Below, piece after piece: positions 1 through 64,000 of a stretch of 64,000 bases of DNA. A model generated the notes under the pieces. It made no database searches, was not told where the DNA came from, and was given only the letters and a program-made list of their open reading frames with translations. Source of the stretch: an uncultured Clostridia bacterium (GTDB lineage Bacteria > Bacillota > Clostridia > Christensenellales > Aristaeellaceae); assembly GCA_945948915.1 (NCBI GenBank), contig CAMFCQ010000002.1, positions 1 to 64,000 on the forward strand, read 5' to 3'. The position numbers were made by a program, and so were the translations under genes. Position 1 is the first letter of the stretch, and each line of letters opens with the position of its first letter.

Positions 1-53
1 ATCTCTCGTGTCTAATTCCTGTGTCCCCCGTGTCCAATTTTTGTTGACTAGTG

Positions 54-216
54 CATACAGCCCCAGGTCCAGGACCACAGTCCTGGTCGTTTCAAGGGGG
101 TATGGGAGTCCAGAGGGATGTAGGGGGGAAATCGAAATCCCCCCTCATCCCTCTGGGCCCAGCGCAGCGCGCTTCCCCTGAAGACGGCTGTCTTCATATT
201 TCTTAATGAACATTAG
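54..216. repeat. Intergenic repeat RA, copy 1
   Basis: About 160 bp that recur almost unchanged in the same orientation at 22231-22393. The unit holds two hairpin-prone parts, one around 67-88 (GGTCCAGGACC and the following CAGTCCTGG) and one around 125-146 (GGGGGGAAATCG/AAATCCCCCC). It ends just after the TAATGAACATTAG motif, so an ATG at 206 belongs to the repeat rather than to a gene. Bases 1-53 are otherwise unexplained. No coding capacity seen. Confidence 0.85.
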
Positions 217-247
217 CATCCTTCTTCAAGATAGAGAGGTGTTTCTC

Positions 248-1024
248 GTGCGCATCTTCGCCATACCCGCCGCTCTCCTGCTCGCCTGCTGCATATACCT
301 GCCGCTGCCCCGCGCGCGGGAGGGGCTTGACGCCGCGCTTGTCCGCCTGCATAGGCTGTTTCTTCGCGCGTTCACCCGCAAGGACGGGCGCACCGACGAT
401 ACGCTTGCGCTCGTCACCTGCCTGCTCGTGCTGTGCGGCGTGCTGGTGCCGCTCGCCTCGCTGCATTTCCTTGCCGCTGCGGCGCTGATGGCGCCCGCAT
501 TCACCGGTCTGTCCGCGCTGTCCTCCGGCGCAAGGGTCAAGGACGAGCTGGATTCCGGCAAATATGCCCGCGACATCCCGGCGTACGAGACGCTCGTGCG
601 CGAGACCTGCCGGTCGCTTGCCCCCGCGTTTGTCAGCGGGATGGCCGCGCCGATGCTCCTGTGCGCCGCCGGCATGCCGCTGCATCTGGGGCCGGCACTG
701 GGTTTGGGCTATACCCTGCTGTGCGCGCTTGCTTCGCAGCTGCCCGCTGCCGCGTGCGCCGCGCAGGCCGTTCAGCGCTTCGCGGAGCGCATCTTCTGCG
801 CGTTCATGCTGCTGTGCTCCGGCGCCGTCGGCCGCAATCCCCTGCGCACCGGGGGCTGCGGCGCGCAGGAGCGCCTGCTCAGCATCCTCGGCATTGCGGG
901 CGACGGCAGCGACACCCACGCGCCCATGGCCGGCGATATCCCGCAGGGCATCTTCCTATGCGGCTTTTCCGCCTTCATCCTGTGCCTGACGCTCTGCGCG
1001 GTGGGCTTTGTGCTCTGCCGGTGA
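248..1024 (+). CDS. Polytopic membrane protein, unknown function (weak CobD/CbiB-like look)
   Basis: Predicted integral membrane protein of 258 residues with hydrophobic blocks near residues 3-18, 55-85, 130-180 and 230-257. I do not recognise it firmly. The order of helices and a late polar loop (DTHAPMAGDIPQG) before the last helix loosely recall CobD/CbiB (adenosylcobinamide-phosphate synthase), but the family signature is not clear and no other cobalamin gene is near. I chose the GTG at 248 because AGAGAGGT lies 8 nt upstream. The in-frame ATG at 206 sits inside a repeat copied elsewhere in the window and has no ribosome binding site. The gene is convergent with the next one, with a shared terminator between them. 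Confidence 0.6.
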   Translation: MRIFAIPAALLLACCIYLPLPRAREGLDAALVRLHRLFLRAFTRKDGRTDDTLALVTCLLVLCGVLVPLASLHFLAAAALMAPAFTGLSALSSGARVKDELDSGKYARDIPAYETLVRETCRSLAPAFVSGMAAPMLLCAAGMPLHLGPALGLGYTLLCALASQLPAAACAAQAVQRFAERIFCAFMLLCSGAVGRNPLRTGGCGAQERLLSILGIAGDGSDTHAPMAGDIPQGIFLCGFSAFILCLTLCAVGFVLCR

Positions 1025-1060
1025 CCTGTTTACGCAAACTCGCCGCAATCCCATAGAAAA

Positions 1061-1083
1061 AGGCTCCCGCGCGGAGCCTTTCT
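1061..1083. terminator. Bidirectional intrinsic terminator
   Basis: Stem AGGCTCC/GGAGCCT with a short GC loop, flanked by A-rich sequence on the left and TTTCT on the right. It can therefore stop both the plus-strand gene ending at 1024 and the minus-strand gene ending at 1122. Confidence 0.8.
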
Positions 1084-1121
1084 GTATGGTTCGCTTATCC
1101 TGTTTTCAAATCAGAACAGGT

Positions 1122-2216
1122 TTACAGCCCCATCAGCTGCGCGATCACGCCCTCGGCCCAGCTGTCAAAGCCGTCCGGGTTGTGGTCGTAGAGCACGCCG
1201 GTCATGTCGGTCGCATTCACCGTCAGTGCCGCGATGCTCTCGCCCAGCGCGCCGCCCACCGGCGTGACCAGGCTTGTTTCGCCCAGCAGCTTGATGACAA
1301 AGGACGCCGCCGCCTCGCTGCGCGCGCTGTCCTGCCAGCAGGCGCGGGTGACCGCCACGCCGAAGGCGGGCGTGCCCACGACCTCGGTGCGCGCCTGGCC
1401 GTCCTTGGCCGGCATGCTGATAACGACCACGCTGTCAAGCCGCGTCTCGTCCACCATCTGCGCCAGGCTGTCCGCGTCAAAGCGCATGGCGGCCTCGCCG
1501 GAAAGGAACCGGCTCTCCGCGTCCGCGTCCGTCATGTTCCACGGATCGCTGCCGAACGCGCCGACCTGCACCAGCGTCGTGAGCACGTCCAGCGCGCCGC
1601 TCAGCGATTCCTGCTGGCCGTACTGCTCCGCCGGCGCGCCCGCAAGCGCCGCGCAATCGAGCACAATCTCGTTCCACTCGCACAGCGCGTTGGCGATAGG
1701 CTGCACGCCGTTTTGGGCGAGCACCGCGCAGGCCGCCAGCAGCTGCTCAAACGTCTGCGGTACGGTCAGGTTGTAGCGCGCAAGCACGTCGGTGTTCACA
1801 TACAGTGCCTCCCAGTACAGGCGCACCGGGGCGAGCAGCAGGCTGCCGTCCGCCTCCTTCATCGCGCTGAACTTTCTGGCGCCGCAGTCCGAGGAGGACG
1901 CCAGCTCGCCCGCAGTCAGCAGCTCCTGCACGCTCAGCCCGGAGCCGACCGGCAGCACGACCACGTCCACCGCGCCGTCCTGCAGCATGCGCTTCAGGTT
2001 GTCCATCCACATCTCATCCATCACGCCGGAGTAATCCTCCACGACGTTGCCCGTCTCCTGCTCCCAGGCCGTGATCATGTCCATATAGCCCTGCGCGGCA
2101 AAGTCCACGTCCGCGAACGGCGTGAACGCGCGCAGCGTCACGCCCGATGCCTGCGCGCCAAAGGCCGCGCACAGCAGCACACACAGGGAAATGATCGCAG
2201 CAATCCATTTGCGCAT
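1122..2216 (-). CDS. Extracellular solute-binding protein (ABC sugar-type)
   Basis: Exported substrate-binding protein of 364 residues. A signal peptide (MRKWIAAIISLCVLL...) is followed by the usual cluster B fold cues: an early FTPFADVD strand, a YMDMITAWEQETG helix, DVVVLPVGSG, and RLYWEALYVNTDVL, where the lobe that opens for carbohydrate ligands begins. No clean lipobox is visible, so cleavage after AQA is likely. The start at 2216 has GAGGAGGA seven bases upstream. A longer frame from 2249 adds 11 residues without a binding site. No permease or ATPase gene is adjacent, so it may be an orphan binding protein or a sensor partner. A 20-bp palindrome-like motif at 1099-1119 resembles the ends of the RB repeats. 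Confidence 0.8.
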   Translation of the reverse strand: MRKWIAAIISLCVLLCAAFGAQASGVTLRAFTPFADVDFAAQGYMDMITAWEQETGNVVEDYSGVMDEMWMDNLKRMLQDGAVDVVVLPVGSGLSVQELLTAGELASSSDCGARKFSAMKEADGSLLLAPVRLYWEALYVNTDVLARYNLTVPQTFEQLLAACAVLAQNGVQPIANALCEWNEIVLDCAALAGAPAEQYGQQESLSGALDVLTTLVQVGAFGSDPWNMTDADAESRFLSGEAAMRFDADSLAQMVDETRLDSVVVISMPAKDGQARTEVVGTPAFGVAVTRACWQDSARSEAAASFVIKLLGETSLVTPVGGALGESIAALTVNATDMTGVLYDHNPDGFDSWAEGVIAQLMGL

Positions 2217-2245
2217 TTTGAAATCCTCCTCACCGAATTGAAAGG

Positions 2246-3703
2246 TCACAGGCCAAGGTTGATGGCCTTCTGCAGGGTTTTTCTCGCCAGCGGCGCCGCC
2301 ACGCCGCCGCCCGAGCCGCCGTTCTCCACCAGCACGCCAATGGCGTACGGGGCGTTGTCGTTGGTGATGTAGCCCACAAACCAGGCGTGTGCCTTCACGC
2401 TCTTGTCGTTGCTCGCCTCCGCAGAGCCGGTCTTGCCCGCGACGACGTAGCCGTTGCCAAGCGCTGCGCGCGTGCCCGTGCCGGACTTGACCACGCGGAT
2501 CATTTCCTTTTCAAGCCGCGCGGCCACCGCCTCGTCAAGCACCCGTTTGCCCTCAAAGCTGCCGGGCAGCTCGCGTGTGCCGCCCTGCGCCGTGGTGATG
2601 CGCGCAAGCAGATGCGGCTCCGGCATCACGCCGCCGTTGGCAATCGCCGCGGCAATGAGCGTCATGTGCATCGGCGTGGCCAGCACGCGGCCCTGGCCGA
2701 TGGAGGACCAGGCCAGATCCTCGGGGCTCAGGTCGTCGATGGGGTAACTCGAGTTGTAGACGATCATGTCGCCGAACATGAAGTTCTCGTTGAAGCCCAG
2801 GCGCTCCGCCGTCTCGCCCAGCATCTCATAGCCCAGCTCCTGGGACAGCGCCGCAAATGTCGTATTGCAGGAGTTCATAAATGCGTCCGAGAGCGTCTGC
2901 ACGCCGTGCGCGCTTGATTCCGTCACGGAATAGCTGCCCACCGGGTAATAGCCCGTGCAGTCAAAGGCGAAGTCCTGAAGATCCGGCAGGTTCTCAAGCG
3001 CCGAGGCCAGCGTCACGATCTTGAACGTGGAGCCCGGCGGATACAGGCCCTGCGTCGCGCGGTTGATGAGCGCGCCCGCCGCCTCGTCAAGAAGCGCCGC
3101 GTCCAGATCAAGCGGATCAAACTGCGGCATGGAGACCATGGCGAGCACGTCGCCGGTCTTGTAGTTCATCACGACGACCGCGCCGCGCATCCCCTCCGGG
3201 AACTGCTCGGTGATATAGCGTGAGAGCCGCTCGGAGATGGTCAGCGTCAGATCGTCGCCGCGCTGGGGCGTGCCGGTCAATGCGTCGGAAATGCGCTCAA
3301 ACACGCTCGACCTGAAGCCCAGCATGTACTGCGCGTGGAACGTGTCCACGCCCGTGGAGACCTTGCCGCCGCTGTCGCCCACCACCTGAGAGACCGCCAT
3401 GCGCGTGCTCCTTGACGAATTGTACCGTCTTTCACCCGTCTCGCCGGTATAGGCCAGCACCGTGCCGTCCCGATCGGTGACCGTGCCCATGATGACGCTC
3501 TGCTTCTGGCTGGAGATGCGCGGGTTGTGCGGATTGGCCACCCAGCGCCCGCCGTAGAAATACACCGAATAACAGAAATAGGCGATCATCAGCCCAAAGA
3601 GCGAGAGCATCAGCAGTACCAGCATGTGGATGCGGCGTTTGATGATTTTAATAGAATCACTTCCTTTTCGGGGGCTCTGCCCCCGAACCCCGGGCAGGGA
3701 CAT
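2246..3703 (-). CDS. Class B penicillin-binding protein (peptidoglycan transpeptidase, PbpA/PBP2-like)
   Basis: D,D-transpeptidase that cross-links peptidoglycan outside the membrane. Numbered from 3703, there is an N-terminal anchor helix (residues about 27-47), a short dimerisation/pedestal part, then the transpeptidase domain with the three hallmark motifs: STFK at 225-228 (Ser nucleophile), SCN at 278-280 and KTGS at 424-427. It follows an FtsW/RodA-type gene, its expected glycan polymerase partner. The start is uncertain. The first 17 residues from the GTG/ATG-type start at 3703 are translated repeat DNA. An AAGGAAG site sits seven bases before an in-frame ATT at 3652, just ahead of KIIKRR and the membrane helix, and the first downstream ATG is at 3625. 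Confidence 0.92.
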   Translation of the reverse strand: MSLPGVRGQSPRKGSDSIKIIKRRIHMLVLLMLSLFGLMIAYFCYSVYFYGGRWVANPHNPRISSQKQSVIMGTVTDRDGTVLAYTGETGERRYNSSRSTRMAVSQVVGDSGGKVSTGVDTFHAQYMLGFRSSVFERISDALTGTPQRGDDLTLTISERLSRYITEQFPEGMRGAVVVMNYKTGDVLAMVSMPQFDPLDLDAALLDEAAGALINRATQGLYPPGSTFKIVTLASALENLPDLQDFAFDCTGYYPVGSYSVTESSAHGVQTLSDAFMNSCNTTFAALSQELGYEMLGETAERLGFNENFMFGDMIVYNSSYPIDDLSPEDLAWSSIGQGRVLATPMHMTLIAAAIANGGVMPEPHLLARITTAQGGTRELPGSFEGKRVLDEAVAARLEKEMIRVVKSGTGTRAALGNGYVVAGKTGSAEASNDKSVKAHAWFVGYITNDNAPYAIGVLVENGGSGGGVAAPLARKTLQKAINLGL

Positions 3704-3760
3704 CGCCCCTGCACCCCATGTTCGCTTCGCGCCTGCTTTAAGAAGCCCTGCATGTCTTCC
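3661..3760. repeat. Fragment of GC-rich intergenic repeat family (RB-like modules)
   Basis: Hairpin modules GGGGGCTCTGCCCCC and GGGCAGGGACATCGCCCCTGC followed by TTCGCTTCGCGCC. These are the same building blocks seen in the longer RB copies (for example 11647-11995). The fragment lies between the SEDS gene and the PBP gene and obscures the PBP start. Confidence 0.55.
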
Positions 3761-3806
3761 CCTCTGGGGAAGGTGCCCGAAGGGCGGATGAGGTCCACGG
3801 CTGCCG

Positions 3807-5423
3807 TTACCCCTTGATCGACAGCACGTCCTCCTCCAGATCCTCCTGTGCGCGGGCGGCGATGCCGTGCAGAATGCCGACCATCGACAGACACGAGAGC
3901 AGGGAGGAGCCGCCGTAGCTGAGGAAGGGCATCGTCACGCCCGTCAGCGGCAGCATCTTGATCACGCCGCCCACAATCATGAACGTCTGGATCGCCAGCA
4001 TGGTCAGCACGCCGCAGCCCAGCAGCATGTCAAAGGAGCGCCGGGAGCGGTTGATGATCGTCACGCCGCGCAGGGTCAGCAGCACATACACCGCCAGCAG
4101 CAGCACGCCGAACACCAGACCCAGCTGCTCGCAGATCACGGCGAAGATAAAGTCGTTGTAATAGGCGGGGATCTTCTCCGGCGTTCCCTGTCCCAGACCC
4201 ACGCCGAACAGCCCGCCCGAGCCGATGGCCAGCAGCGCCTGTATGATCTGATAGCCTTTGTCCAGCGGATCGCTCCACGGGTTGCGCCACATCGCCACGC
4301 GCACCTTCACATGCGCGAACATCTTGTAGCCCAGCACCGCAGCGCCCACACCGCCGCCCAGGCCCACGATGGTCAGCGGCACGTTGCCGCAGGCGACGTA
4401 GAACATGGCCAGCGTCGTGGCGTAGTAGATCAGCGCCGTACCCAGGTCGCGCTGGAGCATGAGCAGCAGCAGGCACGCGCCGGCAAAGAGGATCGCCGGC
4501 ATCATCTGCAACACCGTCCTGTGCGCGCTGAAGTAGTACGCCATCGCCAGCACCAGCGAAAGCTTGACCAGCTCGCTGGGCTGGAAGGAGCCCAGCAGCG
4601 GCAGGGATACCCAGTTCTTCGCGCCGCCCGACCACTCGCCGAAGGCCAGCGGCAGGATCAGCGCCGCGACGCCCAGCACCATCGCCAGCAGCGTCAGCCA
4701 CTTAAAGCGCTTCTTGCGGGAGACCAGCACGCTGATCACGATCATCGCCGCCAGGCCCAGCACATAGTACGACGCCTGCTTCACCCCGCGCGCGGGCGAG
4801 ACCGTGTAGAGCACCACGACGCCCACACCGCACAGGAAGTTGGTCAGCGCCATGATCAGCGGATCGATGGGCAGCACGCGCGGCAGCGCCAGCGACGTGA
4901 GCAGGCCGAGCGGCGCCATCAGCACGATCAATGAAAGCGCCTGCGTGTCAATTGTACCCTCGCTTCTTACTGCGGCTAGCAGCAGCCCGCCCGTGACAAA
5001 CACCGCCGTCAGCAGCGCAATGAGCACAACCTTCGTGTCCACGCCCCGGCTCACGGCGCGCCTGCGGTCGCGCATAGCCGCATCCCTGCGCAGCCGCTCG
5101 CGGCGCATGCGTCCCGGCTCGCGCGATTTGTCCTTCTTCGCGCGCTGCGCCTGCTGCGGCGTCGCCATCACGGCACGCCGGGCGGGGGCCTTCTTTGCCG
5201 CAGGCCTTTGGGGCGCCGCCTTGGACGCGGCCGTGCCTTTCGTTTTCTGTGCCGCTTTCTGTTCATCCGCCGGCTTCTTTGCCGTCAGCTTATCCGAAAT
5301 CAGCCTTTGGCTGAGCTTTTCTTCCGCCTGACTGCCTTGCGTCTTCTTTTTATATCTGGCGTTCACCGCACCGTCGGAGGACCGCTTGGGCCTCGCCGTG
5401 TATGTTGCACCCTTCAAGGCCAC
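3807..5423 (-). CDS. SEDS-family peptidoglycan glycosyltransferase (FtsW/RodA/SpoVE type) with long basic N-terminal tail
   Basis: Membrane glycan-strand polymerase of 538 residues that uses lipid II. From residue about 130 on it has the ten-helix SEDS core, including GAKNWV, FQPSELVKLSLVLAMAYY, the WSDP loop carrying the catalytic Asp, KGYQIIQALLAIGSGGLFG, and LTGVTMPFLSYGGSS near the end. Unusually, about 128 residues rich in Lys, Arg, Ala and Gln precede the first helix; most family members have a short tail. The GTG start at 5423 has GGAGGTGA in front and follows the stop of the FHA gene by three bases, so the two are co-translated. The order FHA, SEDS, PBP matches the fhaB-rodA-pbpA order known from Actinobacteria. 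Confidence 0.93.
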   Translation of the reverse strand: MALKGATYTARPKRSSDGAVNARYKKKTQGSQAEEKLSQRLISDKLTAKKPADEQKAAQKTKGTAASKAAPQRPAAKKAPARRAVMATPQQAQRAKKDKSREPGRMRRERLRRDAAMRDRRRAVSRGVDTKVVLIALLTAVFVTGGLLLAAVRSEGTIDTQALSLIVLMAPLGLLTSLALPRVLPIDPLIMALTNFLCGVGVVVLYTVSPARGVKQASYYVLGLAAMIVISVLVSRKKRFKWLTLLAMVLGVAALILPLAFGEWSGGAKNWVSLPLLGSFQPSELVKLSLVLAMAYYFSAHRTVLQMMPAILFAGACLLLLMLQRDLGTALIYYATTLAMFYVACGNVPLTIVGLGGGVGAAVLGYKMFAHVKVRVAMWRNPWSDPLDKGYQIIQALLAIGSGGLFGVGLGQGTPEKIPAYYNDFIFAVICEQLGLVFGVLLLAVYVLLTLRGVTIINRSRRSFDMLLGCGVLTMLAIQTFMIVGGVIKMLPLTGVTMPFLSYGGSSLLSCLSMVGILHGIAARAQEDLEEDVLSIKG

Positions 5424-5426
5424 CTG

Positions 5427-6116
5427 TCACCTCCGGATTCGCTTTCCGCCCGCTCTCTTCCCGTCCTGATCCGCAGCTTCCCTTGCCGCGCCTTCCTGCC
5501 GCGCCGCCTGCTTCTTTTGCAGCTTCTTCTCCCGGCGAGCCTCGCCGCGGCCCGGCGCGCCCACGCCGTCGCCCCGGCCCTGTCTGGCCTGTCCGCGCCG
5601 CGCGCTGGTCACATACGGGCCGTCGCTCAGCGTGCGCAGCTGCCGGCTCGTGTACAGCGAGAGCGCCAGCTTGGCCTCGCCCACGCACAGCACCGCGCCG
5701 TGACGCAGCACCGCCTCGTCGCCCGGCTCCACCGGCACGTCGTCCACCACAAAGCCGTCCCTGTGCAGCGCCACCATGTGCAGGCCGTCGCTTTCCATCC
5801 AGAAGAACGCCGAGCGCATGTGCACCTTCCTCGCGGGGATGCACACGTCGCAGCTATGGCTGGCGCCCATCGTGCCCTCGTACGGCACGCGGATCTCCTC
5901 GCCCGGGCTCAGCCGCCTGCCGCCGCCAAGCACCCTGAGCACCCCCACGGCGCCTGCCTGCGGCAGATCCCTGCGAACCCGTCGCCACAGCGCCCGGTCC
6001 GCTGCGTATTTGCGCAGCGACAGCAGCACGATGAGCAGGATCACCGCCGCGCTGACATAACCAAAGAGCAGCGAAAGCACCTGAACCCACGCCTGCGTCA
6101 TCGTCCGCACCTCCAT
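5427..6116 (-). CDS. Membrane-anchored FHA-domain protein
   Basis: Protein of 229 residues with one N-terminal membrane helix (about 8-34) and a cytoplasmic FHA domain (about 55-155). The helix is followed by basic LRKYAADRALWRR. The FHA region shows MGASHSCDVCIP, then VHMRSAFFW, DGFVVDDVPV and EPGDEAVLRHGAVLCVGE. The expected Gly-Arg and Ser-x-x-His phosphothreonine motifs are altered (MGAS/H), so binding of phosphothreonine is not certain. The C-terminal 65 residues are a basic Arg/Lys/Gln tail. Two starts are plausible, 6116 (GGGGAG six bases upstream) and 6101 (GGAGGT seven bases upstream). As first gene of the FHA-SEDS-PBP unit it probably tethers or senses wall synthesis. No Ser/Thr kinase gene is in the window. 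Confidence 0.85.
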   Translation of the reverse strand: MEVRTMTQAWVQVLSLLFGYVSAAVILLIVLLSLRKYAADRALWRRVRRDLPQAGAVGVLRVLGGGRRLSPGEEIRVPYEGTMGASHSCDVCIPARKVHMRSAFFWMESDGLHMVALHRDGFVVDDVPVEPGDEAVLRHGAVLCVGEAKLALSLYTSRQLRTLSDGPYVTSARRGQARQGRGDGVGAPGRGEARREKKLQKKQAARQEGAAREAADQDGKRAGGKRIRR

Positions 6117-6264
6117 GTTCTTCTCCCCGCGCGGACGAACGCGCCCTGCGGCATGCCGGATGCGACGAACGCCCGGCCGGTTTCCGCATATTATACCATA
6201 CAAACGAACCGTGCGGGTCTTTTTATCCCGTTTCAGGCGGATTTTTCCAAATCCCTGTGCGGTT

Positions 6265-6294
6265 CTTGCCAAAATCTCCGCCCATGTGTATAAT
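6265..6294 (+). promoter_or_regulatory. Housekeeping promoter of murA
   Basis: TTGCCA at 6265-6270 and TATAAT at 6289-6294 with an 18-bp spacer, about 58 bases ahead of the murA start. Confidence 0.75.
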
Positions 6295-6351
6295 GTATGA
6301 GTTAGAATATCGTTTCTGTCCCATGATATGGGGGAAATAAGGAGGACACGC

Positions 6352-7623
6352 ATGGCAGAAGAAAGAATGCTCATCACCGGTGGGCAGCGGCTGGAGGGCG
6401 CCGTCCGCGTCAGCGGCGGCAAGAATACCGCCGTGGCGATCATTCCGGCCGCCATCCTGAGCCAGACGCCCTGCGTGATTGAGAACCTGCCGAGCATCGA
6501 GGACGTGCACGTCTCCGTGGAGACGCTGCAGCATCTGGGCGCGAAGGTGCTGTGGGATCCCAGGGAGGGCATCATGCAGGTGGACGCCAGTACCATCAAC
6601 CGCACGGACGTGCCGCTGGAGCTGTGCCGCCGCATGCGCGCTTCCTCCTATTATATCGGCGCGCTGCTGGCGCGCTTTGGCGAGGCCTCCGTGCCGCTGC
6701 CCGGCGGCTGCAACATCGGCCGCCGCCCCATCGATCAGCACATCAAGGGCATGCGCATGCTGGGCGCCGAGGTGGAGATCGTCGGCGGCACCGTCATGGC
6801 CCGCGCCAGGGACGGCCTCATCGGCGGCGACGTGTTCATGGACATGGTCACTGTCGGCGGCACGATCAACGTGATGCTCGCCGCCGCATGCGCGCAGGGC
6901 ATCACCACCATCTACAACGCCGCCAAGGAGCCGCACATCGTCGATACCGCGAACTTCCTCAACTCCATGGGCTGCAAGGTCAAGGGCGCGGGCACGGATG
7001 TCATCCGCGTGCGCGGCGTAAGCCACCTCAGCTCCCGCCGGCCCTATGCCGTGATCCCGGATCAGATTGAGACCGGCACGCTGATGATCGCCGCCGCCGC
7101 GACGCACGGCGATGTGACCATCAGCGGCTGCATCCCCACGCATATGGAGGCGCTGACCGCCAAGCTGCTGGAGATGGGCGCGCGCGTGGACGAGCGCGAC
7201 GATGCCATCCGCGTACGCTCCATGGGCGCGCACCGCGGCGTGACGTTCAAGACGCAGGTCTATCCCGGCTTCCCGACCGATCTGCAGCAGCCCATGAGCG
7301 CGCTGCTGTGCACGGCCACCGGCACTTCCACAGTCGTGGAGAATATCTTCGAGTCCCGCTTCCGTCACCTGATGGAGATGGAGCGCATGGGCGCGCGCGT
7401 GCGCCTGTTTGAGCAGACCGCCGTCATCGAGGGCGTGCCGCAGCTGCACGGCGCGGCGGTGGAGGCGAGCGATCTGCGCGCGGGCGCGGCGCTGGTCATC
7501 GCTGGCCTGATGGCGCAGGGCACCACCGAGATCAGCAACACGCACTATATCGACCGCGGCTACGAGCATCTGGAGGATAAGCTGCAGGGCCTCGGCGCGA
7601 GAATTTCCCGCGTGACCTACTAA
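6352..7623 (+). CDS. murA: UDP-N-acetylglucosamine 1-carboxyvinyltransferase
   Basis: First committed step of peptidoglycan synthesis: transfers enolpyruvate from PEP to UDP-GlcNAc in the cytoplasm. 423 residues, the usual length. Family motifs are present: GGKNTAVAIIPAAIL near the N-terminus (substrate Lys/Asn), RMRASSYYIGALLARFG, PGGCNIGRRPIDQH with the PEP-binding Cys that fosfomycin alkylates, and YPGFPTDLQQP near residue 305. The start at 6352 is preceded by AAGGAGG eight bases upstream; the earlier in-frame ATG at 6328 lacks a site. It has its own promoter and terminator, so it is probably monocistronic. It lies divergent to the FHA-SEDS-PBP wall cluster. Confidence 0.97.
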   Translation: MAEERMLITGGQRLEGAVRVSGGKNTAVAIIPAAILSQTPCVIENLPSIEDVHVSVETLQHLGAKVLWDPREGIMQVDASTINRTDVPLELCRRMRASSYYIGALLARFGEASVPLPGGCNIGRRPIDQHIKGMRMLGAEVEIVGGTVMARARDGLIGGDVFMDMVTVGGTINVMLAAACAQGITTIYNAAKEPHIVDTANFLNSMGCKVKGAGTDVIRVRGVSHLSSRRPYAVIPDQIETGTLMIAAAATHGDVTISGCIPTHMEALTAKLLEMGARVDERDDAIRVRSMGAHRGVTFKTQVYPGFPTDLQQPMSALLCTATGTSTVVENIFESRFRHLMEMERMGARVRLFEQTAVIEGVPQLHGAAVEASDLRAGAALVIAGLMAQGTTEISNTHYIDRGYEHLEDKLQGLGARISRVTY

Positions 7624-7651
7624 TAAATCCGCAGGATCCTCACAAAATTTT

Positions 7652-7675
7652 AAGGCGGTTTTTACCGCCTTTTCT
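7652..7675 (+). terminator. Terminator of murA
   Basis: Stem AAGGCGG/CCGCCTT with loop TTTTTA, followed by TTCTTG. Confidence 0.85.
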
Positions 7676-7738
7676 TGATATTTCTTTTCCCTTCTGCACA
7701 GAATATCGTGTAACCCCTTGTATTTCCACGATTTTTCC

Positions 7739-7767
7739 TTGTCACCCAATTTCTTCTATGTTATAAT
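7739..7767 (+). promoter_or_regulatory. Housekeeping promoter of glycogen phosphorylase
   Basis: TTGTCA at 7739-7744 and TATAAT at 7762-7767, 17-bp spacer. Transcription should begin near 7774, giving a leader of about 98 nt that contains a GCCCCAAAGCGGGGC hairpin near 7780-7794. Confidence 0.85.
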
Positions 7768-7871
7768 GATCGATGGCTGCCCCAAAGCGGGGCGTTCGCA
7801 TAGATGGATTAGAAAATTATATTATAGAGCGACGGCAAATGGCCGCGCCGAGCCTGGGAGGGTTTAAACCT

Positions 7872-10340
7872 ATGCCTTTGATGAACGAATACAACAAGGA
7901 CACCATCAAGGAGTCCATCCTCAACAAGCTGCTGCGCTACTACGGCACCACGATTGAGGAGGCGACTCCGAAGCAGATTTACGCGGCCGTTGCCTCCACC
8001 GTGCGCGACCAGATCATGCTCAAGTGGCGCTTTGAGAAGGAAGCCCGCCGCGAGGAGAAGGCCAAGCGCCTGTACTACCTCTCCATCGAGTTCCTGACCG
8101 GCCGCTGGCTGCACAACAACCTGCTCAATCTCTGCTCCACCAAGGAGTATGAAGAGGCCTTCAACGAGCTGGGTCTGACGCTGCGCGGCGTGCTGCACGA
8201 GGAGCCGGAACCGGCGCTGGGCAATGGCGGCCTGGGCCGTCTGGCCGCGTGCTTCCTGGATTCCCTGGCCACGCTGGATCTGCCGGCTATGGGCTGCACC
8301 ATCCGCTACGAATACGGCCTGTTCCGCCAGCGCATCGTTGACGGCCAGCAGGTCGAGGTGCCGGACGAGTGGCTGACCTACGGCAACGCCTGGGAGATTC
8401 CGACCCAGCGCGACGCCGTGACCGTCCGTTTCGGCGGCCAGGTGCAGGAGAACTGGATGGGCGGCAAGCACTATGTCTCCCTGCAGAACACCGAGGATGT
8501 CATCGCCGTGCCGTATGATCTGCCGATCGTCGGCTACGACAACAAGGTCGTCGATCGCCTGCGCATGTGGAGCGCCGTGCTCCCGCGCAACTTCAACCTG
8601 GAGAAGTTCTCCGCCGGCGATTACAACGGCTCCACCGAGGACAGCGATTCCATCGCTGCGCAGATCTCCAAGGTGCTCTATCCGGAGGACAACACCTACA
8701 ACGGCAAGAAGCTGCGCCTGATGCAGGAGTACTTCCTGGTCAGCTCCACGCTGCAGTACGCCATCAAGGACTTCAAGCGCGTGTACGGCACCGACATGGA
8801 GCAGCTGCCCGAGAAGGTCGCCTTCCACATCAACGATACGCACCCGGCCATGGTCATTCCGGAGCTGATGCGCATCCTGGTGGACGAGGAGCACCTGCCC
8901 TGGGAGGTTGCCGAGCGCATCACCACCAATACCGTTGCCTACACCAACCACACCATCATGGCCGAGGCGCTGGAGAAGTGGCCGGAGAACATGATGCGTG
9001 AGACCCTGCCGCGCATCTACGCGATCATGCAGGAGCTCAACCGCCGCCTGTGCCAGAAGCTGTTTGACCGCTTCCCGGGCGAGTGGGACCGCATCGGCCA
9101 CATGGCCATCCTGGCCTACGATCAGGCGCACATGGCCAACATGTGCATCGCCTACAGCCACGCCGTCAACGGCGTTTCCCAGCTGCACGGCGACATCCTC
9201 AAGCGCTCCACCTTCGCCGACTACTACAAGATCATGCCGGAGAAGTTCTGCGCCATCACCAACGGCATCACCCCGCGCCGCTGGCTGATGCTGGCCAACC
9301 CGGCCCTCTCCGCGCTGCTGGATGAGTCCATCGGCCAGGGCTGGCGCAAGGACACCATGGAGCTGGAGAAGCTGCTCCCGCTGGCGGACGACGCGGCCTT
9401 CGTCGAGAAGTTTGCCAAGATCAAATACGAGAACAAGGCCCGCTTCTCCCGCTGGATCAACCGTCATCAGGGTCTGGAGCTCAATCCGGACACCATGTTC
9501 GACGTTCAGGTCAAGCGCCTGCACGAGTACAAGCGTCAGCTGCTCAACGCGCTGCACATCCTGGTGCTCTACAACCGCATCTGTGACGATCCGAACTACA
9601 CCATGGCGCCGCGCACCTTCATCTTCGGCGCGAAGGCCGCTCCGGGCTACCGCCGCGCCAAGGAGATCATCCACTTCATCAACGTGCTGGCTGCGAAGAT
9701 CGACAAGGATCCGCGCGCGAGCAAGATGATCAAGATCGTCTTCCTACAGAACTACAACGTCTCCACCGCCGAGATGCTCATGCCGGCCTCCGAGGTCAGC
9801 GAGCAGCTGTCCACCGCCTCCAAGGAGGCCTCCGGCACCGGCAACATGAAGTTCATGATGAACGGCGCCGTGACCATCGGCACGCTCGACGGCGCGAACG
9901 TCGAGATCGCTGATCTGGTCGGCGATGAGAACTGCTATATCTTCGGCATGCGTTCCCATGAGGTTGAGGCGCTCTACGCCGCCGGCACCTACCGCAGCCT
10001 GGATATCTACGAGACCAACGCCGAGCTGCGCCGCGCGCTCAACATGCTCTTTGACGGCAGCCTGACCCCGGAGAACCCGAAGATGTTCGAGGGCCTCTTC
10101 CGCGCGCTGGTCTTCTCCGACAACGGCGGCATCGCCGATCCGTACCTGGTGCTCAAGGACTTCGGCTCCTACCAGGGCGCGCAGCGCCGTCTGGGCAACG
10201 ACTACCTGGACACCAAGGCGTGGACGAAGAAGGAGATCATCAACGTCGCCAAGTCCGGCATCTTCTCCTCCGACCGCACCATCAAGGAGTACAACGACCT
10301 CATCTGGCACCTGCCGACGCTCACCGACAAGAAGAAGTAA
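7872..10340 (+). CDS. glgP: Glycogen/starch phosphorylase
   Basis: PLP enzyme that releases glucose-1-phosphate from alpha-1,4-glucans. 822 residues from the ATG at 7872, close to the usual 800-830. Motifs run in the expected order: LYYLSIEFLTGR, NGGLGRLAACFLDSLATL, VKRLHEYKRQLLN and EASGTGNMKFMMNGA, where the Lys binds PLP. An open frame continues upstream to 7773, but that ATG lies at the predicted transcription start, whereas 7872 has GGGAGGG nine bases upstream. Codon use is highly biased toward C/G-ending codons, as in strongly expressed genes. No glgC, glgA or glgB is adjacent, so it probably acts alone in storage-glucan use. Confidence 0.97.
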   Translation: MPLMNEYNKDTIKESILNKLLRYYGTTIEEATPKQIYAAVASTVRDQIMLKWRFEKEARREEKAKRLYYLSIEFLTGRWLHNNLLNLCSTKEYEEAFNELGLTLRGVLHEEPEPALGNGGLGRLAACFLDSLATLDLPAMGCTIRYEYGLFRQRIVDGQQVEVPDEWLTYGNAWEIPTQRDAVTVRFGGQVQENWMGGKHYVSLQNTEDVIAVPYDLPIVGYDNKVVDRLRMWSAVLPRNFNLEKFSAGDYNGSTEDSDSIAAQISKVLYPEDNTYNGKKLRLMQEYFLVSSTLQYAIKDFKRVYGTDMEQLPEKVAFHINDTHPAMVIPELMRILVDEEHLPWEVAERITTNTVAYTNHTIMAEALEKWPENMMRETLPRIYAIMQELNRRLCQKLFDRFPGEWDRIGHMAILAYDQAHMANMCIAYSHAVNGVSQLHGDILKRSTFADYYKIMPEKFCAITNGITPRRWLMLANPALSALLDESIGQGWRKDTMELEKLLPLADDAAFVEKFAKIKYENKARFSRWINRHQGLELNPDTMFDVQVKRLHEYKRQLLNALHILVLYNRICDDPNYTMAPRTFIFGAKAAPGYRRAKEIIHFINVLAAKIDKDPRASKMIKIVFLQNYNVSTAEMLMPASEVSEQLSTASKEASGTGNMKFMMNGAVTIGTLDGANVEIADLVGDENCYIFGMRSHEVEALYAAGTYRSLDIYETNAELRRALNMLFDGSLTPENPKMFEGLFRALVFSDNGGIADPYLVLKDFGSYQGAQRRLGNDYLDTKAWTKKEIINVAKSGIFSSDRTIKEYNDLIWHLPTLTDKKK

Positions 10341-10351
10341 TCCAAACAATT

Positions 10352-10385
10352 CATCCCCTTCCCGAGCCGGGAAGGGGATGTTTTC
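10352..10385 (+). terminator. Terminator of glgP
   Basis: Perfect stem CATCCCCTTCCC/GGGAAGGGGATG followed by TTTTC. Confidence 0.9.
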
Positions 10386-10407
10386 ATCTTATGCTGTTCC
10401 TCGTCTA

Positions 10408-10695
10408 ATACTGTTTTCAAATAGAAACAGCCAAGTGCTAAGCCCCGTCAGGTAACGCTTCGCTCCCTGACTGCTTTGACCGAATGGCTTCGCCACGTGG
10501 GGATACGTTGGGCTGCCGCCCAAACCTGCCTGAGGGATTTCAGTCCGGGGAACTCGCATAGTCGCGCCATCGGCGCTCCTTGCGATTTCCGACGCTTCGC
10601 CTGCCTTCTTCCCGCACAGCGGGCGGCAGGCTTCGGTCCCTCAGACTCCCTTCTTTGCTTCGCGCTTATAGCTTGTTTCTATCAGGAAATAGTAT
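10408..10695. repeat. RB repeat, full 288-bp copy
   Basis: Starts ATACTGTTTTCAAATAGAAAC and ends with the inverted version GTTTCTATCAGGAAATAGTAT, so it has imperfect terminal inverted repeats of about 22-25 bp. Inside it carries CCTGACTGCTTTGACCGAA, a TTGGGCTGCCGCCCAA hairpin and a GGCAGGCTTCGG segment. The copy at 63113-63400 is its near-identical reverse complement and has the same length. The last base overlaps the stop codon of the minus-strand gene that follows. An apparent 60-70 codon frame inside is repeat-derived. Confidence 0.9.
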
Positions 10696-11129
10696 TACAG
10701 CCGCACGACGCCCTTGCGGAGGATGATATTGCCGTAGAGCGCGGTCTCGCCCGTCTGCACGACGGCGTAGGCGTTCTTCGCGCGCGAGAGGAACGCGTCG
10801 TGCTCCATCATGTCAAACTCGGCGCTGGGCATGTCCAAATCGGCCGCCTCGCGGAAGGCCTGCCAGATGGGCGCCTTGTCGCCGGGGAACATGCCCGCAG
10901 GCACCTCCATCACGGCGATGGGCTTTTTGACAAAGTCGTCCAGCGGAAACAGGGCCACGATGGCGCGCATCACCTCGGCGCAGCCGTGGCCGTCGCAGCG
11001 CACGCAGCGCCTGCCAATCGATGTGCCGGGGAAGTTGCCGTCGGCGAGCACGAGCTCGTCGCCATGGCCCATTTCGGCGATGATCTTGAGCAGTTCCGGG
11101 CTGATGATCGGTGAGATTCCTTTGAGCAT
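10695..11129 (-). CDS. fucU: RbsD/FucU-family sugar mutarotase (fucose-type)
   Basis: Interconverts alpha and beta anomers of a monosaccharide before phosphorylation or isomerisation; FucU acts on L-fucose, RbsD on ribose. 144 residues, the family length. The conserved N-terminal segment IIAEMGHGDELVLADGNFP holds the catalytic His of the MGHGD motif, and the C-terminal ETALYGNIILRKGVV carries the Tyr-Gly-Asn motif typical of FucU. The start at 11129 has GCGAGGT upstream. The TAA stop is completed by the first base of the adjacent RB repeat. No fucose isomerase or kinase is nearby, so the sugar is inferred from the family only. Confidence 0.88.
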   Translation of the reverse strand: MLKGISPIISPELLKIIAEMGHGDELVLADGNFPGTSIGRRCVRCDGHGCAEVMRAIVALFPLDDFVKKPIAVMEVPAGMFPGDKAPIWQAFREAADLDMPSAEFDMMEHDAFLSRAKNAYAVVQTGETALYGNIILRKGVVRL

Positions 11130-11196
11130 GGGGATACCTCGCTTTCTCTTTTCACTTTGGCGCGGTCTGGTCGTCCTCCGCGCTGCTTTTGCCCGT

Positions 11197-11226
11197 ATTA
11201 TACCACGCTGCGCATCAGGTCGGCAA
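11197..11226 (-). promoter_or_regulatory. Probable promoter of fucU-like gene
   Basis: On the minus strand TTGCCG (11221-11226) and TATAAT (11197-11202), 18-bp spacer. It overlaps the end of the Rrf2 gene, so fucU may be read both from here and by read-through. Confidence 0.55.
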
Positions 11227-11608
11227 TCGTGATGCCGTCAAAATACGCATTGGTCATCTCAGAAAACTGCTTCCACATGCCGATGGTGCGGCACTGGGCC
11301 TGACGCGGGCACGGCTCCGCACCGCAGGTCAGGCAGGCCACGGGCGCAAGGTCGCCCTCGGTCAGTCGCAGGATGTCGCCCACGCGGTAGTCCTGCGGCG
11401 CGCGGGTGAGCTGATAACCGCCGCCCTTGCCGTGCACGCCCTCAATTTCCCCCGCCTGCACCAGCACCGGCAGAATCCGCTCCAGATACTTGAGCGAAAT
11501 GCCCTGCCGCTGCGCGACATCCTTCATCGGGATATAGCCGCCGTCCTGGTGCTCGGCCAGGTCGATCATCACGCGCAGCGCATACCTGCCCCGGGTGGAA
11601 ATCATCAT
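11198..11608 (-). CDS. Rrf2-family transcriptional regulator (IscR/CymR-like)
   Basis: DNA-binding regulator of 136 residues. The N-terminal winged helix begins with MISTRGRYALRVMIDLAEH, the classic Rrf2 opening, followed by the recognition helix region DVAQRQGISLKYLERILPVL and the wing GKGGGYQLTR. The C-terminal part has CLTC, then PCPRQAQC: four Cys that could bind an Fe-S cluster as in IscR; the B. subtilis cysteine regulator CymR lacks such a set. It lies immediately downstream of cysK and metY, which makes sulfur or cysteine control its likely job. The start at 11608 has GGGAGC upstream. Own promoter at 11635-11664. Confidence 0.92.
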   Translation of the reverse strand: MMISTRGRYALRVMIDLAEHQDGGYIPMKDVAQRQGISLKYLERILPVLVQAGEIEGVHGKGGGYQLTRAPQDYRVGDILRLTEGDLAPVACLTCGAEPCPRQAQCRTIGMWKQFSEMTNAYFDGITIADLMRSVV

Positions 11609-11634
11609 GACGCATCGCTCCCTTCGTTTGTTTG

Positions 11635-11664
11635 ATTATAGCACGCCAAACAGGATGCTTTCAA
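11635..11664 (-). promoter_or_regulatory. Promoter of the Rrf2 regulator
   Basis: TTGAAA (11659-11664) and TATAAT (11635-11640) on the minus strand with an 18-bp spacer, about 25 bases before the start codon. Confidence 0.75.
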
Positions 11665-11995
11665 CCGCGCGAAGCGAAGAAGGGGTTCGGGGACAATGTC
11701 CCCGAGCGGGTTTTAGGGCGGCAGCCCTAACGTATCCCATTGAATCAAAAACCGTCTCAGAGCAGGCTGCAAAGCAGACTACGATTGAGACGGAGTCGAT
11801 TCTCGAAGTATGAGCCAATCCTGTTTCAAACAGCGTTGTCGGAATCGCGATGGTCGCCTTCGGCTCCGCTGCGATTCCCGCTTTTGGCCGCTTCGCGGAT
11901 AGGGAACGTTAGGGCTGCCGCCCTATAATCCGCTTGGGGCGCCGCCCCAAACCCCGCAAGGGATTTCATCCCTTGACCCTTCTCCGCTTCGCGCG
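11647..11995. repeat. Composite RB-type repeat region
   Basis: About 350 bp without a gene. It is built of the same modules as RB elements: GCGAAGCGAAGAAGGGG, a GGGGACAATGTCCCC hairpin, AGGGCGGCAGCCCTAACG near 11713 and its inverted form CGTTAGGGCTGCCGCCCT near 11908, and GCGCCGCCCCAAACCCCGC. The middle part (11751-11793) has a CCGTCTCA/TGAGACGG inverted pair. No coding potential seen. Confidence 0.6.
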
Positions 11996-12000
11996 TTCCA

Positions 12001-12933
12001 TTATTCGGCAAACAGCGGCGTGGAGAGGTAACGATCGCCCGTATCGGGCAGCAGCACGACGATGGTCTTGCCCTCGTTCTCCGGGCGCTTGGCCAGCTGA
12101 ATCGCCGCAAACGCCGCCGCGCCGGAGGAGATGCCCACCAGCACGCCCTCGCGCCGTCCGATCAGACGGCCCGTCTCAAAGGCGTCCTCGTTCGCCACGG
12201 GGATGATCTCGTCATACACGCCCGTGTTGAGCACCTGCGGCACAAAGCCCGCGCCGATGCCCTGAATCTTGTGCGCGCCCGCCACGCCGGTGGAGAGCAC
12301 CGCAGAGGTCGCAGGCTCCACCGCGACGACCTTCACCTGCGGCTTTTTGGCCTTCAGGTATTCGCCCACGCCGGTGATCGTGCCGCCCGTGCCCACGCCC
12401 GCGACGAAGATATCCACCTCGCCGTCGGTATCCGCGTAGATCTCCGGGCCGGTCGTCTCCCGGTGCGCCTTGGGGTTAGCGGGATTGACGAACTGGCCGG
12501 GCACGAAGCTGTCCGGGATTTCCGCGGCAAGCTCCTCCGCCCTGGCGATGGCGCCCTTCATGCCCTTCGCGCCCTCGGTCAGCACCAGCTCCGCGCCGTA
12601 GGCCTTCATCAGCTGGCGGCGCTCGACGGACATGGTCTCCGGCATCACGATGATGATCCGGTAGCCGCGCGCCGCGGCCACTGCCGCCAGGCCGATGCCC
12701 GTGTTGCCGCTGGTCGGCTCGATAATCACGGAGCCGGGCTTCAGCTTGCCGCTGGCCTCCGCCTCGTCGATCATGGCCTTGGCGATGCGGTCCTTGACCG
12801 AGCCGGCCGGGTTCAGGTATTCCAGCTTCGCCAGCACGCGCGCCTTGAGGCCCAGTTCGCGCTCGATGTGCGTCAGCTCCAGCAGCGGGGTTTTGCCGAT
12901 CAGCTGATCGGCGGTCGAATAAATCTTAGACAT
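12001..12933 (-). CDS. cysK: Cysteine synthase (O-acetylserine sulfhydrylase)
   Basis: PLP enzyme making L-cysteine from O-acetylserine and sulfide. 310 residues, normal length. Visible motifs: [17 protein letters not shown] with the PLP Lys, [12 protein letters not shown] (acetylserine loop), [10 protein letters not shown] (PLP phosphate cradle) and GISSGAA near the C-terminus. The start at 12933 follows CAAAGGAGA. It is the second gene after metY in one transcription unit, with a 90-base gap that contains a 13-codon leader ORF ending in Arg-Cys-Arg, and RNA able to fold just before the ribosome binding site. The Rrf2 gene lies downstream. Confidence 0.97.
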
Positions 12934-12978
12934 GGTATTCTCTCCTTTGATGGTCGGTGGGTTCAGGGGGACTTTTCC

Positions 12979-13020
12979 CTACCGACATCGGAAGACCACG
13001 CCGGGCAGCATGCCATTCAT
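12979..13020 (-). CDS. Leader peptide uORF ahead of cysK (ends Arg-Cys-Arg)
   Basis: A 13-residue ORF reading MNGMLPGVVFRCR, beginning three bases after the metY stop and using the purine-rich AAGGAAGGATAAAGG as binding site. The final sense codons are CGA TGT CGG, so a ribosome short of cysteinyl-tRNA would stall at residue 12. The RNA over the last three codons and the stop (12977-12989) can pair with 12949-12961, which directly abuts the cysK Shine-Dalgarno sequence: a 12-bp stem with two bulges. Function as a cysteine-responsive translation attenuator is inference. Confidence 0.5.
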   Translation of the reverse strand: MNGMLPGVVFRCR

Positions 13021-13023
13021 CCT

Positions 13024-14313
13024 TTATCCTTCCTTTACCGCGGCGAAGCCGCGCTCAAGATCCGCCAGAATGTCGTCGATATGCTCCGTGCCGATGGACA
13101 GGCGAATGGTGTTGGGCCTGATGCCCTGATCCGCCAGCTCCTCGTCGGTCAGCTGGCTGTGCGTCGTCGTCGCGGGATGGATGACCAGGCTCTTGACATC
13201 CGCGACGTTCGCCAGCAGCGAGAAGATCTTCAGGCTGTCGATAAACCTGTGGGCCTCCTTCACGCCGCCCTTGATCTCAAACGTGAAGATTGACGCGCCG
13301 CCGTGGGGGAAATAGCGTTCATACAGCGCGTGATCCGGGTGGCCGTCAAGCGCCGGGTGATTGACGCGCTCCACCAGCGGATGGTTCTTCAGGAACTCAA
13401 GCACCCGGGCGGTGTTCTCCGCGTGGCGCTCCAGCCGCAGGGACAGCGTCTCCACGCCCTGCAGCAGCAGGAACGCCGCAAACGGCGAGATCGTCGCGCC
13501 GGTGTCGCGCAGCAGAATCGCGCGGATGTACGTCACAAACGCCGCCGGGCCGACCGCATCCGCAAAGGACACGCCGTGATAGCTGGGGTTGGGCGCCGCG
13601 ATTGCCGGGTAGTTGCCGGAGGCCTTCCAGTCAAATTTGCCGGAATCGACGATGATGCCGCCCAGCGTCGTGCCATGTCCGCCGATGAACTTGGTCGCGG
13701 AGTGCACGACGATGTCCGCGCCGTGCTCGATGGGCCGGATGAAGTACGGCGTGCCGAACGTGTTGTCCACCACCAGCGGCAGGCCGTGCCGGTGCGCCAG
13801 CGCCGCCAGCGCGTCAAGATCCGGGATATCGCTGTTCGGGTTGCCGAGCGTCTCCACGTAGATCGCGCGGGTGTTTGCCTGAATCGCCGCCTCCGTCTCG
13901 GCCAGATCGTGGATGTTCACGAACGTCGCCGTGACGCCGAAGCCCGGCAGTGTGTGCGCCAGCAGATTGTAGCTGCCGCCGTAGATGGTCTTCTGTGCGA
14001 CGATGTGGCCGCCGTTCTGCGCCAGCGCCTCAATCGTATAGGTGATCGCCGCCGCGCCGGAGGCCAGCGCCAGCGCGGCCACGCCGCCCTCCAGCGCCGC
14101 GATGCGCCTTTCCAGCACATCCTGCGTGGAATTGGTCAGGCGGCCGTAGATATTGCCCGCGTCCTGCAGGCCAAAGCGCGCCGCGGCGTGCGCGCAGTTG
14201 TGGAAGACATAGGAGGTCGTGGCGTAAATCGGGACGGCGCGCGCGTCGGTCGCCGGGTCGGCATTTTCCTGGCCAACGTGCAGCTGCAGGGTTTCAAAGC
14301 GGTATTCAGACAT
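13024..14313 (-). CDS. metY: O-acetylhomoserine aminocarboxypropyltransferase (O-acetylhomoserine sulfhydrylase)
   Basis: PLP enzyme of the Cys/Met-metabolism family that makes homocysteine from O-acetylhomoserine and sulfide (direct sulfhydrylation). 429 residues, typical for MetY and longer than MetB/MetC. Motifs: ETLQLHVGQENADPATDARAV is the MetY opening (first part shown), then YGRLTNSTQDVLE, ASGAAAI, YVETLGNPNSDIPD and VVHSATKFIGGHG with the PLP Lys. The start at 14313 has AAAGGAG upstream. A frame extending to 14406 is not used, because it covers a short leader ORF and the untranslated leader. It has its own consensus promoter and palindromic operator. Confidence 0.96.
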   Translation of the reverse strand: MSEYRFETLQLHVGQENADPATDARAVPIYATTSYVFHNCAHAAARFGLQDAGNIYGRLTNSTQDVLERRIAALEGGVAALALASGAAAITYTIEALAQNGGHIVAQKTIYGGSYNLLAHTLPGFGVTATFVNIHDLAETEAAIQANTRAIYVETLGNPNSDIPDLDALAALAHRHGLPLVVDNTFGTPYFIRPIEHGADIVVHSATKFIGGHGTTLGGIIVDSGKFDWKASGNYPAIAAPNPSYHGVSFADAVGPAAFVTYIRAILLRDTGATISPFAAFLLLQGVETLSLRLERHAENTARVLEFLKNHPLVERVNHPALDGHPDHALYERYFPHGGASIFTFEIKGGVKEAHRFIDSLKIFSLLANVADVKSLVIHPATTTHSQLTDEELADQGIRPNTIRLSIGTEHIDDILADLERGFAAVKEG

Positions 14314-14350
14314 GTTGGTTTCTCCTTTCGGTCGATGTGTTCGCTTGCAG

Positions 14351-14419
14351 TCACTGACAGCGGCACATTCGGCCGAAACGGAAGTTGGCGCGGACGAGCG
14401 CCTCAAAGACGTTTTTCAT
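14351..14419 (-). CDS. Leader peptide uORF ahead of metY (ends Cys-Arg-Cys-Gln)
   Basis: A 22-residue ORF starting MKNVFEALVR and ending GRMCRCQ, with a strong site AAGGAGG eight bases before the ATG, in the 5' leader of metY. Cys codons TGC and TGT are residues 19 and 21. The RNA segment CCGTTTCGG (14373-14381, codons 13-16) is complementary, with one bulge, to CCGAAAGG (14324-14331), which includes the metY Shine-Dalgarno sequence. A ribosome stalled at Cys19 would cover the first segment and free the second. Regulation by cysteine supply is inferred; the ORF and pairing are directly visible. Confidence 0.6.
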   Translation of the reverse strand: MKNVFEALVRANFRFGRMCRCQ

Positions 14420-14443
14420 CTCTCCGCCCTCCTTCCCAGTTAT

Positions 14444-14468
14444 TACCAACCTTAACGGTTGGTTGGTA
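14444..14468 (-). promoter_or_regulatory. Palindromic operator at the metY promoter
   Basis: TACCAAC-N11-GTTGGTA, containing the tighter palindrome ACCAACC-N5-GGTTGGT (14445-14463). It touches the -10 box and covers the expected transcription start, the position of a repressor site. The neighbouring Rrf2 protein is the obvious candidate binder (inference). Confidence 0.6.
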
Positions 14469-14496
14469 TTATACGCGCATTTGCCTACCATGTCAA
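14468..14496 (-). promoter_or_regulatory. Consensus promoter of the metY-cysK unit
   Basis: Perfect TTGACA (14491-14496) and TATAAT (14468-14473) with a 17-bp spacer on the minus strand. Such a strong promoter suggests it is normally held down by repression or attenuation. Confidence 0.9.
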
Positions 14497-14516
14497 TAGG
14501 TAATTTAGTTGAGTGT

Positions 14517-14546
14517 GAAAAAACATCCTCCCGAAACGGGAGGATG
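14517..14546 (-). terminator. Terminator of the PPOX-like gene
   Basis: Perfect stem CATCCTCCCG/CGGGAGGATG with an AAA loop; on the minus strand it is followed by a run of T (complement of 14518-14523). Confidence 0.9.
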
Positions 14547-14594
14547 CGAAAATGGCATTCGTCTCAGAGAGGGTGATCCATCGAATTCTGAAGC

Positions 14595-15011
14595 TTAAAA
14601 CCTGTATTCCGTTCCATGGGAGAGCAGCCGTCCATCTGTGAGTTCCACGCGCAGAATGATGGTGTGCTCATCGTCAAAGTCATTATGGCCATTGTCAATC
14701 CATTCTGAAAATACGTTCTTCAGTTTTTCGGCGATCCAGTGGTTTTCCTCCCGCCCGAAATAGCCCAGATTGATCCCTTTTCCGTGTGCTGTGAACCAAT
14801 CGCCGGCTATGGCTGCCGCAGAGTTTTTTTCCAAATGCTTCATCTTATTGGAAAGGGCATGCGTAATGATATAAAACGCTCCATGCTCATAATAGGCATT
14901 GACGTATCGCACATGGGGCACTTCATTTTCTATTGTTGCCAAAGCAACGACGGTATCCTTTCCAAATCGCTCCATCATGATGCGTTCGGCTTCTTCACAC
15001 CAATTCTTCAC
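14595..15011 (-). CDS. Pyridoxamine 5'-phosphate oxidase-like (FMN split-barrel) protein
   Basis: Small flavin-binding split-barrel protein of 138 residues, of the group often annotated as general stress protein 26-like. Cues: VVALATIENEVPHVRYVNAYY (start shown), FYIITHALSNKMKHLEKNSAAAIAG and a DWFTAHGKGINLG turn. The substrate is unknown; members bind FMN, F420 or heme. Its base composition is visibly lower in GC and its third positions more AT-rich than the neighbouring metY and glycyl-radical genes, which may indicate recent acquisition. It has its own terminator and is not obviously part of the sulfur unit. Confidence 0.82.
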   Translation of the reverse strand: MKNWCEEAERIMMERFGKDTVVALATIENEVPHVRYVNAYYEHGAFYIITHALSNKMKHLEKNSAAAIAGDWFTAHGKGINLGYFGREENHWIAEKLKNVFSEWIDNGHNDFDDEHTIILRVELTDGRLLSHGTEYRF

Positions 15012-15055
15012 GGCATCCTCTCCTTTGCAAATCCCGGCTTACCGATCCCTTCCCG

Positions 15056-15913
15056 TCACCTGAACACCTGCACCGGGATCCCCGCCTGCTCAAGGCATTC
15101 GGTATACATCCTCGGCGGGCGCGTCTCGTCAAAATCGACGCTGTACGTCCTGCCCACCATCCCGTACTTCGCGCCCGCTGCGCGCTGGTACGGCAGCACG
15201 TCCACGCGCACGAGGGCCTTCGCATCCTTCACCAGCTGCGCAGCCGTCTCAAAGTGCGCCTCGTTATCGTTCACGCCGGGGATGATGGGCATGCGCAGGA
15301 TGAACGGCGTGCTACCCGCGCAGAGCATCTGCGCGTGGCGGCGGATGATCGCCTGATCCACGCCCGTATAGCGCCGGTGCAGCGCGGGATCGGAAACCTT
15401 CCAGTCCATCATGATCAGGTCGCAGCGCGCCATCGCGTCCTCAAAGACCGCGTCCGCTGCAAAGCCGCTCGTCTCGATGGCGGTGTGCACACCGCGAAGC
15501 CGGGCAATCACGTCGGCGACAAAATCCCACTGCATCAGCGGCTCGCCGCCGGAGAAGGTCACGCCGCCGCCGGACAGCGCGTACACGTCCGCGTCTTTCT
15601 GCAGCCGCGCGGCCAGATCCTCCGCCGTCCACGCCGTGCCGACGATCTTCCGGTATCCGCCCCGGCAGACCGGAACGCACGCTCCGCAGGAGATACAGGC
15701 CTCCGGGCTGGGGCAGACGCGCCTGCATGCGCCGCAGCCCGTGCAGGCCGCGCGGCTGACCATCAGCTGCGGCCTGGGGGAGAGGCCCTCAGGATTGTGG
15801 CACCACATGCAGGACAGCGGACAGCCCTTCATGAACACCGTCGTGCGGATGCCCGGGCCGTCGAACACGGCGAACTCCTTGATGTCAAAGACGACGCCCG
15901 CCTTGCCGCTCAT
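15056..15913 (-). CDS. Glycyl radical enzyme activase (radical SAM)
   Basis: Installs the glycyl radical on the upstream-encoded enzyme using a 4Fe-4S cluster and S-adenosylmethionine. 285 residues. The radical SAM triad is in GCPLSCMWCHNPEG (CxxxCxxC), followed by an inserted ferredoxin-like domain with two cluster motifs, CTGCGACRRVC and CISCGACVPVC, typical of activases for decarboxylase/dehydratase-type enzymes rather than the short PFL activase. Then GGGVTFSGGEPLMQ and a C-terminal PYQRAAGAKYGMVG. The start at 15913 overlaps the stop of the glycyl radical enzyme (ATGA), so translation is coupled. No binding site is needed upstream for a separate transcript. Confidence 0.95.
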   Translation of the reverse strand: MSGKAGVVFDIKEFAVFDGPGIRTTVFMKGCPLSCMWCHNPEGLSPRPQLMVSRAACTGCGACRRVCPSPEACISCGACVPVCRGGYRKIVGTAWTAEDLAARLQKDADVYALSGGGVTFSGGEPLMQWDFVADVIARLRGVHTAIETSGFAADAVFEDAMARCDLIMMDWKVSDPALHRRYTGVDQAIIRRHAQMLCAGSTPFILRMPIIPGVNDNEAHFETAAQLVKDAKALVRVDVLPYQRAAGAKYGMVGRTYSVDFDETRPPRMYTECLEQAGIPVQVFR

Positions 15914-17934
15914 AGATTCAGCGCCGCGCGGCGGATGATGTGATCCTGATAGCACCTGTCCAGCTCCACAAAGTAGCCGCTCCAGCCCCACACGCGCACG
16001 ATCAGGTTGCGGTAGTTCTCCGGGTGCTGCTGCGCGTCCAGCAGGCGCTCGCGGTTGACCGTGTTGAGCTGCAGCTGATGGCCGCCGCGCAGCACGAACA
16101 GGCGCACCAGCTGCGCCACCTTGGTGATCGACTCCTCCTGCGTGAACACGCTGTCGGAAAACTCGATGGTCAGCGGGCCGCCGTTGATGACGCGGCTCAG
16201 GTTCGGCTTGGTGAAGGACTTGACCAGCGACACCGGGCCGCTGAGCTTCACGTTCAGCGAGGGCGCGTAGTTCGCCGGGAGCGGCACGCCCGCCTCGCGG
16301 CCGTCCGCCGTCGCGCCCAGCTCGTTGGCGTGGAAGATGTAGTACATCGCCGAGCCCGTGCCTGCGCGCACGCAGCCGCCGCGCTCGTTGGTCAGGCCCC
16401 TGACCGACTCGGCGAATGTGTCAAGCAGCCACACGGCGTGCCGGTCGGCGCGCTCGTCGTCGTTGCCCATCTTCGGGCAGGCCGTCTTCAGGCGATTGTG
16501 CAGCGCCTCATGGCCCACGAAATCCGCGTCCATCGCCGCGGTCAGCTCCTGCGCGGTGATTTCGCCGCCAAAGACCAGCTGCTCCACCGCCGCCAGCATG
16601 TCCGCCGCGGGCGCCAGGCCGGTGCCGTGCAGGCCCCAGTTGTTGTAAGTGCAGCCCAGGGAGATGTCGCGCTCCTTTTCCACGCAGCCGTCAAAGAACA
16701 GCGAGAGATACGGCGAGGGGATGACGTACAGGTTCTTTCTCGCCGCCAGCGTCTCGCGGACAGAGGCGAAGATCGCTTCGCGGATCTCGCGCCGGAGCGC
16801 GTCCATGTCCGGGCAGTCCGCCAGCCTTTCTCGGATCACCCTGTCCACCGTGTTGGCAAAGGGCAGTGCACCGATGTTGGGAATCTCCATGCCCTTGCCG
16901 GGGATGATGAACTCCCAGCAGGCGGCCATTGCGTAGTCGCGCGCGTCGCGCTCGGCGTAGCCCAGCGCCGTCAGGCCGGGAATCGCCACGTCGTCGTTCT
17001 CGTACTGCGGGAAGCCCAGGCCCAGCTTCGTCAGCTGCGTGCCCAGCTCAAAGACCTCAAGCGGCGTATCCTTGCTGACGCGCAGGTTGATCTTCGGGTC
17101 GATCAGCCGAAGCTCGGCGCTGGCCTGCAGGCACATTTCCGAGAGCAGGTTATAGCCGTCCGTGCCGTCCGGCGTCATGCCGCCCAGCACGATGCTCTGG
17201 CCGTTGTCGCCCTGCTGCATGCCGGGATACAGGTCGCTGTCGCGGTTGCAGGCGAGGAAGAACGCCTCCAGCAGCTCAAACGCGCTCTCCTGTGTCTCCC
17301 TTCCCGCGTCGAGATCCGCCTGCAGATAGGGCATCATATACTGGTCAAAGCGGCCGAGCGTGTTGTGATAATCGCCCTCGCACCACATGGCATAGTGCAG
17401 GATGCGCAGGGACTGCAGCGCCTCGCGGAAGGTCGCCGCCGGGCCGGCGGGCACCCTGGCCAGCACGGCTGCCAGCGCCCCGTCGCCCGCGTCGCGCGCG
17501 GCCTGCTCGTAGCGCTTCGTCAGATCGAGTACGGCGTCGATGGACATGCGCATCGCGCTGTGCAGCGCCCCGCCGCCCAGGCGCTCCCGGATGGCCAGCA
17601 GGCCCGAGGCGATCACCCGGCCGTAGTCCGGGGACAGGTTGCTCACGTTGCCCAGCTCGTGAATATAGTGTTCGCTGCTGATCTTTGCCCACTCCGCCTC
17701 ATCGTAGATCATCGGCAGATTCGGCACGGTGCGCGTGAAGGCGATCAGCTCCTGCGGGAACAGATAGGGCGTCTCCAGCTCGAGCGCCGTCTTCAGGCGC
17801 AGCGCGGTGCGCTCGATGTCCGTCAGGGCGGGATCACGGTACGGCAGCGCGGCATCCTCCACAGGCGCGCGGCGCGCCTGATGATGCGTGCGCGCCCACT
17901 GGACATCCTTGAGCGCTGCGATCCGGTTGGTCAT
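15910..17934 (-). CDS. Glycyl radical enzyme of unassigned substrate (pyruvate formate-lyase superfamily)
   Basis: Oxygen-sensitive radical enzyme of 674 residues, shorter than most PFL or diol dehydratases (about 750-850). The glycyl radical loop near the C-terminus reads VRVWGWSGYF, and the active-site Cys is in MAACWEFIIPGKGMEIPN, keeping the Cys-x-Glu pattern of the superfamily. Other cues are YNNWGLHGTGLAPAADML and KNLYVIPSPYLSLF. It is not PFL (lacks the Cys-Cys pair) and does not obviously match glycerol, choline or hydroxyproline enzymes by these motifs, so the reaction is unassigned. The start at 17934 has GAAAGGAG upstream. It is translationally coupled to its activase. A TATAAT with a poor -35 lies at 18004-18009. 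Confidence 0.93.
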   Translation of the reverse strand: MTNRIAALKDVQWARTHHQARRAPVEDAALPYRDPALTDIERTALRLKTALELETPYLFPQELIAFTRTVPNLPMIYDEAEWAKISSEHYIHELGNVSNLSPDYGRVIASGLLAIRERLGGGALHSAMRMSIDAVLDLTKRYEQAARDAGDGALAAVLARVPAGPAATFREALQSLRILHYAMWCEGDYHNTLGRFDQYMMPYLQADLDAGRETQESAFELLEAFFLACNRDSDLYPGMQQGDNGQSIVLGGMTPDGTDGYNLLSEMCLQASAELRLIDPKINLRVSKDTPLEVFELGTQLTKLGLGFPQYENDDVAIPGLTALGYAERDARDYAMAACWEFIIPGKGMEIPNIGALPFANTVDRVIRERLADCPDMDALRREIREAIFASVRETLAARKNLYVIPSPYLSLFFDGCVEKERDISLGCTYNNWGLHGTGLAPAADMLAAVEQLVFGGEITAQELTAAMDADFVGHEALHNRLKTACPKMGNDDERADRHAVWLLDTFAESVRGLTNERGGCVRAGTGSAMYYIFHANELGATADGREAGVPLPANYAPSLNVKLSGPVSLVKSFTKPNLSRVINGGPLTIEFSDSVFTQEESITKVAQLVRLFVLRGGHQLQLNTVNRERLLDAQQHPENYRNLIVRVWGWSGYFVELDRCYQDHIIRRAALNL

Positions 17935-18078
17935 GAGAAGTCGCTCCTTTCAGCGTCCATTTCATCATTGATCGGCTGAACATGCGGTCACATTTCTGTG
18001 TCCATTATACGACATCCTGCTCCGACAGGGAAGACAATTTTTGAACAAAATCGACAAATCTGCCGCGGGCACTCCCTC

Positions 18079-18275
18079 ATACTACTCTCAAATAAAATCG
18101 GCCATGCAATAACCGGCCGTCAGGTAACGCTTCGCTCCCTGACTGCTTTTCTTTGATCGCTTCGCGATATGGAGACGTTGGGGGATTTCATCCCCCAAAC
18201 CCCTAGACTGGGGACCAGTCCCCAGACCCCTTCTTCGCTTCGCACTTATAGCTCGTTTCTATTTGAGAATAGTAT
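18079..18275. repeat. RB repeat, 197-bp copy
   Basis: Begins ATACTACTCTCAAATAAAAT and ends in the inverted GTTTCTATTTGAGAATAGTAT. The interior is shorter than the 288-bp copies and has the modules GTCAGGTAACGCTTCGCTCC, GGGGGATTTCATCCCCC and GGGGACCAGTCCCC. It lies between the glycyl radical enzyme promoter and the flavoprotein terminator. Confidence 0.85.
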
Positions 18276-18320
18276 CAGTCTGCCTGCGGCAGCCGGATCC
18301 CTCGGGAGGGAGCCGCAAAG

Positions 18321-18348
18321 CAAAAGCCCGCAGCCGAAGCTGCGGGCT
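18321..18348 (-). terminator. Terminator of the exported flavoprotein gene
   Basis: Perfect 10-bp stem AGCCCGCAGC/GCTGCGGGCT with a CGAA tetraloop; T-rich sequence follows on the minus strand. Confidence 0.88.
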
Positions 18349-18371
18349 CGTTTGAGACAAATTGTGTTGGA

Positions 18372-20210
18372 TTACTCCGCGATGTACGCAGCAGCACTAC
18401 CCGCCGCGATGCGGCCGTAGACGACGATGTCGGCCACGGCGTTGCCGCCCAGGCGGTTCGCGCCGTGCACGCCGCCGGTGACCTCACCGGCCGCGAACAG
18501 GCCCGGGATCGCCTCGCCGGCCTCAGTCAGGACCTCAGCCTCGGTGTTGATCTTCACGCCGCCCATGGTGTGATGGATGCCCGGCGCGACCTTGATGGCG
18601 TAGTAGGGCGCGGTGTCCAGCGCGTTGGCGAAGGACATGCGGCCAAACTCGTCATCCTTCTGCGCGGCCACAGCCGCGTTCCAGGTGTCCAGCGTCGCCT
18701 GCAGGGTCGCAGCGTCGGTGCCCATGGCCGCAGCCAGCTCCTCGACGGTGTTGCCCATCAGCGCGTAGCCCTTGGTGTAGTAGCCGTTGTAGGTGGAGGA
18801 GGCGTCCATCATCTTCTGATCGACGACCGTCCAGGCATAGCCGCCCTCCTGGGCCAGCTCCGCCGCAGAGACCACGTCGCGGGTCTCCAGCTCGTTGACA
18901 AAGCGCTTGCCGCCCTGGTTGACCAGGATGGCGCCGTCGCCGCGGATGCCCTCGGTGATGAGCGCGGAAGTCTCGGTGTAGACGGACGGGTGGATCTGGA
19001 TCTGCTCCATGTCCACGGTCGCCGCGCCGACCGCCACGGCCATGTCGATGCCGTCGCCGGTGATGCCGGTGGAGTTGGTGGTCACAAAGCCGTCAAGCTC
19101 GGGCTTGAGCTCCGCCACGCGCTTGAGATCCGCGCCGAAGCCGCCGGAGGCCAGGATGACGGCCTTGGCGTTGATGGTGTAGTCGCCGTTTTCAGAGGTG
19201 ACCTTCACGCCGGTGACCTTGCCATCGGTGACGACGAGCTCGGTCGCGGCGGTGTTCATGCGCAGGTCGATCTTCGCCTCCGCGTCCACCGCGGCGGTCA
19301 GGGTCTTGACGAGGTACGCGCCGACCGGGGTGGTCTTGCCCTCAGCGGTCAGGGCGCGATGGATACGCATGACGGACGCGCCGCCGAAGGAGCCGACGGA
19401 CACGAGGTTCGCGTCCTTGGTGGCCAGCCAGTCGATGGCGTCCGCAGAGTTGTTCACCAGGGTCATGACCAGTTCCAGATTGTTGATGCCCTTGCCGCCG
19501 ACCATGGTGTCCAGGGCGAACAGCTCCGGGGAATCGAAGTAGCCGGTCGGATTGGCCTTGTACGCCTCAAACTGCGCTTCGACGGTCGCAATCAGCTCAG
19601 CCAGCTCCGGATACTTCTCCTTCGCGCCGGCGATGGTCTTTTCGACCGCGGCGGTGGTGGCATCCTTCCACTCGTTCTTGTCCTGCGCGGCGGTCTTCGC
19701 GGCGTTCATGCCGCCCGTCGCGCGGGAGGTGTTGCCGCCGGTGGAGCCGGTCTTCTCCACGACGATGATGTTCTCCACGCCCAGGTCAGCGGCCTGCAGC
19801 GCGGCGGTCATGCCCGCGCCGCCGGCGCCGACGATGACGATGTCGCAGGCGGTGTCTTCGACGGCCACGGTCTCAGCGGTCATCAGGCCCGCCGCGATCA
19901 TGGCTTCCTCGGTCGCTGCGATGACCGCGTTGGTGGTCACGGTCGCGCCGGAGATGTTGTCGATGTCCGCGCCCTGTGCCGCCACGATGGCCGCCGCATA
20001 GGTGCCGTCGGTGCACGGCTCATAGCCGAAGCCCGGGGTCTCGCTGTCGCCGGTGACGACGGCCTCGGTGATCTTGCCGTCCTCAACGGTCAGGGTGACG
20101 GTCACCGGGCCGATGCCGTTGTCATCGCCGGTAAAGGTCTCGGCAGACGCGCCAGCGATCAGGCTGATCAGCATCAGCACGGAAAGAAGAATTGATGCAA
20201 GCTTCTTCAT
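18372..20210 (-). CDS. Exported FMN-binding, FAD-dependent reductase (fumarate/urocanate reductase-like)
   Basis: 612-residue secreted flavoprotein. A signal peptide (MKKLASILLSVLMLI) is followed by an FMN-binding domain (about 25-110) with the flavinylation motif DNISGATVTT, whose Thr receives covalent FMN from ApbE. Then comes a fumarate-reductase-type FAD domain starting DIVIVGAGGAGMTAALQA, with GGNTSRATGG and the closing AAGEVTGGVHGANRLGGNA. No heme CxxCH motif is present. Family knowledge: such proteins take electrons at the cell surface from flavin-based extracellular electron transfer chains and reduce fumarate, urocanate or similar acceptors. No apbE or ndh2-type gene is in the window. 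The start at 20210 has GAAGGAGG upstream and the gene has its own consensus promoter. Confidence 0.94.
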   Translation of the reverse strand: MKKLASILLSVLMLISLIAGASAETFTGDDNGIGPVTVTLTVEDGKITEAVVTGDSETPGFGYEPCTDGTYAAAIVAAQGADIDNISGATVTTNAVIAATEEAMIAAGLMTAETVAVEDTACDIVIVGAGGAGMTAALQAADLGVENIIVVEKTGSTGGNTSRATGGMNAAKTAAQDKNEWKDATTAAVEKTIAGAKEKYPELAELIATVEAQFEAYKANPTGYFDSPELFALDTMVGGKGINNLELVMTLVNNSADAIDWLATKDANLVSVGSFGGASVMRIHRALTAEGKTTPVGAYLVKTLTAAVDAEAKIDLRMNTAATELVVTDGKVTGVKVTSENGDYTINAKAVILASGGFGADLKRVAELKPELDGFVTTNSTGITGDGIDMAVAVGAATVDMEQIQIHPSVYTETSALITEGIRGDGAILVNQGGKRFVNELETRDVVSAAELAQEGGYAWTVVDQKMMDASSTYNGYYTKGYALMGNTVEELAAAMGTDAATLQATLDTWNAAVAAQKDDEFGRMSFANALDTAPYYAIKVAPGIHHTMGGVKINTEAEVLTEAGEAIPGLFAAGEVTGGVHGANRLGGNAVADIVVYGRIAAGSAAAYIAE

Positions 20211-20245
20211 GATGAAATCATACCTCCTTCTTGCAAGTCCACTCC

Positions 20246-20274
20246 ATTGTATAGCTTTGTGAAAGCGTTGTCAA
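20246..20274 (-). promoter_or_regulatory. Promoter of the exported flavoprotein gene
   Basis: TTGACA (20269-20274) and TACAAT (20246-20251), 17-bp spacer, minus strand. Confidence 0.82.
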
Positions 20275-20386
20275 TCATCCTGCCGTTTTTTCGGAGTTTT
20301 CGGCACTATTTCTCAACAAATGTTAGTAAAATCTTACACACAGCGCTTGTGCTTCCGCAGGCGAACGCGATCTGCCGCCCATACAG

Positions 20387-20418
20387 AAAAGACCGGCGCA
20401 CCATCGCGCCGGCCTTTT
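20387..20418 (-). terminator. Terminator of the TetR gene
   Basis: Long GC-rich stem from GACCGGCGC to GCGCCGGCC flanked by AAAA and TTTT, so it could work in both directions; it lies downstream of the minus-strand TetR gene. Confidence 0.85.
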
Positions 20419-20477
20419 CCGATTACGGAGAGGGGGAAGGAACTTGATCTATGATAAAAGGGGCAAACCCTGATTGG

Positions 20478-21044
20478 TCAGGCGACCAGATTCACGCCGG
20501 ACACGCGGGAGAACATCTCCGCCACGCTCTTCATGTCCATCTCGCCGCGGCGGGCCATCATCAGCACGCCGTACATGCTCACGCCGGTGATGCGGCCGGC
20601 CTGCGCGCTGTCCATGCCGCGCTCGTTCATGGCCTGTGCCACGATCTTCTCGACGGCCGGACGCATGTGATCGACCAGCCGGTCGCACATGTCGCTGTAC
20701 AGCGCTGCGTGCTGGGGCAGGCAAAGGTCTGTCACAAGCGGCTGGGTGAAGCACTGCTGCCAAGCCTCGTGGTTTACAAGACGATTGACCTTCTCCCGCG
20801 CGCTGCCCTCGCTGTCCGCGATCTTCTGCGCCTCGCTGCCCAGGTAGGAGCAATAGCCCTCCACGACAGCCTTGACCATGTCGTCCTTGGTGGTGAAGTA
20901 ATAGTAGAACAGGCCCTTCGCCACGTCCACCGCGGAGACGATCTCCGCCACGGACGTTCTCACAAAGCCCTGCTGAGCAAACAGCTTCGACGCGGCGGCC
21001 ACCATTTCCGCCTTGCGTTCTTCCGGTTTCTTGACGACGCGCAT
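20478..21044 (-). CDS. TetR/AcrR-family transcriptional regulator
   Basis: Repressor-type regulator of 188 residues. The N-terminal helix-turn-helix is clear: AEMVAAASKLFAQQGFVRTSVAEIV, first part AEMVAAASKLFAQQGF, then VDVAKGLFYYYFTTKDDMV. The C-terminal ligand-binding domain is all-helical and of unknown specificity. The start at 21044 has AAGGAGGAA upstream; a longer frame to 21128 lacks a site. It lies upstream of the exported flavoprotein with terminator and promoter between them, so the two are separate units. A 15-bp perfect palindrome lies upstream at 21204-21218 and could be its operator. Confidence 0.92.
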   Translation of the reverse strand: MRVVKKPEERKAEMVAAASKLFAQQGFVRTSVAEIVSAVDVAKGLFYYYFTTKDDMVKAVVEGYCSYLGSEAQKIADSEGSAREKVNRLVNHEAWQQCFTQPLVTDLCLPQHAALYSDMCDRLVDHMRPAVEKIVAQAMNERGMDSAQAGRITGVSMYGVLMMARRGEMDMKSVAEMFSRVSGVNLVA

Positions 21045-21203
21045 CGCGTTTTCCTCCTTGCATTCTTTCACAGCGGGCCTGCGATTCTGCCCTGTTTCTT
21101 GTTTCTTGCGATGGTGGTATTGTATCAAGCAGGGCTTTGCTTCACAAGGGATACCCGTTCAATGATACGTCTGCGTGTCTCAAATGTCACTTTCGGCGAT
21201 TCC

Positions 21204-21218
21204 TCTCATACTATGAGA
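21204..21218. promoter_or_regulatory. Perfect palindrome, possible TetR operator
   Basis: TCTCATACTATGAGA, dyad symmetry about the central C, 160 bases upstream of the TetR start and directly after the stop of the BofC-like gene. A related half-site TGTCTCA occurs at about 21176. Function inferred. Confidence 0.4.
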
Positions 21219-21227
21219 CATTTCCCT

Positions 21228-21911
21228 TCAGCTGCTCAGGCTCTCGAGGTAGCCCTCCAGCGCCTGCACGTCGTCAAAGATACGCCCGGTGCGCAGCTGC
21301 GCCTGATCGTCCTGCGGGGCCTTGTCAAGCGGCACGTCCGTGACGCGCACCACCTCCAGCGCCTCGCCGCTGCGGTTCTGAAAAACGGCCAGCTTTCCGT
21401 CCTCCCCGCCGCGCAGCACCCAGTGCAGCGGACAGGGGATATCCGTGCTCAGCGCGATATCCACCTCTGAGGCGGAAAAGCCCGTCACCGCCGCGCCGGG
21501 GATCACGCTGCCGATCTCCTTTTCCAGCAGCGCGCGGGACATGCCCGTCAGCTGTGCGGGCAGCTCCTCGCGCCGCTGCACGCTGTGGCCGCAGGGCGCG
21601 TAGTACAGCGTCCTGTGCAGATAGCATCCCGCCGACGTGCGCTCGGACAGATCCGCCCCCGCAGGACGGTCCTGTGCCGCAGGACGGTCCTGTGCCGCAG
21701 GGAACCCCTGCACCTCCTCCTGCGCAGCGGACGGCGGCGGCACGGTCGCCTCCGAGGCCAGCATGGTCTGCGGCTCCTCCGGTGCGTCCACCTCCACGGG
21801 GAACAGGCACAGCATCGCGGCCAGCACCGCCGCCGCAATCAGGAATCGGTACGGACTTCTCCAAATCTCTGCAAACAAAACGCCCTCATCTCCTTTGTTC
21901 CCAGTCTGCAC
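21228..21911 (-). CDS. Membrane-anchored protein with BofC-like C-terminal domain
   Basis: 227-residue protein: one N-terminal membrane helix (about 21-37), a Pro/Ala/Gln-rich linker (about 45-85) containing a duplicated AAQDRP unit, then an extracytoplasmic domain with CYLHRTLYYAPCGHSVQRR and a C-terminal stretch WVLRGGEDGKLAVFQNRSG that resembles the BofC C-terminal domain of spore-formers. In B. subtilis, BofC modulates sigma-K signalling; many clostridial homologues have unknown roles. The start is uncertain: GTG 21911 or TTG 21878. The CAAAGGAG before the TTG is buried in a perfect 15-bp inverted repeat. Confidence 0.6.
   Translation of the reverse strand: MQTGNKGDEGVLFAEIWRSPYRFLIAAAVLAAMLCLFPVEVDAPEEPQTMLASEATVPPPSAAQEEVQGFPAAQDRPAAQDRPAGADLSERTSAGCYLHRTLYYAPCGHSVQRREELPAQLTGMSRALLEKEIGSVIPGAAVTGFSASEVDIALSTDIPCPLHWVLRGGEDGKLAVFQNRSGEALEVVRVTDVPLDKAPQDDQAQLRTGRIFDDVQALEGYLESLSS
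21661..21696. repeat. Two tandem 18-bp units inside the BofC-like gene
   Basis: GCAGGACGGTCCTGTGCC occurs twice head to tail and encodes the duplicated AAQDRP in the linker. Each unit contains the palindrome AGGACGGTCCT. Confidence 0.8.
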
Positions 21912-21934
21912 CGAACGGGCAAAGGAGATGAGGG
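21883..21934 (-). promoter_or_regulatory. Inverted repeat enclosing the ribosome binding site of the BofC-like gene
   Basis: CCCTCATCTCCTTTG (21883-21897) and CAAAGGAGATGAGGG (21920-21934) are perfect 15-bp complements with a 22-base loop. In the minus-strand RNA, the arm at 21883-21897 reads CAAAGGAGATGAGGG and carries the Shine-Dalgarno sequence, so the hairpin would hide it. The alternative GTG start lies in the loop. Confidence 0.6.
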
Positions 21935-22034
21935 TAATATTTTGATTTTATGATGCTTTTCTGAAGGGAGCATTAGGATGCTAATGTTCATCAAGGGGAT
22001 CAAGTGCTTGATGACGCATTGAATGAATTCGTTG

Positions 22035-22160
22035 CTTCAGGGGAGACGCGCTCCGCTGGGGCCAGAAGGGTCGGGGAGGGTTTCGATGCCCTCCCCAGAC
22101 CCTCCTGGACCTCCCATCCCCCTCCCCAGACGACCAGGGTTGCGACCCTGGACCCATGGG
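22035..22160. repeat. Inverted, diverged partner of repeat RA
   Basis: From CTTCAGGGGAGACGCGCTCC to about GACCCTGGACCCATGGGGA, this stretch matches the reverse complement of the repeat at 22231-22393 with scattered differences. The two copies face each other across a 70-base spacer and could form a very large cruciform. The gap 21935-22418 contains no gene. Confidence 0.75.
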
Positions 22161-22230
22161 GATTTGCCAAGTTCCTCATACAGTTGTGACCTTTGGACTC
22201 AAGGAGATTCGCGAAGATTTGAGAAGTCCT

Positions 22231-22393
22231 CATACAGCCCCAGGTCCAGGACCGCAGTCCTGGTCGTTTCAAGGGGGTATGGGAGTCCAGAGGGATGTAG
22301 GGGGGAAATCGAAATCCCCCCTCATCCCTCTGGGCCCAGCGCAGCGCGCTTCCCCTGAAGACGGCTGTCTTCATATTTCCTAATGAACTTTAG
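22231..22393. repeat. Intergenic repeat RA, copy 2
   Basis: Direct copy of 54-216, offset 22177, with only a few substitutions in about 160 bp (for example CCACAG/CCGCAG and the final ACATTAG/ACTTTAG). It lies between the BofC-like gene and rsmG. Confidence 0.88.
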
Positions 22394-22418
22394 CTCCCTT
22401 TTGCTAACAAAGTGTCCC

Positions 22419-23138
22419 TCACGCCAGCGGCTTCCTGCCCGGCGTGCCCGCCTTGCGCGGATACGCCTTAGGCGTCCTGCCGGTCTTGTCAGTAATCAGC
22501 AGGCAGTGCGCCCAGTCCTCCCGGCCCGGCACAGGCGCCGGCACAATGCCGCGCACCGTGCCGCCCAGCACGAACGCTGCGCGACGGGCCGCTGCCAGCT
22601 CGTCCTGCACACCCGGGCCCTTCCAGGCGATCGCAAGGCCGCCGGTCTTCACGAACGGCAGCGTCAGCTCCTGCAGCGTCGCGCTCGAGGCCACCGCGCG
22701 GGACACCGCCGCGTCGTATGCCTCCCGGTGCAGCTCCATCCGGGCCGCGTCCTCCGCGCGCGCGTGCAGCGCCGTGGCCGTCAGGCCCAGCCGCTTCAAT
22801 GCGTCCTGAAGGAACGCGATCCGCTTATTCAGCGCGTCCAGAAACGTCATCTGCAGATCGGGCCGCAGGATCAGCAGCGGCATGCCCGGAAAGCCCGCGC
22901 CCGTGCCCACGTCGATCACCTTCGCGCCTTCCGCGAGCAGCCCCTGCGCCAGCGGCGCGGCGCTGTCCAGATCGTGCCGGTCGATGCGCTCGTCCTCGTC
23001 GAGCACCGCCGTCAGGTCCATCCTCTGGTTGTATTCGTCCAGAATCGCGTGAAACGCCTCAAAGCGCTCCATGGCAGTCTGGTCATAGGCAACGCCCAGC
23101 GCGTCAAGGCCACCCATCAGTCGTTCTCTGTTCATCAT
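22419..23138 (-). CDS. rsmG: 16S rRNA (guanine-527-N7)-methyltransferase
   Basis: Cytoplasmic SAM-dependent enzyme that methylates G527 of 16S rRNA (GidB). 239 residues, the family length. The AdoMet motif is VIDVGTGAGFPGMPLLIL, preceded by DRHDLDSAAPL and followed by DALNKRIAFLQ and AVSRAVASSATL. The start ATGATG at 23138 overlaps the stop of the upstream YdcF-like gene (ATGA), so the RadC-YdcF-RsmG genes form one coupled unit. In many bacteria rsmG sits beside parA-parB near the origin; here they are about 31 kb apart. Confidence 0.96.
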   Translation of the reverse strand: MMNRERLMGGLDALGVAYDQTAMERFEAFHAILDEYNQRMDLTAVLDEDERIDRHDLDSAAPLAQGLLAEGAKVIDVGTGAGFPGMPLLILRPDLQMTFLDALNKRIAFLQDALKRLGLTATALHARAEDAARMELHREAYDAAVSRAVASSATLQELTLPFVKTGGLAIAWKGPGVQDELAAARRAAFVLGGTVRGIVPAPVPGREDWAHCLLITDKTGRTPKAYPRKAGTPGRKPLA

Positions 23139-23740
23139 CTGCTTTCCAGCCAGAGCTTAATCCAGCTGAGCCCCTCTCTGAAGTGATTTTTGATGAAGTA
23201 TTCGGGCTTGGACGGACTGCCCTTGCCCGTGGCAGAGATGCCGACCTGCCTGCAAAGCTCCAGTGCCCGCGCCACGTGATAGTCGCTGGTCACCACCAGC
23301 GCCTGCCCAAGCCCCCGGTGCTCCATAATCGCCTTGGCGTAGACCAGGTTTTCCCGCGTGTTGAACGACGCTGTCTCCGCGACCACGTCCTCCGATCTCA
23401 CGCCGCGCGCAAGCAGCCAGTCGCGCATCACGTCGCCCTCGGCGCGCGGCTCGTTGATTCCCTGCGCGCCGCAGACGATGATGAGCTGCGGATCCTGCTC
23501 GTAGCTCTTAAGCGCCGCCGTCAGCCTGCGCTCCAGCGCCACGGACGGCGTGCCGTCCTCCTTGACCTGCGCGCCCAGCACGATGATCACGTCGGAATCC
23601 TCGATCGGCGGCAGATGCGTCTCCCTGTAAAAGACGAAGCCCATCAGCCCCGCCGCGCAGGCAAGGCCCAGACACGCAAGCAGCACCAGTCCCACCAGCA
23701 GCCTCCTCATGATTCTGTTCAACGTCGTTCTCCTTCTCAT
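23135..23740 (-). CDS. YdcF-family (DUF218) membrane-anchored protein
   Basis: 201 residues from the ATG at 23740: one membrane helix, then an extracytoplasmic DUF218 domain. Motifs: DVIIVLGAQVKEDGTPS, the conserved GAQG plus EGDVMRDWLLARGV, TRENLVYAK and VVTSDYHVARAL. Family members (SanA, ElyC, YdcF) are linked to envelope or vancomycin-related phenotypes in enterobacteria; the reaction is unknown. ATG 23740 overlaps the radC stop. A TTG at 23722 with AAGGAG seven bases upstream, just before MRRLL and the helix, is an equally good start. Middle gene of the radC-ydcF-rsmG unit. Confidence 0.9.
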   Translation of the reverse strand: MRRRTTLNRIMRRLLVGLVLLACLGLACAAGLMGFVFYRETHLPPIEDSDVIIVLGAQVKEDGTPSVALERRLTAALKSYEQDPQLIIVCGAQGINEPRAEGDVMRDWLLARGVRSEDVVAETASFNTRENLVYAKAIMEHRGLGQALVVTSDYHVARALELCRQVGISATGKGSPSKPEYFIKNHFREGLSWIKLWLESR

Positions 23741-24540
23741 TCCATGCCGTCGGGCGCAAGCGACACCCATTCGTATTCCTCATCCCGCAGGCCGCTGCCC
23801 TGCTTCTCCCCGGCGCGCACCACATAGCTGAACGCCGCGTCCTCTCCGGCGGCGTCCATGCAGCGCCCGCGAACCATCGAGTACGCCTCGCTTCCGGCGA
23901 AGATCATGTGATCGACCAGCTGGATGCCGATGAGGTACAGCGCCGTGGTGATGCGTTTGGTCACGTCGATATCCGGCTGGGACGGCGCGGCCACGCCGCT
24001 GGGGTGATTGTGCGCCAGAATGACGGAATGGGCCTTGTGGCGAATGGCCGTCTCCACAACCGTGCGCGGATGCAGCGCCACCTGATCCACCGTGCCCGTG
24101 TGCAGCAGCGAGCGGTGCAGCACATGGCCCGCCTGATCCAGGCAGAGCATGTAGATCTGCTCCCGCGTCGCCCCGTAGAACAGCGGCGCGCAGCAGGCGC
24201 GCGCGTCCTCCGCCGTCACGATGGTCGGGCGCTCGCCCAGCGCGTGCATCTGGCAGTAGCGCGTCAGCTGGGGCATCATCGTCAGCAGCAGCGCCGCGCT
24301 TTTGCCCATGCCCTTCACGCGCAGCAGCTCGTTTTCATCCGCGCTGAGCACGGCGTTCAGGCTGCCGAACACGGCAATCAGCTCATGCGCCAGCGGATTC
24401 ACGTCCCGCTGCGGGATCGCATAGGTGAGCAGCAGCTCCAGCACCTCGTGCTCGGAGAAGGCGGAAAGCCCCGCCGTGCGCAGCCGCTCGCGCAGGCGCT
24501 CCCTGTGGCCCGCGTGAATGGATTTTACCTTTTCCGCCAT
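23737..24540 (-). CDS. radC: RadC/JAB-domain protein
   Basis: 267 residues. N-terminal helix-hairpin-helix-like region (about 15-85) with LSEHEVLELLLTY-type sequence (SAFSEHEVLELLLTYAIP) and VKGMGKSAA, then a JAB/MPN domain with the zinc motif AHNHPSGVAAPSQPD (H-x-H...D). Called a DNA repair protein by tradition, but its biochemical role is unsettled. The start at 24540 has GGAAGGAGG upstream; upstream in-frame sequence to 24819 is repeat DNA. It has its own near-consensus promoter and leads the unit with the YdcF-like gene and rsmG. Confidence 0.95.
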   Translation of the reverse strand: MAEKVKSIHAGHRERLRERLRTAGLSAFSEHEVLELLLTYAIPQRDVNPLAHELIAVFGSLNAVLSADENELLRVKGMGKSAALLLTMMPQLTRYCQMHALGERPTIVTAEDARACCAPLFYGATREQIYMLCLDQAGHVLHRSLLHTGTVDQVALHPRTVVETAIRHKAHSVILAHNHPSGVAAPSQPDIDVTKRITTALYLIGIQLVDHMIFAGSEAYSMVRGRCMDAAGEDAAFSYVVRAGEKQGSGLRDEEYEWVSLAPDGME

Positions 24541-24565
24541 GGCGTGTCGCCTCCTTCCCGGGATC

Positions 24566-24594
24566 ATTATACGATAGGCGCGAAGGGCCGTCAA
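24566..24594 (-). promoter_or_regulatory. Promoter of radC-ydcF-rsmG
   Basis: TTGACG (24589-24594) and TATAAT (24566-24571), 17-bp spacer, minus strand. Confidence 0.85.
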
Positions 24595-24596
24595 CC

Positions 24597-24792
24597 GGGG
24601 GATACGTTGGGCTGCTGCCCAAACCCGCTCGGGGCTCCGCCCCAAACCCCGCAAGGGATTTCGATCCGGGGAACTCGCATAGTCGCGCCGTGAGGCGCTC
24701 CTTGCGATTCCCGACGCTCCGCCTGCCTGTTTCCGCCACTGGCGGCGGCAGGCTCCGGTCCCCCAGACCCCTTCTTCGCTTTGCGCGTTCAT
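24597..24792. repeat. RB-type repeat between radC and the SNF2 gene
   Basis: Contains GATACGTTGGGCTGCTGCCCAA, GGGGCTCCGCCCC, GGGGAACTCGCATAGTCGCG and GGCGGCAGGCTCCGGTCCC, in the same order as the 288-bp copy at 10408, but the ATACT ends are missing. No gene inside. Confidence 0.75.
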
Positions 24793-24815
24793 CCGAGACT
24801 GTGCGAACCATCGGC

Positions 24816-27800
24816 TCACTCAAACAGCGCGCGGATATCCTCCTGCGTCAGCTGCGTGGGCATGGCCTCGCCGGCGGTGATCATCTGGTCAAACAGCTCG
24901 CGCTTGCGCGCGCCGAGCCTGACGACCTGCTCCTCGATGCTGCCGCGCGTGATGAGCCGGATGACGTTGACCGTGTTCTTCTGGCCGATGCGGTGCGCGC
25001 GGTCGGTCGCCTGATCCTCCGCGGCGGGGTTCCACCACGGGTCGAAGTGAATGACCGTGTCCGCGCCGACGAGGTTGAGGCCCGAGCCGCCCGCCTTGAG
25101 CGAGATCAGGAACACCTGCGCCCTGCCGCCGTTGAATTCGTCCACCAGCTCGATGCGGCGCTTGGGCGGCGTTTCGCCGTCCAGATACAGGCACTCGATG
25201 CCCACTGCCTCCAGCCTGCGCTGCAGAATTCTGAGCATGCGCGTGAACTGCGAGAAGATGAGCGCGCGGTGGCCCGCCTCCAGAGAGCCCGGCAGGATGT
25301 CCAGCAGCAGGTCGAGCTTGCCGCTCGAGGCCGCGTAGGAGGGCAGCACCAGCGACGGATGGCCGCAGATCTGGCGCAGCTCCGTGATCGCCGAGAGCAT
25401 CTCGATGCGGTTTTTGCCCGCGAGCATCGTGTCCACCTGCGGGCGCAGCCGCATGAGGCTGGCCTGATAGACCCGGCGCTGCTCCTCGGTCATATCCGCC
25501 ATCATCTGGATCTCGTTCTTCTCCGGCAGCTCCCTGAGCACATCGCCCTTGAGCCGGCGCAGCAGGAACGGACGGATGCGCCGGCGCAGCACGTCGCTCT
25601 CCTCGCCCGTGCCGAAGCGGTGCATGAACTGCGCGAAGGAGAGCAGATAGCCCGGCAGCACGAAGTCGAAGATCGACCACAGCTCGCCCGGATGATTCTC
25701 CATCGGCGTGCCGGTCAGCGCAAAGCGCGTCTGCGCCCTGAGCTGCTTGACCGCGCCCGCGCCCACGCTCATGGCGTTCTTGATGTACTGTGCCTCGTCG
25801 AGAATCGCGAAGCGGAACTGTACGGCGCTCAGCTGGCCGATGTCCCGGCGGATCAGCGGATAGGACGTGAGGTACACGTCGATATCGCAGTCCTCGCCGT
25901 TAAGACGCGCGATGGTCTGCGCGCGGGCGCTCTGGGTGCCCTCGCCCGCGGCCACGCGGAGCTCCGGCGCGAAGCGCCTGATCTCCGCCATCCAGTTGTA
26001 GACCAGCGACGTCGGCGCGACGACGATGGACGGCCTGTGTTCGCCGCCCCGGCGCTTGGCCCACAGCAGCAGTGAGATGACCTGCAGCGTCTTGCCCAGG
26101 CCCATGTCGTCCGCCAGAATGCCGCCCATGTGCAGGCGGTCAAGCGCCTGCATCCACATGAAGCCGCGCAGCTGATACGGGCGCAGCATGCTGCCCAGCG
26201 GCTCAGGGCACGGCTCGCCCTCCTCGTCCATGGAGGAGACGAACGACCTGACCGACTTGTCCGCGTCCACAGGCAGGCTGCCGTTCTCCAGCAGGCTGAG
26301 CATGTACGCCGCGCGGAAGGACTGTATCTCCAGCAGGCCGCGCCCGCGCTCGCCCTCTTCCTCGCCCTCCTCCTGCGCGCCGCCGGCCGCCTCCGCCAGC
26401 TCGCGCCACTCGTCCATGTCCGTCAGGTCGAGGAACGAGCCGTCCTTGAGCCGGAAATACTTGCGGTTGTCGCGCAGCGCCTGCAGAATCGCCAGAATCT
26501 CCGGCTCAGGCTCGCCGCTCTCGCTGAGCTGCAGCTGCAGCGCGCCGTCTTGCATGCGCAGCATGCCGGAGAAATGCGGCTTGCGCGGGGTCAGCCTGCG
26601 GAACTCGTCGGAGCAGTAGACCTCCGCCGTCTTCTGCATCTCATAGATGCCCTCGGTCAGGAAGCGGTAGATGGGCTCCTGGCCGCTGAGGATGACGCGG
26701 CCCTTCTGCATGCGGAAGCCCGCCCGGGCCAGCAGGTCGAGCGCCGCACGCTCGCCCGCCGCGTCGCGCAGCATCAGCACGCGCTCGTCCTCCTCGCCTC
26801 TGGGCGCCGACGGCGCAAACGGATCGATCTCCTCGTCGCCGTAGCTAAACACCAGCTTCGCCAGCACGGCGCGCTCCTCGCGGTCAAAGTACGCCTTGAC
26901 CGTGAGCGGGCGGCGCACGATGCACTCGGCCAGCGCACCGTCGATGGTCACTGTGCCCGCGCGCTCGAGCGCCGGGAGCAGCTCGGAGATCACGCGCGCG
27001 CTCTGCTCCGCGTCAAAGCGGAAGGCCGCCTGACCGTCCCGGCCCGCCTCCAGCATCACGCGCACGATGTCCTGCTGCTGCGGCGGCAGGCGCAGCACGT
27101 CGCCCTCGCAGAAGACGAAGCGGCAGTCCGCGCAAAGCGGCCGCAGCGACCGGGGCATCTGCGCGCGCACCTCCATCTCGCGTCCGCTTCTGGATACGCC
27201 GAAGAGCAGCTCCGCCTGGCCGTCGAACACGCCGGGGATGCGCAGGACCTCCTCGCCGAAGGAGAGCCTGAACGGTTTGGCCATCAGCAGCTGCATCAGC
27301 CGCGGCACAAAGCGCTCGGAAAGGCTCAGCCATTTGGCCTCAAGGCCCGTCTGCACCAGCTTGCCCTCCAGCTGGCAGACGTAGGCCGCGTCCTGCAGCA
27401 CGCGGATGATCTTTTCGTCCACGCCCGTAAAGCCCATCCACTGCGGCTCAAGCACAAAGCCCTTGCCGAAGGCCATCGTCTCGCCAACTTGCAGCGCGTG
27501 CAGGAACTGCGCCATCGACTTGACGACGTACATGCGCTCCTGCCCAACGCGCAGGGACACGCGCACCGGCTGCTGCCCGATCAGCTGCAGCGTGACCTCC
27601 ATCTCCAGCGGCGTCTCCATCGGCAGCGCCGCCTGAAGGGTGCCCATCAGCCTGCCCGCGTTCTCCCTGGCGCGCCTGCGGCGGATCTCCTCGATCGCAC
27701 CGGAGGCCATTGCCTGCAGCATCGCCGCCGCCAGATGGCGGCAGGGCTTATGCACGTTGCCAAAGAAGTCGCACGAGCAGCGGCCGCTGAGCCTGCCGCT

Positions 27801-27977
27801 CGCCGCCACGCGCACCACGCGCCGCGGGTTGTCGTCCACCACAAAGCGCAGCATGCCCGCCTCTTCCTCCATCGGATGCACGCCGCCGGCCCGGTACAGC
27901 GCCAGGCCTGCCGTATATTCCTCCTCCGGCGTGATGCGCCGGATCATCTCCATCATCTCTTCTGCTGCCACAAGCAT
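24816..27977 (-). CDS. SWIM zinc-finger SNF2-family DNA helicase/ATPase
   Basis: Swi2/Snf2 ATPase of 1053 residues. N-terminal SWIM finger (about 65-90): CSCDFF, then HKPCRHLAA (CxC...CxH). A long bacterial-specific middle region follows, then the two helicase lobes from about 600: LRPYQLRGFMWMQ, Walker A DDMGLGKT, DEAQ box (FAILDEAQYIKN), FALTGTPMENH, and in lobe 2 FLISLKAGGSGLNL and DRAHRIGQ. Likely remodels DNA-protein complexes; the precise role in bacteria is unknown. It is not next to restriction or phage-defence genes here. The start at 27977 is followed at short distance by other in-frame ATGs; a frame to 28112 has no binding site. Confidence 0.93.
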   Translation of the reverse strand: MLVAAEEMMEMIRRITPEEEYTAGLALYRAGGVHPMEEEAGMLRFVVDDNPRRVVRVAASGRLSGRCSCDFFGNVHKPCRHLAAAMLQAMASGAIEEIRRRRARENAGRLMGTLQAALPMETPLEMEVTLQLIGQQPVRVSLRVGQERMYVVKSMAQFLHALQVGETMAFGKGFVLEPQWMGFTGVDEKIIRVLQDAAYVCQLEGKLVQTGLEAKWLSLSERFVPRLMQLLMAKPFRLSFGEEVLRIPGVFDGQAELLFGVSRSGREMEVRAQMPRSLRPLCADCRFVFCEGDVLRLPPQQQDIVRVMLEAGRDGQAAFRFDAEQSARVISELLPALERAGTVTIDGALAECIVRRPLTVKAYFDREERAVLAKLVFSYGDEEIDPFAPSAPRGEEDERVLMLRDAAGERAALDLLARAGFRMQKGRVILSGQEPIYRFLTEGIYEMQKTAEVYCSDEFRRLTPRKPHFSGMLRMQDGALQLQLSESGEPEPEILAILQALRDNRKYFRLKDGSFLDLTDMDEWRELAEAAGGAQEEGEEEGERGRGLLEIQSFRAAYMLSLLENGSLPVDADKSVRSFVSSMDEEGEPCPEPLGSMLRPYQLRGFMWMQALDRLHMGGILADDMGLGKTLQVISLLLWAKRRGGEHRPSIVVAPTSLVYNWMAEIRRFAPELRVAAGEGTQSARAQTIARLNGEDCDIDVYLTSYPLIRRDIGQLSAVQFRFAILDEAQYIKNAMSVGAGAVKQLRAQTRFALTGTPMENHPGELWSIFDFVLPGYLLSFAQFMHRFGTGEESDVLRRRIRPFLLRRLKGDVLRELPEKNEIQMMADMTEEQRRVYQASLMRLRPQVDTMLAGKNRIEMLSAITELRQICGHPSLVLPSYAASSGKLDLLLDILPGSLEAGHRALIFSQFTRMLRILQRRLEAVGIECLYLDGETPPKRRIELVDEFNGGRAQVFLISLKAGGSGLNLVGADTVIHFDPWWNPAAEDQATDRAHRIGQKNTVNVIRLITRGSIEEQVVRLGARKRELFDQMITAGEAMPTQLTQEDIRALFE

Positions 27978-28112
27978 TCCTCTTCCAATTTCAATTTTGA
28001 CCAACCTAATTATAATTCTGCGGCCGGAAAAGGATTCCTGCCTGGTTTTCCTTTCGCCTCCGTCAAAAATCGTTCTCCCGCTTTCGGGCAGTCCGTCCAT
28101 CGCGCCGCGCAA

Positions 28113-28368
28113 AAATCTGACCCTTTCTCGCTTTCAGCGGTAGAAAATGACGCGTTTTTCTGATATGCTTGTGGAATCACATCCCTAAAAAGTGGTCTGT
28201 GGAGATTCCCCGGGCTTGCGGCCTCGCGGTTCTCCGGTCTGACGGTCGAGATGCTCGGCGTCTTTGCAGGCGGCGGCAAGGAGATTGAAGAAAGGCTTCG
28301 ATCCGCTTGGCAGGGGGAATACGCCCACTTCTAAAAAATCCATCCAGTCTGACGGAGGTGCTATTCAT
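28113..28368. other. Intergenic, possible gene remnant
   Basis: Between the divergent SNF2 and kinase genes. An AT-rich patch around 28005-28020 could hold the SNF2 -10 box. From about 28183 to 28335 one plus-strand frame reads without stops and ends YAHF-stop, without a start codon or binding site. It may be a decayed gene end, but I cannot name it. Confidence 0.3.
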
Positions 28369-28884
28369 TTGAGAATCCACATCATCGGCTGCAGCGGCTC
28401 CGGCAAGACGTATCTGGCCAGGGCGCTTTCGGAGAAAACCCATATCCCGCACTTTGACCTCGACGACATCCAGTGGGACAACGGCGCACAGGGCTACGGT
28501 ATCAAAAGGCCGCCTGAAGAAAGGGCCGCGCTGCTGCAGGAGATTCTGGCAAAGCCCGACTGGATCATCGAAGGGGTCTATTACAAGTGGGTGCATCAGA
28601 GCTTTGCGGACGCCGACATCATCTATGTGCTGGACATGCCGGGCCGCGTCTGCAAGGTCCGGATCATCCTGCGCTCCATCAGGCGAAAGCTGGGCCTCGA
28701 GCCGGGCAAGCGGGAAACACTGCAATCGGTCTGCAATCTGCTCAGATGGACGGACACCTTCCTGAGCAGGAACATGGGGGAAATCCGGAACATGCTCTCG
28801 CCCTACGGCGGCAAGGTCGTCTGGCTGCGCAGCAGGCGGGATGTCCAGAGGATCATCAAGGCGCAAAGCATCCCGGTTCGCTGA
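28369..28884 (+). CDS. Small P-loop nucleotide kinase-like ATPase (FlaR/adenylate-kinase type)
   Basis: 171 residues. Walker A GCSGSGKTYLARAL at the N-terminus, HFDLDDIQWD as the shikimate/adenylate-kinase-like substrate Asp motif, then PDWIIEGVYYKW and ADIIYVLDMPGRVCKVRIILR, as in proteins annotated topology modulation protein or AAA ATPase. The substrate is unknown. I chose the TTG at 28369, because GGAGGTG precedes it by eight bases and the protein then starts right at the first beta strand (RIHIIGCSGSGKT). The longer frame from 28264 adds 35 unrelated residues. It is alone on the plus strand here. Confidence 0.85.
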   Translation: MRIHIIGCSGSGKTYLARALSEKTHIPHFDLDDIQWDNGAQGYGIKRPPEERAALLQEILAKPDWIIEGVYYKWVHQSFADADIIYVLDMPGRVCKVRIILRSIRRKLGLEPGKRETLQSVCNLLRWTDTFLSRNMGEIRNMLSPYGGKVVWLRSRRDVQRIIKAQSIPVR

Positions 28885-28916
28885 GCAAATCGGGCTTTGC
28901 CCAAAGAAGCTGCATA

Positions 28917-28955
28917 TAAAACACCCTGCAGGGCTTCATTCGTCCTGCAGGGTGT
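28917..28955. terminator. Strong terminator between convergent genes
   Basis: Perfect 12-bp stem ACACCCTGCAGG/CCTGCAGGGTGT. On the minus strand it is followed by TTTTA, fitting the end of the pilin-like gene; it can also serve the plus-strand kinase gene. Confidence 0.88.
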
Positions 28956-28987
28956 CTGCTGTCTGATTTGGTTTTGTCCGGCCTGCT

Positions 28988-29662
28988 TTAGCGGGCGCTT
29001 CTTCTGCGCCTGCCATGCACGACCGCGCCCATCACGCCGGCCACCGATACGGCAAGCAGCACAAGCCATGCAGCCAGATTGCTGCTGTCGCCGGTCTTCG
29101 GGAGGTTGGTGACATCGCCGCCATTCTTGGTGTAGATGTTGATGAAGGTCATCTCATTCAGCGGATCCTTTTCATCGTTCACATAGTAGATCCTGCCGCC
29201 GTTTCCGTCCTCCTCATAGAGGGCCGGGTAGATGAGCAGCTCGCCCGCCATGGCACTGTCCATGGACATCTCAGCGACGCCGCCCCTCCAAATCAAGCCC
29301 CACACCGTATCGTCATAGTCCCAGCCGTCCTTGCCCTCGTCAATCTGCTGGACATATACGCCATCGGTGAGCCCAATTAATTCCTCGAGGGTGCCGGTAA
29401 AGGTCAGCATGCCGTCATAGTCGTCCTCGCCGTCGGTGGTGACGGTGCGGCCGGAGGGCGTCACGTCCTCAAAAGGTTCTCCATTGTCGTACATCAGCTC
29501 CAGCGTAAAGTCCGTCTTGCCAGGCTTTACGCTGCCGCCCTGCTCCACCGTGGTGGTGTAGGGCACGGTCAGGGTAATTTTGTCCTCCCCAAGGGCCGCA
29601 GCCGGGACGAGCATGAGCACCAGGCACAGGCTCAGCAGCATGCTGAAAATCCGTCTCTTCAT
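28988..29662 (-). CDS. LPXTG cell-wall protein with Spy0128/FctA-like pilin domain
   Basis: 224-residue surface protein. Signal peptide (MKRRIFSMLLSLCLVL), then one pilin-type domain (about 30-180) with FTLELMYDNGEPFED, GVYVQQIDEGKDGWDYDD (the Glu expected to support an isopeptide bond) and MTFINIYTKN at its end. The sorting signal is NLPKTG, then a hydrophobic helix and the basic tail GRRRRSAR. A sortase would cleave between Thr and Gly and attach it to peptidoglycan or a pilus. No sortase or second pilin is in the window. The start at 29662 has AAGGAGAG upstream. Own promoter about 190 bases upstream. Confidence 0.9.
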   Translation of the reverse strand: MKRRIFSMLLSLCLVLMLVPAAALGEDKITLTVPYTTTVEQGGSVKPGKTDFTLELMYDNGEPFEDVTPSGRTVTTDGEDDYDGMLTFTGTLEELIGLTDGVYVQQIDEGKDGWDYDDTVWGLIWRGGVAEMSMDSAMAGELLIYPALYEEDGNGGRIYYVNDEKDPLNEMTFINIYTKNGGDVTNLPKTGDSSNLAAWLVLLAVSVAGVMGAVVHGRRRRSAR

Positions 29663-29857
29663 CGTGTTGTCTCTCCTTCTGCGCGCAGGCAGCTGCGCGG
29701 CGTTGTTCCTTCCTCACGGGATTTCCCGTGAATAATCCGTCCTCATTCGCGTTTCTCCGGCGGCAGCAGGCCTGCAGCATCCGCTTGTTCGTCCGAATGC
29801 ATCGCTTCGCACAGCCAGTCCATCACGTTCTCGTTATACAGCTTGGTTTTCCAACCC
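29663..29857 (-). other. Long 5' leader of the pilin-like gene
   Basis: Transcribed but largely non-coding. It holds a TCACGGGA/TCCCGTGA-like hairpin near 29714-29731 and a possible 26-codon ORF starting MDWLCEAMHSDEQ without a clear binding site. No recognised riboswitch. Confidence 0.35.
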
Positions 29858-29886
29858 ATTGTAGCAGATACGCTTCCGCTTTTCAA
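29858..29886 (-). promoter_or_regulatory. Promoter of the pilin-like gene
   Basis: TTGAAA (29881-29886) and TACAAT (29858-29863), 17-bp spacer on the minus strand. Confidence 0.75.
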
Positions 29887-29925
29887 GATGGAAACAGCGG
29901 CTGCACGAAATAATAGGCGTACAGA

Positions 29926-29961
29926 CAAATCCCCCGCACAGCCTTCCATGCGGAGGATTTG
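29926..29961 (-). terminator. Terminator of aroF
   Basis: Stem-loop CAAATCC...CGCA/TGCG...GGATTTG just downstream of the DAHP synthase gene; the T-run is weak. Confidence 0.6.
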
Positions 29962-29975
29962 CCGTTCTGTATGCC

Positions 29976-30989
29976 TTAGGAAAACGCCTTGCCCTCAAAT
30001 GCCACGCGCCTGCGCACATCCTGCATCAGGCTGTCAAACTGCGCGGGATTGAGCGACTGCGCGCCGTCGCACAGCGCGTGCGGCGGATCGTTGTGCACCT
30101 CGATCATCAGGCCATCCGCGCCGGCGGCGATGGCCGTGCGCGCAAGCGGCTCCACCATCCAGGCGATGCCCGCCGCGTGCGAGGGATCGATGATCACCGG
30201 CAGATGCGATTTCTGCTTGATGATGGGCACGGCGGAGATATCCAGGTTGTTGCGGATCATCTTTTCAAACGTGCGGATGCCGCGCTCGCAGAGGATCACG
30301 TTGGGGTTGCCGCCGGCGAGGATGTACTCCGCGCTCATGAGCAGCTCCTCGATGGTGGAGGACAGGCCGCGCTTGAGCAGGATCGGCTTTTTGCTGCGGC
30401 CCAGCGCCTTGAGCAGCCGGAAGTTCTGCATGTTTCTCGCGCCGACCTGGATGATGTCCACGTCCGCAAAGTCGTCAAGCTGCGTCTCGCTCATGATCTC
30501 GGTGACAATCGGCAGTCCCGTGACGCGCCGGGCCTCGCGCAGCAGGTTCAGGCCCTCGTTTTCCAGCCCCTGGAACGAGTATGGCGACGTTCTGGGCTTG
30601 AACGCGCCGCCGCGCAGGCAGGTTGCGCCGCTCTTCTTGACGGCCTGCGCGACCTCTAGCAGCTGCGCCTCGCTCTCCACGGAGCACGGGCCGGCGATCA
30701 CCGTGAACGTCCCCTCGCCGATGGTCTTTCCGCCCGCGTCAATTCTGGAGTCCGCCGGGTGGAAGCGCCGGTTGGCCAGCTTGTAGGGCTCGGACACCCG
30801 CCGCACATCGGCCACCACGCCGCTGGCGCGCAGCCAGTCCTCGTCCACATGCGTCGTATCGCCGACAAGGCCTAGGATCGTCTCCTGCGTGCCCCTGCTG
30901 TAGTGAATCTCCACGCCCTGCGCGCGAATCTGCTCCATCAGCCTGCCAATGGCTTCCTGTGATGCTTCCGGTCTGAGAATGACGATCAT
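29976..30989 (-). CDS. aroF: 3-deoxy-7-phosphoheptulonate synthase (DAHP synthase)
   Basis: First step of the shikimate pathway: PEP plus erythrose-4-phosphate to DAHP. 337 residues of the I-beta type with an N-terminal regulatory ferredoxin-like domain (about 1-70, MIVILRPEASQEAIGRL) and a TIM barrel. Motifs: AGPCSVES, LRGGAFKPRTSPYSFQG, QVGARNMQNF, LLKRGLSSTIEE and IIDPSHAAG. Domain knowledge: the N-terminal domain mediates feedback by aromatic amino acids (Tyr or Phe). Expression is controlled by the attenuator upstream (leader peptide, mutually exclusive hairpins, terminator). The start at 30989 has TTGGAGGC upstream. No other aro gene is adjacent, so it is regulated as a single gene. Confidence 0.97.
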   Translation of the reverse strand: MIVILRPEASQEAIGRLMEQIRAQGVEIHYSRGTQETILGLVGDTTHVDEDWLRASGVVADVRRVSEPYKLANRRFHPADSRIDAGGKTIGEGTFTVIAGPCSVESEAQLLEVAQAVKKSGATCLRGGAFKPRTSPYSFQGLENEGLNLLREARRVTGLPIVTEIMSETQLDDFADVDIIQVGARNMQNFRLLKALGRSKKPILLKRGLSSTIEELLMSAEYILAGGNPNVILCERGIRTFEKMIRNNLDISAVPIIKQKSHLPVIIDPSHAAGIAWMVEPLARTAIAAGADGLMIEVHNDPPHALCDGAQSLNPAQFDSLMQDVRRRVAFEGKAFS

Positions 30990-31040
30990 ATCGGTGCCTC
31001 CAATTCAACTCTTTGTCAATATATTTGCAAATCTTTTCCA

Positions 31041-31076
31041 ACAAAAAACGGCCTGTCCATGCTCGGACGGGCCGTT
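31041..31076 (-). terminator. Attenuator terminator in the aroF leader
   Basis: Stem AACGGCCCGTCC/GGACAGGCCGTT on the minus strand followed by TTTTTT. Its 5' arm (31067-31076) can instead pair with leader RNA at 31110-31119, which would prevent termination. Confidence 0.88.
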
Positions 31077-31092
31077 GTGCTTCCTGCCTGAT

Positions 31093-31170
31093 TCATGCTC
31101 CGCAGCGCAAACAGCCCGTGAATCCAAACGGATACAGGCCGTAAGAGTACGCGGTCATGCTGCGGGCCAT
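31093..31170 (-). CDS. aroF leader peptide rich in Tyr and Phe
   Basis: 25-residue ORF starting MARSMT, with the core AYSYGLYPFGF and ending CLRCGA. The start follows AAGGGAGGAAACCACG, a strong binding site. Three Tyr (residues 8, 10, 13) and two Phe (15, 17) codons lie together. Region 1 of the RNA (ACGGCCTG, 31135-31142) can pair with region 2 (31110-31119), region 2 with region 3 (31067-31076), and region 3 with region 4 (terminator). This is the classical ribosome-mediated attenuation layout: stalling at Tyr codons frees region 2 to form the antiterminator. Confidence 0.82.
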   Translation of the reverse strand: MARSMTAYSYGLYPFGFTGCLRCGA

Positions 31171-31202
31171 CGTGGTTTCCTCCCTTGTCTGATGCTGTAC
31201 AT

Positions 31203-31231
31203 AGCATAACGCTGTTTTGACGTTTTGTCAA
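31203..31231 (-). promoter_or_regulatory. Promoter of the aroF leader
   Basis: TTGACA (31226-31231) and TATGCT (31203-31208), 17-bp spacer, about 35 bases before the leader peptide ATG. Confidence 0.85.
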
Positions 31232-31244
31232 CCATTATTTCAAG

Positions 31245-31270
31245 AAAAAAGCGTCTTCGTGTGAAGACGC
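31245..31270 (-). terminator. Terminator of the GT39-like operon
   Basis: Perfect stem GCGTCTTC/GAAGACGC with a GTGT loop, followed by TTTTTTC on the minus strand. It ends the operon whose last gene stops at 31288 and insulates the aroF promoter. Confidence 0.88.
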
Positions 31271-31287
31271 CATCTTTGCAGCCTTTT

Positions 31288-32781
31288 TCAGCGCAGCCGC
31301 TTTGTCTCCAGCAGCGCGCCCGCACACAGCAGCACCAGCTCAAACTGGAAGAAGTACCTTGCGCGCGTCTCCCAGATGCACAGCAGCAGGAACATGCCCA
31401 GCAGCGCGATGAACAGCGGCGCGCCGGAGGTGTCCCTCCTCAGGATCGCCTGCGCGCAGGAGAGCATCGCGATGGCCATCTGCGCCATGAACAGCGCCGT
31501 GCACAGGTGATAGTAAGCCGGATACAGTCTGCCCGTCGCAAAGACCGCCTGCTTGACCGCGTTGTCCGGCACATGATTGTTCGCCTGGAGGATCTCATTG
31601 AGGCGGAATGTGCCGTCGCCAAAGGTCGACAGGTTCTTGCGGGACATCATGTTCAGCAGCCGGTTCGGGTAGCGCAGGTAGTACACCCGGTCGATGATCT
31701 CCTCAAGCAGCGCCTCCCTGCGCTCCTCGGGATCCTCAAAGGACGTGGAGAAGATCAGCCATCCGCCGTCGCCGTACTGGCCGTATCCCTCCTCCTCGCG
31801 CACAGGCAGGCCCATGGCGATGTGATGCAGGCGCGGCAGCTCGTTGTTGTAGATATCCTCCTCGGACAGATGCTGCGCCGTATAGCCGTCCACCAGCGCG
31901 TTGCCGCCGAGGAACACCGTAAAGAGCATCACGCCCGCGCACAGCGCTGCCCTGCCCCGCCGCTCAAACACCAGCACGATCATGCAGGCAATCGCCGCGA
32001 TGACGGCGGTAAACTTGATCTGCGCCCCGGCAAAGGCGACCAGCGCAAACGCCAGCGCCCACAGCACGCGGCTGCGCAGCCGCGTGCTCCGCCTAAGACG
32101 GCAGAAACAATAGAGGGTCATCGTCGGAAAGGCCAGGGAAAACGCGTCGGTGTACAGTTCCGTCGAGCAGTACAGAAACGGCAGGCACGACGCGCACAGC
32201 ACCAGCATGCGCGTCTGCGCCTTCACGCCGCCCATGTCGCGGCACACGCGCGCGCCGGAGAGCAGGCCCAGCGTAAAGAGCACGCTGCACACCAGCGCCG
32301 CCTGCATAAACCGGTCAGCCCAGCCCAGCATACCGAAAAATCTGAAGATGCCCGCCAGCGCATACACAAAGCCCAGATTGAACGGATAGCGCGTGAAGTA
32401 CATCCACGACCGCTCGACGTTGCCGAACGTCCCCGTGTCCACGATCAGCTGCGCGGCGGTGAAGCACTGCTCCGCATCCGTGACGGGCACAAACCGCAGC
32501 ACATGCGCCATGACCATCTGCACGATGAAATAGCATCCTGCCGCGCCCAGCAGCACCTGCCGCTCGTGCCGCGCGAAGAACGCCTCGTGTCGGTCCGCCG
32601 CGCGCAGGGCCAGCCAAAGCAGCACGGTGCACGCCGCCGTCAGCAGCACAAGCACGCGGCGGGAGCGCTCATACAGCGGCCACGGCGAGAGCGTCACGTT
32701 GAGCACGGTGAACGCATAGCACGGGATCATCAGCCCCATGCCCACAAGCAGCAGCGCATGAAGCCATTTCTTCAGTTTCAT
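31288..32781 (-). CDS. Multi-pass membrane glycosyltransferase-like protein (GT39/PMT-like)
   Basis: 497 residues with about 11-12 hydrophobic helices. After the first helices the outer loop carries VPVTDAEQCFTAAQLIVDTG and MYFTRYPFNLGFVYALAG, placing an Asp and Arg as in GT-C fold lipid-linked sugar transferases; FCSTEL-like LYCSTELYTDAFSLAFP follows. Probably moves sugars from polyprenyl-phosphate donors to an extracytoplasmic acceptor. The substrate is unknown. The start at 32781 overlaps the stop of the preceding membrane protein (ATGA). Last gene of a minus-strand operon. Confidence 0.72.
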   Translation of the reverse strand: MKLKKWLHALLLVGMGLMIPCYAFTVLNVTLSPWPLYERSRRVLVLLTAACTVLLWLALRAADRHEAFFARHERQVLLGAAGCYFIVQMVMAHVLRFVPVTDAEQCFTAAQLIVDTGTFGNVERSWMYFTRYPFNLGFVYALAGIFRFFGMLGWADRFMQAALVCSVLFTLGLLSGARVCRDMGGVKAQTRMLVLCASCLPFLYCSTELYTDAFSLAFPTMTLYCFCRLRRSTRLRSRVLWALAFALVAFAGAQIKFTAVIAAIACMIVLVFERRGRAALCAGVMLFTVFLGGNALVDGYTAQHLSEEDIYNNELPRLHHIAMGLPVREEEGYGQYGDGGWLIFSTSFEDPEERREALLEEIIDRVYYLRYPNRLLNMMSRKNLSTFGDGTFRLNEILQANNHVPDNAVKQAVFATGRLYPAYYHLCTALFMAQMAIAMLSCAQAILRRDTSGAPLFIALLGMFLLLCIWETRARYFFQFELVLLCAGALLETKRLR

Positions 32782-34286
32782 GGCGCCTCCTTGAGCTTTC
32801 TGAGCTGATACTCCCCGCGCGCATCGACGAATTCGTACTGCGTGTCGAAGATTTCCGCCACCCGCGCGTCATACGGCGGGCCAAACTCGCGGTTGTAGTA
32901 AATCACCAGCCACTTCGGCGGATCGTTTTCAAATTCCTCCACGATCTCGTCCATCACGGCCGGATCCGCGTCTGCCAGAATCTCCTGCAGGAAGTAGAAC
33001 CGCATGCAGGGCAGCGCCTGTGCGGCGACGTACCACTTCGGCTCCACGCGGTAGGCCATGAACCGATCGCGGTCCTCCTGCGGCACCAGCGCGTAGAGCG
33101 CCTGCGCGTCCCGCGCGAACGTCTGCATTTCCTTATAATCCGCCTCGCGCCGCGCGTTGATCGCCGCGCCGGAAACAGCCAGCGCCAGCACGCTCACCGC
33201 CGCCGCCGTGCAGGAAACCACGCGCAGCCGCGCAGAAAACCGCTCTCTGACGAAGGCCAGAATCTGCGCCGCGCCCAGCGCAGCCATCGGCACGCCGAGC
33301 ATCAGATAATGGTTGTAGAACTTGTGGGAAATGAACGCCGCAAAGCCGCCGCACGCCGCGCCCGCAACCATCGCCAGCGCCACCGGAGCCCGCCTTGTGC
33401 GCACCGCGGCGCACGCGGCGCCCAGACAGGAGAGCGCCGCCAAGAACAAAGCATAGTGCCCATAGCCGTCAAAGAGCAGCGTATGCACGCGGCTGAGTCC
33501 CTGCGTCTCGGCGTACATCATGTTGTGCAGCAGCGAGCCGTAGACGGCATCAGCAAGCGCCCCCTGCGAAACCAGCCAGAGGACGATCGGCGCCGTCACC
33601 AGCAGGCAGCCCAGCACAAAGCCCAGCGCGCATCGCCCAAGGCCCGCCCATTTTTTCACGGCGATCAGATACAGTGCCAGCGCGCCCACCGCGCCCACGA
33701 GCACCAGCGCGTTGTTCGCGCGGGTCATGAAGCAGAGCGTCGCCATCGCGCCCATGCACAGCGCGGGCGCGGTCAGATGCTTCTCTGCCTCCGCGGTCAG
33801 CCCTTCGCCGAAGACCGCCAGCATCACGTCAAGGCCCGCCAGCGTAAACAGGTTGGCATATTCCTCCGTCAGGTTGCCGCCGTCCGTCAGCGGCGCGTAG
33901 ATGGCCAGATAGACAAGCTGCACGAGCACGGCCTTCACGCCCAGCCTTCGCGCGATGCGCGTGAGCAGCAGCAGGCACGCCCAGAGGAAGAGCACCTCCT
34001 GGGCAAAGACCGCCAGCGTGGAATAGCCGCCGGAGAGCAGCTGCGGAATCGTCTGCAGGATGAAAAGCAGCGGCCCCTTGTGATCGAAGATGTCGCTGTA
34101 GGGCGCATAGCCCCGCGCAAGCGCCGTGCCCATCGTCAGGTACATGGCGTTGTCGCTGCCGATCGCCGGGCCAAGCGGCGTATTGCAGGTATAAATAACC
34201 AGCGAAAAGACGGCCGCAAGCGCCAGCGCGACGAGCGCGCCGCGCGCGGTCTCATGCCGCTGCTTCCGGCGGATGGATCGATCCAT
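32778..34286 (-). CDS. Multi-pass membrane glycosyltransferase-like protein (GT39-like, DHKGP motif)
   Basis: 502 residues with about ten helices and a C-terminal extracytoplasmic domain of about 110 residues (from KEMQTFARDAQALYALVP). The first outer loop has GSDNAMYLTMGTALARG and YSDIFDHKGPLLFILQ; the DHKGP motif is typical of a clostridial group of GT-C-like proteins. It pairs with the next gene (overlapping by four bases), suggesting a two-protein membrane system. The start at 34286 has GGAAGGAGGA upstream and lies 21 bases after the RluA gene stop. The role in envelope glycan modification is inferred. Confidence 0.72.
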   Translation of the reverse strand: MDRSIRRKQRHETARGALVALALAAVFSLVIYTCNTPLGPAIGSDNAMYLTMGTALARGYAPYSDIFDHKGPLLFILQTIPQLLSGGYSTLAVFAQEVLFLWACLLLLTRIARRLGVKAVLVQLVYLAIYAPLTDGGNLTEEYANLFTLAGLDVMLAVFGEGLTAEAEKHLTAPALCMGAMATLCFMTRANNALVLVGAVGALALYLIAVKKWAGLGRCALGFVLGCLLVTAPIVLWLVSQGALADAVYGSLLHNMMYAETQGLSRVHTLLFDGYGHYALFLAALSCLGAACAAVRTRRAPVALAMVAGAACGGFAAFISHKFYNHYLMLGVPMAALGAAQILAFVRERFSARLRVVSCTAAAVSVLALAVSGAAINARREADYKEMQTFARDAQALYALVPQEDRDRFMAYRVEPKWYVAAQALPCMRFYFLQEILADADPAVMDEIVEEFENDPPKWLVIYYNREFGPPYDARVAEIFDTQYEFVDARGEYQLRKLKEAP

Positions 34287-34307
34287 GCCGTCTTCCTCCT
34301 TCCGTTT

Positions 34308-35282
34308 TCACGGTGCGGGAATTACCACATCGGGGAAATACGCCCGCACAAAGGGAACGTCCCTGACCTGCACCGTCAGGCCGTCAAGGCCGCTCAGGCA
34401 GGCCGGCGTGTCCTCAAAGTCAAAGATCAGCCGGTAGGCGCACAGCGCCTGGCCGTTCATCCTGCCGTACTGTTCGTTCTGCTTCGCCTGGCCGTACTGG
34501 TTGTCGCCCAGCAGCGGATGGCCGATCGCCGCAAACTGCGCGCGGATCTGGTGCGTGCGGCCCGTGCCCAGCAGGCACTCGCACAGCGTCAGCCCATTCG
34601 CCTCGTCGATCGCCTGATAGTAGGTGACGGCTTCCTTGCTGCCCGGCTCGCTTCTGCGCAGCACGGTCACCTTCTTCTGCTCCGGCTTCTTGAGCAGCCA
34701 GTGGCGCAGCGTGCCATCCTGATGCTTCATCCGTCCATGGACGATGCACAGGTAATACTTCTGCACCTCATGCGTGCGGATCTTCGCGTCCATCTCGCGC
34801 AGCGCCTCCTGCGTCTTGGCCAGGATCACGATGCCCGCGGTGAAGCGGTCGATGCGGTTGCACAGGGCGGGCGCAAAGTCCGTCCCCGGGTTCCACTCGC
34901 CCTTCTGGTACAGGTACGCCTGCGCGTACGTCAGCAGCGTGTGCACCTTCTCACCCTCGTCCGGGTGGCAGATCAGGCCGGCGCGCTTGTCAAGGAGCAT
35001 CACCTGCTCATCCTCGTAGAGGATCGTCAGCTTCGGGCGGATTTTGGAGTAAAACGGATCGGCCTTCTCCGCCTGCGCGAAGAATTCGTCCTCCACGTAC
35101 ATCTCCACCAGCGCATGCTCGCGCAGCACCGTCTCCTCATTGCCGCGTCTGCCGTCCACCTTCACGCGCCCCAGGCGCAGGAATCTGCGGATCTGCCCCG
35201 CGGAGGCCGAGGGCATGGCCTTCTGCAAAAAGCGGGTCAGCCTGCGGCCGTCCCAGCTCTTGTCCACCTGTATCGATTTCAC
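34308..35282 (-). CDS. RluA-family 23S rRNA/tRNA pseudouridine synthase
   Basis: 324 residues. N-terminal S4 RNA-binding domain (about 10-65: RFLQKAMPSASAGQIRRFLRLG, in part) and a catalytic domain with the Asp motif NRIDRFTAGIVILAK, LLGTGRTHQIRAQFAAIGHP and LLGDNQYG. The target uridine cannot be told from sequence; RluC/RluD-type are the nearest. The GTG start at 35282 overlaps the upstream HAD gene stop (GTGA) and has GGGAGAGG upstream. A longer frame to 35639 is antisense-like and lacks family similarity. Confidence 0.93.
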   Translation of the reverse strand: MKSIQVDKSWDGRRLTRFLQKAMPSASAGQIRRFLRLGRVKVDGRRGNEETVLREHALVEMYVEDEFFAQAEKADPFYSKIRPKLTILYEDEQVMLLDKRAGLICHPDEGEKVHTLLTYAQAYLYQKGEWNPGTDFAPALCNRIDRFTAGIVILAKTQEALREMDAKIRTHEVQKYYLCIVHGRMKHQDGTLRHWLLKKPEQKKVTVLRRSEPGSKEAVTYYQAIDEANGLTLCECLLGTGRTHQIRAQFAAIGHPLLGDNQYGQAKQNEQYGRMNGQALCAYRLIFDFEDTPACLSGLDGLTVQVRDVPFVRAYFPDVVIPAP

Positions 35283-36079
35283 AGCGCAAACCTCTCCCGG
35301 ATGACGCGCATCACGCCGTTCTCGTCGTTGCCGGGCGCGATGTATTTGGCCGCGCGTTTGATCTCCTCCAGCGCGTTGGCCATCGCGTAGCTCTCCGTCA
35401 CGCTTCCCAGCAGCTCCAGATCGTTGAGATAGTCGCCGAAGGCCATGCAGTTGTCCGGCGTCAGGCCTTTGATCTGCTGGAGCATCCGCATCGCGCGGCC
35501 CTTGCTCACGCCCGGGCGCATGATGTCCACCCACTTTTCGCCGGAGAGGATCACCGCATGGCGGCCGCCGAGGCGCTGCTTGAGCACCGGCAGCTCGTGC
35601 GTGGCGGCGTCGCCCTCGTCGTAAAACGCCACCTTGCACACGTCGTCAAAGGCTGCGCAGATCTCCTCCAGATTCTCCACCACGCGCGTGTTCTGGTAGA
35701 ACATCTGCGCGCCGCCGATGAAGTCCGGCGCAGCCTTGGCGTCCATCAGGGCCTCGCCCGCCCGGCAGATGATCGGGTAGACGCCCTCAAGTCCCCGCGC
35801 CGCGCGGACGATCTCCGGCAGATCGCAGGCGGCAAGCGGGTCGATGAACAGCTGCCGGTCGTTTTCCACGATCAGCGCGCCGTTCTCCGCGATGAAGACG
35901 AGATCGGACACAAGGTCCGGCATGTCGCGGCGCAGCGAGGCATACTGCCGTCCGCTGGCCACGCAGAAGGAAACGCCCTTCTGCTTAAGCGCGCGCACGG
36001 TCGCGCCAAACTCCTCCGGCATGCGCTTGTCCGTCGTCAGCAGCGTGCCGTCCATATCGGTGGCAATCAGTTTAATCAT
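35279..36079 (-). CDS. Cof-type HAD phosphatase
   Basis: 266-residue soluble phosphatase of the HAD IIB (Cof) family, acting on sugar phosphates or flavin/nucleotide phosphates. Motif I DMDGTLLTTD at the N-terminus (Asp nucleophile), motif II VASGRQY, motif III Lys in GVSKGRAM and motif IV FGDYLNDLELL. The start at 36079 has AAAGGAAC upstream and overlaps the end of the GNAT gene by eight bases. It is translationally coupled on both sides within the GNAT-HAD-RluA-GT39 operon. Confidence 0.94.
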   Translation of the reverse strand: MIKLIATDMDGTLLTTDKRMPEEFGATVRALKQKGVSFCVASGRQYASLRRDMPDLVSDLVFIAENGALIVENDRQLFIDPLAACDLPEIVRAARGLEGVYPIICRAGEALMDAKAAPDFIGGAQMFYQNTRVVENLEEICAAFDDVCKVAFYDEGDAATHELPVLKQRLGGRHAVILSGEKWVDIMRPGVSKGRAMRMLQQIKGLTPDNCMAFGDYLNDLELLGSVTESYAMANALEEIKRAAKYIAPGNDENGVMRVIRERFAL

Positions 36080-36662
36080 GTTGGTGTTCCTTTTGCTGGT
36101 CATAATCCATCCGGAGAATCGCATACAGCGCCACATCGACGTATTTGCCCTTGTTGTACAGGCGCTGGCGCAGCTCGCCCTCCCTGCGCATGCCGCACTT
36201 TTCCATCACGCGGCCGGAGGCGGGGTTTGTCAGCTCATGCTGCGCCTCGATGCGGTTGACGTCCATCGCCTCAAACGTGTAGGCGATCACGCGGCGCAGC
36301 GCCTCGGTCATACAGCCGCTGTTCCACAGCCAGCGCGCCAGGGAATAGCCGACCTCGACGGTCGCGTTGTCCTCGTTGTAGTCCATATAGCCGATGGTGC
36401 CCACCAGCTGACCCGTGCGCTTTTCCACGATGCCCCAGCTCGAGGGCAGGTCATTGCGGTAGCGCTTCATCATGAAGCGGCAATAGTCCCGCGCCTCGCT
36501 TACGTCCTTCTGCGCGGACCAGAGCACATGGCGGGCGACCTCCGGGTCTTTGCTGTACGCAAAAATATCCTTCGCATCCCGCATCGCGATCCTGCGAAGG
36601 ATGAGGCGCTTCGTCTCAAGCGTGGGCATGGAAAACATGCCGTAGGCATTTGGCGTGAACAT
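36072..36662 (-). CDS. GNAT N-acetyltransferase (RimJ/RimL-like)
   Basis: 196 residues. Opens with the RimJ/RimL pattern LETKRLILRRIAMRDAKDIF, then GTIGYMDYN, VEVGYSLARWLWNSGCMTEALR (acetyl-CoA loop region) and NRIEAQHELTNPASGRVMEK, as in acetyltransferases that modify N-terminal amino groups or small molecules. The acceptor is unknown. The ATG at 36662 has GGAAGGAAG seven bases upstream. Likely start of the operon running down to 31288, with a TATAAT upstream around 36686-36691 but a poor -35. Confidence 0.9.
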   Translation of the reverse strand: MFTPNAYGMFSMPTLETKRLILRRIAMRDAKDIFAYSKDPEVARHVLWSAQKDVSEARDYCRFMMKRYRNDLPSSWGIVEKRTGQLVGTIGYMDYNEDNATVEVGYSLARWLWNSGCMTEALRRVIAYTFEAMDVNRIEAQHELTNPASGRVMEKCGMRREGELRQRLYNKGKYVDVALYAILRMDYDQQKEHQHD

Positions 36663-36719
36663 CTGCACACTTCCTTCCGCTCCCCATTATACACGAACGG
36701 CAGGGAAAACGGAATCCCT

Positions 36720-38090
36720 TTATCGTCTGCGCAGGCCCTTGGGATAATGGTTCTTCATCAGGCCCCCGGCCTGCTTGCCAAAGCCCAGCGATATGCCGCA
36801 CAGCGTCAGCAGCGTATAGCCGGGTTCAAGGTCGCCCAGGTCGAGCGCCTCGCCCGCCTGATAGGAAAGCGCCTGCTCCGGCGTCAGCTCGGCGGCGCGC
36901 GCCGCCTCCTGCGGACGCAGCGCCATCGCCAGCGCGTGATCCGGCTCCGCGCGCCTGCCCTCCAAATGCGCCAGCAGCAGGCCCGTGCGCAGCACGCGCA
37001 GGCCGTCAAGGCGCGATACATCGTCCAGCCCCTCCGGCAGCGCCCACAGGCAGTCACCCGCGGCGTGCAGCCGGTCAAACGAGACGCCGGGCGCGAGCAC
37101 GTCCGGCACGGCAATCGCCGGCTGCGCCTTCTTCGCGCTCTCACTCCTGCCGCGCGCGGGCTTTGCGGCGCGGCGCGGTCTGTCCTCATATTGCGGCGCG
37201 CCAGGCGCGTCCGGGGACTTGCGCAGCAGGGAGACGAAGTGCCCCTCGCCCCGGATCTCGTGCGGATACAGGTGTACATAGCCGCCCTTGCCCGAGGGCA
37301 GGCACGGCAGCTCAAACGCCTCCAAAGCAAACTCCGGGTGCGCCGCCGTAAAGCGCGCAAGCACGCCCTCGTTCTCCGTGTCGTTGAACGTGCAGGTGGA
37401 ATACACCAGCGCGCCGCCGGGGGCGAGCATCTTCGCCGCCTCCTCGAGGATCTCCATCTGCCGGTCGGCGCAGCCGCGCGGGCTGTTTTCACGCCACTCC
37501 TCCCGGGCCTCGATCTGCCGCCGGAACATGCCCTCGCCGGAGCACGGCGCGTCCACCAGAATCCGGTCAAAGAACGCCGGAAAGCGCGGCGCAAGCTGCG
37601 CGGGCATCGCGCTGGTCACGACGGCGTTGCGCACGCCCATGCGCTCCACGTTGCGCGAGAGGATCTGCGCGCGGGCGGGCACCGGCTCGTTGCACACGAG
37701 CAGCCCGCGCCCCTGCATCAGGCCCGCGATCTGCGTGCTCTTGCCGCCGGGCGCGGCGCACAGGTCGAGCACTCGCTCGCCGGGCCGGGGATCAAGCACG
37801 CTGACGGCGGACAGGGCGCTGGGCTCCTGCAGATAGAACAGCCCGCCCTCGTGCAGCGGGGACAGGCCGGGCCGTGCATCCCCCTCCACAAAATAGCAGC
37901 CCTTCGCCCACGGCACGGGGTCTTCCACGCCCTCGATTTCGCAGGGCAGCGTGCCGTCCGGGCACAGCAGCAGATTGACGCGCAGCGCGCGGGTCACAGG
38001 CTTGCCAAGGGATTGTTCATACGCAAAAAAGCCTGCTTCACCGAGCAGGCGTTTCATTTGGAATACATAGGCTTCGGGCAGTCGATTCAT
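36720..38090 (-). CDS. rRNA (cytosine-C5) methyltransferase, RsmF/NOL1-NOP2 family
   Basis: 456 residues. SAM-binding domain with VLDLCAAPGGKSTQIA, then the DAPCSGEGMFRR motif and STCTFNDTENE, which holds the catalytic Cys; FMRR-type GMFRR marks the RsmF branch. The C-terminal about 160 residues are a PUA-like RNA-binding extension after a basic linker (RPRRAAKPARGRSESAKK). Target by family: a cytosine in 16S rRNA. The start at 38090 overlaps the stop of the upstream small gene by four bases (ATGA). Confidence 0.92.
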   Translation of the reverse strand: MNRLPEAYVFQMKRLLGEAGFFAYEQSLGKPVTRALRVNLLLCPDGTLPCEIEGVEDPVPWAKGCYFVEGDARPGLSPLHEGGLFYLQEPSALSAVSVLDPRPGERVLDLCAAPGGKSTQIAGLMQGRGLLVCNEPVPARAQILSRNVERMGVRNAVVTSAMPAQLAPRFPAFFDRILVDAPCSGEGMFRRQIEAREEWRENSPRGCADRQMEILEEAAKMLAPGGALVYSTCTFNDTENEGVLARFTAAHPEFALEAFELPCLPSGKGGYVHLYPHEIRGEGHFVSLLRKSPDAPGAPQYEDRPRRAAKPARGRSESAKKAQPAIAVPDVLAPGVSFDRLHAAGDCLWALPEGLDDVSRLDGLRVLRTGLLLAHLEGRRAEPDHALAMALRPQEAARAAELTPEQALSYQAGEALDLGDLEPGYTLLTLCGISLGFGKQAGGLMKNHYPKGLRRR

Positions 38091-38500
38091 AGGGCCTCTT
38101 TTTCTTCCTCAAGGATCGTGTGATCCGATACGCGCACGGCACAGAGCCTGCGGCGCTCGTCAATGCCGGATTCCACCACGTACATCCGCCCGATCGGGCA
38201 GGCGGAGTTGAATACGGATTCCGTCGTCGTCAGGATGCAGAAGACGCTCCTGGACGCGCGGGAAAGCATGGCGCGGAAGACCACGTTCGGCGGCTCCATG
38301 CCTTCGCGGGTGATCTTGCGGGCAAAGCGGCGGTAAGCAGTGTTCGCCTTCGCCGCGTCGTGGAACACCTCCGGCGACAGCGTGAGCGTGCAGAGATTTC
38401 CCTCGATCTGACTGGACGTCTGATAGCGGCCCGTCCAGGGCCTGTCCTCCGGCCACGCGATGATCTCCACCACAGCGCGTCCGGTTTCAATGGTGCGCAC
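38087..38500 (-). CDS. Small conserved-looking protein, unknown function
   Basis: 137 residues, soluble, no membrane helix. Starts at a GTG (38500) behind GGGGAGGGAAAGCTG. Sequence features include VVEIIAWPEDRPWTG and a central VFCILTTTESVFNSACPIGRMYVV strand region (in part). I do not recognise a domain. It is translationally coupled to the rRNA methyltransferase and has its own promoter, so it is a real gene, perhaps related to translation by position only. Confidence 0.7.
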   Translation of the reverse strand: MRTIETGRAVVEIIAWPEDRPWTGRYQTSSQIEGNLCTLTLSPEVFHDAAKANTAYRRFARKITREGMEPPNVVFRAMLSRASRSVFCILTTTESVFNSACPIGRMYVVESGIDERRRLCAVRVSDHTILEEEKEAL

Positions 38501-38549
38501 CAGCTTTCCCTCCCCTCAGGTTCATCGGAAATGGCATAGTTATATATTG

Positions 38550-38579
38550 ATTATAGCATACCAAGCAACCGGGCCGCAA
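38550..38579 (-). promoter_or_regulatory. Promoter of the small gene plus rRNA methylase unit
   Basis: TTGCGG (38574-38579) and TATAAT (38550-38555), 18-bp spacer, minus strand. Confidence 0.65.
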
Positions 38580-38596
38580 CAAAAATCAAGCGATTG

Positions 38597-39445
38597 TCAG
38601 GATTTTCCGGCTGTTTCCTTCAGCTCCTGCGCCGCGGAAAGCGCCGCCGTGCAGCCCTCGCCCACGGCCTTGGCCACCTGCAGGGGCAGCCCCGTGCAGT
38701 CACCCGCGGCGAACACGCCGGGCAGGCTGGTCTGCATCCTCCGGTCCACGCGGATGAACGCGCCGTCCATCTCAAGGCCCGGAATCAGCGAGGACAGCGC
38801 CATCGTCTCCCTGAAGATGAACACGCCGTCAAAGGCAAATTCCTGTCCGCCCGCCAGAAGGCCGGTGGCACGCGCCTCGCCGAGAATGGCCTCGGGCTTC
38901 TCCGCCCGCACGGCAATGCGCTCATCAAGCGCCTCGTCCGGCTTGCCGAAGTACGTCACCTGCGCGCACAGCTGCGAGAGCAGATTGGCCTCGGACACGG
39001 CCTCCGGCCCCTGGGCGATCACCGCCACATTCCTGCCGCGGTAGAGCATCGCGTCGCAGGTGCCGCAGTAGCTTACGCCGCGCCCGAGCAGCGCCTCCTC
39101 GCCGGGCAGGAGCCTGGGCTGCTTCGCGCCGGTGCACAGGATGATTTTGCGGGCCTCCACGAAGTCCGCGCCCAGCGACAGGGCGAAGTGCTCACCCATA
39201 GGAATGACCTGATGCACCACGCCGCCGCGAAGCTGCGCGCCCATCTCCTCCGCCTGCGTGCGCATGCGCTCGAGCAGCTCGCTGCCGGAGACCGACGGCA
39301 GGCCGGGGTAATTCTCAACGGATTCCGCGCGCGTCAGCCAGCCGGTGTTCTGCCCGATGACGACCACGGATTTCTCTCTCTTTCTGGCGTTGATGGCGGC
39401 GCTGTAGCCCGCGGGGCCCGCGCCGATGACGGCGATGTCAAACAC
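38597..39445 (-). CDS. Thioredoxin-reductase-like FAD oxidoreductase
   Basis: 282 residues. N-terminal FAD site DIAVIGAGPAGYSAAINAR, redox pair YCGTCDAM, and C-terminal GVFAAGDCTGLPLQ. The NADPH-binding middle domain is present but its GxGxxA motif is weak (VAVIAQGPEAVSEA), and the protein is about 25 residues shorter than TrxB. It may therefore use ferredoxin or a different donor, as in the flexible or ferredoxin-linked thioredoxin reductases of clostridia (inference). The GTG at 39445 has GGAGGAAA six bases upstream. No thioredoxin gene adjacent. Confidence 0.88.
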   Translation of the reverse strand: MFDIAVIGAGPAGYSAAINARKREKSVVVIGQNTGWLTRAESVENYPGLPSVSGSELLERMRTQAEEMGAQLRGGVVHQVIPMGEHFALSLGADFVEARKIILCTGAKQPRLLPGEEALLGRGVSYCGTCDAMLYRGRNVAVIAQGPEAVSEANLLSQLCAQVTYFGKPDEALDERIAVRAEKPEAILGEARATGLLAGGQEFAFDGVFIFRETMALSSLIPGLEMDGAFIRVDRRMQTSLPGVFAAGDCTGLPLQVAKAVGEGCTAALSAAQELKETAGKS

Positions 39446-39478
39446 TTCTGCTTTCCTCCATATTCTGTATCCGGCAGA

Positions 39479-39504
39479 CAAAAAGCCGCAGCAACCTGCG
39501 GCTT
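39479..39504 (-). terminator. Terminator of the YhcH-family gene
   Basis: Stem AAGCCGCAG/CTGCGGCTT with a CAAC loop, followed by TTTTTG on the minus strand. Confidence 0.88.
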
Positions 39505-39512
39505 CTGTGCGT

Positions 39513-39956
39513 TTACTTCTCGATCGGGATCTTTACGACGACCTTGCGGTAGTGCTTGGGAAACTCGTGATGGCAGCCCGGCTTGTGACCGTCGCTGGGG
39601 AACATGATGTAGAACATGCCCGGACGGATGGAAATGGTGGTGGACTTGCCGGAGTAGAAGTAGTTGTCGTGCTCCGCGTCTTCCTCCACGAGGTTCAGCT
39701 CCTGGATATGCGCCCAGGCCATGCGCTCGCCGCCGGCGATGCAGTACTGCAGATCGATGTAGTTCCTGTGGGCCTCCAGATTCGCAGAGTCAAGCGGACG
39801 GGTGTCGCCCTCGGAAACCGTGGCAAACAGGCCGTTCTCCAGCTCATAGCGGCCCGGCTCCAGATCCGGCGCCTCCGCGATGAACGCAAATGCCAGCTCC
39901 ATATCCTTATGCAGCGCATAGTAGCGCTCCTGCTCTTCGATGCGATCGATGATCAA
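39513..39956 (-). CDS. YhcH/YjgK/YiaL-family cupin-like protein
   Basis: 147 residues. Cupin-type metal-binding fold: HRNYIDLQYCIAGGERM, then FYIMFPSDGHKPGCHH near the end, with conserved His/Glu pairs for a divalent metal. Family members act as sugar anomerases or isomerases in sialic-acid and hexuronate use, or as part of beta-galactosidase complexes. The TTG start at 39956 gives MIIDRIEEQERYY, a normal family opening, with AAAAGGAGG nine bases upstream and a promoter right before it. Single-gene unit. Confidence 0.9.
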   Translation of the reverse strand: MIIDRIEEQERYYALHKDMELAFAFIAEAPDLEPGRYELENGLFATVSEGDTRPLDSANLEAHRNYIDLQYCIAGGERMAWAHIQELNLVEEDAEHDNYFYSGKSTTISIRPGMFYIMFPSDGHKPGCHHEFPKHYRKVVVKIPIEK

Positions 39957-39985
39957 ATGGATCAGCCTCCTTTTCAATCCATTCC

Positions 39986-40014
39986 ATTATACGGCAATGC
40001 ACAGTTTGCGTCAA
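39986..40014 (-). promoter_or_regulatory. Promoter of the YhcH-family gene
   Basis: TTGACG (40009-40014) and TATAAT (39986-39991), 17-bp spacer; the leader is only about 25 nt. Confidence 0.85.
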
Positions 40015-40048
40015 GCGCCGCCGGTCTATGGTTCAATACTTTTACTTT

Positions 40049-41092
40049 TTACGGTTCATACCATGCGGCGAATTCCTCCACCGCCCGGCGGATGCGCTCG
40101 CTGCCCGTCCACATCTCCTCCACGCTGGTCACGCGGTTTTCACCCGCGGCCATCGCATGCATGATGCGGTCGCTCACGTCGCTTGAATGGTGGGAATAGT
40201 CAAAGTATTCGTCAAGATCGGTGATCCATTCCACGCGCGAGGAGAAATCGTAGATCTCCACGTTCGGGCAGCCCAGCAGCAGCTCGCACACCCGCGCGCG
40301 GGAACGGAACTGCTGCTCGGAAATGCCGCCGCGCGTCATCAGATACCAGTAGCCCACCGAATACGGCGGCATGTAGATCATAAACGTCGTTTCCGGGTGC
40401 GCCGTGATGTGGCGCAGCAGGTGCTCAGAGATGTTGCCCGTGGAGCGCTCGATGCGGTACTCCGGATCGGTCATCTCCTTCTGCTCAGATACGGGCGCGG
40501 TATCGTACACGCTCTGCGCCGCGAAGGTCACGTCCGTCCACTTGTACATGTCGTCGCGCTTGGTCTGCGTGCTCTTCCCGATGTTCCTGAGCATTTTGGG
40601 AATCTTCACCAGCAGCACGTCGCGGTTGAGCAGGTAGTTCACATCATCCAGCGGCTCGTCGTTCCACAGGTAGTCAATGATCTCCTCTTTGTCGTCCACC
40701 GGGCCCATCAGGCTGTACGCGTCCACGGCGAGGATCGCCAGCCTGAGCGTCTCCCCGCGCTTTTCCTTGGCGGCAAGGACGTGCTCCAGCTGCCAGCCCA
40801 TCTGTGCGGTATGCGAGCCGCGCATGGGAAGCTTGACCGAGGAGACGCCGAAGCACGCGTCGATCACCGACGGGTTGCTCATCTCCACCATGGAGGTACC
40901 CAGGATCACGGCGTCATAGTCGTAATTTTTGGCGATGCCGGGGTTGTTGTAGCTCTCCTGATCGTACAGCGGCAGGATGGCGGATTCACGGTACTGCTCA
41001 AACGGATCGACGGCGTACGTCAGCGCCGCGCAGGCCGCAAGGCTCAGCAGCAGCGCGCCCAGCACGATGCGCGTCCAGCGCTTCTTCTGCAT
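40049..41092 (-). CDS. Membrane-anchored SGNH-hydrolase-like protein
   Basis: 347 residues: an N-terminal signal-anchor (about 8-28), then an extracytoplasmic alpha/beta domain. The block VILGTSMVEMSNPSVID resembles the GDS/GTS nucleophile elbow of SGNH esterases, and FDYSHHSSDVSDRIM near the C-terminus resembles their Asp-x-x-His block. Similar proteins in Firmicutes act near teichoic acid or exopolysaccharide O-acylation (DltD-like or AlgJ-like); the exact role is unknown. The start at 41092 has AAAGGAG seven bases upstream. It is divergent from deoD, with interlocked promoters. Confidence 0.75.
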   Translation of the reverse strand: MQKKRWTRIVLGALLLSLAACAALTYAVDPFEQYRESAILPLYDQESYNNPGIAKNYDYDAVILGTSMVEMSNPSVIDACFGVSSVKLPMRGSHTAQMGWQLEHVLAAKEKRGETLRLAILAVDAYSLMGPVDDKEEIIDYLWNDEPLDDVNYLLNRDVLLVKIPKMLRNIGKSTQTKRDDMYKWTDVTFAAQSVYDTAPVSEQKEMTDPEYRIERSTGNISEHLLRHITAHPETTFMIYMPPYSVGYWYLMTRGGISEQQFRSRARVCELLLGCPNVEIYDFSSRVEWITDLDEYFDYSHHSSDVSDRIMHAMAAGENRVTSVEEMWTGSERIRRAVEEFAAWYEP

Positions 41093-41128
41093 CCGCATTC
41101 TCCTTTCCGCAGGGGATGATCGGTATTC

Positions 41129-41157
41129 AGTTTACGGCACTTTTCAGGAATTGTCAA
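41129..41157 (-). promoter_or_regulatory. Promoter of the SGNH-like gene
   Basis: TTGACA (41152-41157) and TAAACT (41129-41134), 17-bp spacer. Its -35 box overlaps that of the divergent deoD promoter by five bases. Confidence 0.75.
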
Positions 41158-41179
41158 TTCCCGCCGCGCAGGGTATAAT
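41151..41179 (+). promoter_or_regulatory. Promoter of deoD-ybaK-dppA
   Basis: TTGTCA (41151-41156) and TATAAT (41174-41179), 17-bp spacer. Confidence 0.88.
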
Positions 41180-41213
41180 ATGCGTATATCGATTCAGGAA
41201 AGGAGCTGCTTTT

Positions 41214-41924
41214 ATGGCCAATCCCAATATTCCCACCCCGCATATCACCGCGAAGGAGGGCGACTTCGCCCGCACGGTGCTCATGCCCGGCGATCCGCTG
41301 CGCGCCAAATTCATCGCAGAGACGTACTTTGAAAACCCCGTGCTGGTGAACAACACCCGCGGCGTGCAGGGCTACACCGGCACCTACAAGGGCAAGCGCG
41401 TCTCCGTCATGGCCTCCGGCATGGGCATGCCGTCCATCGGCATCTACTCCTACGAGCTGTTCAACTTCTATGGCGTGGAGAACATCATCCGCGTAGGCAC
41501 CGCCGGCGGCATCGGCGACAACGTGAAGCTGCGCGACGTGGTGATGGGCATGAGCGCCTACACCAACTCGAGCTTCGGCCGTCAGTTCTTCGACGGCAAC
41601 GTGGCCCCGTGCTGCTCCTTTAAGCTCCTGGACGCGGCTGTCTCTGCCGCGCGCAGGATGGGCATCGAGCCCAACGTCGGCGCGCTGTACTCCTCCGACA
41701 TCTTCTACGACGAGGCCGGCGGCGCGGGCAAGCTCAAGAAGCTGGGCGTGCTGGCGGTGGAGATGGAATCCGCCGCGCTGTACCTCAACGCCGCGCGCGC
41801 GGGCAAGAACGCGCTGGCCATCTGCACCATCTCCGATCACCTCTTCACCGGCGAGGCCCTGCCCGCCCAGGATCGCCAGGTCGGCTTCACGCAGATGATG
41901 GAAATCGCGCTGGAGATCGCATAA
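41214..41924 (+). CDS. deoD: Purine-nucleoside phosphorylase (trimeric/hexameric type)
   Basis: Cleaves purine (deoxy)nucleosides with phosphate, in nucleoside salvage. 236 residues, the usual DeoD length. Motifs: TPHITAKEGDFARTVLMPGDPLRA (opening, in part), MASGMGMPSIGIYSYELF, RVGTAGGI, and the substrate loop EMESAALYLNA, followed by CTISDHL with the catalytic Asp. The start at 41214 has AAAGGAG upstream. First gene of a three-gene plus-strand unit. Confidence 0.97.
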   Translation: MANPNIPTPHITAKEGDFARTVLMPGDPLRAKFIAETYFENPVLVNNTRGVQGYTGTYKGKRVSVMASGMGMPSIGIYSYELFNFYGVENIIRVGTAGGIGDNVKLRDVVMGMSAYTNSSFGRQFFDGNVAPCCSFKLLDAAVSAARRMGIEPNVGALYSSDIFYDEAGGAGKLKKLGVLAVEMESAALYLNAARAGKNALAICTISDHLFTGEALPAQDRQVGFTQMMEIALEIA

Positions 41925-41927
41925 CGC

Positions 41928-42389
41928 ATGAGCATCGAAAGAGCGAGGGCCCATCTCGCCAGATATGGGCTGGAAGACCGGATCCGGGAGCTGACGGTGT
42001 CCAGCGCGACGGTCGCCCTGGCGGCCGAGGCGCTGGGCTGCGAGCCGGCGCGCATCGCCAAGACGCTGTCCTTTGAAAACGGCGAGGGCGCGATTCTGAT
42101 CCTCGCGGCAGGCGACGCGCGCATTGACAACGCAAAGTTCAAGCATCGCTTCGGCATAAAGGCGCGCATGCTGAGCGCAGAGCGGGTGGAGCCGCTCATC
42201 GGCCACGGCGTGGGCGGCGTGTGCCCGTTTGGCGTGAACGGCGGTATCCCGGTCTATCTGGATGAATCCCTCAGGCGGTTTGACATCGTCTATCCCGCCG
42301 CCGGCACGGCCGCCAGCGCGGTGATTCTTACGCTTTCCGAGCTGGAGCGCGCCAGCGAAGCGGACGGCTGGGTGGACGTCACCAAATAA
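41928..42389 (+). CDS. YbaK/EbsC-family aminoacyl-tRNA deacylase
   Basis: 153 residues. Free-standing trans-editing domain that hydrolyses mischarged tRNAs (Cys- or Ala-tRNAPro in known members). Cues are ARIAKTLSF with the conserved Lys, ARIDNAKFKHRFG and GHGVGGVCPFGVN, the hallmark GVSPFG-like loop. It begins three bases after the deoD stop, so it is in the same operon. Confidence 0.94.
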   Translation: MSIERARAHLARYGLEDRIRELTVSSATVALAAEALGCEPARIAKTLSFENGEGAILILAAGDARIDNAKFKHRFGIKARMLSAERVEPLIGHGVGGVCPFGVNGGIPVYLDESLRRFDIVYPAAGTAASAVILTLSELERASEADGWVDVTK

Positions 42390-42409
42390 CCGACATCAAG
42401 GAGAACAAC

Positions 42410-43222
42410 ATGCTGAATCGACTTTTCATTTCCTCGGATATCGAGGGCACCTGCGGCATCTGCCACTGGGACGAGACTGAGCTGGGCAAGGCGGACTACG
42501 AGCCCTTCCGCCGCCAGATGACCGCCGAGGTCAGGGCGGCGTGCGAGGGCGCCATCGCCGGCGGCTGCGACGGCATTCTGATCAAGGATGCGCACGACAG
42601 CGCCCGCAACCTGCTCCCTGCCGAGCTGCCCGAGAGCGTGGAGATCTTCCGCGGCTGGGGCAGCGACATCCACGCCATGATGTCCGGCATCGACGCCAGC
42701 TTTGCCGGCGCGATCTTCACCGGCTATCACTCCGCCGCGAACATGGACACCAGCCCGCTGTCCCACACGATGAACACACAGAACTGCTCCATCACCATCA
42801 ACGGCATTCAGGCCAGCGAGCTGGTCATCAACGCGTTCGTCTGCGCGATGGTGGACGTGCCGCTGCTGATGGTCGCGGGCGACGTGGGCGTGTGCGAGCA
42901 GGCCAAGCGCCTGAACCCGAACATCCACACCGTGCCGGTGCAGCGCGGCTGCGGCAACGGCACCATCTCCATCCATCCCGCCGAGGCCGTGCGCCGCTAC
43001 CGCGAGACGGCGGAGAAGGCCGTGCGCGAGGGCATTGCCAACCCGGACAAGTTCAGGATTGAGATGCCCAACAAGTTCGACGTGGAGGTCGAGTTCGTCA
43101 AGCACGCCAAGGCGCGCCGCGCCAGTTTCTACCCGGGCGTGCGCCAGACCGGCGCGCGCAGCGTGCGCTTCTCCTCGGACGCGTACTACGACGTGCTGCG
43201 CTTCTTCATGTTCTGCCTGTAA
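42410..43222 (+). CDS. M55-family D-aminopeptidase (DppA-like)
   Basis: 270 residues. Zinc peptidase that removes D-amino acids, probably from peptidoglycan-derived peptides. SSDIEGTCGI has the Asp and Glu zinc ligands, then LIKDAHDSARNLLP with a ligand His and FTGYHSAANMDTSPLSH with further His; ASELVINAFV continues the conserved core. Length and order match the M55 family. The start at 42410 is preceded by AAGGAGAACA. Last gene of the deoD unit, followed by a strong terminator. Confidence 0.93.
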   Translation: MLNRLFISSDIEGTCGICHWDETELGKADYEPFRRQMTAEVRAACEGAIAGGCDGILIKDAHDSARNLLPAELPESVEIFRGWGSDIHAMMSGIDASFAGAIFTGYHSAANMDTSPLSHTMNTQNCSITINGIQASELVINAFVCAMVDVPLLMVAGDVGVCEQAKRLNPNIHTVPVQRGCGNGTISIHPAEAVRRYRETAEKAVREGIANPDKFRIEMPNKFDVEVEFVKHAKARRASFYPGVRQTGARSVRFSSDAYYDVLRFFMFCL

Positions 43223-43240
43223 CGAATCTGTATATCGCCA

Positions 43241-43278
43241 AAAACGCCGCCGGTCCACATTGCTGGATCGGCGGCGTT
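43241..43278. terminator. Bidirectional terminator between dppA-like gene and thrE
   Basis: Long stem AACGCCGCCGGTCC/GGATCGGCGGCGTT between convergent genes. Confidence 0.85.
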
Positions 43279-43288
43279 GATGATTCTG

Positions 43289-43750
43289 TCATGCTTTGAC
43301 CGGTTTCCGGCGCACGGTCAGCGCGCGGAAGAGCACGGAGGTCACCGCCGCGCCCACGGCGATGGCCGCGACGGTCTGCACCGCCTCCAGGCCAAAGGCC
43401 GCAGCCGCCGCGCCGTTGTCCTCCACCAGCGCGAGCATCGCGCAGTAGAACGTGTATCCGGGCACGAGCGGCACCAGCGCGGTGAGCAGGAAGATGGTCG
43501 AGGGCATGCGCATCAGCCGCGCCTCGATCTCGCACAGCACCGCAATGACGACGGTGGCCAGAAAGTAGCTGAACATCGCGCCCTGTCCAAGCAGATTGAC
43601 CATGACCTCGTAGAGCACATAGCCCAGCAGGCCCGTCAGCGAAGCGGGCAGCACGGTGCTCATCGGCGCGTTGAGCAAAAACGCATAGCCCAGCGTGCCG
43701 CCGAAGGAGCCGACGGAGTGCAGGACGATCTGCGATATCACGTCGTTCAC
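43289..43750 (-). CDS. Threonine/serine exporter, small (ThrE C-terminal, DUF3815) subunit
   Basis: 153 residues with about four to five membrane helices: LLGYVLYEVMVNLLGQG, FLATVVIAVLCEIEARLMRMP and LTALVPLVPGYTFYCAML, the motif set of the ThrE_2 half. Together with the upstream gene it forms a split ThrE exporter that in actinobacteria and others exports threonine and serine. The GTG start at 43750 overlaps the stop of the large subunit gene (GTGA). Confidence 0.92.
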   Translation of the reverse strand: MNDVISQIVLHSVGSFGGTLGYAFLLNAPMSTVLPASLTGLLGYVLYEVMVNLLGQGAMFSYFLATVVIAVLCEIEARLMRMPSTIFLLTALVPLVPGYTFYCAMLALVEDNGAAAAAFGLEAVQTVAAIAVGAAVTSVLFRALTVRRKPVKA

Positions 43751-44523
43751 AGCACGGCACCCCCCATCATGCCCATCAGCTTGAGGCCCGTATAGACGCC
43801 CAGCGCGATGCAAGCCGCCAGCAGCAGCGCCTCTACGGCGCGGGCAATGCCGGAAATGAGGTCGCCGTACATCGTATCGCGCACGGCGGTGGTCATCAGA
43901 AGACCCGTCAGCAGCGGCATGATGCCGCCGACAATCGCGGCGTTCACGTCGCCGTAGGGCACGATATAGGCTGCGGCCTGCGCGAGCGCGGCGGTCAGGA
44001 AGCCGCCGGAGAAATCAAAGAGCAGCGTGCCCATCGCCATGTGGGAAAACAGCGGCTGAATGGCCTGCACCGCCATGCCGATGAACAGCGCGACGAGCAG
44101 CGTGCCCAGGCCGCCGCCGAAGACCAGGCTGAAGGACGCGGCGGAGACGCCGTAGGCGACGATCAGTGTGAGCTGATGCAGCCCGCAGTCCGCCGCGATG
44201 TCGGCCAGCTCTTCCTCGGCCTCGTCTGCGCTGAGCTCTCCGTGCTCCACCCTGCGGGAGACGTCGTTGACGCGGGCCAGGCGGGACGTGTTGGTGCCGC
44301 GGTGCGTCACGCGGCGGATGCGCGACACGCCGCCGACGCTCACGAAGATGGAGGTCGGAAAGGCGACGATGTTCACGTCCTCAAGGCCCAGCCCGCTGGC
44401 CATACGCAGCGCGGTCTCCTCGACGCGGTAGGTTTCGCCGCCGTTTTCCAGCGCCAGCTGCGCCGCCTGGCAGATGAGGCGGATCTTCTGCGTCTCCGGC
44501 TGGGTGGTTTCAGAAATCAGCAT
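43747..44523 (-). CDS. Threonine/serine exporter, large (ThrE N-terminal, DUF1212) subunit
   Basis: 258 residues. A soluble N-terminal part with LALENGGETYRVEETALRMA and FPTSIFVSV (typical of DUF1212), then five membrane helices from about 118. The arrangement of separate DUF1212 and DUF3815 genes is common in Firmicutes. The start at 44523 has GAGGAGAAC upstream and a perfect promoter precedes it. Confidence 0.93.
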   Translation of the reverse strand: MLISETTQPETQKIRLICQAAQLALENGGETYRVEETALRMASGLGLEDVNIVAFPTSIFVSVGGVSRIRRVTHRGTNTSRLARVNDVSRRVEHGELSADEAEEELADIAADCGLHQLTLIVAYGVSAASFSLVFGGGLGTLLVALFIGMAVQAIQPLFSHMAMGTLLFDFSGGFLTAALAQAAAYIVPYGDVNAAIVGGIMPLLTGLLMTTAVRDTMYGDLISGIARAVEALLLAACIALGVYTGLKLMGMMGGAVL

Positions 44524-44565
44524 GTCATGTTCTCCTCAAGCGAAGGGTTTCCATCAATCGCGATG

Positions 44566-44594
44566 ATTATAGCGGCTTTGTGCTTTCTTGTCAA
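44566..44594 (-). promoter_or_regulatory. Promoter of the split thrE operon
   Basis: TTGACA (44589-44594) and TATAAT (44566-44571), 17-bp spacer, perfect consensus. Confidence 0.9.
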
Positions 44595-44682
44595 TGGCAG
44601 CCAGTGGCGCTCCCACTTCCGAATAGACTTCATGTTTTTCGGTGCCCGCCGCTCATCAGTTTACGCAATTTCCTGTCATTGC

Positions 44683-44713
44683 AAAAAGCACCATCCCCTT
44701 GAGAGGACGGTGC
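44683..44713 (-). terminator. Terminator downstream of the kdu genes
   Basis: Stem GCACC-TCC/GGA-GGTGC with one internal mismatch, followed by TTTTTG on the minus strand. Confidence 0.75.
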
Positions 44714-44722
44714 GCGAAAGCA

Positions 44723-44752
44723 GTATTCGAGGGCCTGTCGCCCGAAGAATAC
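44723..44752. repeat. Hairpin module 3' of kduD-like gene
   Basis: GTATTC-GAGGGC-loop-GCCCG-GAATAC forms a hairpin with the same layout as that at 45663-45692 (GTTTTC...GAAAAC). Each lies just past the stop of a kdu gene, so they look like related 3'-end modules. Confidence 0.5.
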
Positions 44753-44796
44753 GGGTTAAAACCGGCGCGAAGCGCAAGTGGCCGATGCCACTGGCA

Positions 44797-45600
44797 TCAC
44801 GGCTGCTTGCCGATGTAGGCTAGGATGCCGCCGTCGACGTAGAGGATATGGCCGTTGACGAAGTTGGACGCGTCGGAGGCCAGGAACACCGCCGGGCCGC
44901 CCAGATCGTCCGCCTCACCCCAGCGCTCGGCCGGCGTCTTGGCGATGATGAACTGGTCGAACGGATGACGGCTGCCGTCCGGCTGGATCTCGCGCAGCGG
45001 CGCGGTCTGCGGGGTCGCGATGTAGCCCGGGCCGATGCCGTTGCACTGGATGTTGTACTTGCCGTACTCGGAGCAGATGTTGCGGGTCAGCATCTTCAGG
45101 CCGCCCTTCGCCGCCGCGTACGCGGAGACGGTCTCACGGCCGAGCTCGCTCATCATGGAGCAGATGTTGATGATCTTGCCGTGGCCCTTCTTGATCATGG
45201 ACGGGATGACGGCCTTGGCGACGATGAACGGCGCGTTCAGGTCGACGTCGATGACCTGACGGAACTCGGCAGCGGTCATCTCGCACATCGGAATGCGCTT
45301 GATGATGCCGGCGTTGTTGACCAGGATGTCGATCACGCCGACCTCTTCCTCGATCTTCTTGACCAGCTCGCCCACCGCGTCCTCGTCACAGACGTTGCAG
45401 ACATAGCCGTGCGCCTTGATGCCGGCCGCCTCGTAGTTGGCCAGGCCCTTGTCAACAAACTCCTGCTTGAGGTCGTTGAAGCAGATGGTCGCGCCCGCGG
45501 CCGCCAGGGCCTTAGCAATGGCGAAGCCGATGCCGTAGGAAGCGCCGGTGACCAGCGCGACCTTGCCGTCAAGACGGAAGCTGTTCATATAATCGTTCAT
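44797..45600 (-). CDS. kduD: SDR-family 2-dehydro-3-deoxy-D-gluconate 5-dehydrogenase / gluconate 5-dehydrogenase
   Basis: 267-residue short-chain dehydrogenase. NAD(P) motif VTGASYGIGFAIAKAL, LVNNAGI, and catalytic Ser-Tyr-Lys in CSMMSELGRETVSAYAAAKGG. Sequence alone fits gluconate 5-dehydrogenases (IdnO) and KduD. The neighbouring kduI favours KduD: reduction of 2,5-diketo-3-deoxygluconate to KDG in the breakdown of unsaturated uronates from pectin or glycosaminoglycans. The start at 45600 has AAGGAGG upstream. It is transcribed after kduI with a 137-base gap. Confidence 0.88.
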   Translation of the reverse strand: MNDYMNSFRLDGKVALVTGASYGIGFAIAKALAAAGATICFNDLKQEFVDKGLANYEAAGIKAHGYVCNVCDEDAVGELVKKIEEEVGVIDILVNNAGIIKRIPMCEMTAAEFRQVIDVDLNAPFIVAKAVIPSMIKKGHGKIINICSMMSELGRETVSAYAAAKGGLKMLTRNICSEYGKYNIQCNGIGPGYIATPQTAPLREIQPDGSRHPFDQFIIAKTPAERWGEADDLGGPAVFLASDASNFVNGHILYVDGGILAYIGKQP

Positions 45601-45662
45601 GGGAAAAACCTCCTTGAATGGTTTGTTTGCACATTTAGAATGACCACGCCTTTTTTCAGGCA

Positions 45663-45692
45663 GTTTTCAAGGGCTCTCCGCCCGCAGAAAAC
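45663..45692. repeat. Hairpin module 3' of kduI
   Basis: GTTTTC-AAGGGC-TCTCC-GCCC-GCA-GAAAAC, a long hairpin in the kduI-kduD gap. It may attenuate read-through or stabilise the upstream mRNA. Confidence 0.5.
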
Positions 45693-45737
45693 GTCCCTAA
45701 AGCAAAGCGAAGCATAGTGGCTGCGGCCGCCGGCCGC

Positions 45738-46574
45738 TTACAGCAGATCGAGCGGGCTCAGGTTGTCCATGTCGTCAAACTCCTGATTCTCGCCGCACAT
45801 GCCCCAGATGAAGGTGTAGTTGCTCGTGCCGACGCCCGTGTGGATGGACCAGGACGGGGAGATGACGGCCTGCTCGTTGTGCAGGATGACGTGGCGGGTT
45901 TCCTTCGGCTCGCCCATCATGTGGAAGATGACGTTCTCATCCTTCACGTCGAAGTAGAAGTAGACCTCCATGCGGCGCTCGTGCGTGTGGCAGGGCATGG
46001 AATTCCAGTTGCTGCCCGGGGCGAGCTGGGTCATGCCCATGCACAGCTGGCAGGACTGCATGACGGCCGGATGGATGTACTGGTTGATGACGCGCTTGTT
46101 GCAGGTCTCGCTGCTGCCCAGCGGGCGCTTGTTGGCCTTGTCGATGTCGATGTGGACGTTCGGGTAGGTCTTGTGCGCGGGGCAGGTGTTGATGTAGAAC
46201 TTGGCGGGGTTGGCGCCGTCCTCGCTCTCCATTTTGATTTCCTTCGCGCCCATGCCGACGTACAGGCCGTCGTACTGCTTGAGCTCGTAGACGACGCCAT
46301 CGACGGTGATTTTGCCCTTGCCGCCGATGTTGATGACGCCCATCTCGCGGCGCTCCAGGAACGTATCCGAGCACAGCTCCTTGCAGCCGACCAGCTCCAC
46401 CGCCTTCGTCACCGGCATCACGCCGCCGGCGATAATGCGGTCAAAGTGGGAATAGGTGAGCATCGCCTCGTCGGCGACGAAGATGGTTTCAATGACGTAT
46501 TCGCTGCGCAGGCGATCGGTGGTATAGTGCTTTGCATCCGCAGAGGCGGACGGCTGACGGACAGTCAACTGCAT
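45738..46574 (-). CDS. kduI: 5-dehydro-4-deoxy-D-glucuronate isomerase
   Basis: 278-residue cupin isomerase acting on the ring-opened unsaturated uronate released by lyases. The zinc site is visible in [14 protein letters not shown] (two His and Glu) and [20 protein letters not shown] (third His). [21 protein letters not shown] (in part) is the family N-terminus. The start at 46574 has GGAGGAGG upstream; upstream in-frame sequence is AT-rich and non-coding. First gene of the kduI-kduD unit; a TATACT at 46639-46644 could be its -10. Confidence 0.96.
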
Positions 46575-46816
46575 GGGATAGCCCTCCTCCAAATCATGGT
46601 CGTAAACTCGCAGACAGATCCATCTTATGGATAGCATCAGTATAACACAACTTTTGTTCAAACGCCATAGGATTAAGCAAAATAGGCGGTTTTTTTTAAA
46701 ATTCTCATACAGGTTCGACAACTGGTCGGATGTATACAAACAGCCCGCATAATTCTCCTTCAAAATGGAAAAATAGCGGGAAAGTCAGTGAAAAAAACGG
46801 AGAGGGAGGGCTTTCC

Positions 46817-48283
46817 ATGGAGGACGCCGTGACGCTGCTGCCGCTGCTTTCGCGCAATCTGGACGTCTTTGCGGACCGGCTTGGCGCACCCCTTAACGCC
46901 GACGTGCTCGTGCGCCGGTTTGGGAGCGGCGCGTTTGAATCGGCGATTGTGGCCATCGACGGCATGGTCGATGTCGAGGCGATCAACGAGAACATCCTCA
47001 AGCCCTGCATGAACCTGCCCCATGACGCCGGCGCGGACGTGCCCGGGGAGGAGCGCACAGCGTACATCGTCAAAAACGCCGTGTCCATCCTGCCCGCCAA
47101 GCTGAAGGACAACGTGGACGAGATCCTTGCCGACGTGCTCAGCGGGCAGTGCGTGCTGCTGTGCGAGGGCTGCACGCTCGGCTGTGTGATGGACGTGCGC
47201 GGGTTTGACAAGCGGAGCATCGGCAAGCCGGAGGTCGAGCATGTGGTGCTCGGCCCGCACGAGAGCTTCACCGAGTCCATCCGCACGAACATCACGCTGC
47301 TGCGGCGCATCGTGCAGCGCGAGGAGCTGGTGACGGAGTTTGTCCGCGCGGGCGGAAAGATGAAGACGCGCTGCGCGCTGATGTATCTGCGGGGCACGGC
47401 GGATGAGGCGCTGATCGCCCGCATCCGCGCGCGGCTCGAGGGCTGCACGTACGATTTTGCGCTGACCAGCGGCGAGGTGGAGCAGCTTCTGGAGGACAGC
47501 CCGCTCTCCCTGATTCCCGACACCATCCGCACCGAGCGCCCGGACCGCGCCGCCTCCTTCCTTGCGGAGGGGCAGATCGTCGTGCTCACGGATGGCTCAC
47601 CCGCGGCCATCGGCGCGCCGGCGACGTTCTTCCATCACCTGCACACGCCGGACGACGCCTCCATGCGCTGGCAGTACGGCACCTATCTGCGCATCGTGCG
47701 GCTGATCGGCATGCTGATTCACGTCTTCCTGCCGGGCCTGTATCTGGCGCTGCTGCGCTTTCACCAGGAGCTGTTTTCCCCCATGCTGCTGACCAGCGTG
47801 TACGAGACCAGCTCCCGCATCCCGATCCCGGCGTATCTGGAGGCGCTGATCATGACGCTGGCGTTTGACCTGATCAACGAGGCGGGGCTGCGCGCGCCGG
47901 GCACGATGGGCAATGCGCTGGGCATCGTCTCCGGCCTGATTCTGGGCGAGAGCGCCGTGAGCGCGGACATCGCCTCGCCCCTGCTGCTCATCGTGGTGGC
48001 GGCCAGCGGCCTGGGCGGCTTCTGCGTGCCCAGCTATGCGCTGAGCATCGGCCTGAAGATCGTGCAGCTGCTGTTCCTCACGGCGGGCGCGGCGGGCGGG
48101 CTCTACGCGATGGCGCTGCTGCTTTTGTGCCTGCTGTGCGCCGCATGCGCCATGAATTCCATTGGCTCGCCGCTGACCGCGCCCATCACGCCGCCCCGGC
48201 GCGCCAATCCCGACTTCCTTGTGCGCCTGCCGATGAAATACCAGAAAGCGAGAGCCTTCTTTGCCAACCGGCATGATGCCTAA
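46817..48283 (+). CDS. Spore germination protein, GerA A-subunit family
   Basis: 488 residues, inner spore membrane subunit of a germinant receptor. Soluble N-terminal domain (about 1-265) with GHEASFTES-like GPHESFTESIRTNITLLRR, then five membrane helices from about 285, including TSVYETSSRIPIPAYLEAL and the helices of the transmembrane core. Members sense amino acids, sugars or nucleosides. The ATG at 46817 has GGGAGGG six bases upstream; an alternative in-frame ATG at 46730 adds 29 residues without a site. First gene of a gerA-gerB-gerC set, but separated from gerB by 400 bp of repeats. The stop codon lies at the edge of an RB element. Confidence 0.94.
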   Translation: MEDAVTLLPLLSRNLDVFADRLGAPLNADVLVRRFGSGAFESAIVAIDGMVDVEAINENILKPCMNLPHDAGADVPGEERTAYIVKNAVSILPAKLKDNVDEILADVLSGQCVLLCEGCTLGCVMDVRGFDKRSIGKPEVEHVVLGPHESFTESIRTNITLLRRIVQREELVTEFVRAGGKMKTRCALMYLRGTADEALIARIRARLEGCTYDFALTSGEVEQLLEDSPLSLIPDTIRTERPDRAASFLAEGQIVVLTDGSPAAIGAPATFFHHLHTPDDASMRWQYGTYLRIVRLIGMLIHVFLPGLYLALLRFHQELFSPMLLTSVYETSSRIPIPAYLEALIMTLAFDLINEAGLRAPGTMGNALGIVSGLILGESAVSADIASPLLLIVVAASGLGGFCVPSYALSIGLKIVQLLFLTAGAAGGLYAMALLLLCLLCAACAMNSIGSPLTAPITPPRRANPDFLVRLPMKYQKARAFFANRHDA

Positions 48284-48628
48284 TAGAAACGGGCTATCAG
48301 TGCGAAGCGAAGAAGGGGTCTGGGGACCAGTCCCCAGGCTAGGGGTTTGGGGGATGAAATCCCCCAACGTTCCTATATCGCGAAGCGATCAGAAGAAAAG
48401 CAGTCAGGGAGCGAAGCGTTACCTGACGGAGCTTATACTAATTCGCAGTTAAAATGCCTAATAGAGTGCATCAGATTTTTCGCTCTGACGAAGCCGAGTG
48501 AAGTGAGGCGTACTGGAGGTACGTTGAACGGAACAAGGCAAAGTCAGAGCGGAAAAGATGGTGCGCGGATTAGGCATTTTAACAAGAATTAGTATTAGCA
48601 CATAGCTGTTTCTATTTGAACACAGTAT
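48284..48628. repeat. RB repeat interrupted by a second miniature element
   Basis: RB sequence runs from TAGAAACGGGCTATCAG, just after the gerA-A stop, through GGGGACCAGTCCCC, GGGGGATGAAATCCCCC and CAGTCAGGGAGCGAAGCG to 48435, and resumes at 48599 through TTTCTATTTGAACACAGTAT (48628). Removing the insert and one TTA restores a 182-bp element with GAGCTTAGCACATAGCTG at the junction, as in the intact copy at 63361-63382. Confidence 0.85.
48436..48595. mobile_element. 160-bp MITE-like element nested in an RB repeat
   Basis: Terminal inverted repeats of about 50 bp starting TACTAATTC, sharing GTTAAAATGCCTAAT and CGCTCTGAC, flanked on both sides by TTA (48433-48435 and 48596-48598), a 3-bp target duplication. 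The interior includes GGCGTACTGGAGGTACGTTG, which forms a small hairpin. No ORF, so it is non-autonomous. Confidence 0.85.
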
Positions 48629-48685
48629 ACATCCTGCAGCCCTGCGTCCGAGACCGCTGCTTTGCAGAAAGGATTTCCATCAATC

Positions 48686-49750
48686 ATGACAACGCTTGAA
48701 AGCCGTGTGCGCGCGTCCTGGCGCGTGCAGGCCTGTGCAGCCGGGCTGTGCGCGGGCACGCAGGTCTTCCTCTTCGGTACCGGCATCGCCATGCCCATCG
48801 CGCTTGGCGGCTCGTGGATCGCCTCGCTGGCCGCGCTGCCCGCGGCGGCGCTGACGGCAGCCGTCTGCCGCCGCGCGCTGACGCTGCCCCAAACGCACGG
48901 AAAGCTGACGGGCGCGCTGCATCTGCTGCTGGCCCTCACGCTTCTCCTCAACGCCGCGTTCGCGCTGTGCGGCCTGGTCAGCCTGGCCGCACAGACGCTG
49001 CTGGTGCAGGCGCGCGCGCTGTGGAGCACAGCGGTGGCACTGGCTGCCGTCGCGCTGTGCGCGCTGACCGGCGGCGCGCCCCGGCTGTGCTTTGCGCTGC
49101 GCTTTGCGCTGCCCGTGCTGCTTGCGCTGCTGACGGCCCTGTGCGTGCCGATGGAAGTCCCGGCGGGCCTGTTTCCGATTCTGGGTGCGGGCGTCACGGA
49201 GCTGGGCGCTGCGGCGGCCTGCATGCTGGGCGCGGCTTCCCCGCTGCTGATGCTCCTGCTGCCGCCGCAGGCGCTTGCGCGCGGGGGTGAGGCGGCCAGG
49301 CGCTGCCCCGTGCCGGCGGCAGGCTTCTTTGTCGGGCGCGCGCTGGCCGGCGCGGCGGCGGGCGTGCTGCTGCTACTTGCCGCCAGCGTGAATTCGACGT
49401 ATGAGGCCCTCCTGAAGAGCAGCGGATGGGGCGAGCGCCTGCGCATCGTCTTCGGCGGGCAGATGCGCGGCGGCCTGATTCAAACGCTGCTGACCGTCTG
49501 CCAGATGATGGCCATGGCGCTGCTGGCCGTCTGCATGCTCGCCTCCGCCGAGCAGGCGCTCCTGCGCGCCCTCCCGAAGGCCAAAAAGGGCCGCGCGGGT
49601 CTGGCGGCGCTCGTGCTGCTGCTGGCGGGGTGCATGGCGGCGCTGATCGTCTTTGGCATGACCCCGGCGCTGTTCGCCGCGCCGCTGCTGGTTCTGCCCA
49701 CGGCAGCGCTGCTGATCCTTCACAAACGGTTGGGAGGGAAAGACGGATGA
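48686..49750 (+). CDS. Spore germination permease-like protein (GerA B-subunit family, divergent)
   Basis: 354 residues with about ten hydrophobic helices and little else, the size and topology of GerB-type amino acid/polyamine permease subunits. The sequence is very Ala/Leu-rich and I cannot pick out a strong signature. The assignment rests on topology, length and position between the A-type and C-type germination genes. The start at 48686 is the first ATG; an AGAAAGGA lies 12 bases upstream, rather far. The TGA stop overlaps the next gene start (ATGA). Confidence 0.75.
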   Translation: MTTLESRVRASWRVQACAAGLCAGTQVFLFGTGIAMPIALGGSWIASLAALPAAALTAAVCRRALTLPQTHGKLTGALHLLLALTLLLNAAFALCGLVSLAAQTLLVQARALWSTAVALAAVALCALTGGAPRLCFALRFALPVLLALLTALCVPMEVPAGLFPILGAGVTELGAAAACMLGAASPLLMLLLPPQALARGGEAARRCPVPAAGFFVGRALAGAAAGVLLLLAASVNSTYEALLKSSGWGERLRIVFGGQMRGGLIQTLLTVCQMMAMALLAVCMLASAEQALLRALPKAKKGRAGLAALVLLLAGCMAALIVFGMTPALFAAPLLVLPTAALLILHKRLGGKDG

Positions 49751-50955
49751 AACGCCTTGCGCTGGCCCTTCTCCTGCTGGGCAGCCTGCCGCTGCTCACC
49801 GGCTGCGGCGGCGGGCAGGAGATCGAGAGCTGCCTGTTTGTGCTGTCCATGGCGGTCGACCCCGCGCCGGACGGGAACATGACCGTGACGGTCAAGGCGC
49901 TCTCCGGCACGCAGGAGGACACGTCCTCCTCCGGCGGGCGCGGCGGCGAGGCCTCCTCCGCGCAGGAGGCGGGCAGCGAAGGACAGGGCGGGCAGGAGGC
50001 CCATTCCGGGCTGGAAACCTCCGAGCTGGGCTACATCGTCCTGAGCGCAACCGCCCCCAGCTGCCTGCGGGCGCTGAGCATGCTCAGCGCGACCACGCCG
50101 CGCACGGTCAACCTCTCCCAGCTGCGGGAGATCGTCGTCAGCCGCGCGCTGGCCGAGACCGACGCGACGCTCTCCATCCTCCGGGAAATCCACTCGATGT
50201 ACCGCGCCAACGGCGAGGCGATCGTCGTCGTCACGCCGGACGACGCGGGCGACTTCATCCGCCGCCAGCGCGCGATTCTGGGCGTGCGGCTGTCGAAGTA
50301 CCTCGAGGTGCTCTTTGAGCACTTCTCCGAGATCGACACCATCCCGCCCAATGCGCAGCTTTCCTCCGTCATTCAGGCGATGGAGTCGGACACCATCGAC
50401 GCAGCGGCGGTCTACGCAGCGGGCAATACCTTTGACAGCACGCTCGTGCTCTCAGGCGGCGCGGACCTTGACCGCCTGCCCGGCCATCTGCCGCGCACCT
50501 CCCCCGCCGAAAACGAATACCTGGGCGCGGCGCTCTTCTCCGGGCCGAGGATGGTCGGCACACTCACCGGCGAGGAAACCGGCCTTTTGTGCCTGATGAT
50601 GGGCAAGGCGCAGCGGCGCACGACGTTCATCGGCAGCGCGCAGTACAGAACCAACCTGCCCACACGCGTGCGGCGCACAATCGACGAGGACGGCGCGCTG
50701 CACGTGCGCATTACCATGAACCTCACACGCACCGCCGGCGAGACGCAGCAGTCCGCGCAGGAGATCGCCGCCGACATCGAGCGCTCCTGCGTGAGCGTCC
50801 TGCTCAAGCTGCGCGCAGCCTCCTGCGACGCGGCGGGCTTTGGCCGTCTGGCCATCCGCCGCTGCCTCACCGTGCCCCAGTGGGAAGCGCTTGACTGGCC
50901 CGGCGTCTACGAGACGCTGCCCGTGCGCGTCTCGGCCAGCGTGAAGGTCTTGTAA
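49747..50955 (+). CDS. Ger(x)C-family spore germination lipoprotein
   Basis: 402 residues. Lipoprotein signal with lipobox LLTGC, then SCLFVLSMAVDPAPDG as the usual Ger(x)C opening, a low-complexity Ser/Gly/Glu/Gln linker (about 57-95), LSQLREIVVSRALAE, and the C-terminal domain with MNLTRTAGETQQ. Third subunit of the germinant receptor, on the outer face of the inner spore membrane. The start overlaps the stop of the B-type gene. No binding site distance problem; translational coupling expected. Confidence 0.9.
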   Translation: MKRLALALLLLGSLPLLTGCGGGQEIESCLFVLSMAVDPAPDGNMTVTVKALSGTQEDTSSSGGRGGEASSAQEAGSEGQGGQEAHSGLETSELGYIVLSATAPSCLRALSMLSATTPRTVNLSQLREIVVSRALAETDATLSILREIHSMYRANGEAIVVVTPDDAGDFIRRQRAILGVRLSKYLEVLFEHFSEIDTIPPNAQLSSVIQAMESDTIDAAAVYAAGNTFDSTLVLSGGADLDRLPGHLPRTSPAENEYLGAALFSGPRMVGTLTGEETGLLCLMMGKAQRRTTFIGSAQYRTNLPTRVRRTIDEDGALHVRITMNLTRTAGETQQSAQEIAADIERSCVSVLLKLRAASCDAAGFGRLAIRRCLTVPQWEALDWPGVYETLPVRVSASVKVL

Positions 50956-50979
50956 CGCGCCGGGCAAAGGTGGTATACT
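50950..50979 (+). promoter_or_regulatory. Promoter of the HAD phosphatase gene
   Basis: TTGTAA (50950-50955, overlapping the end of the germination gene) and TATACT (50974-50979), 18-bp spacer. Confidence 0.65.
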
Positions 50980-51010
50980 GGGAGCAGCACTTCAGAAACG
51001 GAGAATGCAC

Positions 51011-51583
51011 ATGCTCATCGACGTATACGATTTTGACGGCACGATTTACGACGGCGATTCCACGGTGGATTTCGTGCGCTTTTCCCTGTCCCGTCATCCC
51101 GGGATGATCCTCGGCCTGCCGCGCGTGGCGCTGGCGGCGCTCCGCCTGGCGGCAGGGCGCAGCAATCTCACGCAGTTCAAGAGCGTGCTCTTTTCCGAGA
51201 TGAGCAGGCGCTTCAGCCTGGAGGACGAGGCCCGCGCCTTTTGGGAGAGCGAAAGGACGCGCAGCAGGCTCGGCGCATGGTTTGAGCACACGCCTCGCGA
51301 CCTGCCCATCGTGATCGCGTCCGCCTCGCCGGAGTTTGAGCTCACGCACGCGGCGAAAATCCTGGGCGTGCCCACGCTCATCGGCACGCAGTGCGACATG
51401 AAGACCGGCGAGCTGACCGGCAAAAACTGCAAGGGCGCACAGAAGATCGCGCGCATCCGCGAGGTTTTCGGCGAGTTTGAGGTGCGCGCCATGTACACCG
51501 ACGACGCAAAGGCCGACGGCCCGCTGCTGGAGATCGCGCAGGAGAAGTACATCGTCACGCACGGACAGGTCAGGAAAATCTAA
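51011..51583 (+). CDS. HAD-IB family phosphatase (SerB-like)
   Basis: 190 residues. Motif I DVYDFDGTIYDGDST (DxDGT), motif II VIASASPEFEL, Lys in NCKGAQKIARI and motif IV MYTDDAKADGPLL. The HAD-IB group includes phosphoserine phosphatases and lipid phosphatases; the substrate here is unknown. The ATG at 51011 has GGAG seven bases upstream. Its TAA stop uses as last A the first base of the ATACGATTTTC end of an RB repeat. Confidence 0.9.
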   Translation: MLIDVYDFDGTIYDGDSTVDFVRFSLSRHPGMILGLPRVALAALRLAAGRSNLTQFKSVLFSEMSRRFSLEDEARAFWESERTRSRLGAWFEHTPRDLPIVIASASPEFELTHAAKILGVPTLIGTQCDMKTGELTGKNCKGAQKIARIREVFGEFEVRAMYTDDAKADGPLLEIAQEKYIVTHGQVRKI

Positions 51584-51688
51584 TACGATTTTCTATATAG
51601 AAACGAGCTATAAACGCGAAGCGAAGAAGGGAGTCTGAGGGACTGTGTCCCTCAGGCTAGGGGTTTGGGGGATGAAATCCCCCAACGT
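51583..51688. repeat. RB repeat, truncated copy
   Basis: Left end ATACGATTTTCTATATAGAA, then GCTATAAACGCGAAGCG, GGGACTGTGTCCC and GGGGGATGAAATCCCCC. The right half is missing and the DNA passes directly into the leader of the next gene. Confidence 0.8.
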
Positions 51689-51719
51689 ACCCCATCAAGC
51701 ACATCAGGGAGGAACGAGT

Positions 51720-52610
51720 ATGAAGAAGATGGAGAACATGAGCGGCTTCTTTGTCGCCGCGATCACCCCGTTTGACGAGAACGGCCAGTTCAGCGCGAAG
51801 GCGCTGCACGCGCTGATGGACAGGACGATTGCGCAGGGCGCAGCCGGCTTCCTGATCGGCGGCAGCAGCGCGGAGTGCCCGCTGCTCACGCACAGGGAGC
51901 GCATCGACGGCCTGATGGCCGCCGCGCACTACGACGGCCGCGAAAAGACGAAGCTGATGGCCTCCGTCGCGTCCATCTCCACCGACGAAGCGATGGAGTA
52001 CGCCAAGGCCGCCGAGACGCTTGGCTACGACGCGATGATCTCCACCGTGCCCTACTACTACAAGTTCGGCATGAAGCAGATCGCGGAGTACTTCGTGAAG
52101 CTGCGCAATCACGCCGACGTGCCGCTGTTTCTGTACAACTTCCCGGGCAACACGGGCGTGGAGATCGACATCGACAGCGATTACATCCGCGGCATCCTGA
52201 CGGACGGCACCATCGCCGGCGTCAAGCAGACGAGCCTGAACCTGTACCAGATGGAGCGCATCAAAAACCTCAACGATCAGCTGGTGATGTTCGGCGGCTT
52301 TGACGAGGTGTACATCGGCGCGCGCATGCTCGGTGCGGACGGCGCGATCGGCTCCACGTTCAACTTCACGCTGCCGCTGTTCACCAGGATCGAAGCCGCG
52401 TATACTGCCAAGGACTACGAGCTGGCGCAGCAGCTTCAGCGCCGCGCAAACAACATCATGCAGGCGCTGGTGTCCTGCTCGCTGTTCCCGTCCATCAAGC
52501 ACATCCTCAAGGTGCAGGGGCTTGACGTGGGCGGCTGCCGCGCGCCGTTCCCGACGCTGACGCAGGAGCAGAAGGCGTACATCGAAAAGGTGGTTGCCGA
52601 GAACCTGTAA
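51720..52610 (+). CDS. Dihydrodipicolinate synthase/N-acetylneuraminate lyase family protein
   Basis: 296-residue Schiff-base aldolase with TIM barrel. GFLIGGSSAECPLLTHRER holds the substrate loop, LFLYNFPGNTG has the catalytic Tyr and IAGVKQTSLN the Schiff-base Lys. The family contains DapA, NanA and KDG aldolases; the GGSSAE loop (rather than GTTGE) argues against DapA and toward NanA or a keto-acid sugar aldolase. Preceded by an RB repeat, no sialic-acid genes adjacent. The start at 51720 has GGGAGGAA upstream. Confidence 0.88.
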   Translation: MKKMENMSGFFVAAITPFDENGQFSAKALHALMDRTIAQGAAGFLIGGSSAECPLLTHRERIDGLMAAAHYDGREKTKLMASVASISTDEAMEYAKAAETLGYDAMISTVPYYYKFGMKQIAEYFVKLRNHADVPLFLYNFPGNTGVEIDIDSDYIRGILTDGTIAGVKQTSLNLYQMERIKNLNDQLVMFGGFDEVYIGARMLGADGAIGSTFNFTLPLFTRIEAAYTAKDYELAQQLQRRANNIMQALVSCSLFPSIKHILKVQGLDVGGCRAPFPTLTQEQKAYIEKVVAENL

Positions 52611-52640
52611 CGCTGTCCTTATCGAAGCAGGCGATAAGCA

Positions 52641-52685
52641 AAAAACGGAGTCCGAGGGATGAATCCCCCGGACTCCTTTGGTTTT
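52641..52685. terminator. Bidirectional terminator
   Basis: Stem GGAGTCCG-GGG/CCC-CGGACTCC flanked by AAAAAA and TTTGGTTTT, between convergent genes. Confidence 0.9.
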
Positions 52686-52693
52686 GCTCCGGA

Positions 52694-53617
52694 TTACTTC
52701 TGTGCGCCGTCCTTCACCATGTCGTCCAGATTCAGGATGCCGGCTGCGCCCGTGCCGACCACGCCGGGCAGCTCGCCGTTCCAGTTCTCCGCGAGGGTGC
52801 TGAGGATGGTCTTATCCGTCAGCTTCTGGCCGATCTGCTCCAGGCGGTACGCCTCCGCGTCAGCCGCCAGCTTCACCGCGTCGGCCTCCGCCTGGGCGGC
52901 GATGAGCGTGGACTGCGCCTGGGCCTCGGCGGCGATGCGCACGCGCTCCGCCTCCGCCTCGGACTGCTTGATGGATACCTGCTTCTCTCGCTCAGCCTGC
53001 GCGATGGCCGTCTCGTTCTCGGTCGCGGCCTTCTTCTTGAGCTGCTCGGCCACCTGCTTGCTCTCCACCGCGGAGATGAACTCATCGGAGAAGTCGAAGT
53101 CGATAATGTTGAAATCGGTGATCGAGATGCCGATCTGGGAGAGCTTCGCGTCCAGCTCGTCGCGCATCTTGTCCGAGGACTCGGCGCGCTTGGAGATCAG
53201 CTCCTCCGCCGTGTACTGCGCGCAGACGGACTTGAGCACCTCATGCGTCGCCGGAACGATCAGGTTGTCCTCGTATGCCGTGCCCGTGCTCTTGTAGATG
53301 GCAAACGTCTTCTCCGTCTGCAGGCGGTAGTTGACCGCCAGCGTCGCGGAGACGGTCTGGATGTCCTTGGAGAAAGCCTCGGTGCTCAGCTCCAGCTTCT
53401 TGACGCGGTTGTCCATCGAGACGATCTTCTGCACGAACGGAATCTTGAAGTGCATGCCCTCCGGCAGCGCCGTGTCCTCCACCTTGCCCATCGTGAGCAT
53501 GATGCCCGTGGAGCCGACCGGCACCGTGGCAAAGCAGTTGGGCAGGACGATGAGCGCCAGCACAGCCGCAACCGCCAGCAGCGCAAAGCGCCGGATGATT
53601 TTCAGTGACGTATTCAT
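52694..53617 (-). CDS. SPFH/prohibitin-family membrane protein
   Basis: 307 residues. One N-terminal membrane helix (about 10-30), then the SPFH domain (VPVGSTGIMLTMGKVE ... GMHFKIPFVQKIV) and a long Ala/Glu/Gln-rich coiled coil (about 195-265, for example QAEREKQVSIKQSEAEAERV). Such proteins form ring-like scaffolds in the membrane (flotillin, HflK/C, prohibitin). No protease partner gene is adjacent. Own promoter; probably a single-gene unit. Confidence 0.94.
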   Translation of the reverse strand: MNTSLKIIRRFALLAVAAVLALIVLPNCFATVPVGSTGIMLTMGKVEDTALPEGMHFKIPFVQKIVSMDNRVKKLELSTEAFSKDIQTVSATLAVNYRLQTEKTFAIYKSTGTAYEDNLIVPATHEVLKSVCAQYTAEELISKRAESSDKMRDELDAKLSQIGISITDFNIIDFDFSDEFISAVESKQVAEQLKKKAATENETAIAQAEREKQVSIKQSEAEAERVRIAAEAQAQSTLIAAQAEADAVKLAADAEAYRLEQIGQKLTDKTILSTLAENWNGELPGVVGTGAAGILNLDDMVKDGAQK

Positions 53618-53677
53618 AGGTTCTCCTTTCGCCGGGCTTTGCCCGTGCCGTTGTATCTGTATCGCTGATGTGAATCC

Positions 53678-53706
53678 ATCATATCACAGCGCCTGCGCGG
53701 GGACAA
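53678..53706 (-). promoter_or_regulatory. Promoter of the SPFH gene
   Basis: TTGTCC (53701-53706) and TATGAT (53678-53683), 17-bp spacer, minus strand. Confidence 0.7.
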
Positions 53707-53750
53707 TGCTTCCGCTTCATGGAAATGTGTCGATTTTTCAGCTTCCGTCA

Positions 53751-53782
53751 AAAAGCGGGACGGAATCCGCATTCCGCCCCGC
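53751..53782 (-). terminator. Terminator of the parA-parB unit
   Basis: Stem GCGGG-CGGAAT/ATTCCG-CCCGC with loop CCGC, followed by TTTTTG on the minus strand. Confidence 0.88.
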
Positions 53783-53792
53783 CTGTGTTTTC

Positions 53793-54674
53793 TTATTCCC
53801 CCAGCACATCCCACAGCCGCTGGAGCTCCTCCTGGCTGCCGTACTCCAGCACGATCTTGCCCTTGCTCTCGCTGCCCTGCATGGACACCTTCAGGCCCGT
53901 GGCGCTGCGCAGGCGCTCGCGCAGCTCCTCGTATTCCACCGGCAGCGGCACGGCCCTGGGCTTCTCCCGCTGGGGCTGCGCCGCCTGCTTGGCCATGTTT
54001 TCCAGCTGGCGCACAGACCAGCCGTTTTGCACCGTCTTGGCAAAAAGCGCCGCCTGCAGCTTCTTGTCCGCGATGCCGGCCAGCACGCGCGCGTGGCCTG
54101 CCGAAATCGCGCCGTCGATGACGGCCTGCTGCATCGCCCGGGGCAGATTGAGCAGGCGCAGCAGATTGGCCACCGCCGGGCGGCTGCGGCCCAGGCGCTC
54201 GGAAACGGCCTCCTGCGTCAGCGCGCACTCGTTCATCAGGGTGTAGATGCCCTGCGCCTCCTCGATCGGGTTGAGGTTCTCGCGCTGGATGTTCTCAATG
54301 AGCGCGGCCTCCTGGCGCTTGATCTCGTCCCATTCGCGCACGATCGCCGGGATCGTCTCAAGCCCCGCCAGCCGCGCGGCGCGCCAGCGGCGCTCGCCCG
54401 CGATAATCGTATAGCGCGCCCCGCTGCGGGCGACGAGAATCGGCGAGAGCACGCCGCTGTGACGGATGGAGTCCGCCAGCTGGGCAAGCGCCTCGTCGTC
54501 AAACTTCTTGCGCGGCTGATCGCGGTTGGGATCGATATCGCCAAGTTTGATCTCCACGACCGCATCCGCAGGCGCGGCGGCAGGCTCGTATTGATGGCCT
54601 ACGGACTCGACGACCTCTTCCACATCCGGCAGGATCGCGCTCAGGCCCCTGCCCAGTCCCAATTTCTTCGCCAT
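53793..54674 (-). CDS. parB: Chromosome partitioning protein ParB (Spo0J)
   Basis: 293 residues. Opens KKLGLGRGLSAILPD, the conserved ParB/Spo0J start, followed by the CTP-binding ParB domain (DIDPNRDQPRKKFDD, GERRWRAARLAGL, then AALIENIQRENLNPIEEA), a helix-turn-helix (LTQEAVSERLGRSRPAVANLLRLLNL, in part) for parS, and a C-terminal dimer domain. Loads SMC and segregates origins. I found no TGTTTCACGTGAAACA parS in the window. Follows parA by 56 bases. Confidence 0.96.
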   Translation of the reverse strand: MAKKLGLGRGLSAILPDVEEVVESVGHQYEPAAAPADAVVEIKLGDIDPNRDQPRKKFDDEALAQLADSIRHSGVLSPILVARSGARYTIIAGERRWRAARLAGLETIPAIVREWDEIKRQEAALIENIQRENLNPIEEAQGIYTLMNECALTQEAVSERLGRSRPAVANLLRLLNLPRAMQQAVIDGAISAGHARVLAGIADKKLQAALFAKTVQNGWSVRQLENMAKQAAQPQREKPRAVPLPVEYEELRERLRSATGLKVSMQGSESKGKIVLEYGSQEELQRLWDVLGE

Positions 54675-54730
54675 GACAATCTCCTTTATTCAAGCCGTTT
54701 CCCGCCCGGTTTCTTTATCGGCCATGCCGG

Positions 54731-55486
54731 TTATCTCGCCAGGAATTCCTTCGCCAGCGCCTGATAGCTCTGCGCGCCCAGCGAGCGCGGATCGTACAGG
54801 TGGATCGGCAGGCCGTGGCTGGGCGCCTCGCCCAGGCGCACGTTGCGCGGCACGACGGTATTGTATACCTTGCCCTTGAAAACCTTGCGCACCTCCTGCG
54901 CGACCTGGATGCCCAGGTTCGTGCGCGCGTCGAGCATCGTGAGCACCACGCCCTCGATGCTCAGCCTGCGGTTGATCTTCTGCACCTTCTGGATGGTGCC
55001 CATCAGCGCGCTCACGCCCTCCAGCGCATAGTATTCGCACTGGATTGGGATCAGCACGCCGTCCGCGGCGCACAGCGCGTTGAGCGTGATCAGGCCCAGG
55101 GACGGCGGGCAGTCGATGAAGATATAGTCAAACTCGGCGCGGGCGGCCTCCAGCGCCTCGGCAAGCACATGCTCGCGCCCCTCCACGCCCGCCAGCTCGA
55201 TCTCCGCCCCCGCCAGGCGGATGTCCGCCGGGAGCACAAAAAGCGTCTCCACCTGCGTCCTGATGAGCGCGTCCTTCAGCTCCACCTCGCCGGCCATGAC
55301 CTCGTAGACGGTTGGCGTGGTGCTCTTCACGCGCACGCCCAGGCCGCTTGAGGTATTGCCCTGCGGATCGGCGTCCACCACCAGCACGCGGTAGCCCTCG
55401 CTGGCCACGCACGCGGAGAGGTTGACGCTGGTGGTCGTCTTGCCGACGCCGCCCTTCTGATTGGTGATTGCAATGATTTTAGCCAT
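54731..55486 (-). CDS. parA: Chromosome partitioning ATPase ParA (Soj)
   Basis: 251 residues. Deviant Walker A NQKGGVGKTTTSVNLSA, VLVVDADPQGNTSSGLG and IFIDCPPSLGLITLNAL. Works with ParB in origin segregation and, as Soj, affects DnaA. Preceded at 18 bases by a 150-residue hypothetical gene in the same transcript. The usual neighbour rsmG is about 31 kb away, so the gidB-parA-parB block is broken in this genome. Confidence 0.96.
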   Translation of the reverse strand: MAKIIAITNQKGGVGKTTTSVNLSACVASEGYRVLVVDADPQGNTSSGLGVRVKSTTPTVYEVMAGEVELKDALIRTQVETLFVLPADIRLAGAEIELAGVEGREHVLAEALEAARAEFDYIFIDCPPSLGLITLNALCAADGVLIPIQCEYYALEGVSALMGTIQKVQKINRRLSIEGVVLTMLDARTNLGIQVAQEVRKVFKGKVYNTVVPRNVRLGEAPSHGLPIHLYDPRSLGAQSYQALAKEFLAR

Positions 55487-55504
55487 GGTTGTTGATCCTC
55501 GGAA

Positions 55505-55957
55505 TCATGATAATTGTCCGTTCTCGGTGAGCACCTGCACGTAATACGCGCGGTCCGTTTCGTCCATCGGGAAGCGGCGGACCAGCTCGCGCATCGCGGC
55601 AAAGGAGCCCTCGCGCGAGAAATCGCACAGCGCGTCGCGCACGCTGGCGCTCACCGGCAGGCTCTCATACGAGAGCGCCAGCAGCCTGTCCGCCAGGTCG
55701 TGAATGAACGCGCTGGTGATGCGCACGCGGCGCCCGCTGTTCAGCGCGACGACCATGGTGCCCTGCGAGCCGGTAAAGACGGCGTTGAACACGGCGGAAT
55801 CGATCTGCGCAAGCAGCGTGGAAAGCGCGGCGTCAGTGCGCATGAAGCGCACCAGCGACTGGTTGACCGCATAGACCAGCTCCGGGCAGCGCTCAAGCAG
55901 CGCATCGCCCAGCGCCATGCGCAGCATCGCCTCAATCCTGTCAATCCTGTTTGCCAC
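55505..55957 (-). CDS. Hypothetical protein ahead of parA-parB
   Basis: 150 residues, predicted mostly helical and soluble, with no transmembrane segment. It shows RIEAMLRMALGDALLERCPEL at the start (in part) and LNSGRRVRITSAFIHDLADRLL. I do not recognise a domain. The start is a GTG at 55957 with GGTGAGATAC upstream. It is first in the transcript with parA and parB, so a link to chromosome segregation is suggested by position alone. Confidence 0.75.
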   Translation of the reverse strand: MANRIDRIEAMLRMALGDALLERCPELVYAVNQSLVRFMRTDAALSTLLAQIDSAVFNAVFTGSQGTMVVALNSGRRVRITSAFIHDLADRLLALSYESLPVSASVRDALCDFSREGSFAAMRELVRRFPMDETDRAYYVQVLTENGQLS

Positions 55958-55997
55958 CGTATCTCACCGCCGTTTCATCTGCACAGTCCGGTATCTT

Positions 55998-56027
55998 ATT
56001 CTACACGCATTGCCCGTTCTCCCGCAA
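55998..56027 (-). promoter_or_regulatory. Promoter of the hypothetical-parA-parB unit
   Basis: TTGCGG (56022-56027) and TAGAAT (55998-56003), 18-bp spacer, minus strand. Confidence 0.65.
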
Positions 56028-56055
56028 GGGGGTGCGGGGAAAAACAGGAACTTGC

Positions 56056-57330
56056 TCAGTCGTCCGTCTCCGGCTGCGGCATGCTCGAGAGCAGCGTCAC
56101 CAGCACCCCGGCAAAGACGAACAGCGCGATGCACACCGCAAAGGGCAGGCGCAGGGACACCTCGGCCATCTGCCCGATGAGGCTGGGAAAGACCGCCGTC
56201 AGCAGCGAAACCGTGCCGTAGACGAGGCCGCACACGCGGGCGCGCTCCTCCTCGCCGGCGTTGATGAACATCAGCGAGCTGGTCGAGGGCGAGAGGATGG
56301 ACAGGGCCGCGGCCTCCAGCAGCGTGCTCAAAAGCAGCATGAAGACGGCTGCCGCGCCTCTGGGCGATGCCAGCAGCAGCGCCATGGCCGCGATGTGCAT
56401 CGCAAGACCGCCGAGCATCGGGCGCTTCATCGGCAGGCGCGTCACGCGCGGCACGAGGAAGAGCACGCACAAAAGCGTCATCAGCGATTTGGTCGTGGAA
56501 AAGAAAACCACGTTGCCCTGCGCAATGCCCAGCTCCCGGCACGCCAGCAGCGACCAGTAGCTGTTGGTCAGCGTGGTCACCAGCGAATAGGAGGCGACGA
56601 TGCCGAAGGTCAGCAGCATCCGCCTGTTCAGCACGGTCCGGATATACACGTCCTTGCACTCATACAGCAGGCGGAAGATGCTCTTGCTTTTTGTGGCCTC
56701 CATGCGCCGGCGGCCCACGCTGGTTTCGACGGAGAATTTCTGCACAAGGATGAACTTGACCGTCATGGAGACGAACGTCACGCCGTAGAGCACGCGCATT
56801 GTGGGCACCAGGCCGAACGCGTCGATGGCGAGCTTGGACAGCGGCGCAAAGAACGCGGAGAACAGCCCCAGCATCTGCGTCAGGGAGAACGCGGGCATGA
56901 TGTCCTCCTGCTTCATGTCGTCGATGAGCAGAAGCGACCAGGAGTTCTCCGTCACGCGCCACGCGCCGTTGAAGACGGCCGCCGCGGCAAACCAGTGGAA
57001 GTCCTGCGAGATCATCCACAGGAACTCCGGCACGGACCAGGACAGCGTGTCAAACAGAAACGTCGTCCTGCGCCGGCCCAGCTTGTCCGTGACCACGCCG
57101 GAGAGCACGGCAAAGATCACCTGCGAGACGATGTTGATCGAGGCCACATAGCCGATCTGCGCGGGCGACAGGCCCAGCGCCGCCATATACAGCGACGCAT
57201 ACGGCAGGCACAGGTTGTAGGGAATGCCCCACAGCGGCTCCGGCCACAGGCAGGCGCGGGCGTTGCCCTTCAGGCCCATCAGGAAAGAAAGCATCGGGTT
57301 CTTCATCAGCCCGTTTTTCAGCCGTTTCAT
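56056..57330 (-). CDS. Major facilitator superfamily transporter
   Basis: 424 residues with about 12 membrane helices. The MFS loop between helices 2 and 3 is VVTDKLGRRRTTF, with the typical Gly-Asp/Asp-Lys-x-Gly-Arg-Arg pattern. The substrate is unknown. The start at 57330 has GGAGG nine bases upstream; the in-frame ATG at 57369 coincides with the expected transcription start and is ruled out. Divergent from tldD. Confidence 0.9.
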   Translation of the reverse strand: MKRLKNGLMKNPMLSFLMGLKGNARACLWPEPLWGIPYNLCLPYASLYMAALGLSPAQIGYVASINIVSQVIFAVLSGVVTDKLGRRRTTFLFDTLSWSVPEFLWMISQDFHWFAAAAVFNGAWRVTENSWSLLLIDDMKQEDIMPAFSLTQMLGLFSAFFAPLSKLAIDAFGLVPTMRVLYGVTFVSMTVKFILVQKFSVETSVGRRRMEATKSKSIFRLLYECKDVYIRTVLNRRMLLTFGIVASYSLVTTLTNSYWSLLACRELGIAQGNVVFFSTTKSLMTLLCVLFLVPRVTRLPMKRPMLGGLAMHIAAMALLLASPRGAAAVFMLLLSTLLEAAALSILSPSTSSLMFINAGEEERARVCGLVYGTVSLLTAVFPSLIGQMAEVSLRLPFAVCIALFVFAGVLVTLLSSMPQPETDD

Positions 57331-57374
57331 CGTGCGCATCCTCCGTCCACTCCGCATGCCAAAGGTCAACCGAT

Positions 57375-57403
57375 ATTATACAGGAGGCCATGACTGAATG
57401 CAA
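57375..57403 (-). promoter_or_regulatory. Promoter of the MFS gene
   Basis: TTGCAT (57398-57403) and TATAAT (57375-57380), 17-bp spacer, minus strand. Confidence 0.82.
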
Positions 57404-57415
57404 GGCGCTTATCCG

Positions 57416-57444
57416 TTTACTTTTGCGCCGTTTGGGGGTATACT
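57416..57444 (+). promoter_or_regulatory. Promoter of tldD-pmbA
   Basis: TTTACT (57416-57421) and TATACT (57439-57444), 17-bp spacer, back to back with the MFS promoter. Confidence 0.7.
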
Positions 57445-57492
57445 GAATTATTCGAAGCTGTACAGGCAATCCCTGTGAAAAGGAGGTTTTCC

Positions 57493-58878
57493 ATGCTTTC
57501 ATCCGACCTTTGCTCCCGGGTGCTTTCGCGCGCGCTGCGCGGCGGCGGCACATTCGCGGAGATCTTTTACGAGGACACCCGCTCCTTCGGCATGACGCTG
57601 CGCTCTGGCAAGATCGAAAACGCCGCCGTCTCGCGTCCTCGCGGCGCGGGCATCCGCATCTACGACGGCCTGCGCTCCATCTACGTCTACACCTGCGATG
57701 TGACGCAGCAGGGCCTTCTGCGCGCCGCCGACCGCGCCGCCGCCGCCGTGACCGACACCCGCGGCACGGGCCGCGACGTGATCCTGCATGAAAAGACATT
57801 CACCGATATGCACCCGGTGAAGGCGCCGGTGCTGGGCGTTGACGCGCAAAGGCGCGCGGACGTGCTGCGCGCCGCGGACAGCGCCGCCCGCGCGGTCTCC
57901 GGCCGCATCACGCAGGTGTCCTGCGGCCTGCTTGCCCGCGAGCAGCACGTGCTCATCGCCAACAGCGAGGGCCTGTATACCGGAGACACGCGCACCTATA
58001 CCCGCCTGACCTGCGCCGCCATCGCCAGCGACGGCGCGGAGAACCAGACCGGCACGGACAGCCCCGGCGCGCTGATGGGCTTTGAGCTGTTTGAAAGCCG
58101 CGTCGATCCCGAAAAGAGCGGACAAAAGGCCGCCAAAACCGCCGTCACCATGCTCGACGCGCCGTATGTGCAGGCGGGCGATATGCCGGTGGTCATCGCC
58201 GGGGGCTTCGGCGGCGTGATCTTCCACGAGGCCTGCGGCCACTCGCTCGAGGCGACGAGTGTGGAGCCCGGCATGAGCGAATTTGCCGGCAAGCTGGGAG
58301 AGCAGATCGCCGCGCCGTGCGTCACCGCCATCGACGACGGCACCATGCCAAACGAGTGGGGCAGCGAAAACATCGACGACGAGGGCACGCCGACCACGCG
58401 CCTTGTGCTCATCGAAAACGGCATCCTTAAGAACTACATGATCGACCGGCTCAACGGCCTGAAGATGGGCATGGCGCCCACCGGCAGCGGACGCCGCGAG
58501 AGCTACGCCTACGCGCCGACCAGCCGCATGCGCAACACGTTCATCGCGGCGGGACACGACGACGAGGACGAGATGATCCGCACCATGGGTGACGGCCTGT
58601 ACGCCGCGCAGATGGGCGGCGGCAGCGTCAACCCCGCCACCGGCGAATTCAACTTCGCCGTGCAGGAGGGCTATCTGGTCAAAGACGGCAGGATCGTCTC
58701 GCCCGTGCGCGGCGCGTCGCTCATCGGACGCGGCAGCGAGATCCTCATGCGCATCGACCGCGTGGGCAGGGAGATGACCATGGGCCAGGGCATGTGCGGC
58801 TCGCGCAGCGGCAGCGTGCCCACGAACGTCGGCCAGCCGACCATCCGCGTCAGCCGCCTGACTGTCGGCGGAAAGTGA
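57493..58878 (+). CDS. tldD: TldD-family metallopeptidase
   Basis: 461 residues. Zinc protease subunit with the motif FHEACGHSLEA (HExxxH) and the downstream MAPTGSGRRESYAY block. TldD forms a heterodimer with PmbA/TldE that cuts unfolded peptides; in enterobacteria it matures microcin and degrades CcdA. The start at 57493 has AAAAGGAGG six bases upstream; the GTG at 57475 is too close to it. Followed after ten bases by its partner gene. Confidence 0.95.
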   Translation: MLSSDLCSRVLSRALRGGGTFAEIFYEDTRSFGMTLRSGKIENAAVSRPRGAGIRIYDGLRSIYVYTCDVTQQGLLRAADRAAAAVTDTRGTGRDVILHEKTFTDMHPVKAPVLGVDAQRRADVLRAADSAARAVSGRITQVSCGLLAREQHVLIANSEGLYTGDTRTYTRLTCAAIASDGAENQTGTDSPGALMGFELFESRVDPEKSGQKAAKTAVTMLDAPYVQAGDMPVVIAGGFGGVIFHEACGHSLEATSVEPGMSEFAGKLGEQIAAPCVTAIDDGTMPNEWGSENIDDEGTPTTRLVLIENGILKNYMIDRLNGLKMGMAPTGSGRRESYAYAPTSRMRNTFIAAGHDDEDEMIRTMGDGLYAAQMGGGSVNPATGEFNFAVQEGYLVKDGRIVSPVRGASLIGRGSEILMRIDRVGREMTMGQGMCGSRSGSVPTNVGQPTIRVSRLTVGGK

Positions 58879-58888
58879 GGGAACGCAT

Positions 58889-60232
58889 ATGGAAAAGAGC
58901 TTTGAAAACCAGATGAACGCCTTCGCCGACAGGGCACTTGCCGCCGCGCAGGCCGCTGGCATCTCCCCTGCCGAGGCGACGTATTCCCTGAGCGAATCCT
59001 TCTCCGTCCGCGTGCGCGCGCAGAAGCTGGAGGACTACAAGGTCTCCGACCGCTTTCAGCTCACGCTGCGCGGCTGCTGGCATGGCCGCATCGGCACAGC
59101 AAAGACGCAGGCGATGGACGAGGAGAGCCTTGACCTGCTCATTCAGGGCGTGAAGGAGAGCGCCGAGCTGATCGAAACCGATGAGCAGGACGAGATTCTG
59201 CCGCCGGACGCGCATTACGACGCGGTGTGCAATTACAGTGACGCGCTGGATGCCGTCACCGCGGAGGACAAAATCGCGCTGGCAATGCGCATCGACGATC
59301 GCCTGTGCGCCGCCGACGCGCGCATCACCCCCGACGACACCGTCGTCTCCACCGCCGGCGAGGTCTTCTGCCTCAGAAATACGCTGGGCCTCCATCTGTC
59401 GCACAGCAGCAACATGATCTATGCCTACGCCAGTTGCCTGGCCAGAGAGGGCGAAGCCGCCTCCACGGGCTTTAAGCTCCTGTGGGGCTACGCCATGGAG
59501 GACGTCAGCCCCTTCGACGTGGCCGACGGCTGCGTGAAGGACGCGCTGGACAAGCTGGGCGCGGGCCGCCTGCCCAGCGGCGCGCGGCGCGTCGTCATCC
59601 GCAACAACGCCATGGCCGACCTGCTCTCCACGTTCAGCGGCGTGTTCTCCGCGGACAACGCGCAGAAGGGCCTGTCCCTGCTCGCCGGCAAGGAGGGCAC
59701 GGCCATCGCCAGCCCGGCGGTCACGCTGGTTGACGACCCGCTGATGCCCTGGGGCATGGGCAGCTGTCCTTTTGACCGCGAGGGCGCGGCGACGATGAGC
59801 AAGAACGTCATCGACGGCGGCGTGCTGCGCACGCTGCTGCACAACCGCAAGACCGCCAAAAAAGCGGGCGTGCAGACCACCGGCAACGCCGCCGGCGCCG
59901 GCACCGTCGCGCCGAGCAACCTGTACATCGCGCCCGGCCAGGCGCCGCTTGACGATCTGCTCGCGCGCATGGGCGACGGCCTGCTGATCACCGAGGTCAG
60001 CGGCCTGCACGCCGGCGCGAACCCCATCAGCGGCGACTTCTCCCTGCTCTCGCGCGGCTTTGAGATCGCAAACGGTCAGATCCAGCGCGCGGTGGAGCAG
60101 TTCACCGTCGCGGGCAACTTCTTCACGCTCCTGCAGGAGATTGAGGGCGTGGGCAGCGATCTGCTGTTTGAGGGCTCGCCCATCGGCAGCCCGAGCGTCG
60201 CGGTGAAGGCGATGAGTATCGCGGGGGAATAA
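58889..60232 (+). CDS. pmbA: TldE/PmbA-family peptidase partner
   Basis: 447 residues. The partner half without a zinc motif; it shows ATYSLSESFSVRVRAQKLEDY, the usual PmbA opening (in part), then HNRKTAKKAGVQTTGNAAG and GLHAGANPISGDFSLLSRGF. It closes the proteolytic chamber with TldD. It starts ten bases after the tldD stop and has GAGGGAAC upstream. Confidence 0.94.
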   Translation: MEKSFENQMNAFADRALAAAQAAGISPAEATYSLSESFSVRVRAQKLEDYKVSDRFQLTLRGCWHGRIGTAKTQAMDEESLDLLIQGVKESAELIETDEQDEILPPDAHYDAVCNYSDALDAVTAEDKIALAMRIDDRLCAADARITPDDTVVSTAGEVFCLRNTLGLHLSHSSNMIYAYASCLAREGEAASTGFKLLWGYAMEDVSPFDVADGCVKDALDKLGAGRLPSGARRVVIRNNAMADLLSTFSGVFSADNAQKGLSLLAGKEGTAIASPAVTLVDDPLMPWGMGSCPFDREGAATMSKNVIDGGVLRTLLHNRKTAKKAGVQTTGNAAGAGTVAPSNLYIAPGQAPLDDLLARMGDGLLITEVSGLHAGANPISGDFSLLSRGFEIANGQIQRAVEQFTVAGNFFTLLQEIEGVGSDLLFEGSPIGSPSVAVKAMSIAGE

Positions 60233-60243
60233 CGATTTCATCA

Positions 60244-60271
60244 TAAAGGGGCACCTGTCGGTGCCCCTTTT
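60244..60271. terminator. Bidirectional terminator after pmbA
   Basis: Perfect stem AAAGGGGCACC/GGTGCCCCTTT with loop TGTC between convergent genes. Confidence 0.92.
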
Positions 60272-60725
60272 ATGATCTCTTCCGCCTTCCCGCCATCCGC
60301 TGTGCCGCGCCGCATGCGCCCCATGCCAGCGCCGCGCCGAGCGTGTCGATCCCCACGTCCACGGCGCTCGGCCCGCGATCCGCCACAAACGCCTGATGTC
60401 CCTCGTCCGTGGCGGCATAGCAGGCGCACAGGCACAGCGCCGCAAGGCCCGGCCTGCGCGCGCCGCTTTTTTCAAGTGCCCGGCGGTATAGGAAAAACAA
60501 AACCGCGTACTCCGCCATGTGCGCACCCTTGCGCACCAGCAGATGGATGGCGTCCATCGGGACGCCCGACGCCGCGTCCTCCCCAAGGAGAAAGGAAATC
60601 GCCGACAGCACAAGCTGCGCAAGACGCCCGCTCTGTGCCCCGGAGACATCGCCGGGCATCGCGCTCATCAGGAAAATCACGCCCATCCACGTAAGCGCGC
60701 CAAGCCACGCCTTCACCTTGTCCAT
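60270..60725 (-). CDS. VanZ-family membrane protein
   Basis: 151 residues with four membrane helices. Conserved VanZ cues: MGVIFLMSAMPGD, RKGAHMAEYAVLFFLYRRAL (His and Glu) and ATDEGHQAFVADRGPSAVDVGIDTLG (in part). VanZ proteins give low-level teicoplanin resistance in enterococci, but most, like this one, have no link to van operons. The start at 60725 has GGGAGGAAAA upstream. Confidence 0.92.
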   Translation of the reverse strand: MDKVKAWLGALTWMGVIFLMSAMPGDVSGAQSGRLAQLVLSAISFLLGEDAASGVPMDAIHLLVRKGAHMAEYAVLFFLYRRALEKSGARRPGLAALCLCACYAATDEGHQAFVADRGPSAVDVGIDTLGAALAWGACGAAQRMAGRRKRS

Positions 60726-60801
60726 GCCGTTTTCCTCCCTGATCCTTTTTTGCATATCTGTTCACAGGATATCATATTTGACCGGTTTTTGCAAAAAGTG
60801 C

Positions 60802-60829
60802 TTGAGTTTTCATCATCGTCTGGTATAAT
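60802..60829 (+). promoter_or_regulatory. Promoter of the M23 peptidase gene
   Basis: TTGAGT (60802-60807) and TATAAT (60824-60829), 16-bp spacer. Confidence 0.75.
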
Positions 60830-60900
60830 AAATAGAAGAATTCTCCTTGTTTGTCAAGCAAACCATATGAAGCATATTCTCATTTCGGGAGGTATGACCT

Positions 60901-62049
60901 ATGAAAAAAAGAATGACCGCGGCGCTCGCGGCGGCAAGCCTGCTTTTCGCCGTCGGCGCGTTTGCCGAGGACAATGCCGCACTGCCGGGCACGCGTGATG
61001 ACGCTGCCGCCGTTGTCAATACCCCGGCGGCCATCGAGGCGGCGCAGCCCGCCGAAGCAGCCGCCGAGCCGGAAATCGAGGCGTCCGCCGCGGCTGCCGC
61101 CGAACCGGCTGAAACGACGGAAGTGAAGACCGCCGGCGCCAAGCAGCCCGCGGGCGAGCTGGAGATCACCGAGGAATACCGCTGGTTCATCAGCCAGTAC
61201 AAGCACATCCGCGGCCGTACCGTCCGCTACTATGACAACGTGTACGCCTACAACCACGGCGACTACTATCTGACGCCGTTTGACAGCAAGGTGCCCGAGG
61301 AGTACCTGACCGTCGATGAGTCCGGCACCTACGCCGTCGCGCCGATCGTGCTGGACATCACCGACGCCATGCGCGTCGCCCTCTACGGCGGCGATGTGGG
61401 CGAGGTCTCCATGTTCTACGGCCAGTACTGCGAGCGCCGCGGCGACGGCCACGGCCGCACCGGCTTTACCGGCGTGCACGAAGGTATCGACTTCACCAAC
61501 GAGCCGGAGGCCGCGCTGTTTGCGATCATGGGCGGCGAGGTCACCCGGGCCGGCGACAGCAACGGCACCGTCGCCGTGTACAACGCCGATTTTGATGTGA
61601 CCGTGCTCTATCTGCACTGCGAGGAAATCGAGGTTCGCCGCGGCGACGTGATCGAGGCCGGCGACTACATTGCGCAGGAAGGCAAGAAGGGCTCCGACGG
61701 CACCTACACCCATGTGGAGATGCGCGTCGGCCGCCACACCACCTCCAACCCATACCGCAATACGATCCTGGAGAGCGATTGTCCGTATCCGGTGATGCAG
61801 ATGGCGCTGAACGTCGTGGAATCCGGCCGTCAGCCGGTGACTGCCGCCGCCGTGATGGAAGCGCAGCGCATGCGTGAGCAGGCCGAGGCCGAAGCCCGCG
61901 CCGCTGCGGAAGCCGAAGCCGCAAAGCAGGCGGAAAGCGCCGAGCCTGAGATCGAGCTGGTTGACGTGCTGCCCAGCGCTGCCGATGGCTACGGTTTCGC
62001 CGAGCCGACCGCCGCGCCGGAAGCCACGCTGCCGCCGGCTGCCAAGTAA
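60901..62049 (+). CDS. Exported M23-family metallopeptidase (peptidoglycan endopeptidase-like)
   Basis: 382 residues. Signal peptide (MKKRMTAALAAASLLF), an Ala/Glu/Pro-rich linker (about 23-85), and an M23 domain (about 195-290) with zinc ligands in VHEGIDF (HxxxD), LYLHCEE and THVEMRVG. The C-terminal 80 residues are again Ala/Glu/Pro-rich with a coiled-coil-like stretch. It probably trims peptidoglycan or, as in SpoIIQ-like proteins, acts as a scaffold; all ligands are present, so activity is likely. The start at 60901 has GGGAGGT upstream. Own promoter and terminator. Confidence 0.93.
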   Translation: MKKRMTAALAAASLLFAVGAFAEDNAALPGTRDDAAAVVNTPAAIEAAQPAEAAAEPEIEASAAAAAEPAETTEVKTAGAKQPAGELEITEEYRWFISQYKHIRGRTVRYYDNVYAYNHGDYYLTPFDSKVPEEYLTVDESGTYAVAPIVLDITDAMRVALYGGDVGEVSMFYGQYCERRGDGHGRTGFTGVHEGIDFTNEPEAALFAIMGGEVTRAGDSNGTVAVYNADFDVTVLYLHCEEIEVRRGDVIEAGDYIAQEGKKGSDGTYTHVEMRVGRHTTSNPYRNTILESDCPYPVMQMALNVVESGRQPVTAAAVMEAQRMREQAEAEARAAAEAEAAKQAESAEPEIELVDVLPSAADGYGFAEPTAAPEATLPPAAK

Positions 62050-62065
62050 CTGTACAAACCCAACG

Positions 62066-62106
62066 GAGGGTCCTGTCGCCGCCAGGGCGGTCAGGGCCCT
62101 TCTTTG
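62066..62106 (+). terminator. Terminator of the M23 gene
   Basis: Stem AGGGTCCTG-CGCC/GGCGG-CAGGGCCCT followed by TCTTT. Confidence 0.75.
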
Positions 62107-62132
62107 CTACATTCTTCGGAAGGAGGGAAGCC

Positions 62133-63053
62133 ATGACCAGGGTGCTCCGTTATCCGCGCATGAGCGCGCTCGCCTGCATCGGCACGATGGCCTGTGCGCT
62201 TGCGCGCGACTGCTGCGTCAGCGCTTCCCTGGACGGCTGGGCGCGCGTGCTGCTGGCGGCGACGCTTGCGCTGCTGGCGCTGTGCGTCGCGCTGATGAGC
62301 TGCCGGCTCTTTGTGGACGAGGTCGGCATCGGCGTAGGCTTCCTGCTGCGCGTGCGCCGCACCTGCTGGGAGGACATCGCCTCCCTCGGCCTGATCTGCT
62401 GCAACAGCCGCAGGCGCTATCTCTACGGCATGTACCGCGGCTCGACCGATTTCATCAACCTGCTCCACCATGCGCCAAGCTGCGGGCCCTGGGGCTTCGT
62501 GGCGCCCGCCAGCAAAAAGCTGATGCGCGCCGTGTGCACAACCTGCCCGTTTGAGATCGACCTGTCACCCATGCCCACACACAAGCGCGCCAAACGCCTG
62601 CGTCCCCAGTGGCACCAGACGGCCTTCTACGCCGCGATGATGCTGCCCGCCGCTGCCGTCGCGTTCATCACCGGCGCGCTGATGCTGCTGCGCGCGTCGC
62701 AGCTCACCCGCTATCCGCACATCATTGGCCTGACGCTGTGCGCGATGGCGCTCTTTGGCGCGGGGCTCATGCTGCTCTACCGCTTCACGAACACGCTGCT
62801 CACCTGCCCCGCGTTCAACGAAACCGGCGTGTGCGCCGGCAGCGGGCTGTATCTGCCGTGGGACGAGGTGCGCTTTGGCTATGTGCATCGCCTTGCGCAG
62901 ATGAGCGGCCTGTTCCTGCTCTCCCAGCCGCTGGACGCGGCCAACCGGCGGGGCGCGCCGCCGGTTCTGTGCCTGTCCATGCCGGACACGCGCACGCTGA
63001 TTCTGGCCTACCTGATGTACTGCCCGCACGCAAACAGGGGCGTGGATGTCTGA
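62133..63053 (+). CDS. Membrane protein with duplicated helix-pair/PH-like modules, unknown function
   Basis: 306 residues. Two similar halves: a pair of membrane helices (about 10-55 and 168-212), each followed by a beta-rich segment with a Trp-acidic-acidic motif (CWEDIASLGLI and PWDEVRFGYVH). This layout recalls bacterial PH-domain membrane proteins (YdbT-like), but I cannot confirm the family. The start at 62133 has GGAAGGAGGGAAGCC upstream. Single gene with its own terminator. Confidence 0.75.
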   Translation: MTRVLRYPRMSALACIGTMACALARDCCVSASLDGWARVLLAATLALLALCVALMSCRLFVDEVGIGVGFLLRVRRTCWEDIASLGLICCNSRRRYLYGMYRGSTDFINLLHHAPSCGPWGFVAPASKKLMRAVCTTCPFEIDLSPMPTHKRAKRLRPQWHQTAFYAAMMLPAAAVAFITGALMLLRASQLTRYPHIIGLTLCAMALFGAGLMLLYRFTNTLLTCPAFNETGVCAGSGLYLPWDEVRFGYVHRLAQMSGLFLLSQPLDAANRRGAPPVLCLSMPDTRTLILAYLMYCPHANRGVDV

Positions 63054-63063
63054 ACCGCGCGAA

Positions 63064-63100
63064 GCCCGGACGGCCAATCTGCCGTCCGGGCTTCTTTTTC
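63064..63100 (+). terminator. Terminator after the PH-like membrane gene
   Basis: Perfect stem GCCCGGACGG/CCGTCCGGGC followed by TTCTTTTTC. Confidence 0.92.
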
Positions 63101-63112
63101 TATCTCATTTTT

Positions 63113-63400
63113 ATACTCTTTTCTGATAGAAACGAGCAATAAACGCGAAGCGAAGAAGGGAGTCTGAGGGACCGAAGCCTGCCGCCCGCTGTGCGGGAAG
63201 AAGGCAGGCGAAGCGTCGGGAATCGCAAGGAGCGCCGATGGCGCGACTATGCGAGTTCCCCGGACTGAAATCCCTCAGGCAGGTTTGGGCGGCAGCCCAA
63301 CGTATCCCCACGTGGCGAAGCCATTCGGTCAAAGCAGTCAGGGAGCGAAGCGTTACCTGACGAGGCTTAGCACTTGGCTGTTTCTATTTGAAAACAGTAT
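63113..63400. repeat. RB repeat, full 288-bp copy, inverted relative to 10408
   Basis: Begins ATACTCTTTTCTGATAGAAA and ends CTATTTGAAAACAGTAT. It is the reverse complement of 10408-10695 with only a handful of differences and the same 288-bp length, 53 kb apart. Its last base completes the TAA stop of the minus-strand gene to the right. Confidence 0.92.
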
Positions 63401-64000
63401 TATTCCAGCACGCTGACCGTCTTGCCGTCTGAGATCACGCTCACGCTGCCGTCCTCACGGGAGGTGTATACCTGGCTGCCCAGCGATTTCAGAATCTCAA
63501 TGAGCGTCTCGCTCGCAGGCTCCTCCTCGCTGTCGGTGATGTAGGCGATCTTCGGGCAGGCCTGCGTCAGAAAGCGTTCACTCGTGGACACCAGCCGCCC
63601 GTGGTAGGGCACCTTCAGCACGTCGCAGGCGATGTCGCCCTCCTCCATCATTTCCAGCTGTCGCGGCGCCTCCGCGTCCCCGGCGAAGAGGAATTTCGTC
63701 TCGCCGTAGGTCAGGCGCAGGGCGAGGGAGAAGTCGTTCTCCTCGTCCGCGCCGTAGCTGTCGCGGTGCGCGGCCGTGATGGACAGCTTCACGCCGTCAT
63801 CAGACTGCATGACCATGTCCGACTGAATCTCCATCGGATGCCGCGTGATCTCGGGGATCGCCTCCAGTGCCTCCAGAAACTGCGTGTGCTGCTTGCTCTC
63901 CTTGTCATACACCGGCATGATCACCTGGCGGACGGCGACGCTCTCCAGCACCTTGTCCGCGCCGCCGACGTGATCCTTGTCGTAGTGGGTGATGATCAGC
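63400..64000 (-). CDS. ComEC/Rec2-type metallo-beta-lactamase-fold protein, 5' end beyond the window
   Basis: The visible 200 residues are the C-terminal part of an MBL-fold domain. The first residues in the window read LIITHYDKDHVGGAD, the HxxxDH metal motif, followed by DFSLALRLTYGETKFLFAGDAE (in part; Asp ligand) and DVLKVPYHG with another ligand His. The order fits stand-alone competence-like MBL proteins and the ComEC C-terminal domain; the missing N-terminus prevents a choice. The stop codon shares its last base with the RB repeat edge. Confidence 0.88.
   Translation of the reverse strand, partial: LIITHYDKDHVGGADKVLESVAVRQVIMPVYDKESKQHTQFLEALEAIPEITRHPMEIQSDMVMQSDDGVKLSITAAHRDSYGADEENDFSLALRLTYGETKFLFAGDAEAPRQLEMMEEGDIACDVLKVPYHGRLVSTSERFLTQACPKIAYITDSEEEPASETLIEILKSLGSQVYTSREDGSVSVISDGKTVSVLE

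What the first reader, a model, noticed from the sequence alone, without database searches (positions are those of the whole stretch)
30990..31231. Classical Tyr/Phe ribosome-mediated attenuator in front of DAHP synthase
Seen directly: promoter TTGACA-17-TATGCT, a 25-codon leader ORF with a strong binding site and the run AYSYGLYPFGF, then a terminator with six T. Four RNA segments can pair in exclusive ways on the minus strand. Segment 1 (31135-31142) pairs with 2 (31110-31119, two wobbles), 2 with 3 (31067-31076, ten pairs with one wobble), and 3 with 4 (31047-31057, terminator). Stalling at the Tyr codons covers segment 1 and lets 2 pair with 3. Family knowledge: aromatic attenuation by leader peptide is classic in Proteobacteria (trp, phe); in Bacillota, control by T-box or TRAP is more usual, so a leader peptide for aroF is notable.
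Basis: partly seen in the sequence, partly recalled or inferred. Interest (0 to 1): 0.8.

Follow-up and report, generated by a model that had tools for sequence, protein, structure and literature searches.

The report
Tyrosine-sensing leader peptide before aroF
Upstream of the gene for the first enzyme of aromatic amino acid synthesis in an uncultured bacterium, likely a gut Clostridia species, lies a conserved 25-codon mini-gene followed by a predicted transcription terminator, and together they likely switch the enzyme gene on when tyrosine runs short.

Summary
In detail: on the minus strand there is a TTGACA-17-TATGCT promoter, a 25-codon leader ORF (31170-31093), four segments with alternative pairings and a strong terminator before a DAHP synthase gene. 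It is conserved: 16 of the 22 nearest aroF loci (75% identity or more) keep leader, stems and terminator, and stems 1:2 and 3:4 show compensatory changes (28 double-change cells against 10.5 in shuffles, 0/500). All 16 keep an in-frame Tyr codon 14-19 nt before segment 2, while 5 of 16 have no Phe codon, so the control residue is most likely Tyr. In two relatives the frame stops before segment 2 yet its bases are kept, so the RNA, not the peptide, is under selection. A second DAHP synthase in the genome heads an aroF-tyrA-aroB-aroA-aroC-pheA cluster and has a different, Phe-rich leader, conserved in 18 of 20 relatives fetched: the isozymes appear split between Tyr and Phe leaders. More widely, 55 of 117 DAHP synthase upstream regions carry an aromatic-rich short ORF (antisense strand 3). 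The mechanism is classical; the control residue, the lineage and the isozyme split appear new. No regulation has been measured, and the folding model supports only a kinetic switch.

The parts
31203..31231 (-). sigma-70-type promoter TTGACA-17-TATGCT
   Evidence: 10 of 12 matches
31217..31231 (-). palindrome TTGACAAAACGTCAA overlapping the -35 box; possible operator (inferred)
   Evidence: only exact TTGACANANNGTCAA in the 2.9-Mb assembly; TGAC-N5-GTCA 10 times in 16 Tyr-type upstream regions (8 of the 12 genus loci, 0 of 4 outside), shuffles 0.03
31179..31184 (-). ribosome-binding site GGGAGG of the leader ORF
31093..31170 (-). leader ORF MARSMTAYSYGLYPFGFTGCLRCGA (25 codons + stop)
   Evidence: corresponding ORF in 16 of 22 loci
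31132..31134 (-). Tyr13 codon TAT, the predicted control codon; 15 nt before segment 2
   Evidence: in-frame Tyr codon at this place in 16 of 16 leaders
31141..31149 (-). upstream Tyr codons Tyr8 (31149-31147) and Tyr10 (31143-31141)
31130..31141 (-). segment 1 (pairs with 2)
31110..31119 (-). segment 2 ACGGGCTGTT (pairs with 1 or 3)
   Evidence: near-invariant, also where it lies beyond a stop codon (L007, L009)
31067..31076 (-). segment 3 AACGGCCCGT (pairs with 2 or 4)
31043..31058 (-). segment 4 and T-run; with segment 3 the intrinsic terminator
   Evidence: -19.1 kcal/mol, z -4.6; 95.1% of cells paired
31005..31019 (-). degenerate second copy of the palindrome (2 mismatches), just before the aroF ribosome-binding site
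29976..30989 (-). aroF, DAHP synthase (337 aa), regulated gene; probably transcribed alone
   Evidence: terminator-like site 29940-29918 and promoter-like site 29886-29858 downstream

Best explanation
This is a conserved leader ORF with four RNA segments predicted to pair in alternative ways and a predicted terminator in front of aroF, and it most likely works as a classical ribosome-mediated transcription attenuator that senses charged tRNA-Tyr. Inferred steps: when Tyr-tRNA is scarce, the ribosome would stall at the conserved Tyr codon, cover segment 1 and leave segment 2 free. Segment 2 would then pair with segment 3 before segment 4 is made, no terminator forms, and aroF is transcribed. 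When Tyr-tRNA is plentiful the ribosome would run on to the stop codon, segment 2 is covered or melted, and 3:4 terminates transcription. Without translation 1:2 would form and 3:4 would again terminate. Shown: the parts, their conservation and their compensatory changes. Not shown: transcription, stalling and dependence on tyrosine.
For: All 16 Tyr-type leaders have SD, ORF, segments and terminator. Stems 1:2 + 3:4: 89.5% of cells paired, 28 double-change cells against 10.5 shuffled, covariation score 0 of 500 shuffles as high, slid versions 41-49% paired. The variable part of 1:2 (4 pairs): 47 of 64 paired against 39.2 shuffled, p 0.0007. Antiterminator 2:3: 92.4% of cells paired, slid versions 37-59%. 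At columns 105, 106 and 108 segment 3 varies only between A and G, each opposite a U of segment 2, so the terminator changes there in ways that keep 2:3 (my reading). Conserved Tyr codon 14-19 nt before segment 2 in 16 of 16; with an assumed leading edge of +16 it leaves segment 2 free by 1-6 nt. Modelled 2:3 probability before segment 4 is made: 0.94 with the ribosome at this Tyr, 0.00 at the stop codon, 0.23 with no ribosome (means of 16). In L007 and L009 the ORF ends one base before segment 2 and in L013 segment 2 is read in another frame, yet its bases are largely kept. A covariance model built from the 16 (which match by construction) gave no other match better than E 4e-6 in 29 genus and 396 order genomes.
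Against: Six of 22 loci have no such leader (L014-L017, L023, L132), nor have the loci at 71-73% identity (L035-L038). One measure is not above shuffles (pair types, 175/500), and related sequences can exceed shuffles. Covariation of 2:3 is not significant (108 of 500 shuffles as high), since segment 2 hardly varies. At equilibrium the terminator still has 0.66 with the ribosome at the conserved Tyr, so the switch must be kinetic; for the window's own RNA without a ribosome neither 2:3 (0.10) nor 3:4 (0.21) dominates. Folding 31131-31041 alone gives 2:3 as best structure but 3:4 as centroid. Averaged over all codons of the 16 leaders, stalls at Phe give 2:3 at 0.74 and at Tyr 0.87: upstream Phe codons, present in 9 of 16 (not in the window), would also free segment 2. 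The +16 footprint is recalled. No expression data.
Confidence: 0.82

Rival explanations
1. The leader senses phenylalanine and tyrosine jointly (a general aromatic signal).
For: The window leader has Phe15 and Phe17; the modelled 2:3 probability with a stall at Phe15 is still 0.67. Nine of 16 relatives have Phe codons upstream of the control Tyr, where stalls free segment 2 (means over all codons: Phe 0.74, Tyr 0.87). Leaders in other Clostridia mix Tyr and Phe about equally (221 Y, 234 F, 9 W).
Against: 5 of 16 leaders have no Phe codon at all and 7 of 16 none after the conserved Tyr, whereas Tyr is at the control place in 16 of 16. In the window no Phe precedes the control Tyr, and Phe17 would bury segment 2 (0.11).
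Confidence: 0.25
2. The ORF encodes a functional small protein (Cys-containing TGCLRCAA tail), and the hairpin is simply its terminator.
For: A tail like TGCLRCxA is kept in most of the 16.
Against: In L007 and L009 the ORF stops before that stretch, in L013 the frame differs at it and in L006 and L011 just after segment 2, yet the bases of segment 2 stay; compensatory changes in the stems; no promoter-like site was listed between terminator and aroF.
Confidence: 0.04
3. A T-box, a TRAP-like protein or another riboswitch controls the terminator, and the ORF is chance.
For: Tyrosine genes of other Firmicutes use T-boxes (PMC2494555, passages; PMC1262725, passages).
Against: No Rfam family reaches its gathering score in the window, and none scores near it in 30900-31400; by my reading the leader RNA has three scattered GAG and no UAG, no TRAP-like array; the ORF is conserved.
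Confidence: 0.02
4. The main control is a repressor at the -35 palindrome, and the attenuator is a minor layer.
For: TTGACAAANNGTCAA overlaps -35 and recurs, degenerate, before the aroF RBS; TGAC-N5-GTCA 10 times in 16 Tyr-type and 5 times in 20 Phe-type upstream regions, shuffles 0.03 and 0.06. In the 12 leader-bearing genus genomes 13 of 24 exact TGACAAANNGTCA sites lie within 320 nt upstream of a DAHP synthase start (counted by me with the gene positions).
Against: No exact TGAC-N5-GTCA in 4 of 12 genus loci (L006, L008, L009, L011) nor in the four outside the genus (L018, L133-L135); other sites of the motif lie before unrelated genes; no regulator identified.
Confidence: 0.2

Closest known systems
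trp / his / pheA leader attenuators of Proteobacteria (recalled; classical)
   Same: Leader ORF with control codons, segments 1-4, terminator 3:4, antiterminator 2:3, control codon shortly before segment 2.
   Different: Control residue most likely Tyr; host is a clostridial bacterium; DAHP synthase rather than trp/his/pheA operon.
uORFC-13-1 motif before aroF in Acholeplasma (PMC8632094, passages read)
   Same: uORF and terminator before aroF, aromatic codons, predicted attenuation; the same passage says attenuation of aroF had been hypothesized in E. coli.
   Different: 24 sequences from Acholeplasma and environmental DNA; its noted codon is Phe; its consensus was not available for comparison.
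His leader peptides of Bacillus hisS/hisZ and of Firmicutes his operons (PMC2965389, PMC9413887, passages)
   Same: Ordinary leader-peptide attenuation in Firmicutes in place of a T-box.
   Different: Histidine codons, other genes.
Tyr T-box of tyrosine genes in the Bacillus cereus group (PMC2494555, passages)
   Same: RNA-level control of tyrosine synthesis in Firmicutes.
   Different: A T-box binds tRNA directly (recalled); no T-box match here.

Membership tests
Classical ribosome-mediated transcription attenuator | Translated leader ORF with ribosome-binding site | tested here: met
   ORF and SD present, kept in 16 of 22 loci; translation itself not measured
Classical ribosome-mediated transcription attenuator | Control codons for the end product of the regulated pathway | tested here: met
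   In-frame Tyr codon at the same place in 16 of 16; 2 or more Tyr codons in each; gene is DAHP synthase
Classical ribosome-mediated transcription attenuator | Intrinsic terminator 3:4 before the gene | tested here: met
   z -4.6; covaries in 16 sequences
Classical ribosome-mediated transcription attenuator | Protector stem 1:2 exclusive with antiterminator 2:3 | tested here: met
   1:2 covaries; 2:3 is 92.4% paired but its covariation could not be shown
Classical ribosome-mediated transcription attenuator | Stall at control codon frees segment 2 | tested here: inconclusive
   Geometry and folding model fit with an assumed footprint; equilibrium still favours 3:4 (0.66)
Classical ribosome-mediated transcription attenuator | Read-through depends on charged tRNA-Tyr | not testable with these tools
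   needs expression data
T-box riboswitch | T-box sequence and specifier structure (Rfam model) | tested here: not met
   no match at gathering score in the window, nor any T-box listed at E up to 5 in 30900-31400
uORFC-13-1 (Acholeplasma aroF) | Published consensus | not testable with these tools
   consensus is in a figure, not held

The most novel reading that the evidence does not exclude
Leader-peptide attenuation, not the T-box, is a common way in which gut Clostridia control entry into aromatic amino acid synthesis. In this genus two DAHP synthase isozymes carry two different leaders, one reading tyrosine and one reading phenylalanine, so the end-product specificity that Escherichia coli gives to its isozymes through TyrR and allostery (recalled) is written here in two mini-genes, with a shared operator as a possible second layer.
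Probability: 0.48. Interest if true: 0.68.

Novelty: new member of a known kind. Interest (0 to 1): 0.52.

Why it matters
Ten full-text searches of the held library listed no paper that I could see to describe a tyrosine-reading leader peptide or an aroF leader in Clostridia; subscription papers are mostly not held. One passage lists phenylalanine under attenuators and tyrosine under T-boxes (PMC1262725). A Tyr leader before one DAHP synthase and a Phe leader before the other would show isozyme-specific end-product control by translation alone. It would also mean that textbook attenuation is common in Clostridia, where T-box control is the usual expectation, and it offers an annotation rule for short ORFs before aroF in gut genomes.

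Tried and rejected
T-box or other riboswitch: no Rfam match at gathering score in the window, only noise at E 0.24-3.7 in 30900-31400. Forty loci set aside as lacking a clear leader (one of them, L040, does pass the ORF criteria): 0 T-boxes., 14 more sources: one TPP riboswitch on the minus strand of L018, no T-box.

A shuffle test for antiterminator pairing in 59 leaders (the 55 plus L005, L012, L013, L135) was weak: 56 of 59 have a terminator by that finder (not L040, L047, L048), but only 9 of 56 have a 2:3 duplex at z below -1.64 (mean z -0.61). The antiterminator is therefore claimed only for the 16 relatives.

Tree of 117 DAHP synthases with leader labels: 29 changes against a mean of 38.4 in 300 shuffled labelings, the lowest of which also reached 29. 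The 65 labels were adjusted by hand (L002, L005, L009, L010, L012, L013, L030, L099, L135, L138, L141 counted as having a leader, L040 not), so this is only weak support for inheritance.

Weak covariance-model hits (E 4e-6 to 1e-3): 24 loci fetched, none holds a DAHP synthase; 8 weak hits were not fetched. Taken as chance. A regulator for the palindrome was sought only through the genes next to other copies, without result.

After the recount I lowered confidence in the Tyr reading from 0.88 to 0.82 and raised the joint Tyr/Phe rival from 0.20 to 0.25, because upstream Phe codons in 9 of 16 relatives score well; the section on the most novel reading went from 0.50 to 0.48 for the same reason.

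Full report
What is there. On the minus strand the window carries, in order: a promoter (31231-31203), a ribosome-binding site, a 25-codon ORF (31170-31093), a terminator (31076-31043) and aroF (30989-29976). The gene product is a DAHP synthase. The gene probably stands alone: a terminator-like and a promoter-like site follow it, and the next ORF downstream has no family match. The assembly has 2.90 Mb in 158 contigs. Four same-genus genomes have contigs of the same lengths as records titled Clostridia bacterium (two, from roe deer), Clostridiales bacterium and Christensenella sp. UBA4263, so the host is an uncultured Clostridia bacterium, probably of animal guts (inferred).

Conservation. Of the 22 loci found with at least 75% identity to this DAHP synthase (17 in the genus, one of them partial, and 5 in the samples outside it), 16 have the leader (L001, L003-L013, L018, L133-L135) and 6 do not (L014-L017, L023, L132). 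Loci at 71-73% (L035-L038) lack it too. The 16 leaders share a Tyr codon in C[T/C]GTAT, a near-invariant segment 2, and a terminator whose 5' arm is complementary to segment 2. Stems 1:2 and 3:4 are supported by compensatory changes (8 pairs with double changes, 28 cells against 10.5 shuffled; the number of pair types is not above shuffles, 175/500; p 0.0007 for the variable part of 1:2). The 2:3 stem is paired in 92.4% of cells, but segment 2 is too constant for covariation to show (108 of 500 shuffles as high). A covariance model was built from the 16. In 29 genus genomes and 396 genomes drawn from the order, the matches at E 5e-15 or better are these 16 themselves, as expected by construction; the next best is 4e-6 (one search used stricter filters). 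None of the 24 weak loci fetched holds a DAHP synthase.

RNA rather than peptide. In L007 and L009 the ORF ends one base before segment 2; in L013 segment 2 is read in another frame; in all three its bases are largely kept.

Which amino acid. All 16 leaders have a Tyr codon whose first base lies 14-19 nt before segment 2. If the leading edge of a ribosome is 16 nt from the first base of the P-site codon (recalled), a stall there leaves segment 2 free by 1-6 nt, exactly 2 in 10 of 16. Five of 16 leaders (L005, L009, L012, L134, L135) have no Phe. Folding with masked 5' parts gives, before segment 4 exists, a mean 2:3 probability of 0.94 for a stall at this Tyr, 0.00 at the stop codon and 0.23 without a ribosome; with segment 4 present the terminator has 0.66, 0.98 and 0.87. 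So the switch is plausible only as a kinetic one. Against a strict Tyr reading: over all codons, Phe stalls average 0.74 and Tyr stalls 0.87, since Phe codons upstream of the control Tyr (9 of 16 leaders, not the window's) also leave segment 2 free. The window's RNA without a ribosome gives no clear winner (0.10 and 0.21). Folding 31131-31041 alone gives the 2:3 antiterminator as the best structure (-34.1 kcal/mol) but the terminator as centroid; the whole leader shows 1:2 and 3:4 in the best structure.

The second DAHP synthase. The genome's other copy (60% identity, contig 33) heads a cluster with TyrA, AroB, AroA, AroC and a chorismate mutase-prephenate dehydratase. Its leader is MFSFSFARFSGYCFSGNSLAFVRA, followed by a terminator. 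Of 20 upstream regions fetched from relatives, 18 have a corresponding leader in full (L112-L129), one is partly in view (L130) and one, from another genus, has a different aromatic leader (L131). All 19 (with L002) hold the Phe of [A/V]RF and also Tyr codons. I infer that this leader reads Phe; its pairings were only inspected, not tested. So one genus appears to have a Tyr leader on the stand-alone isozyme and a Phe leader on the operon isozyme.

Wider distribution. In 117 distinct upstream regions of DAHP synthases (duplicates L032-L034 and L076, L002 and L137 left out; 76 come from the capped list of the 80 nearest records, so the sample leans to close relatives), 55 have a short ORF with a ribosome-binding site, at least 5 aromatic residues and at least 20% aromatic; the antisense strand gives 3 and 20 shuffled sets 2.8 on average, 8 at most. 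The residues are 221 Tyr, 234 Phe and 9 Trp. The criteria miss six of the 16 (L005, L009, L010, L012, L013, L135) and admit L040, which I distrust. With hand-adjusted labels and NCBI ranks the leaders occur among others in Oscillospiraceae (10 of 21), Lachnospiraceae (2 of 3) and unranked Clostridia (19 of 28), not in Christensenellaceae (0 of 2) or Butyricicoccaceae (0 of 3). Antiterminators were not shown for this wider set.

Possible second layer. A palindrome TTGACAAANNGTCAA overlaps the -35 box and a degenerate copy precedes the aroF ribosome-binding site. The first is the only exact TTGACANANNGTCAA in the assembly. In relatives exact TGACAAANNGTCA sites recur before both DAHP synthases but also before unrelated genes. 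A repressor is possible, not shown.

Literature. Ten full-text searches listed no report that I could see of an aroF leader peptide in Clostridia or of Tyr control codons. Passages read: uORFC-13-1 before aroF in Acholeplasma and an older hypothesis for E. coli aroF (PMC8632094), His leaders in Firmicutes (PMC2965389; PMC9413887), Actinobacteria attenuators (PMC1262725), T-boxes (PMC2494555). This is no proof of absence.

Verdict. The finding is a new member of a known kind, with a likely new control residue and an unexpected isozyme split.

Noticed in passing
G000 contig 33 (L203 1849-8609; L002): Second DAHP synthase heading an aroF-tyrA-aroB-aroA-aroC-pheA cluster, with a Phe-rich leader MFSFSFARFSGYCFSGNSLAFVRA and terminator; corresponding leader in 18 of 20 relatives fetched.
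   Followed up: partly
31217-31231 and 31005-31019 (minus strand): Palindrome TTGACAAAACGTCAA over the -35 box and a degenerate copy before the aroF ribosome-binding site; enriched before DAHP synthases in the genus.
   Followed up: partly
L045, L047, L048, L052, L053, L055, L056, L061, L082, L083: Aromatic leaders before DAHP synthase in other Clostridia often hold a Cys-Cys motif near the end (FCC, LCC, VCC), perhaps a trace of a common segment 2.
   Followed up: no
L014-L017, L023: A subgroup of the genus has this aroF without aromatic leader and without exact TGAC-N5-GTCA, with a different 5' region.
   Followed up: partly
L112-L129: In the Phe-type leaders a possible outer stem (GCRCGA with UYGUGC) encloses the inner hairpin; seen by eye in several sequences only.
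   Followed up: no
28988-29662 (minus strand): ORF of 224 aa with signal-like start and LPKTG-like stretch, no Pfam or NCBIfam match; perhaps cell-wall anchored (inferred from sequence).
   Followed up: no
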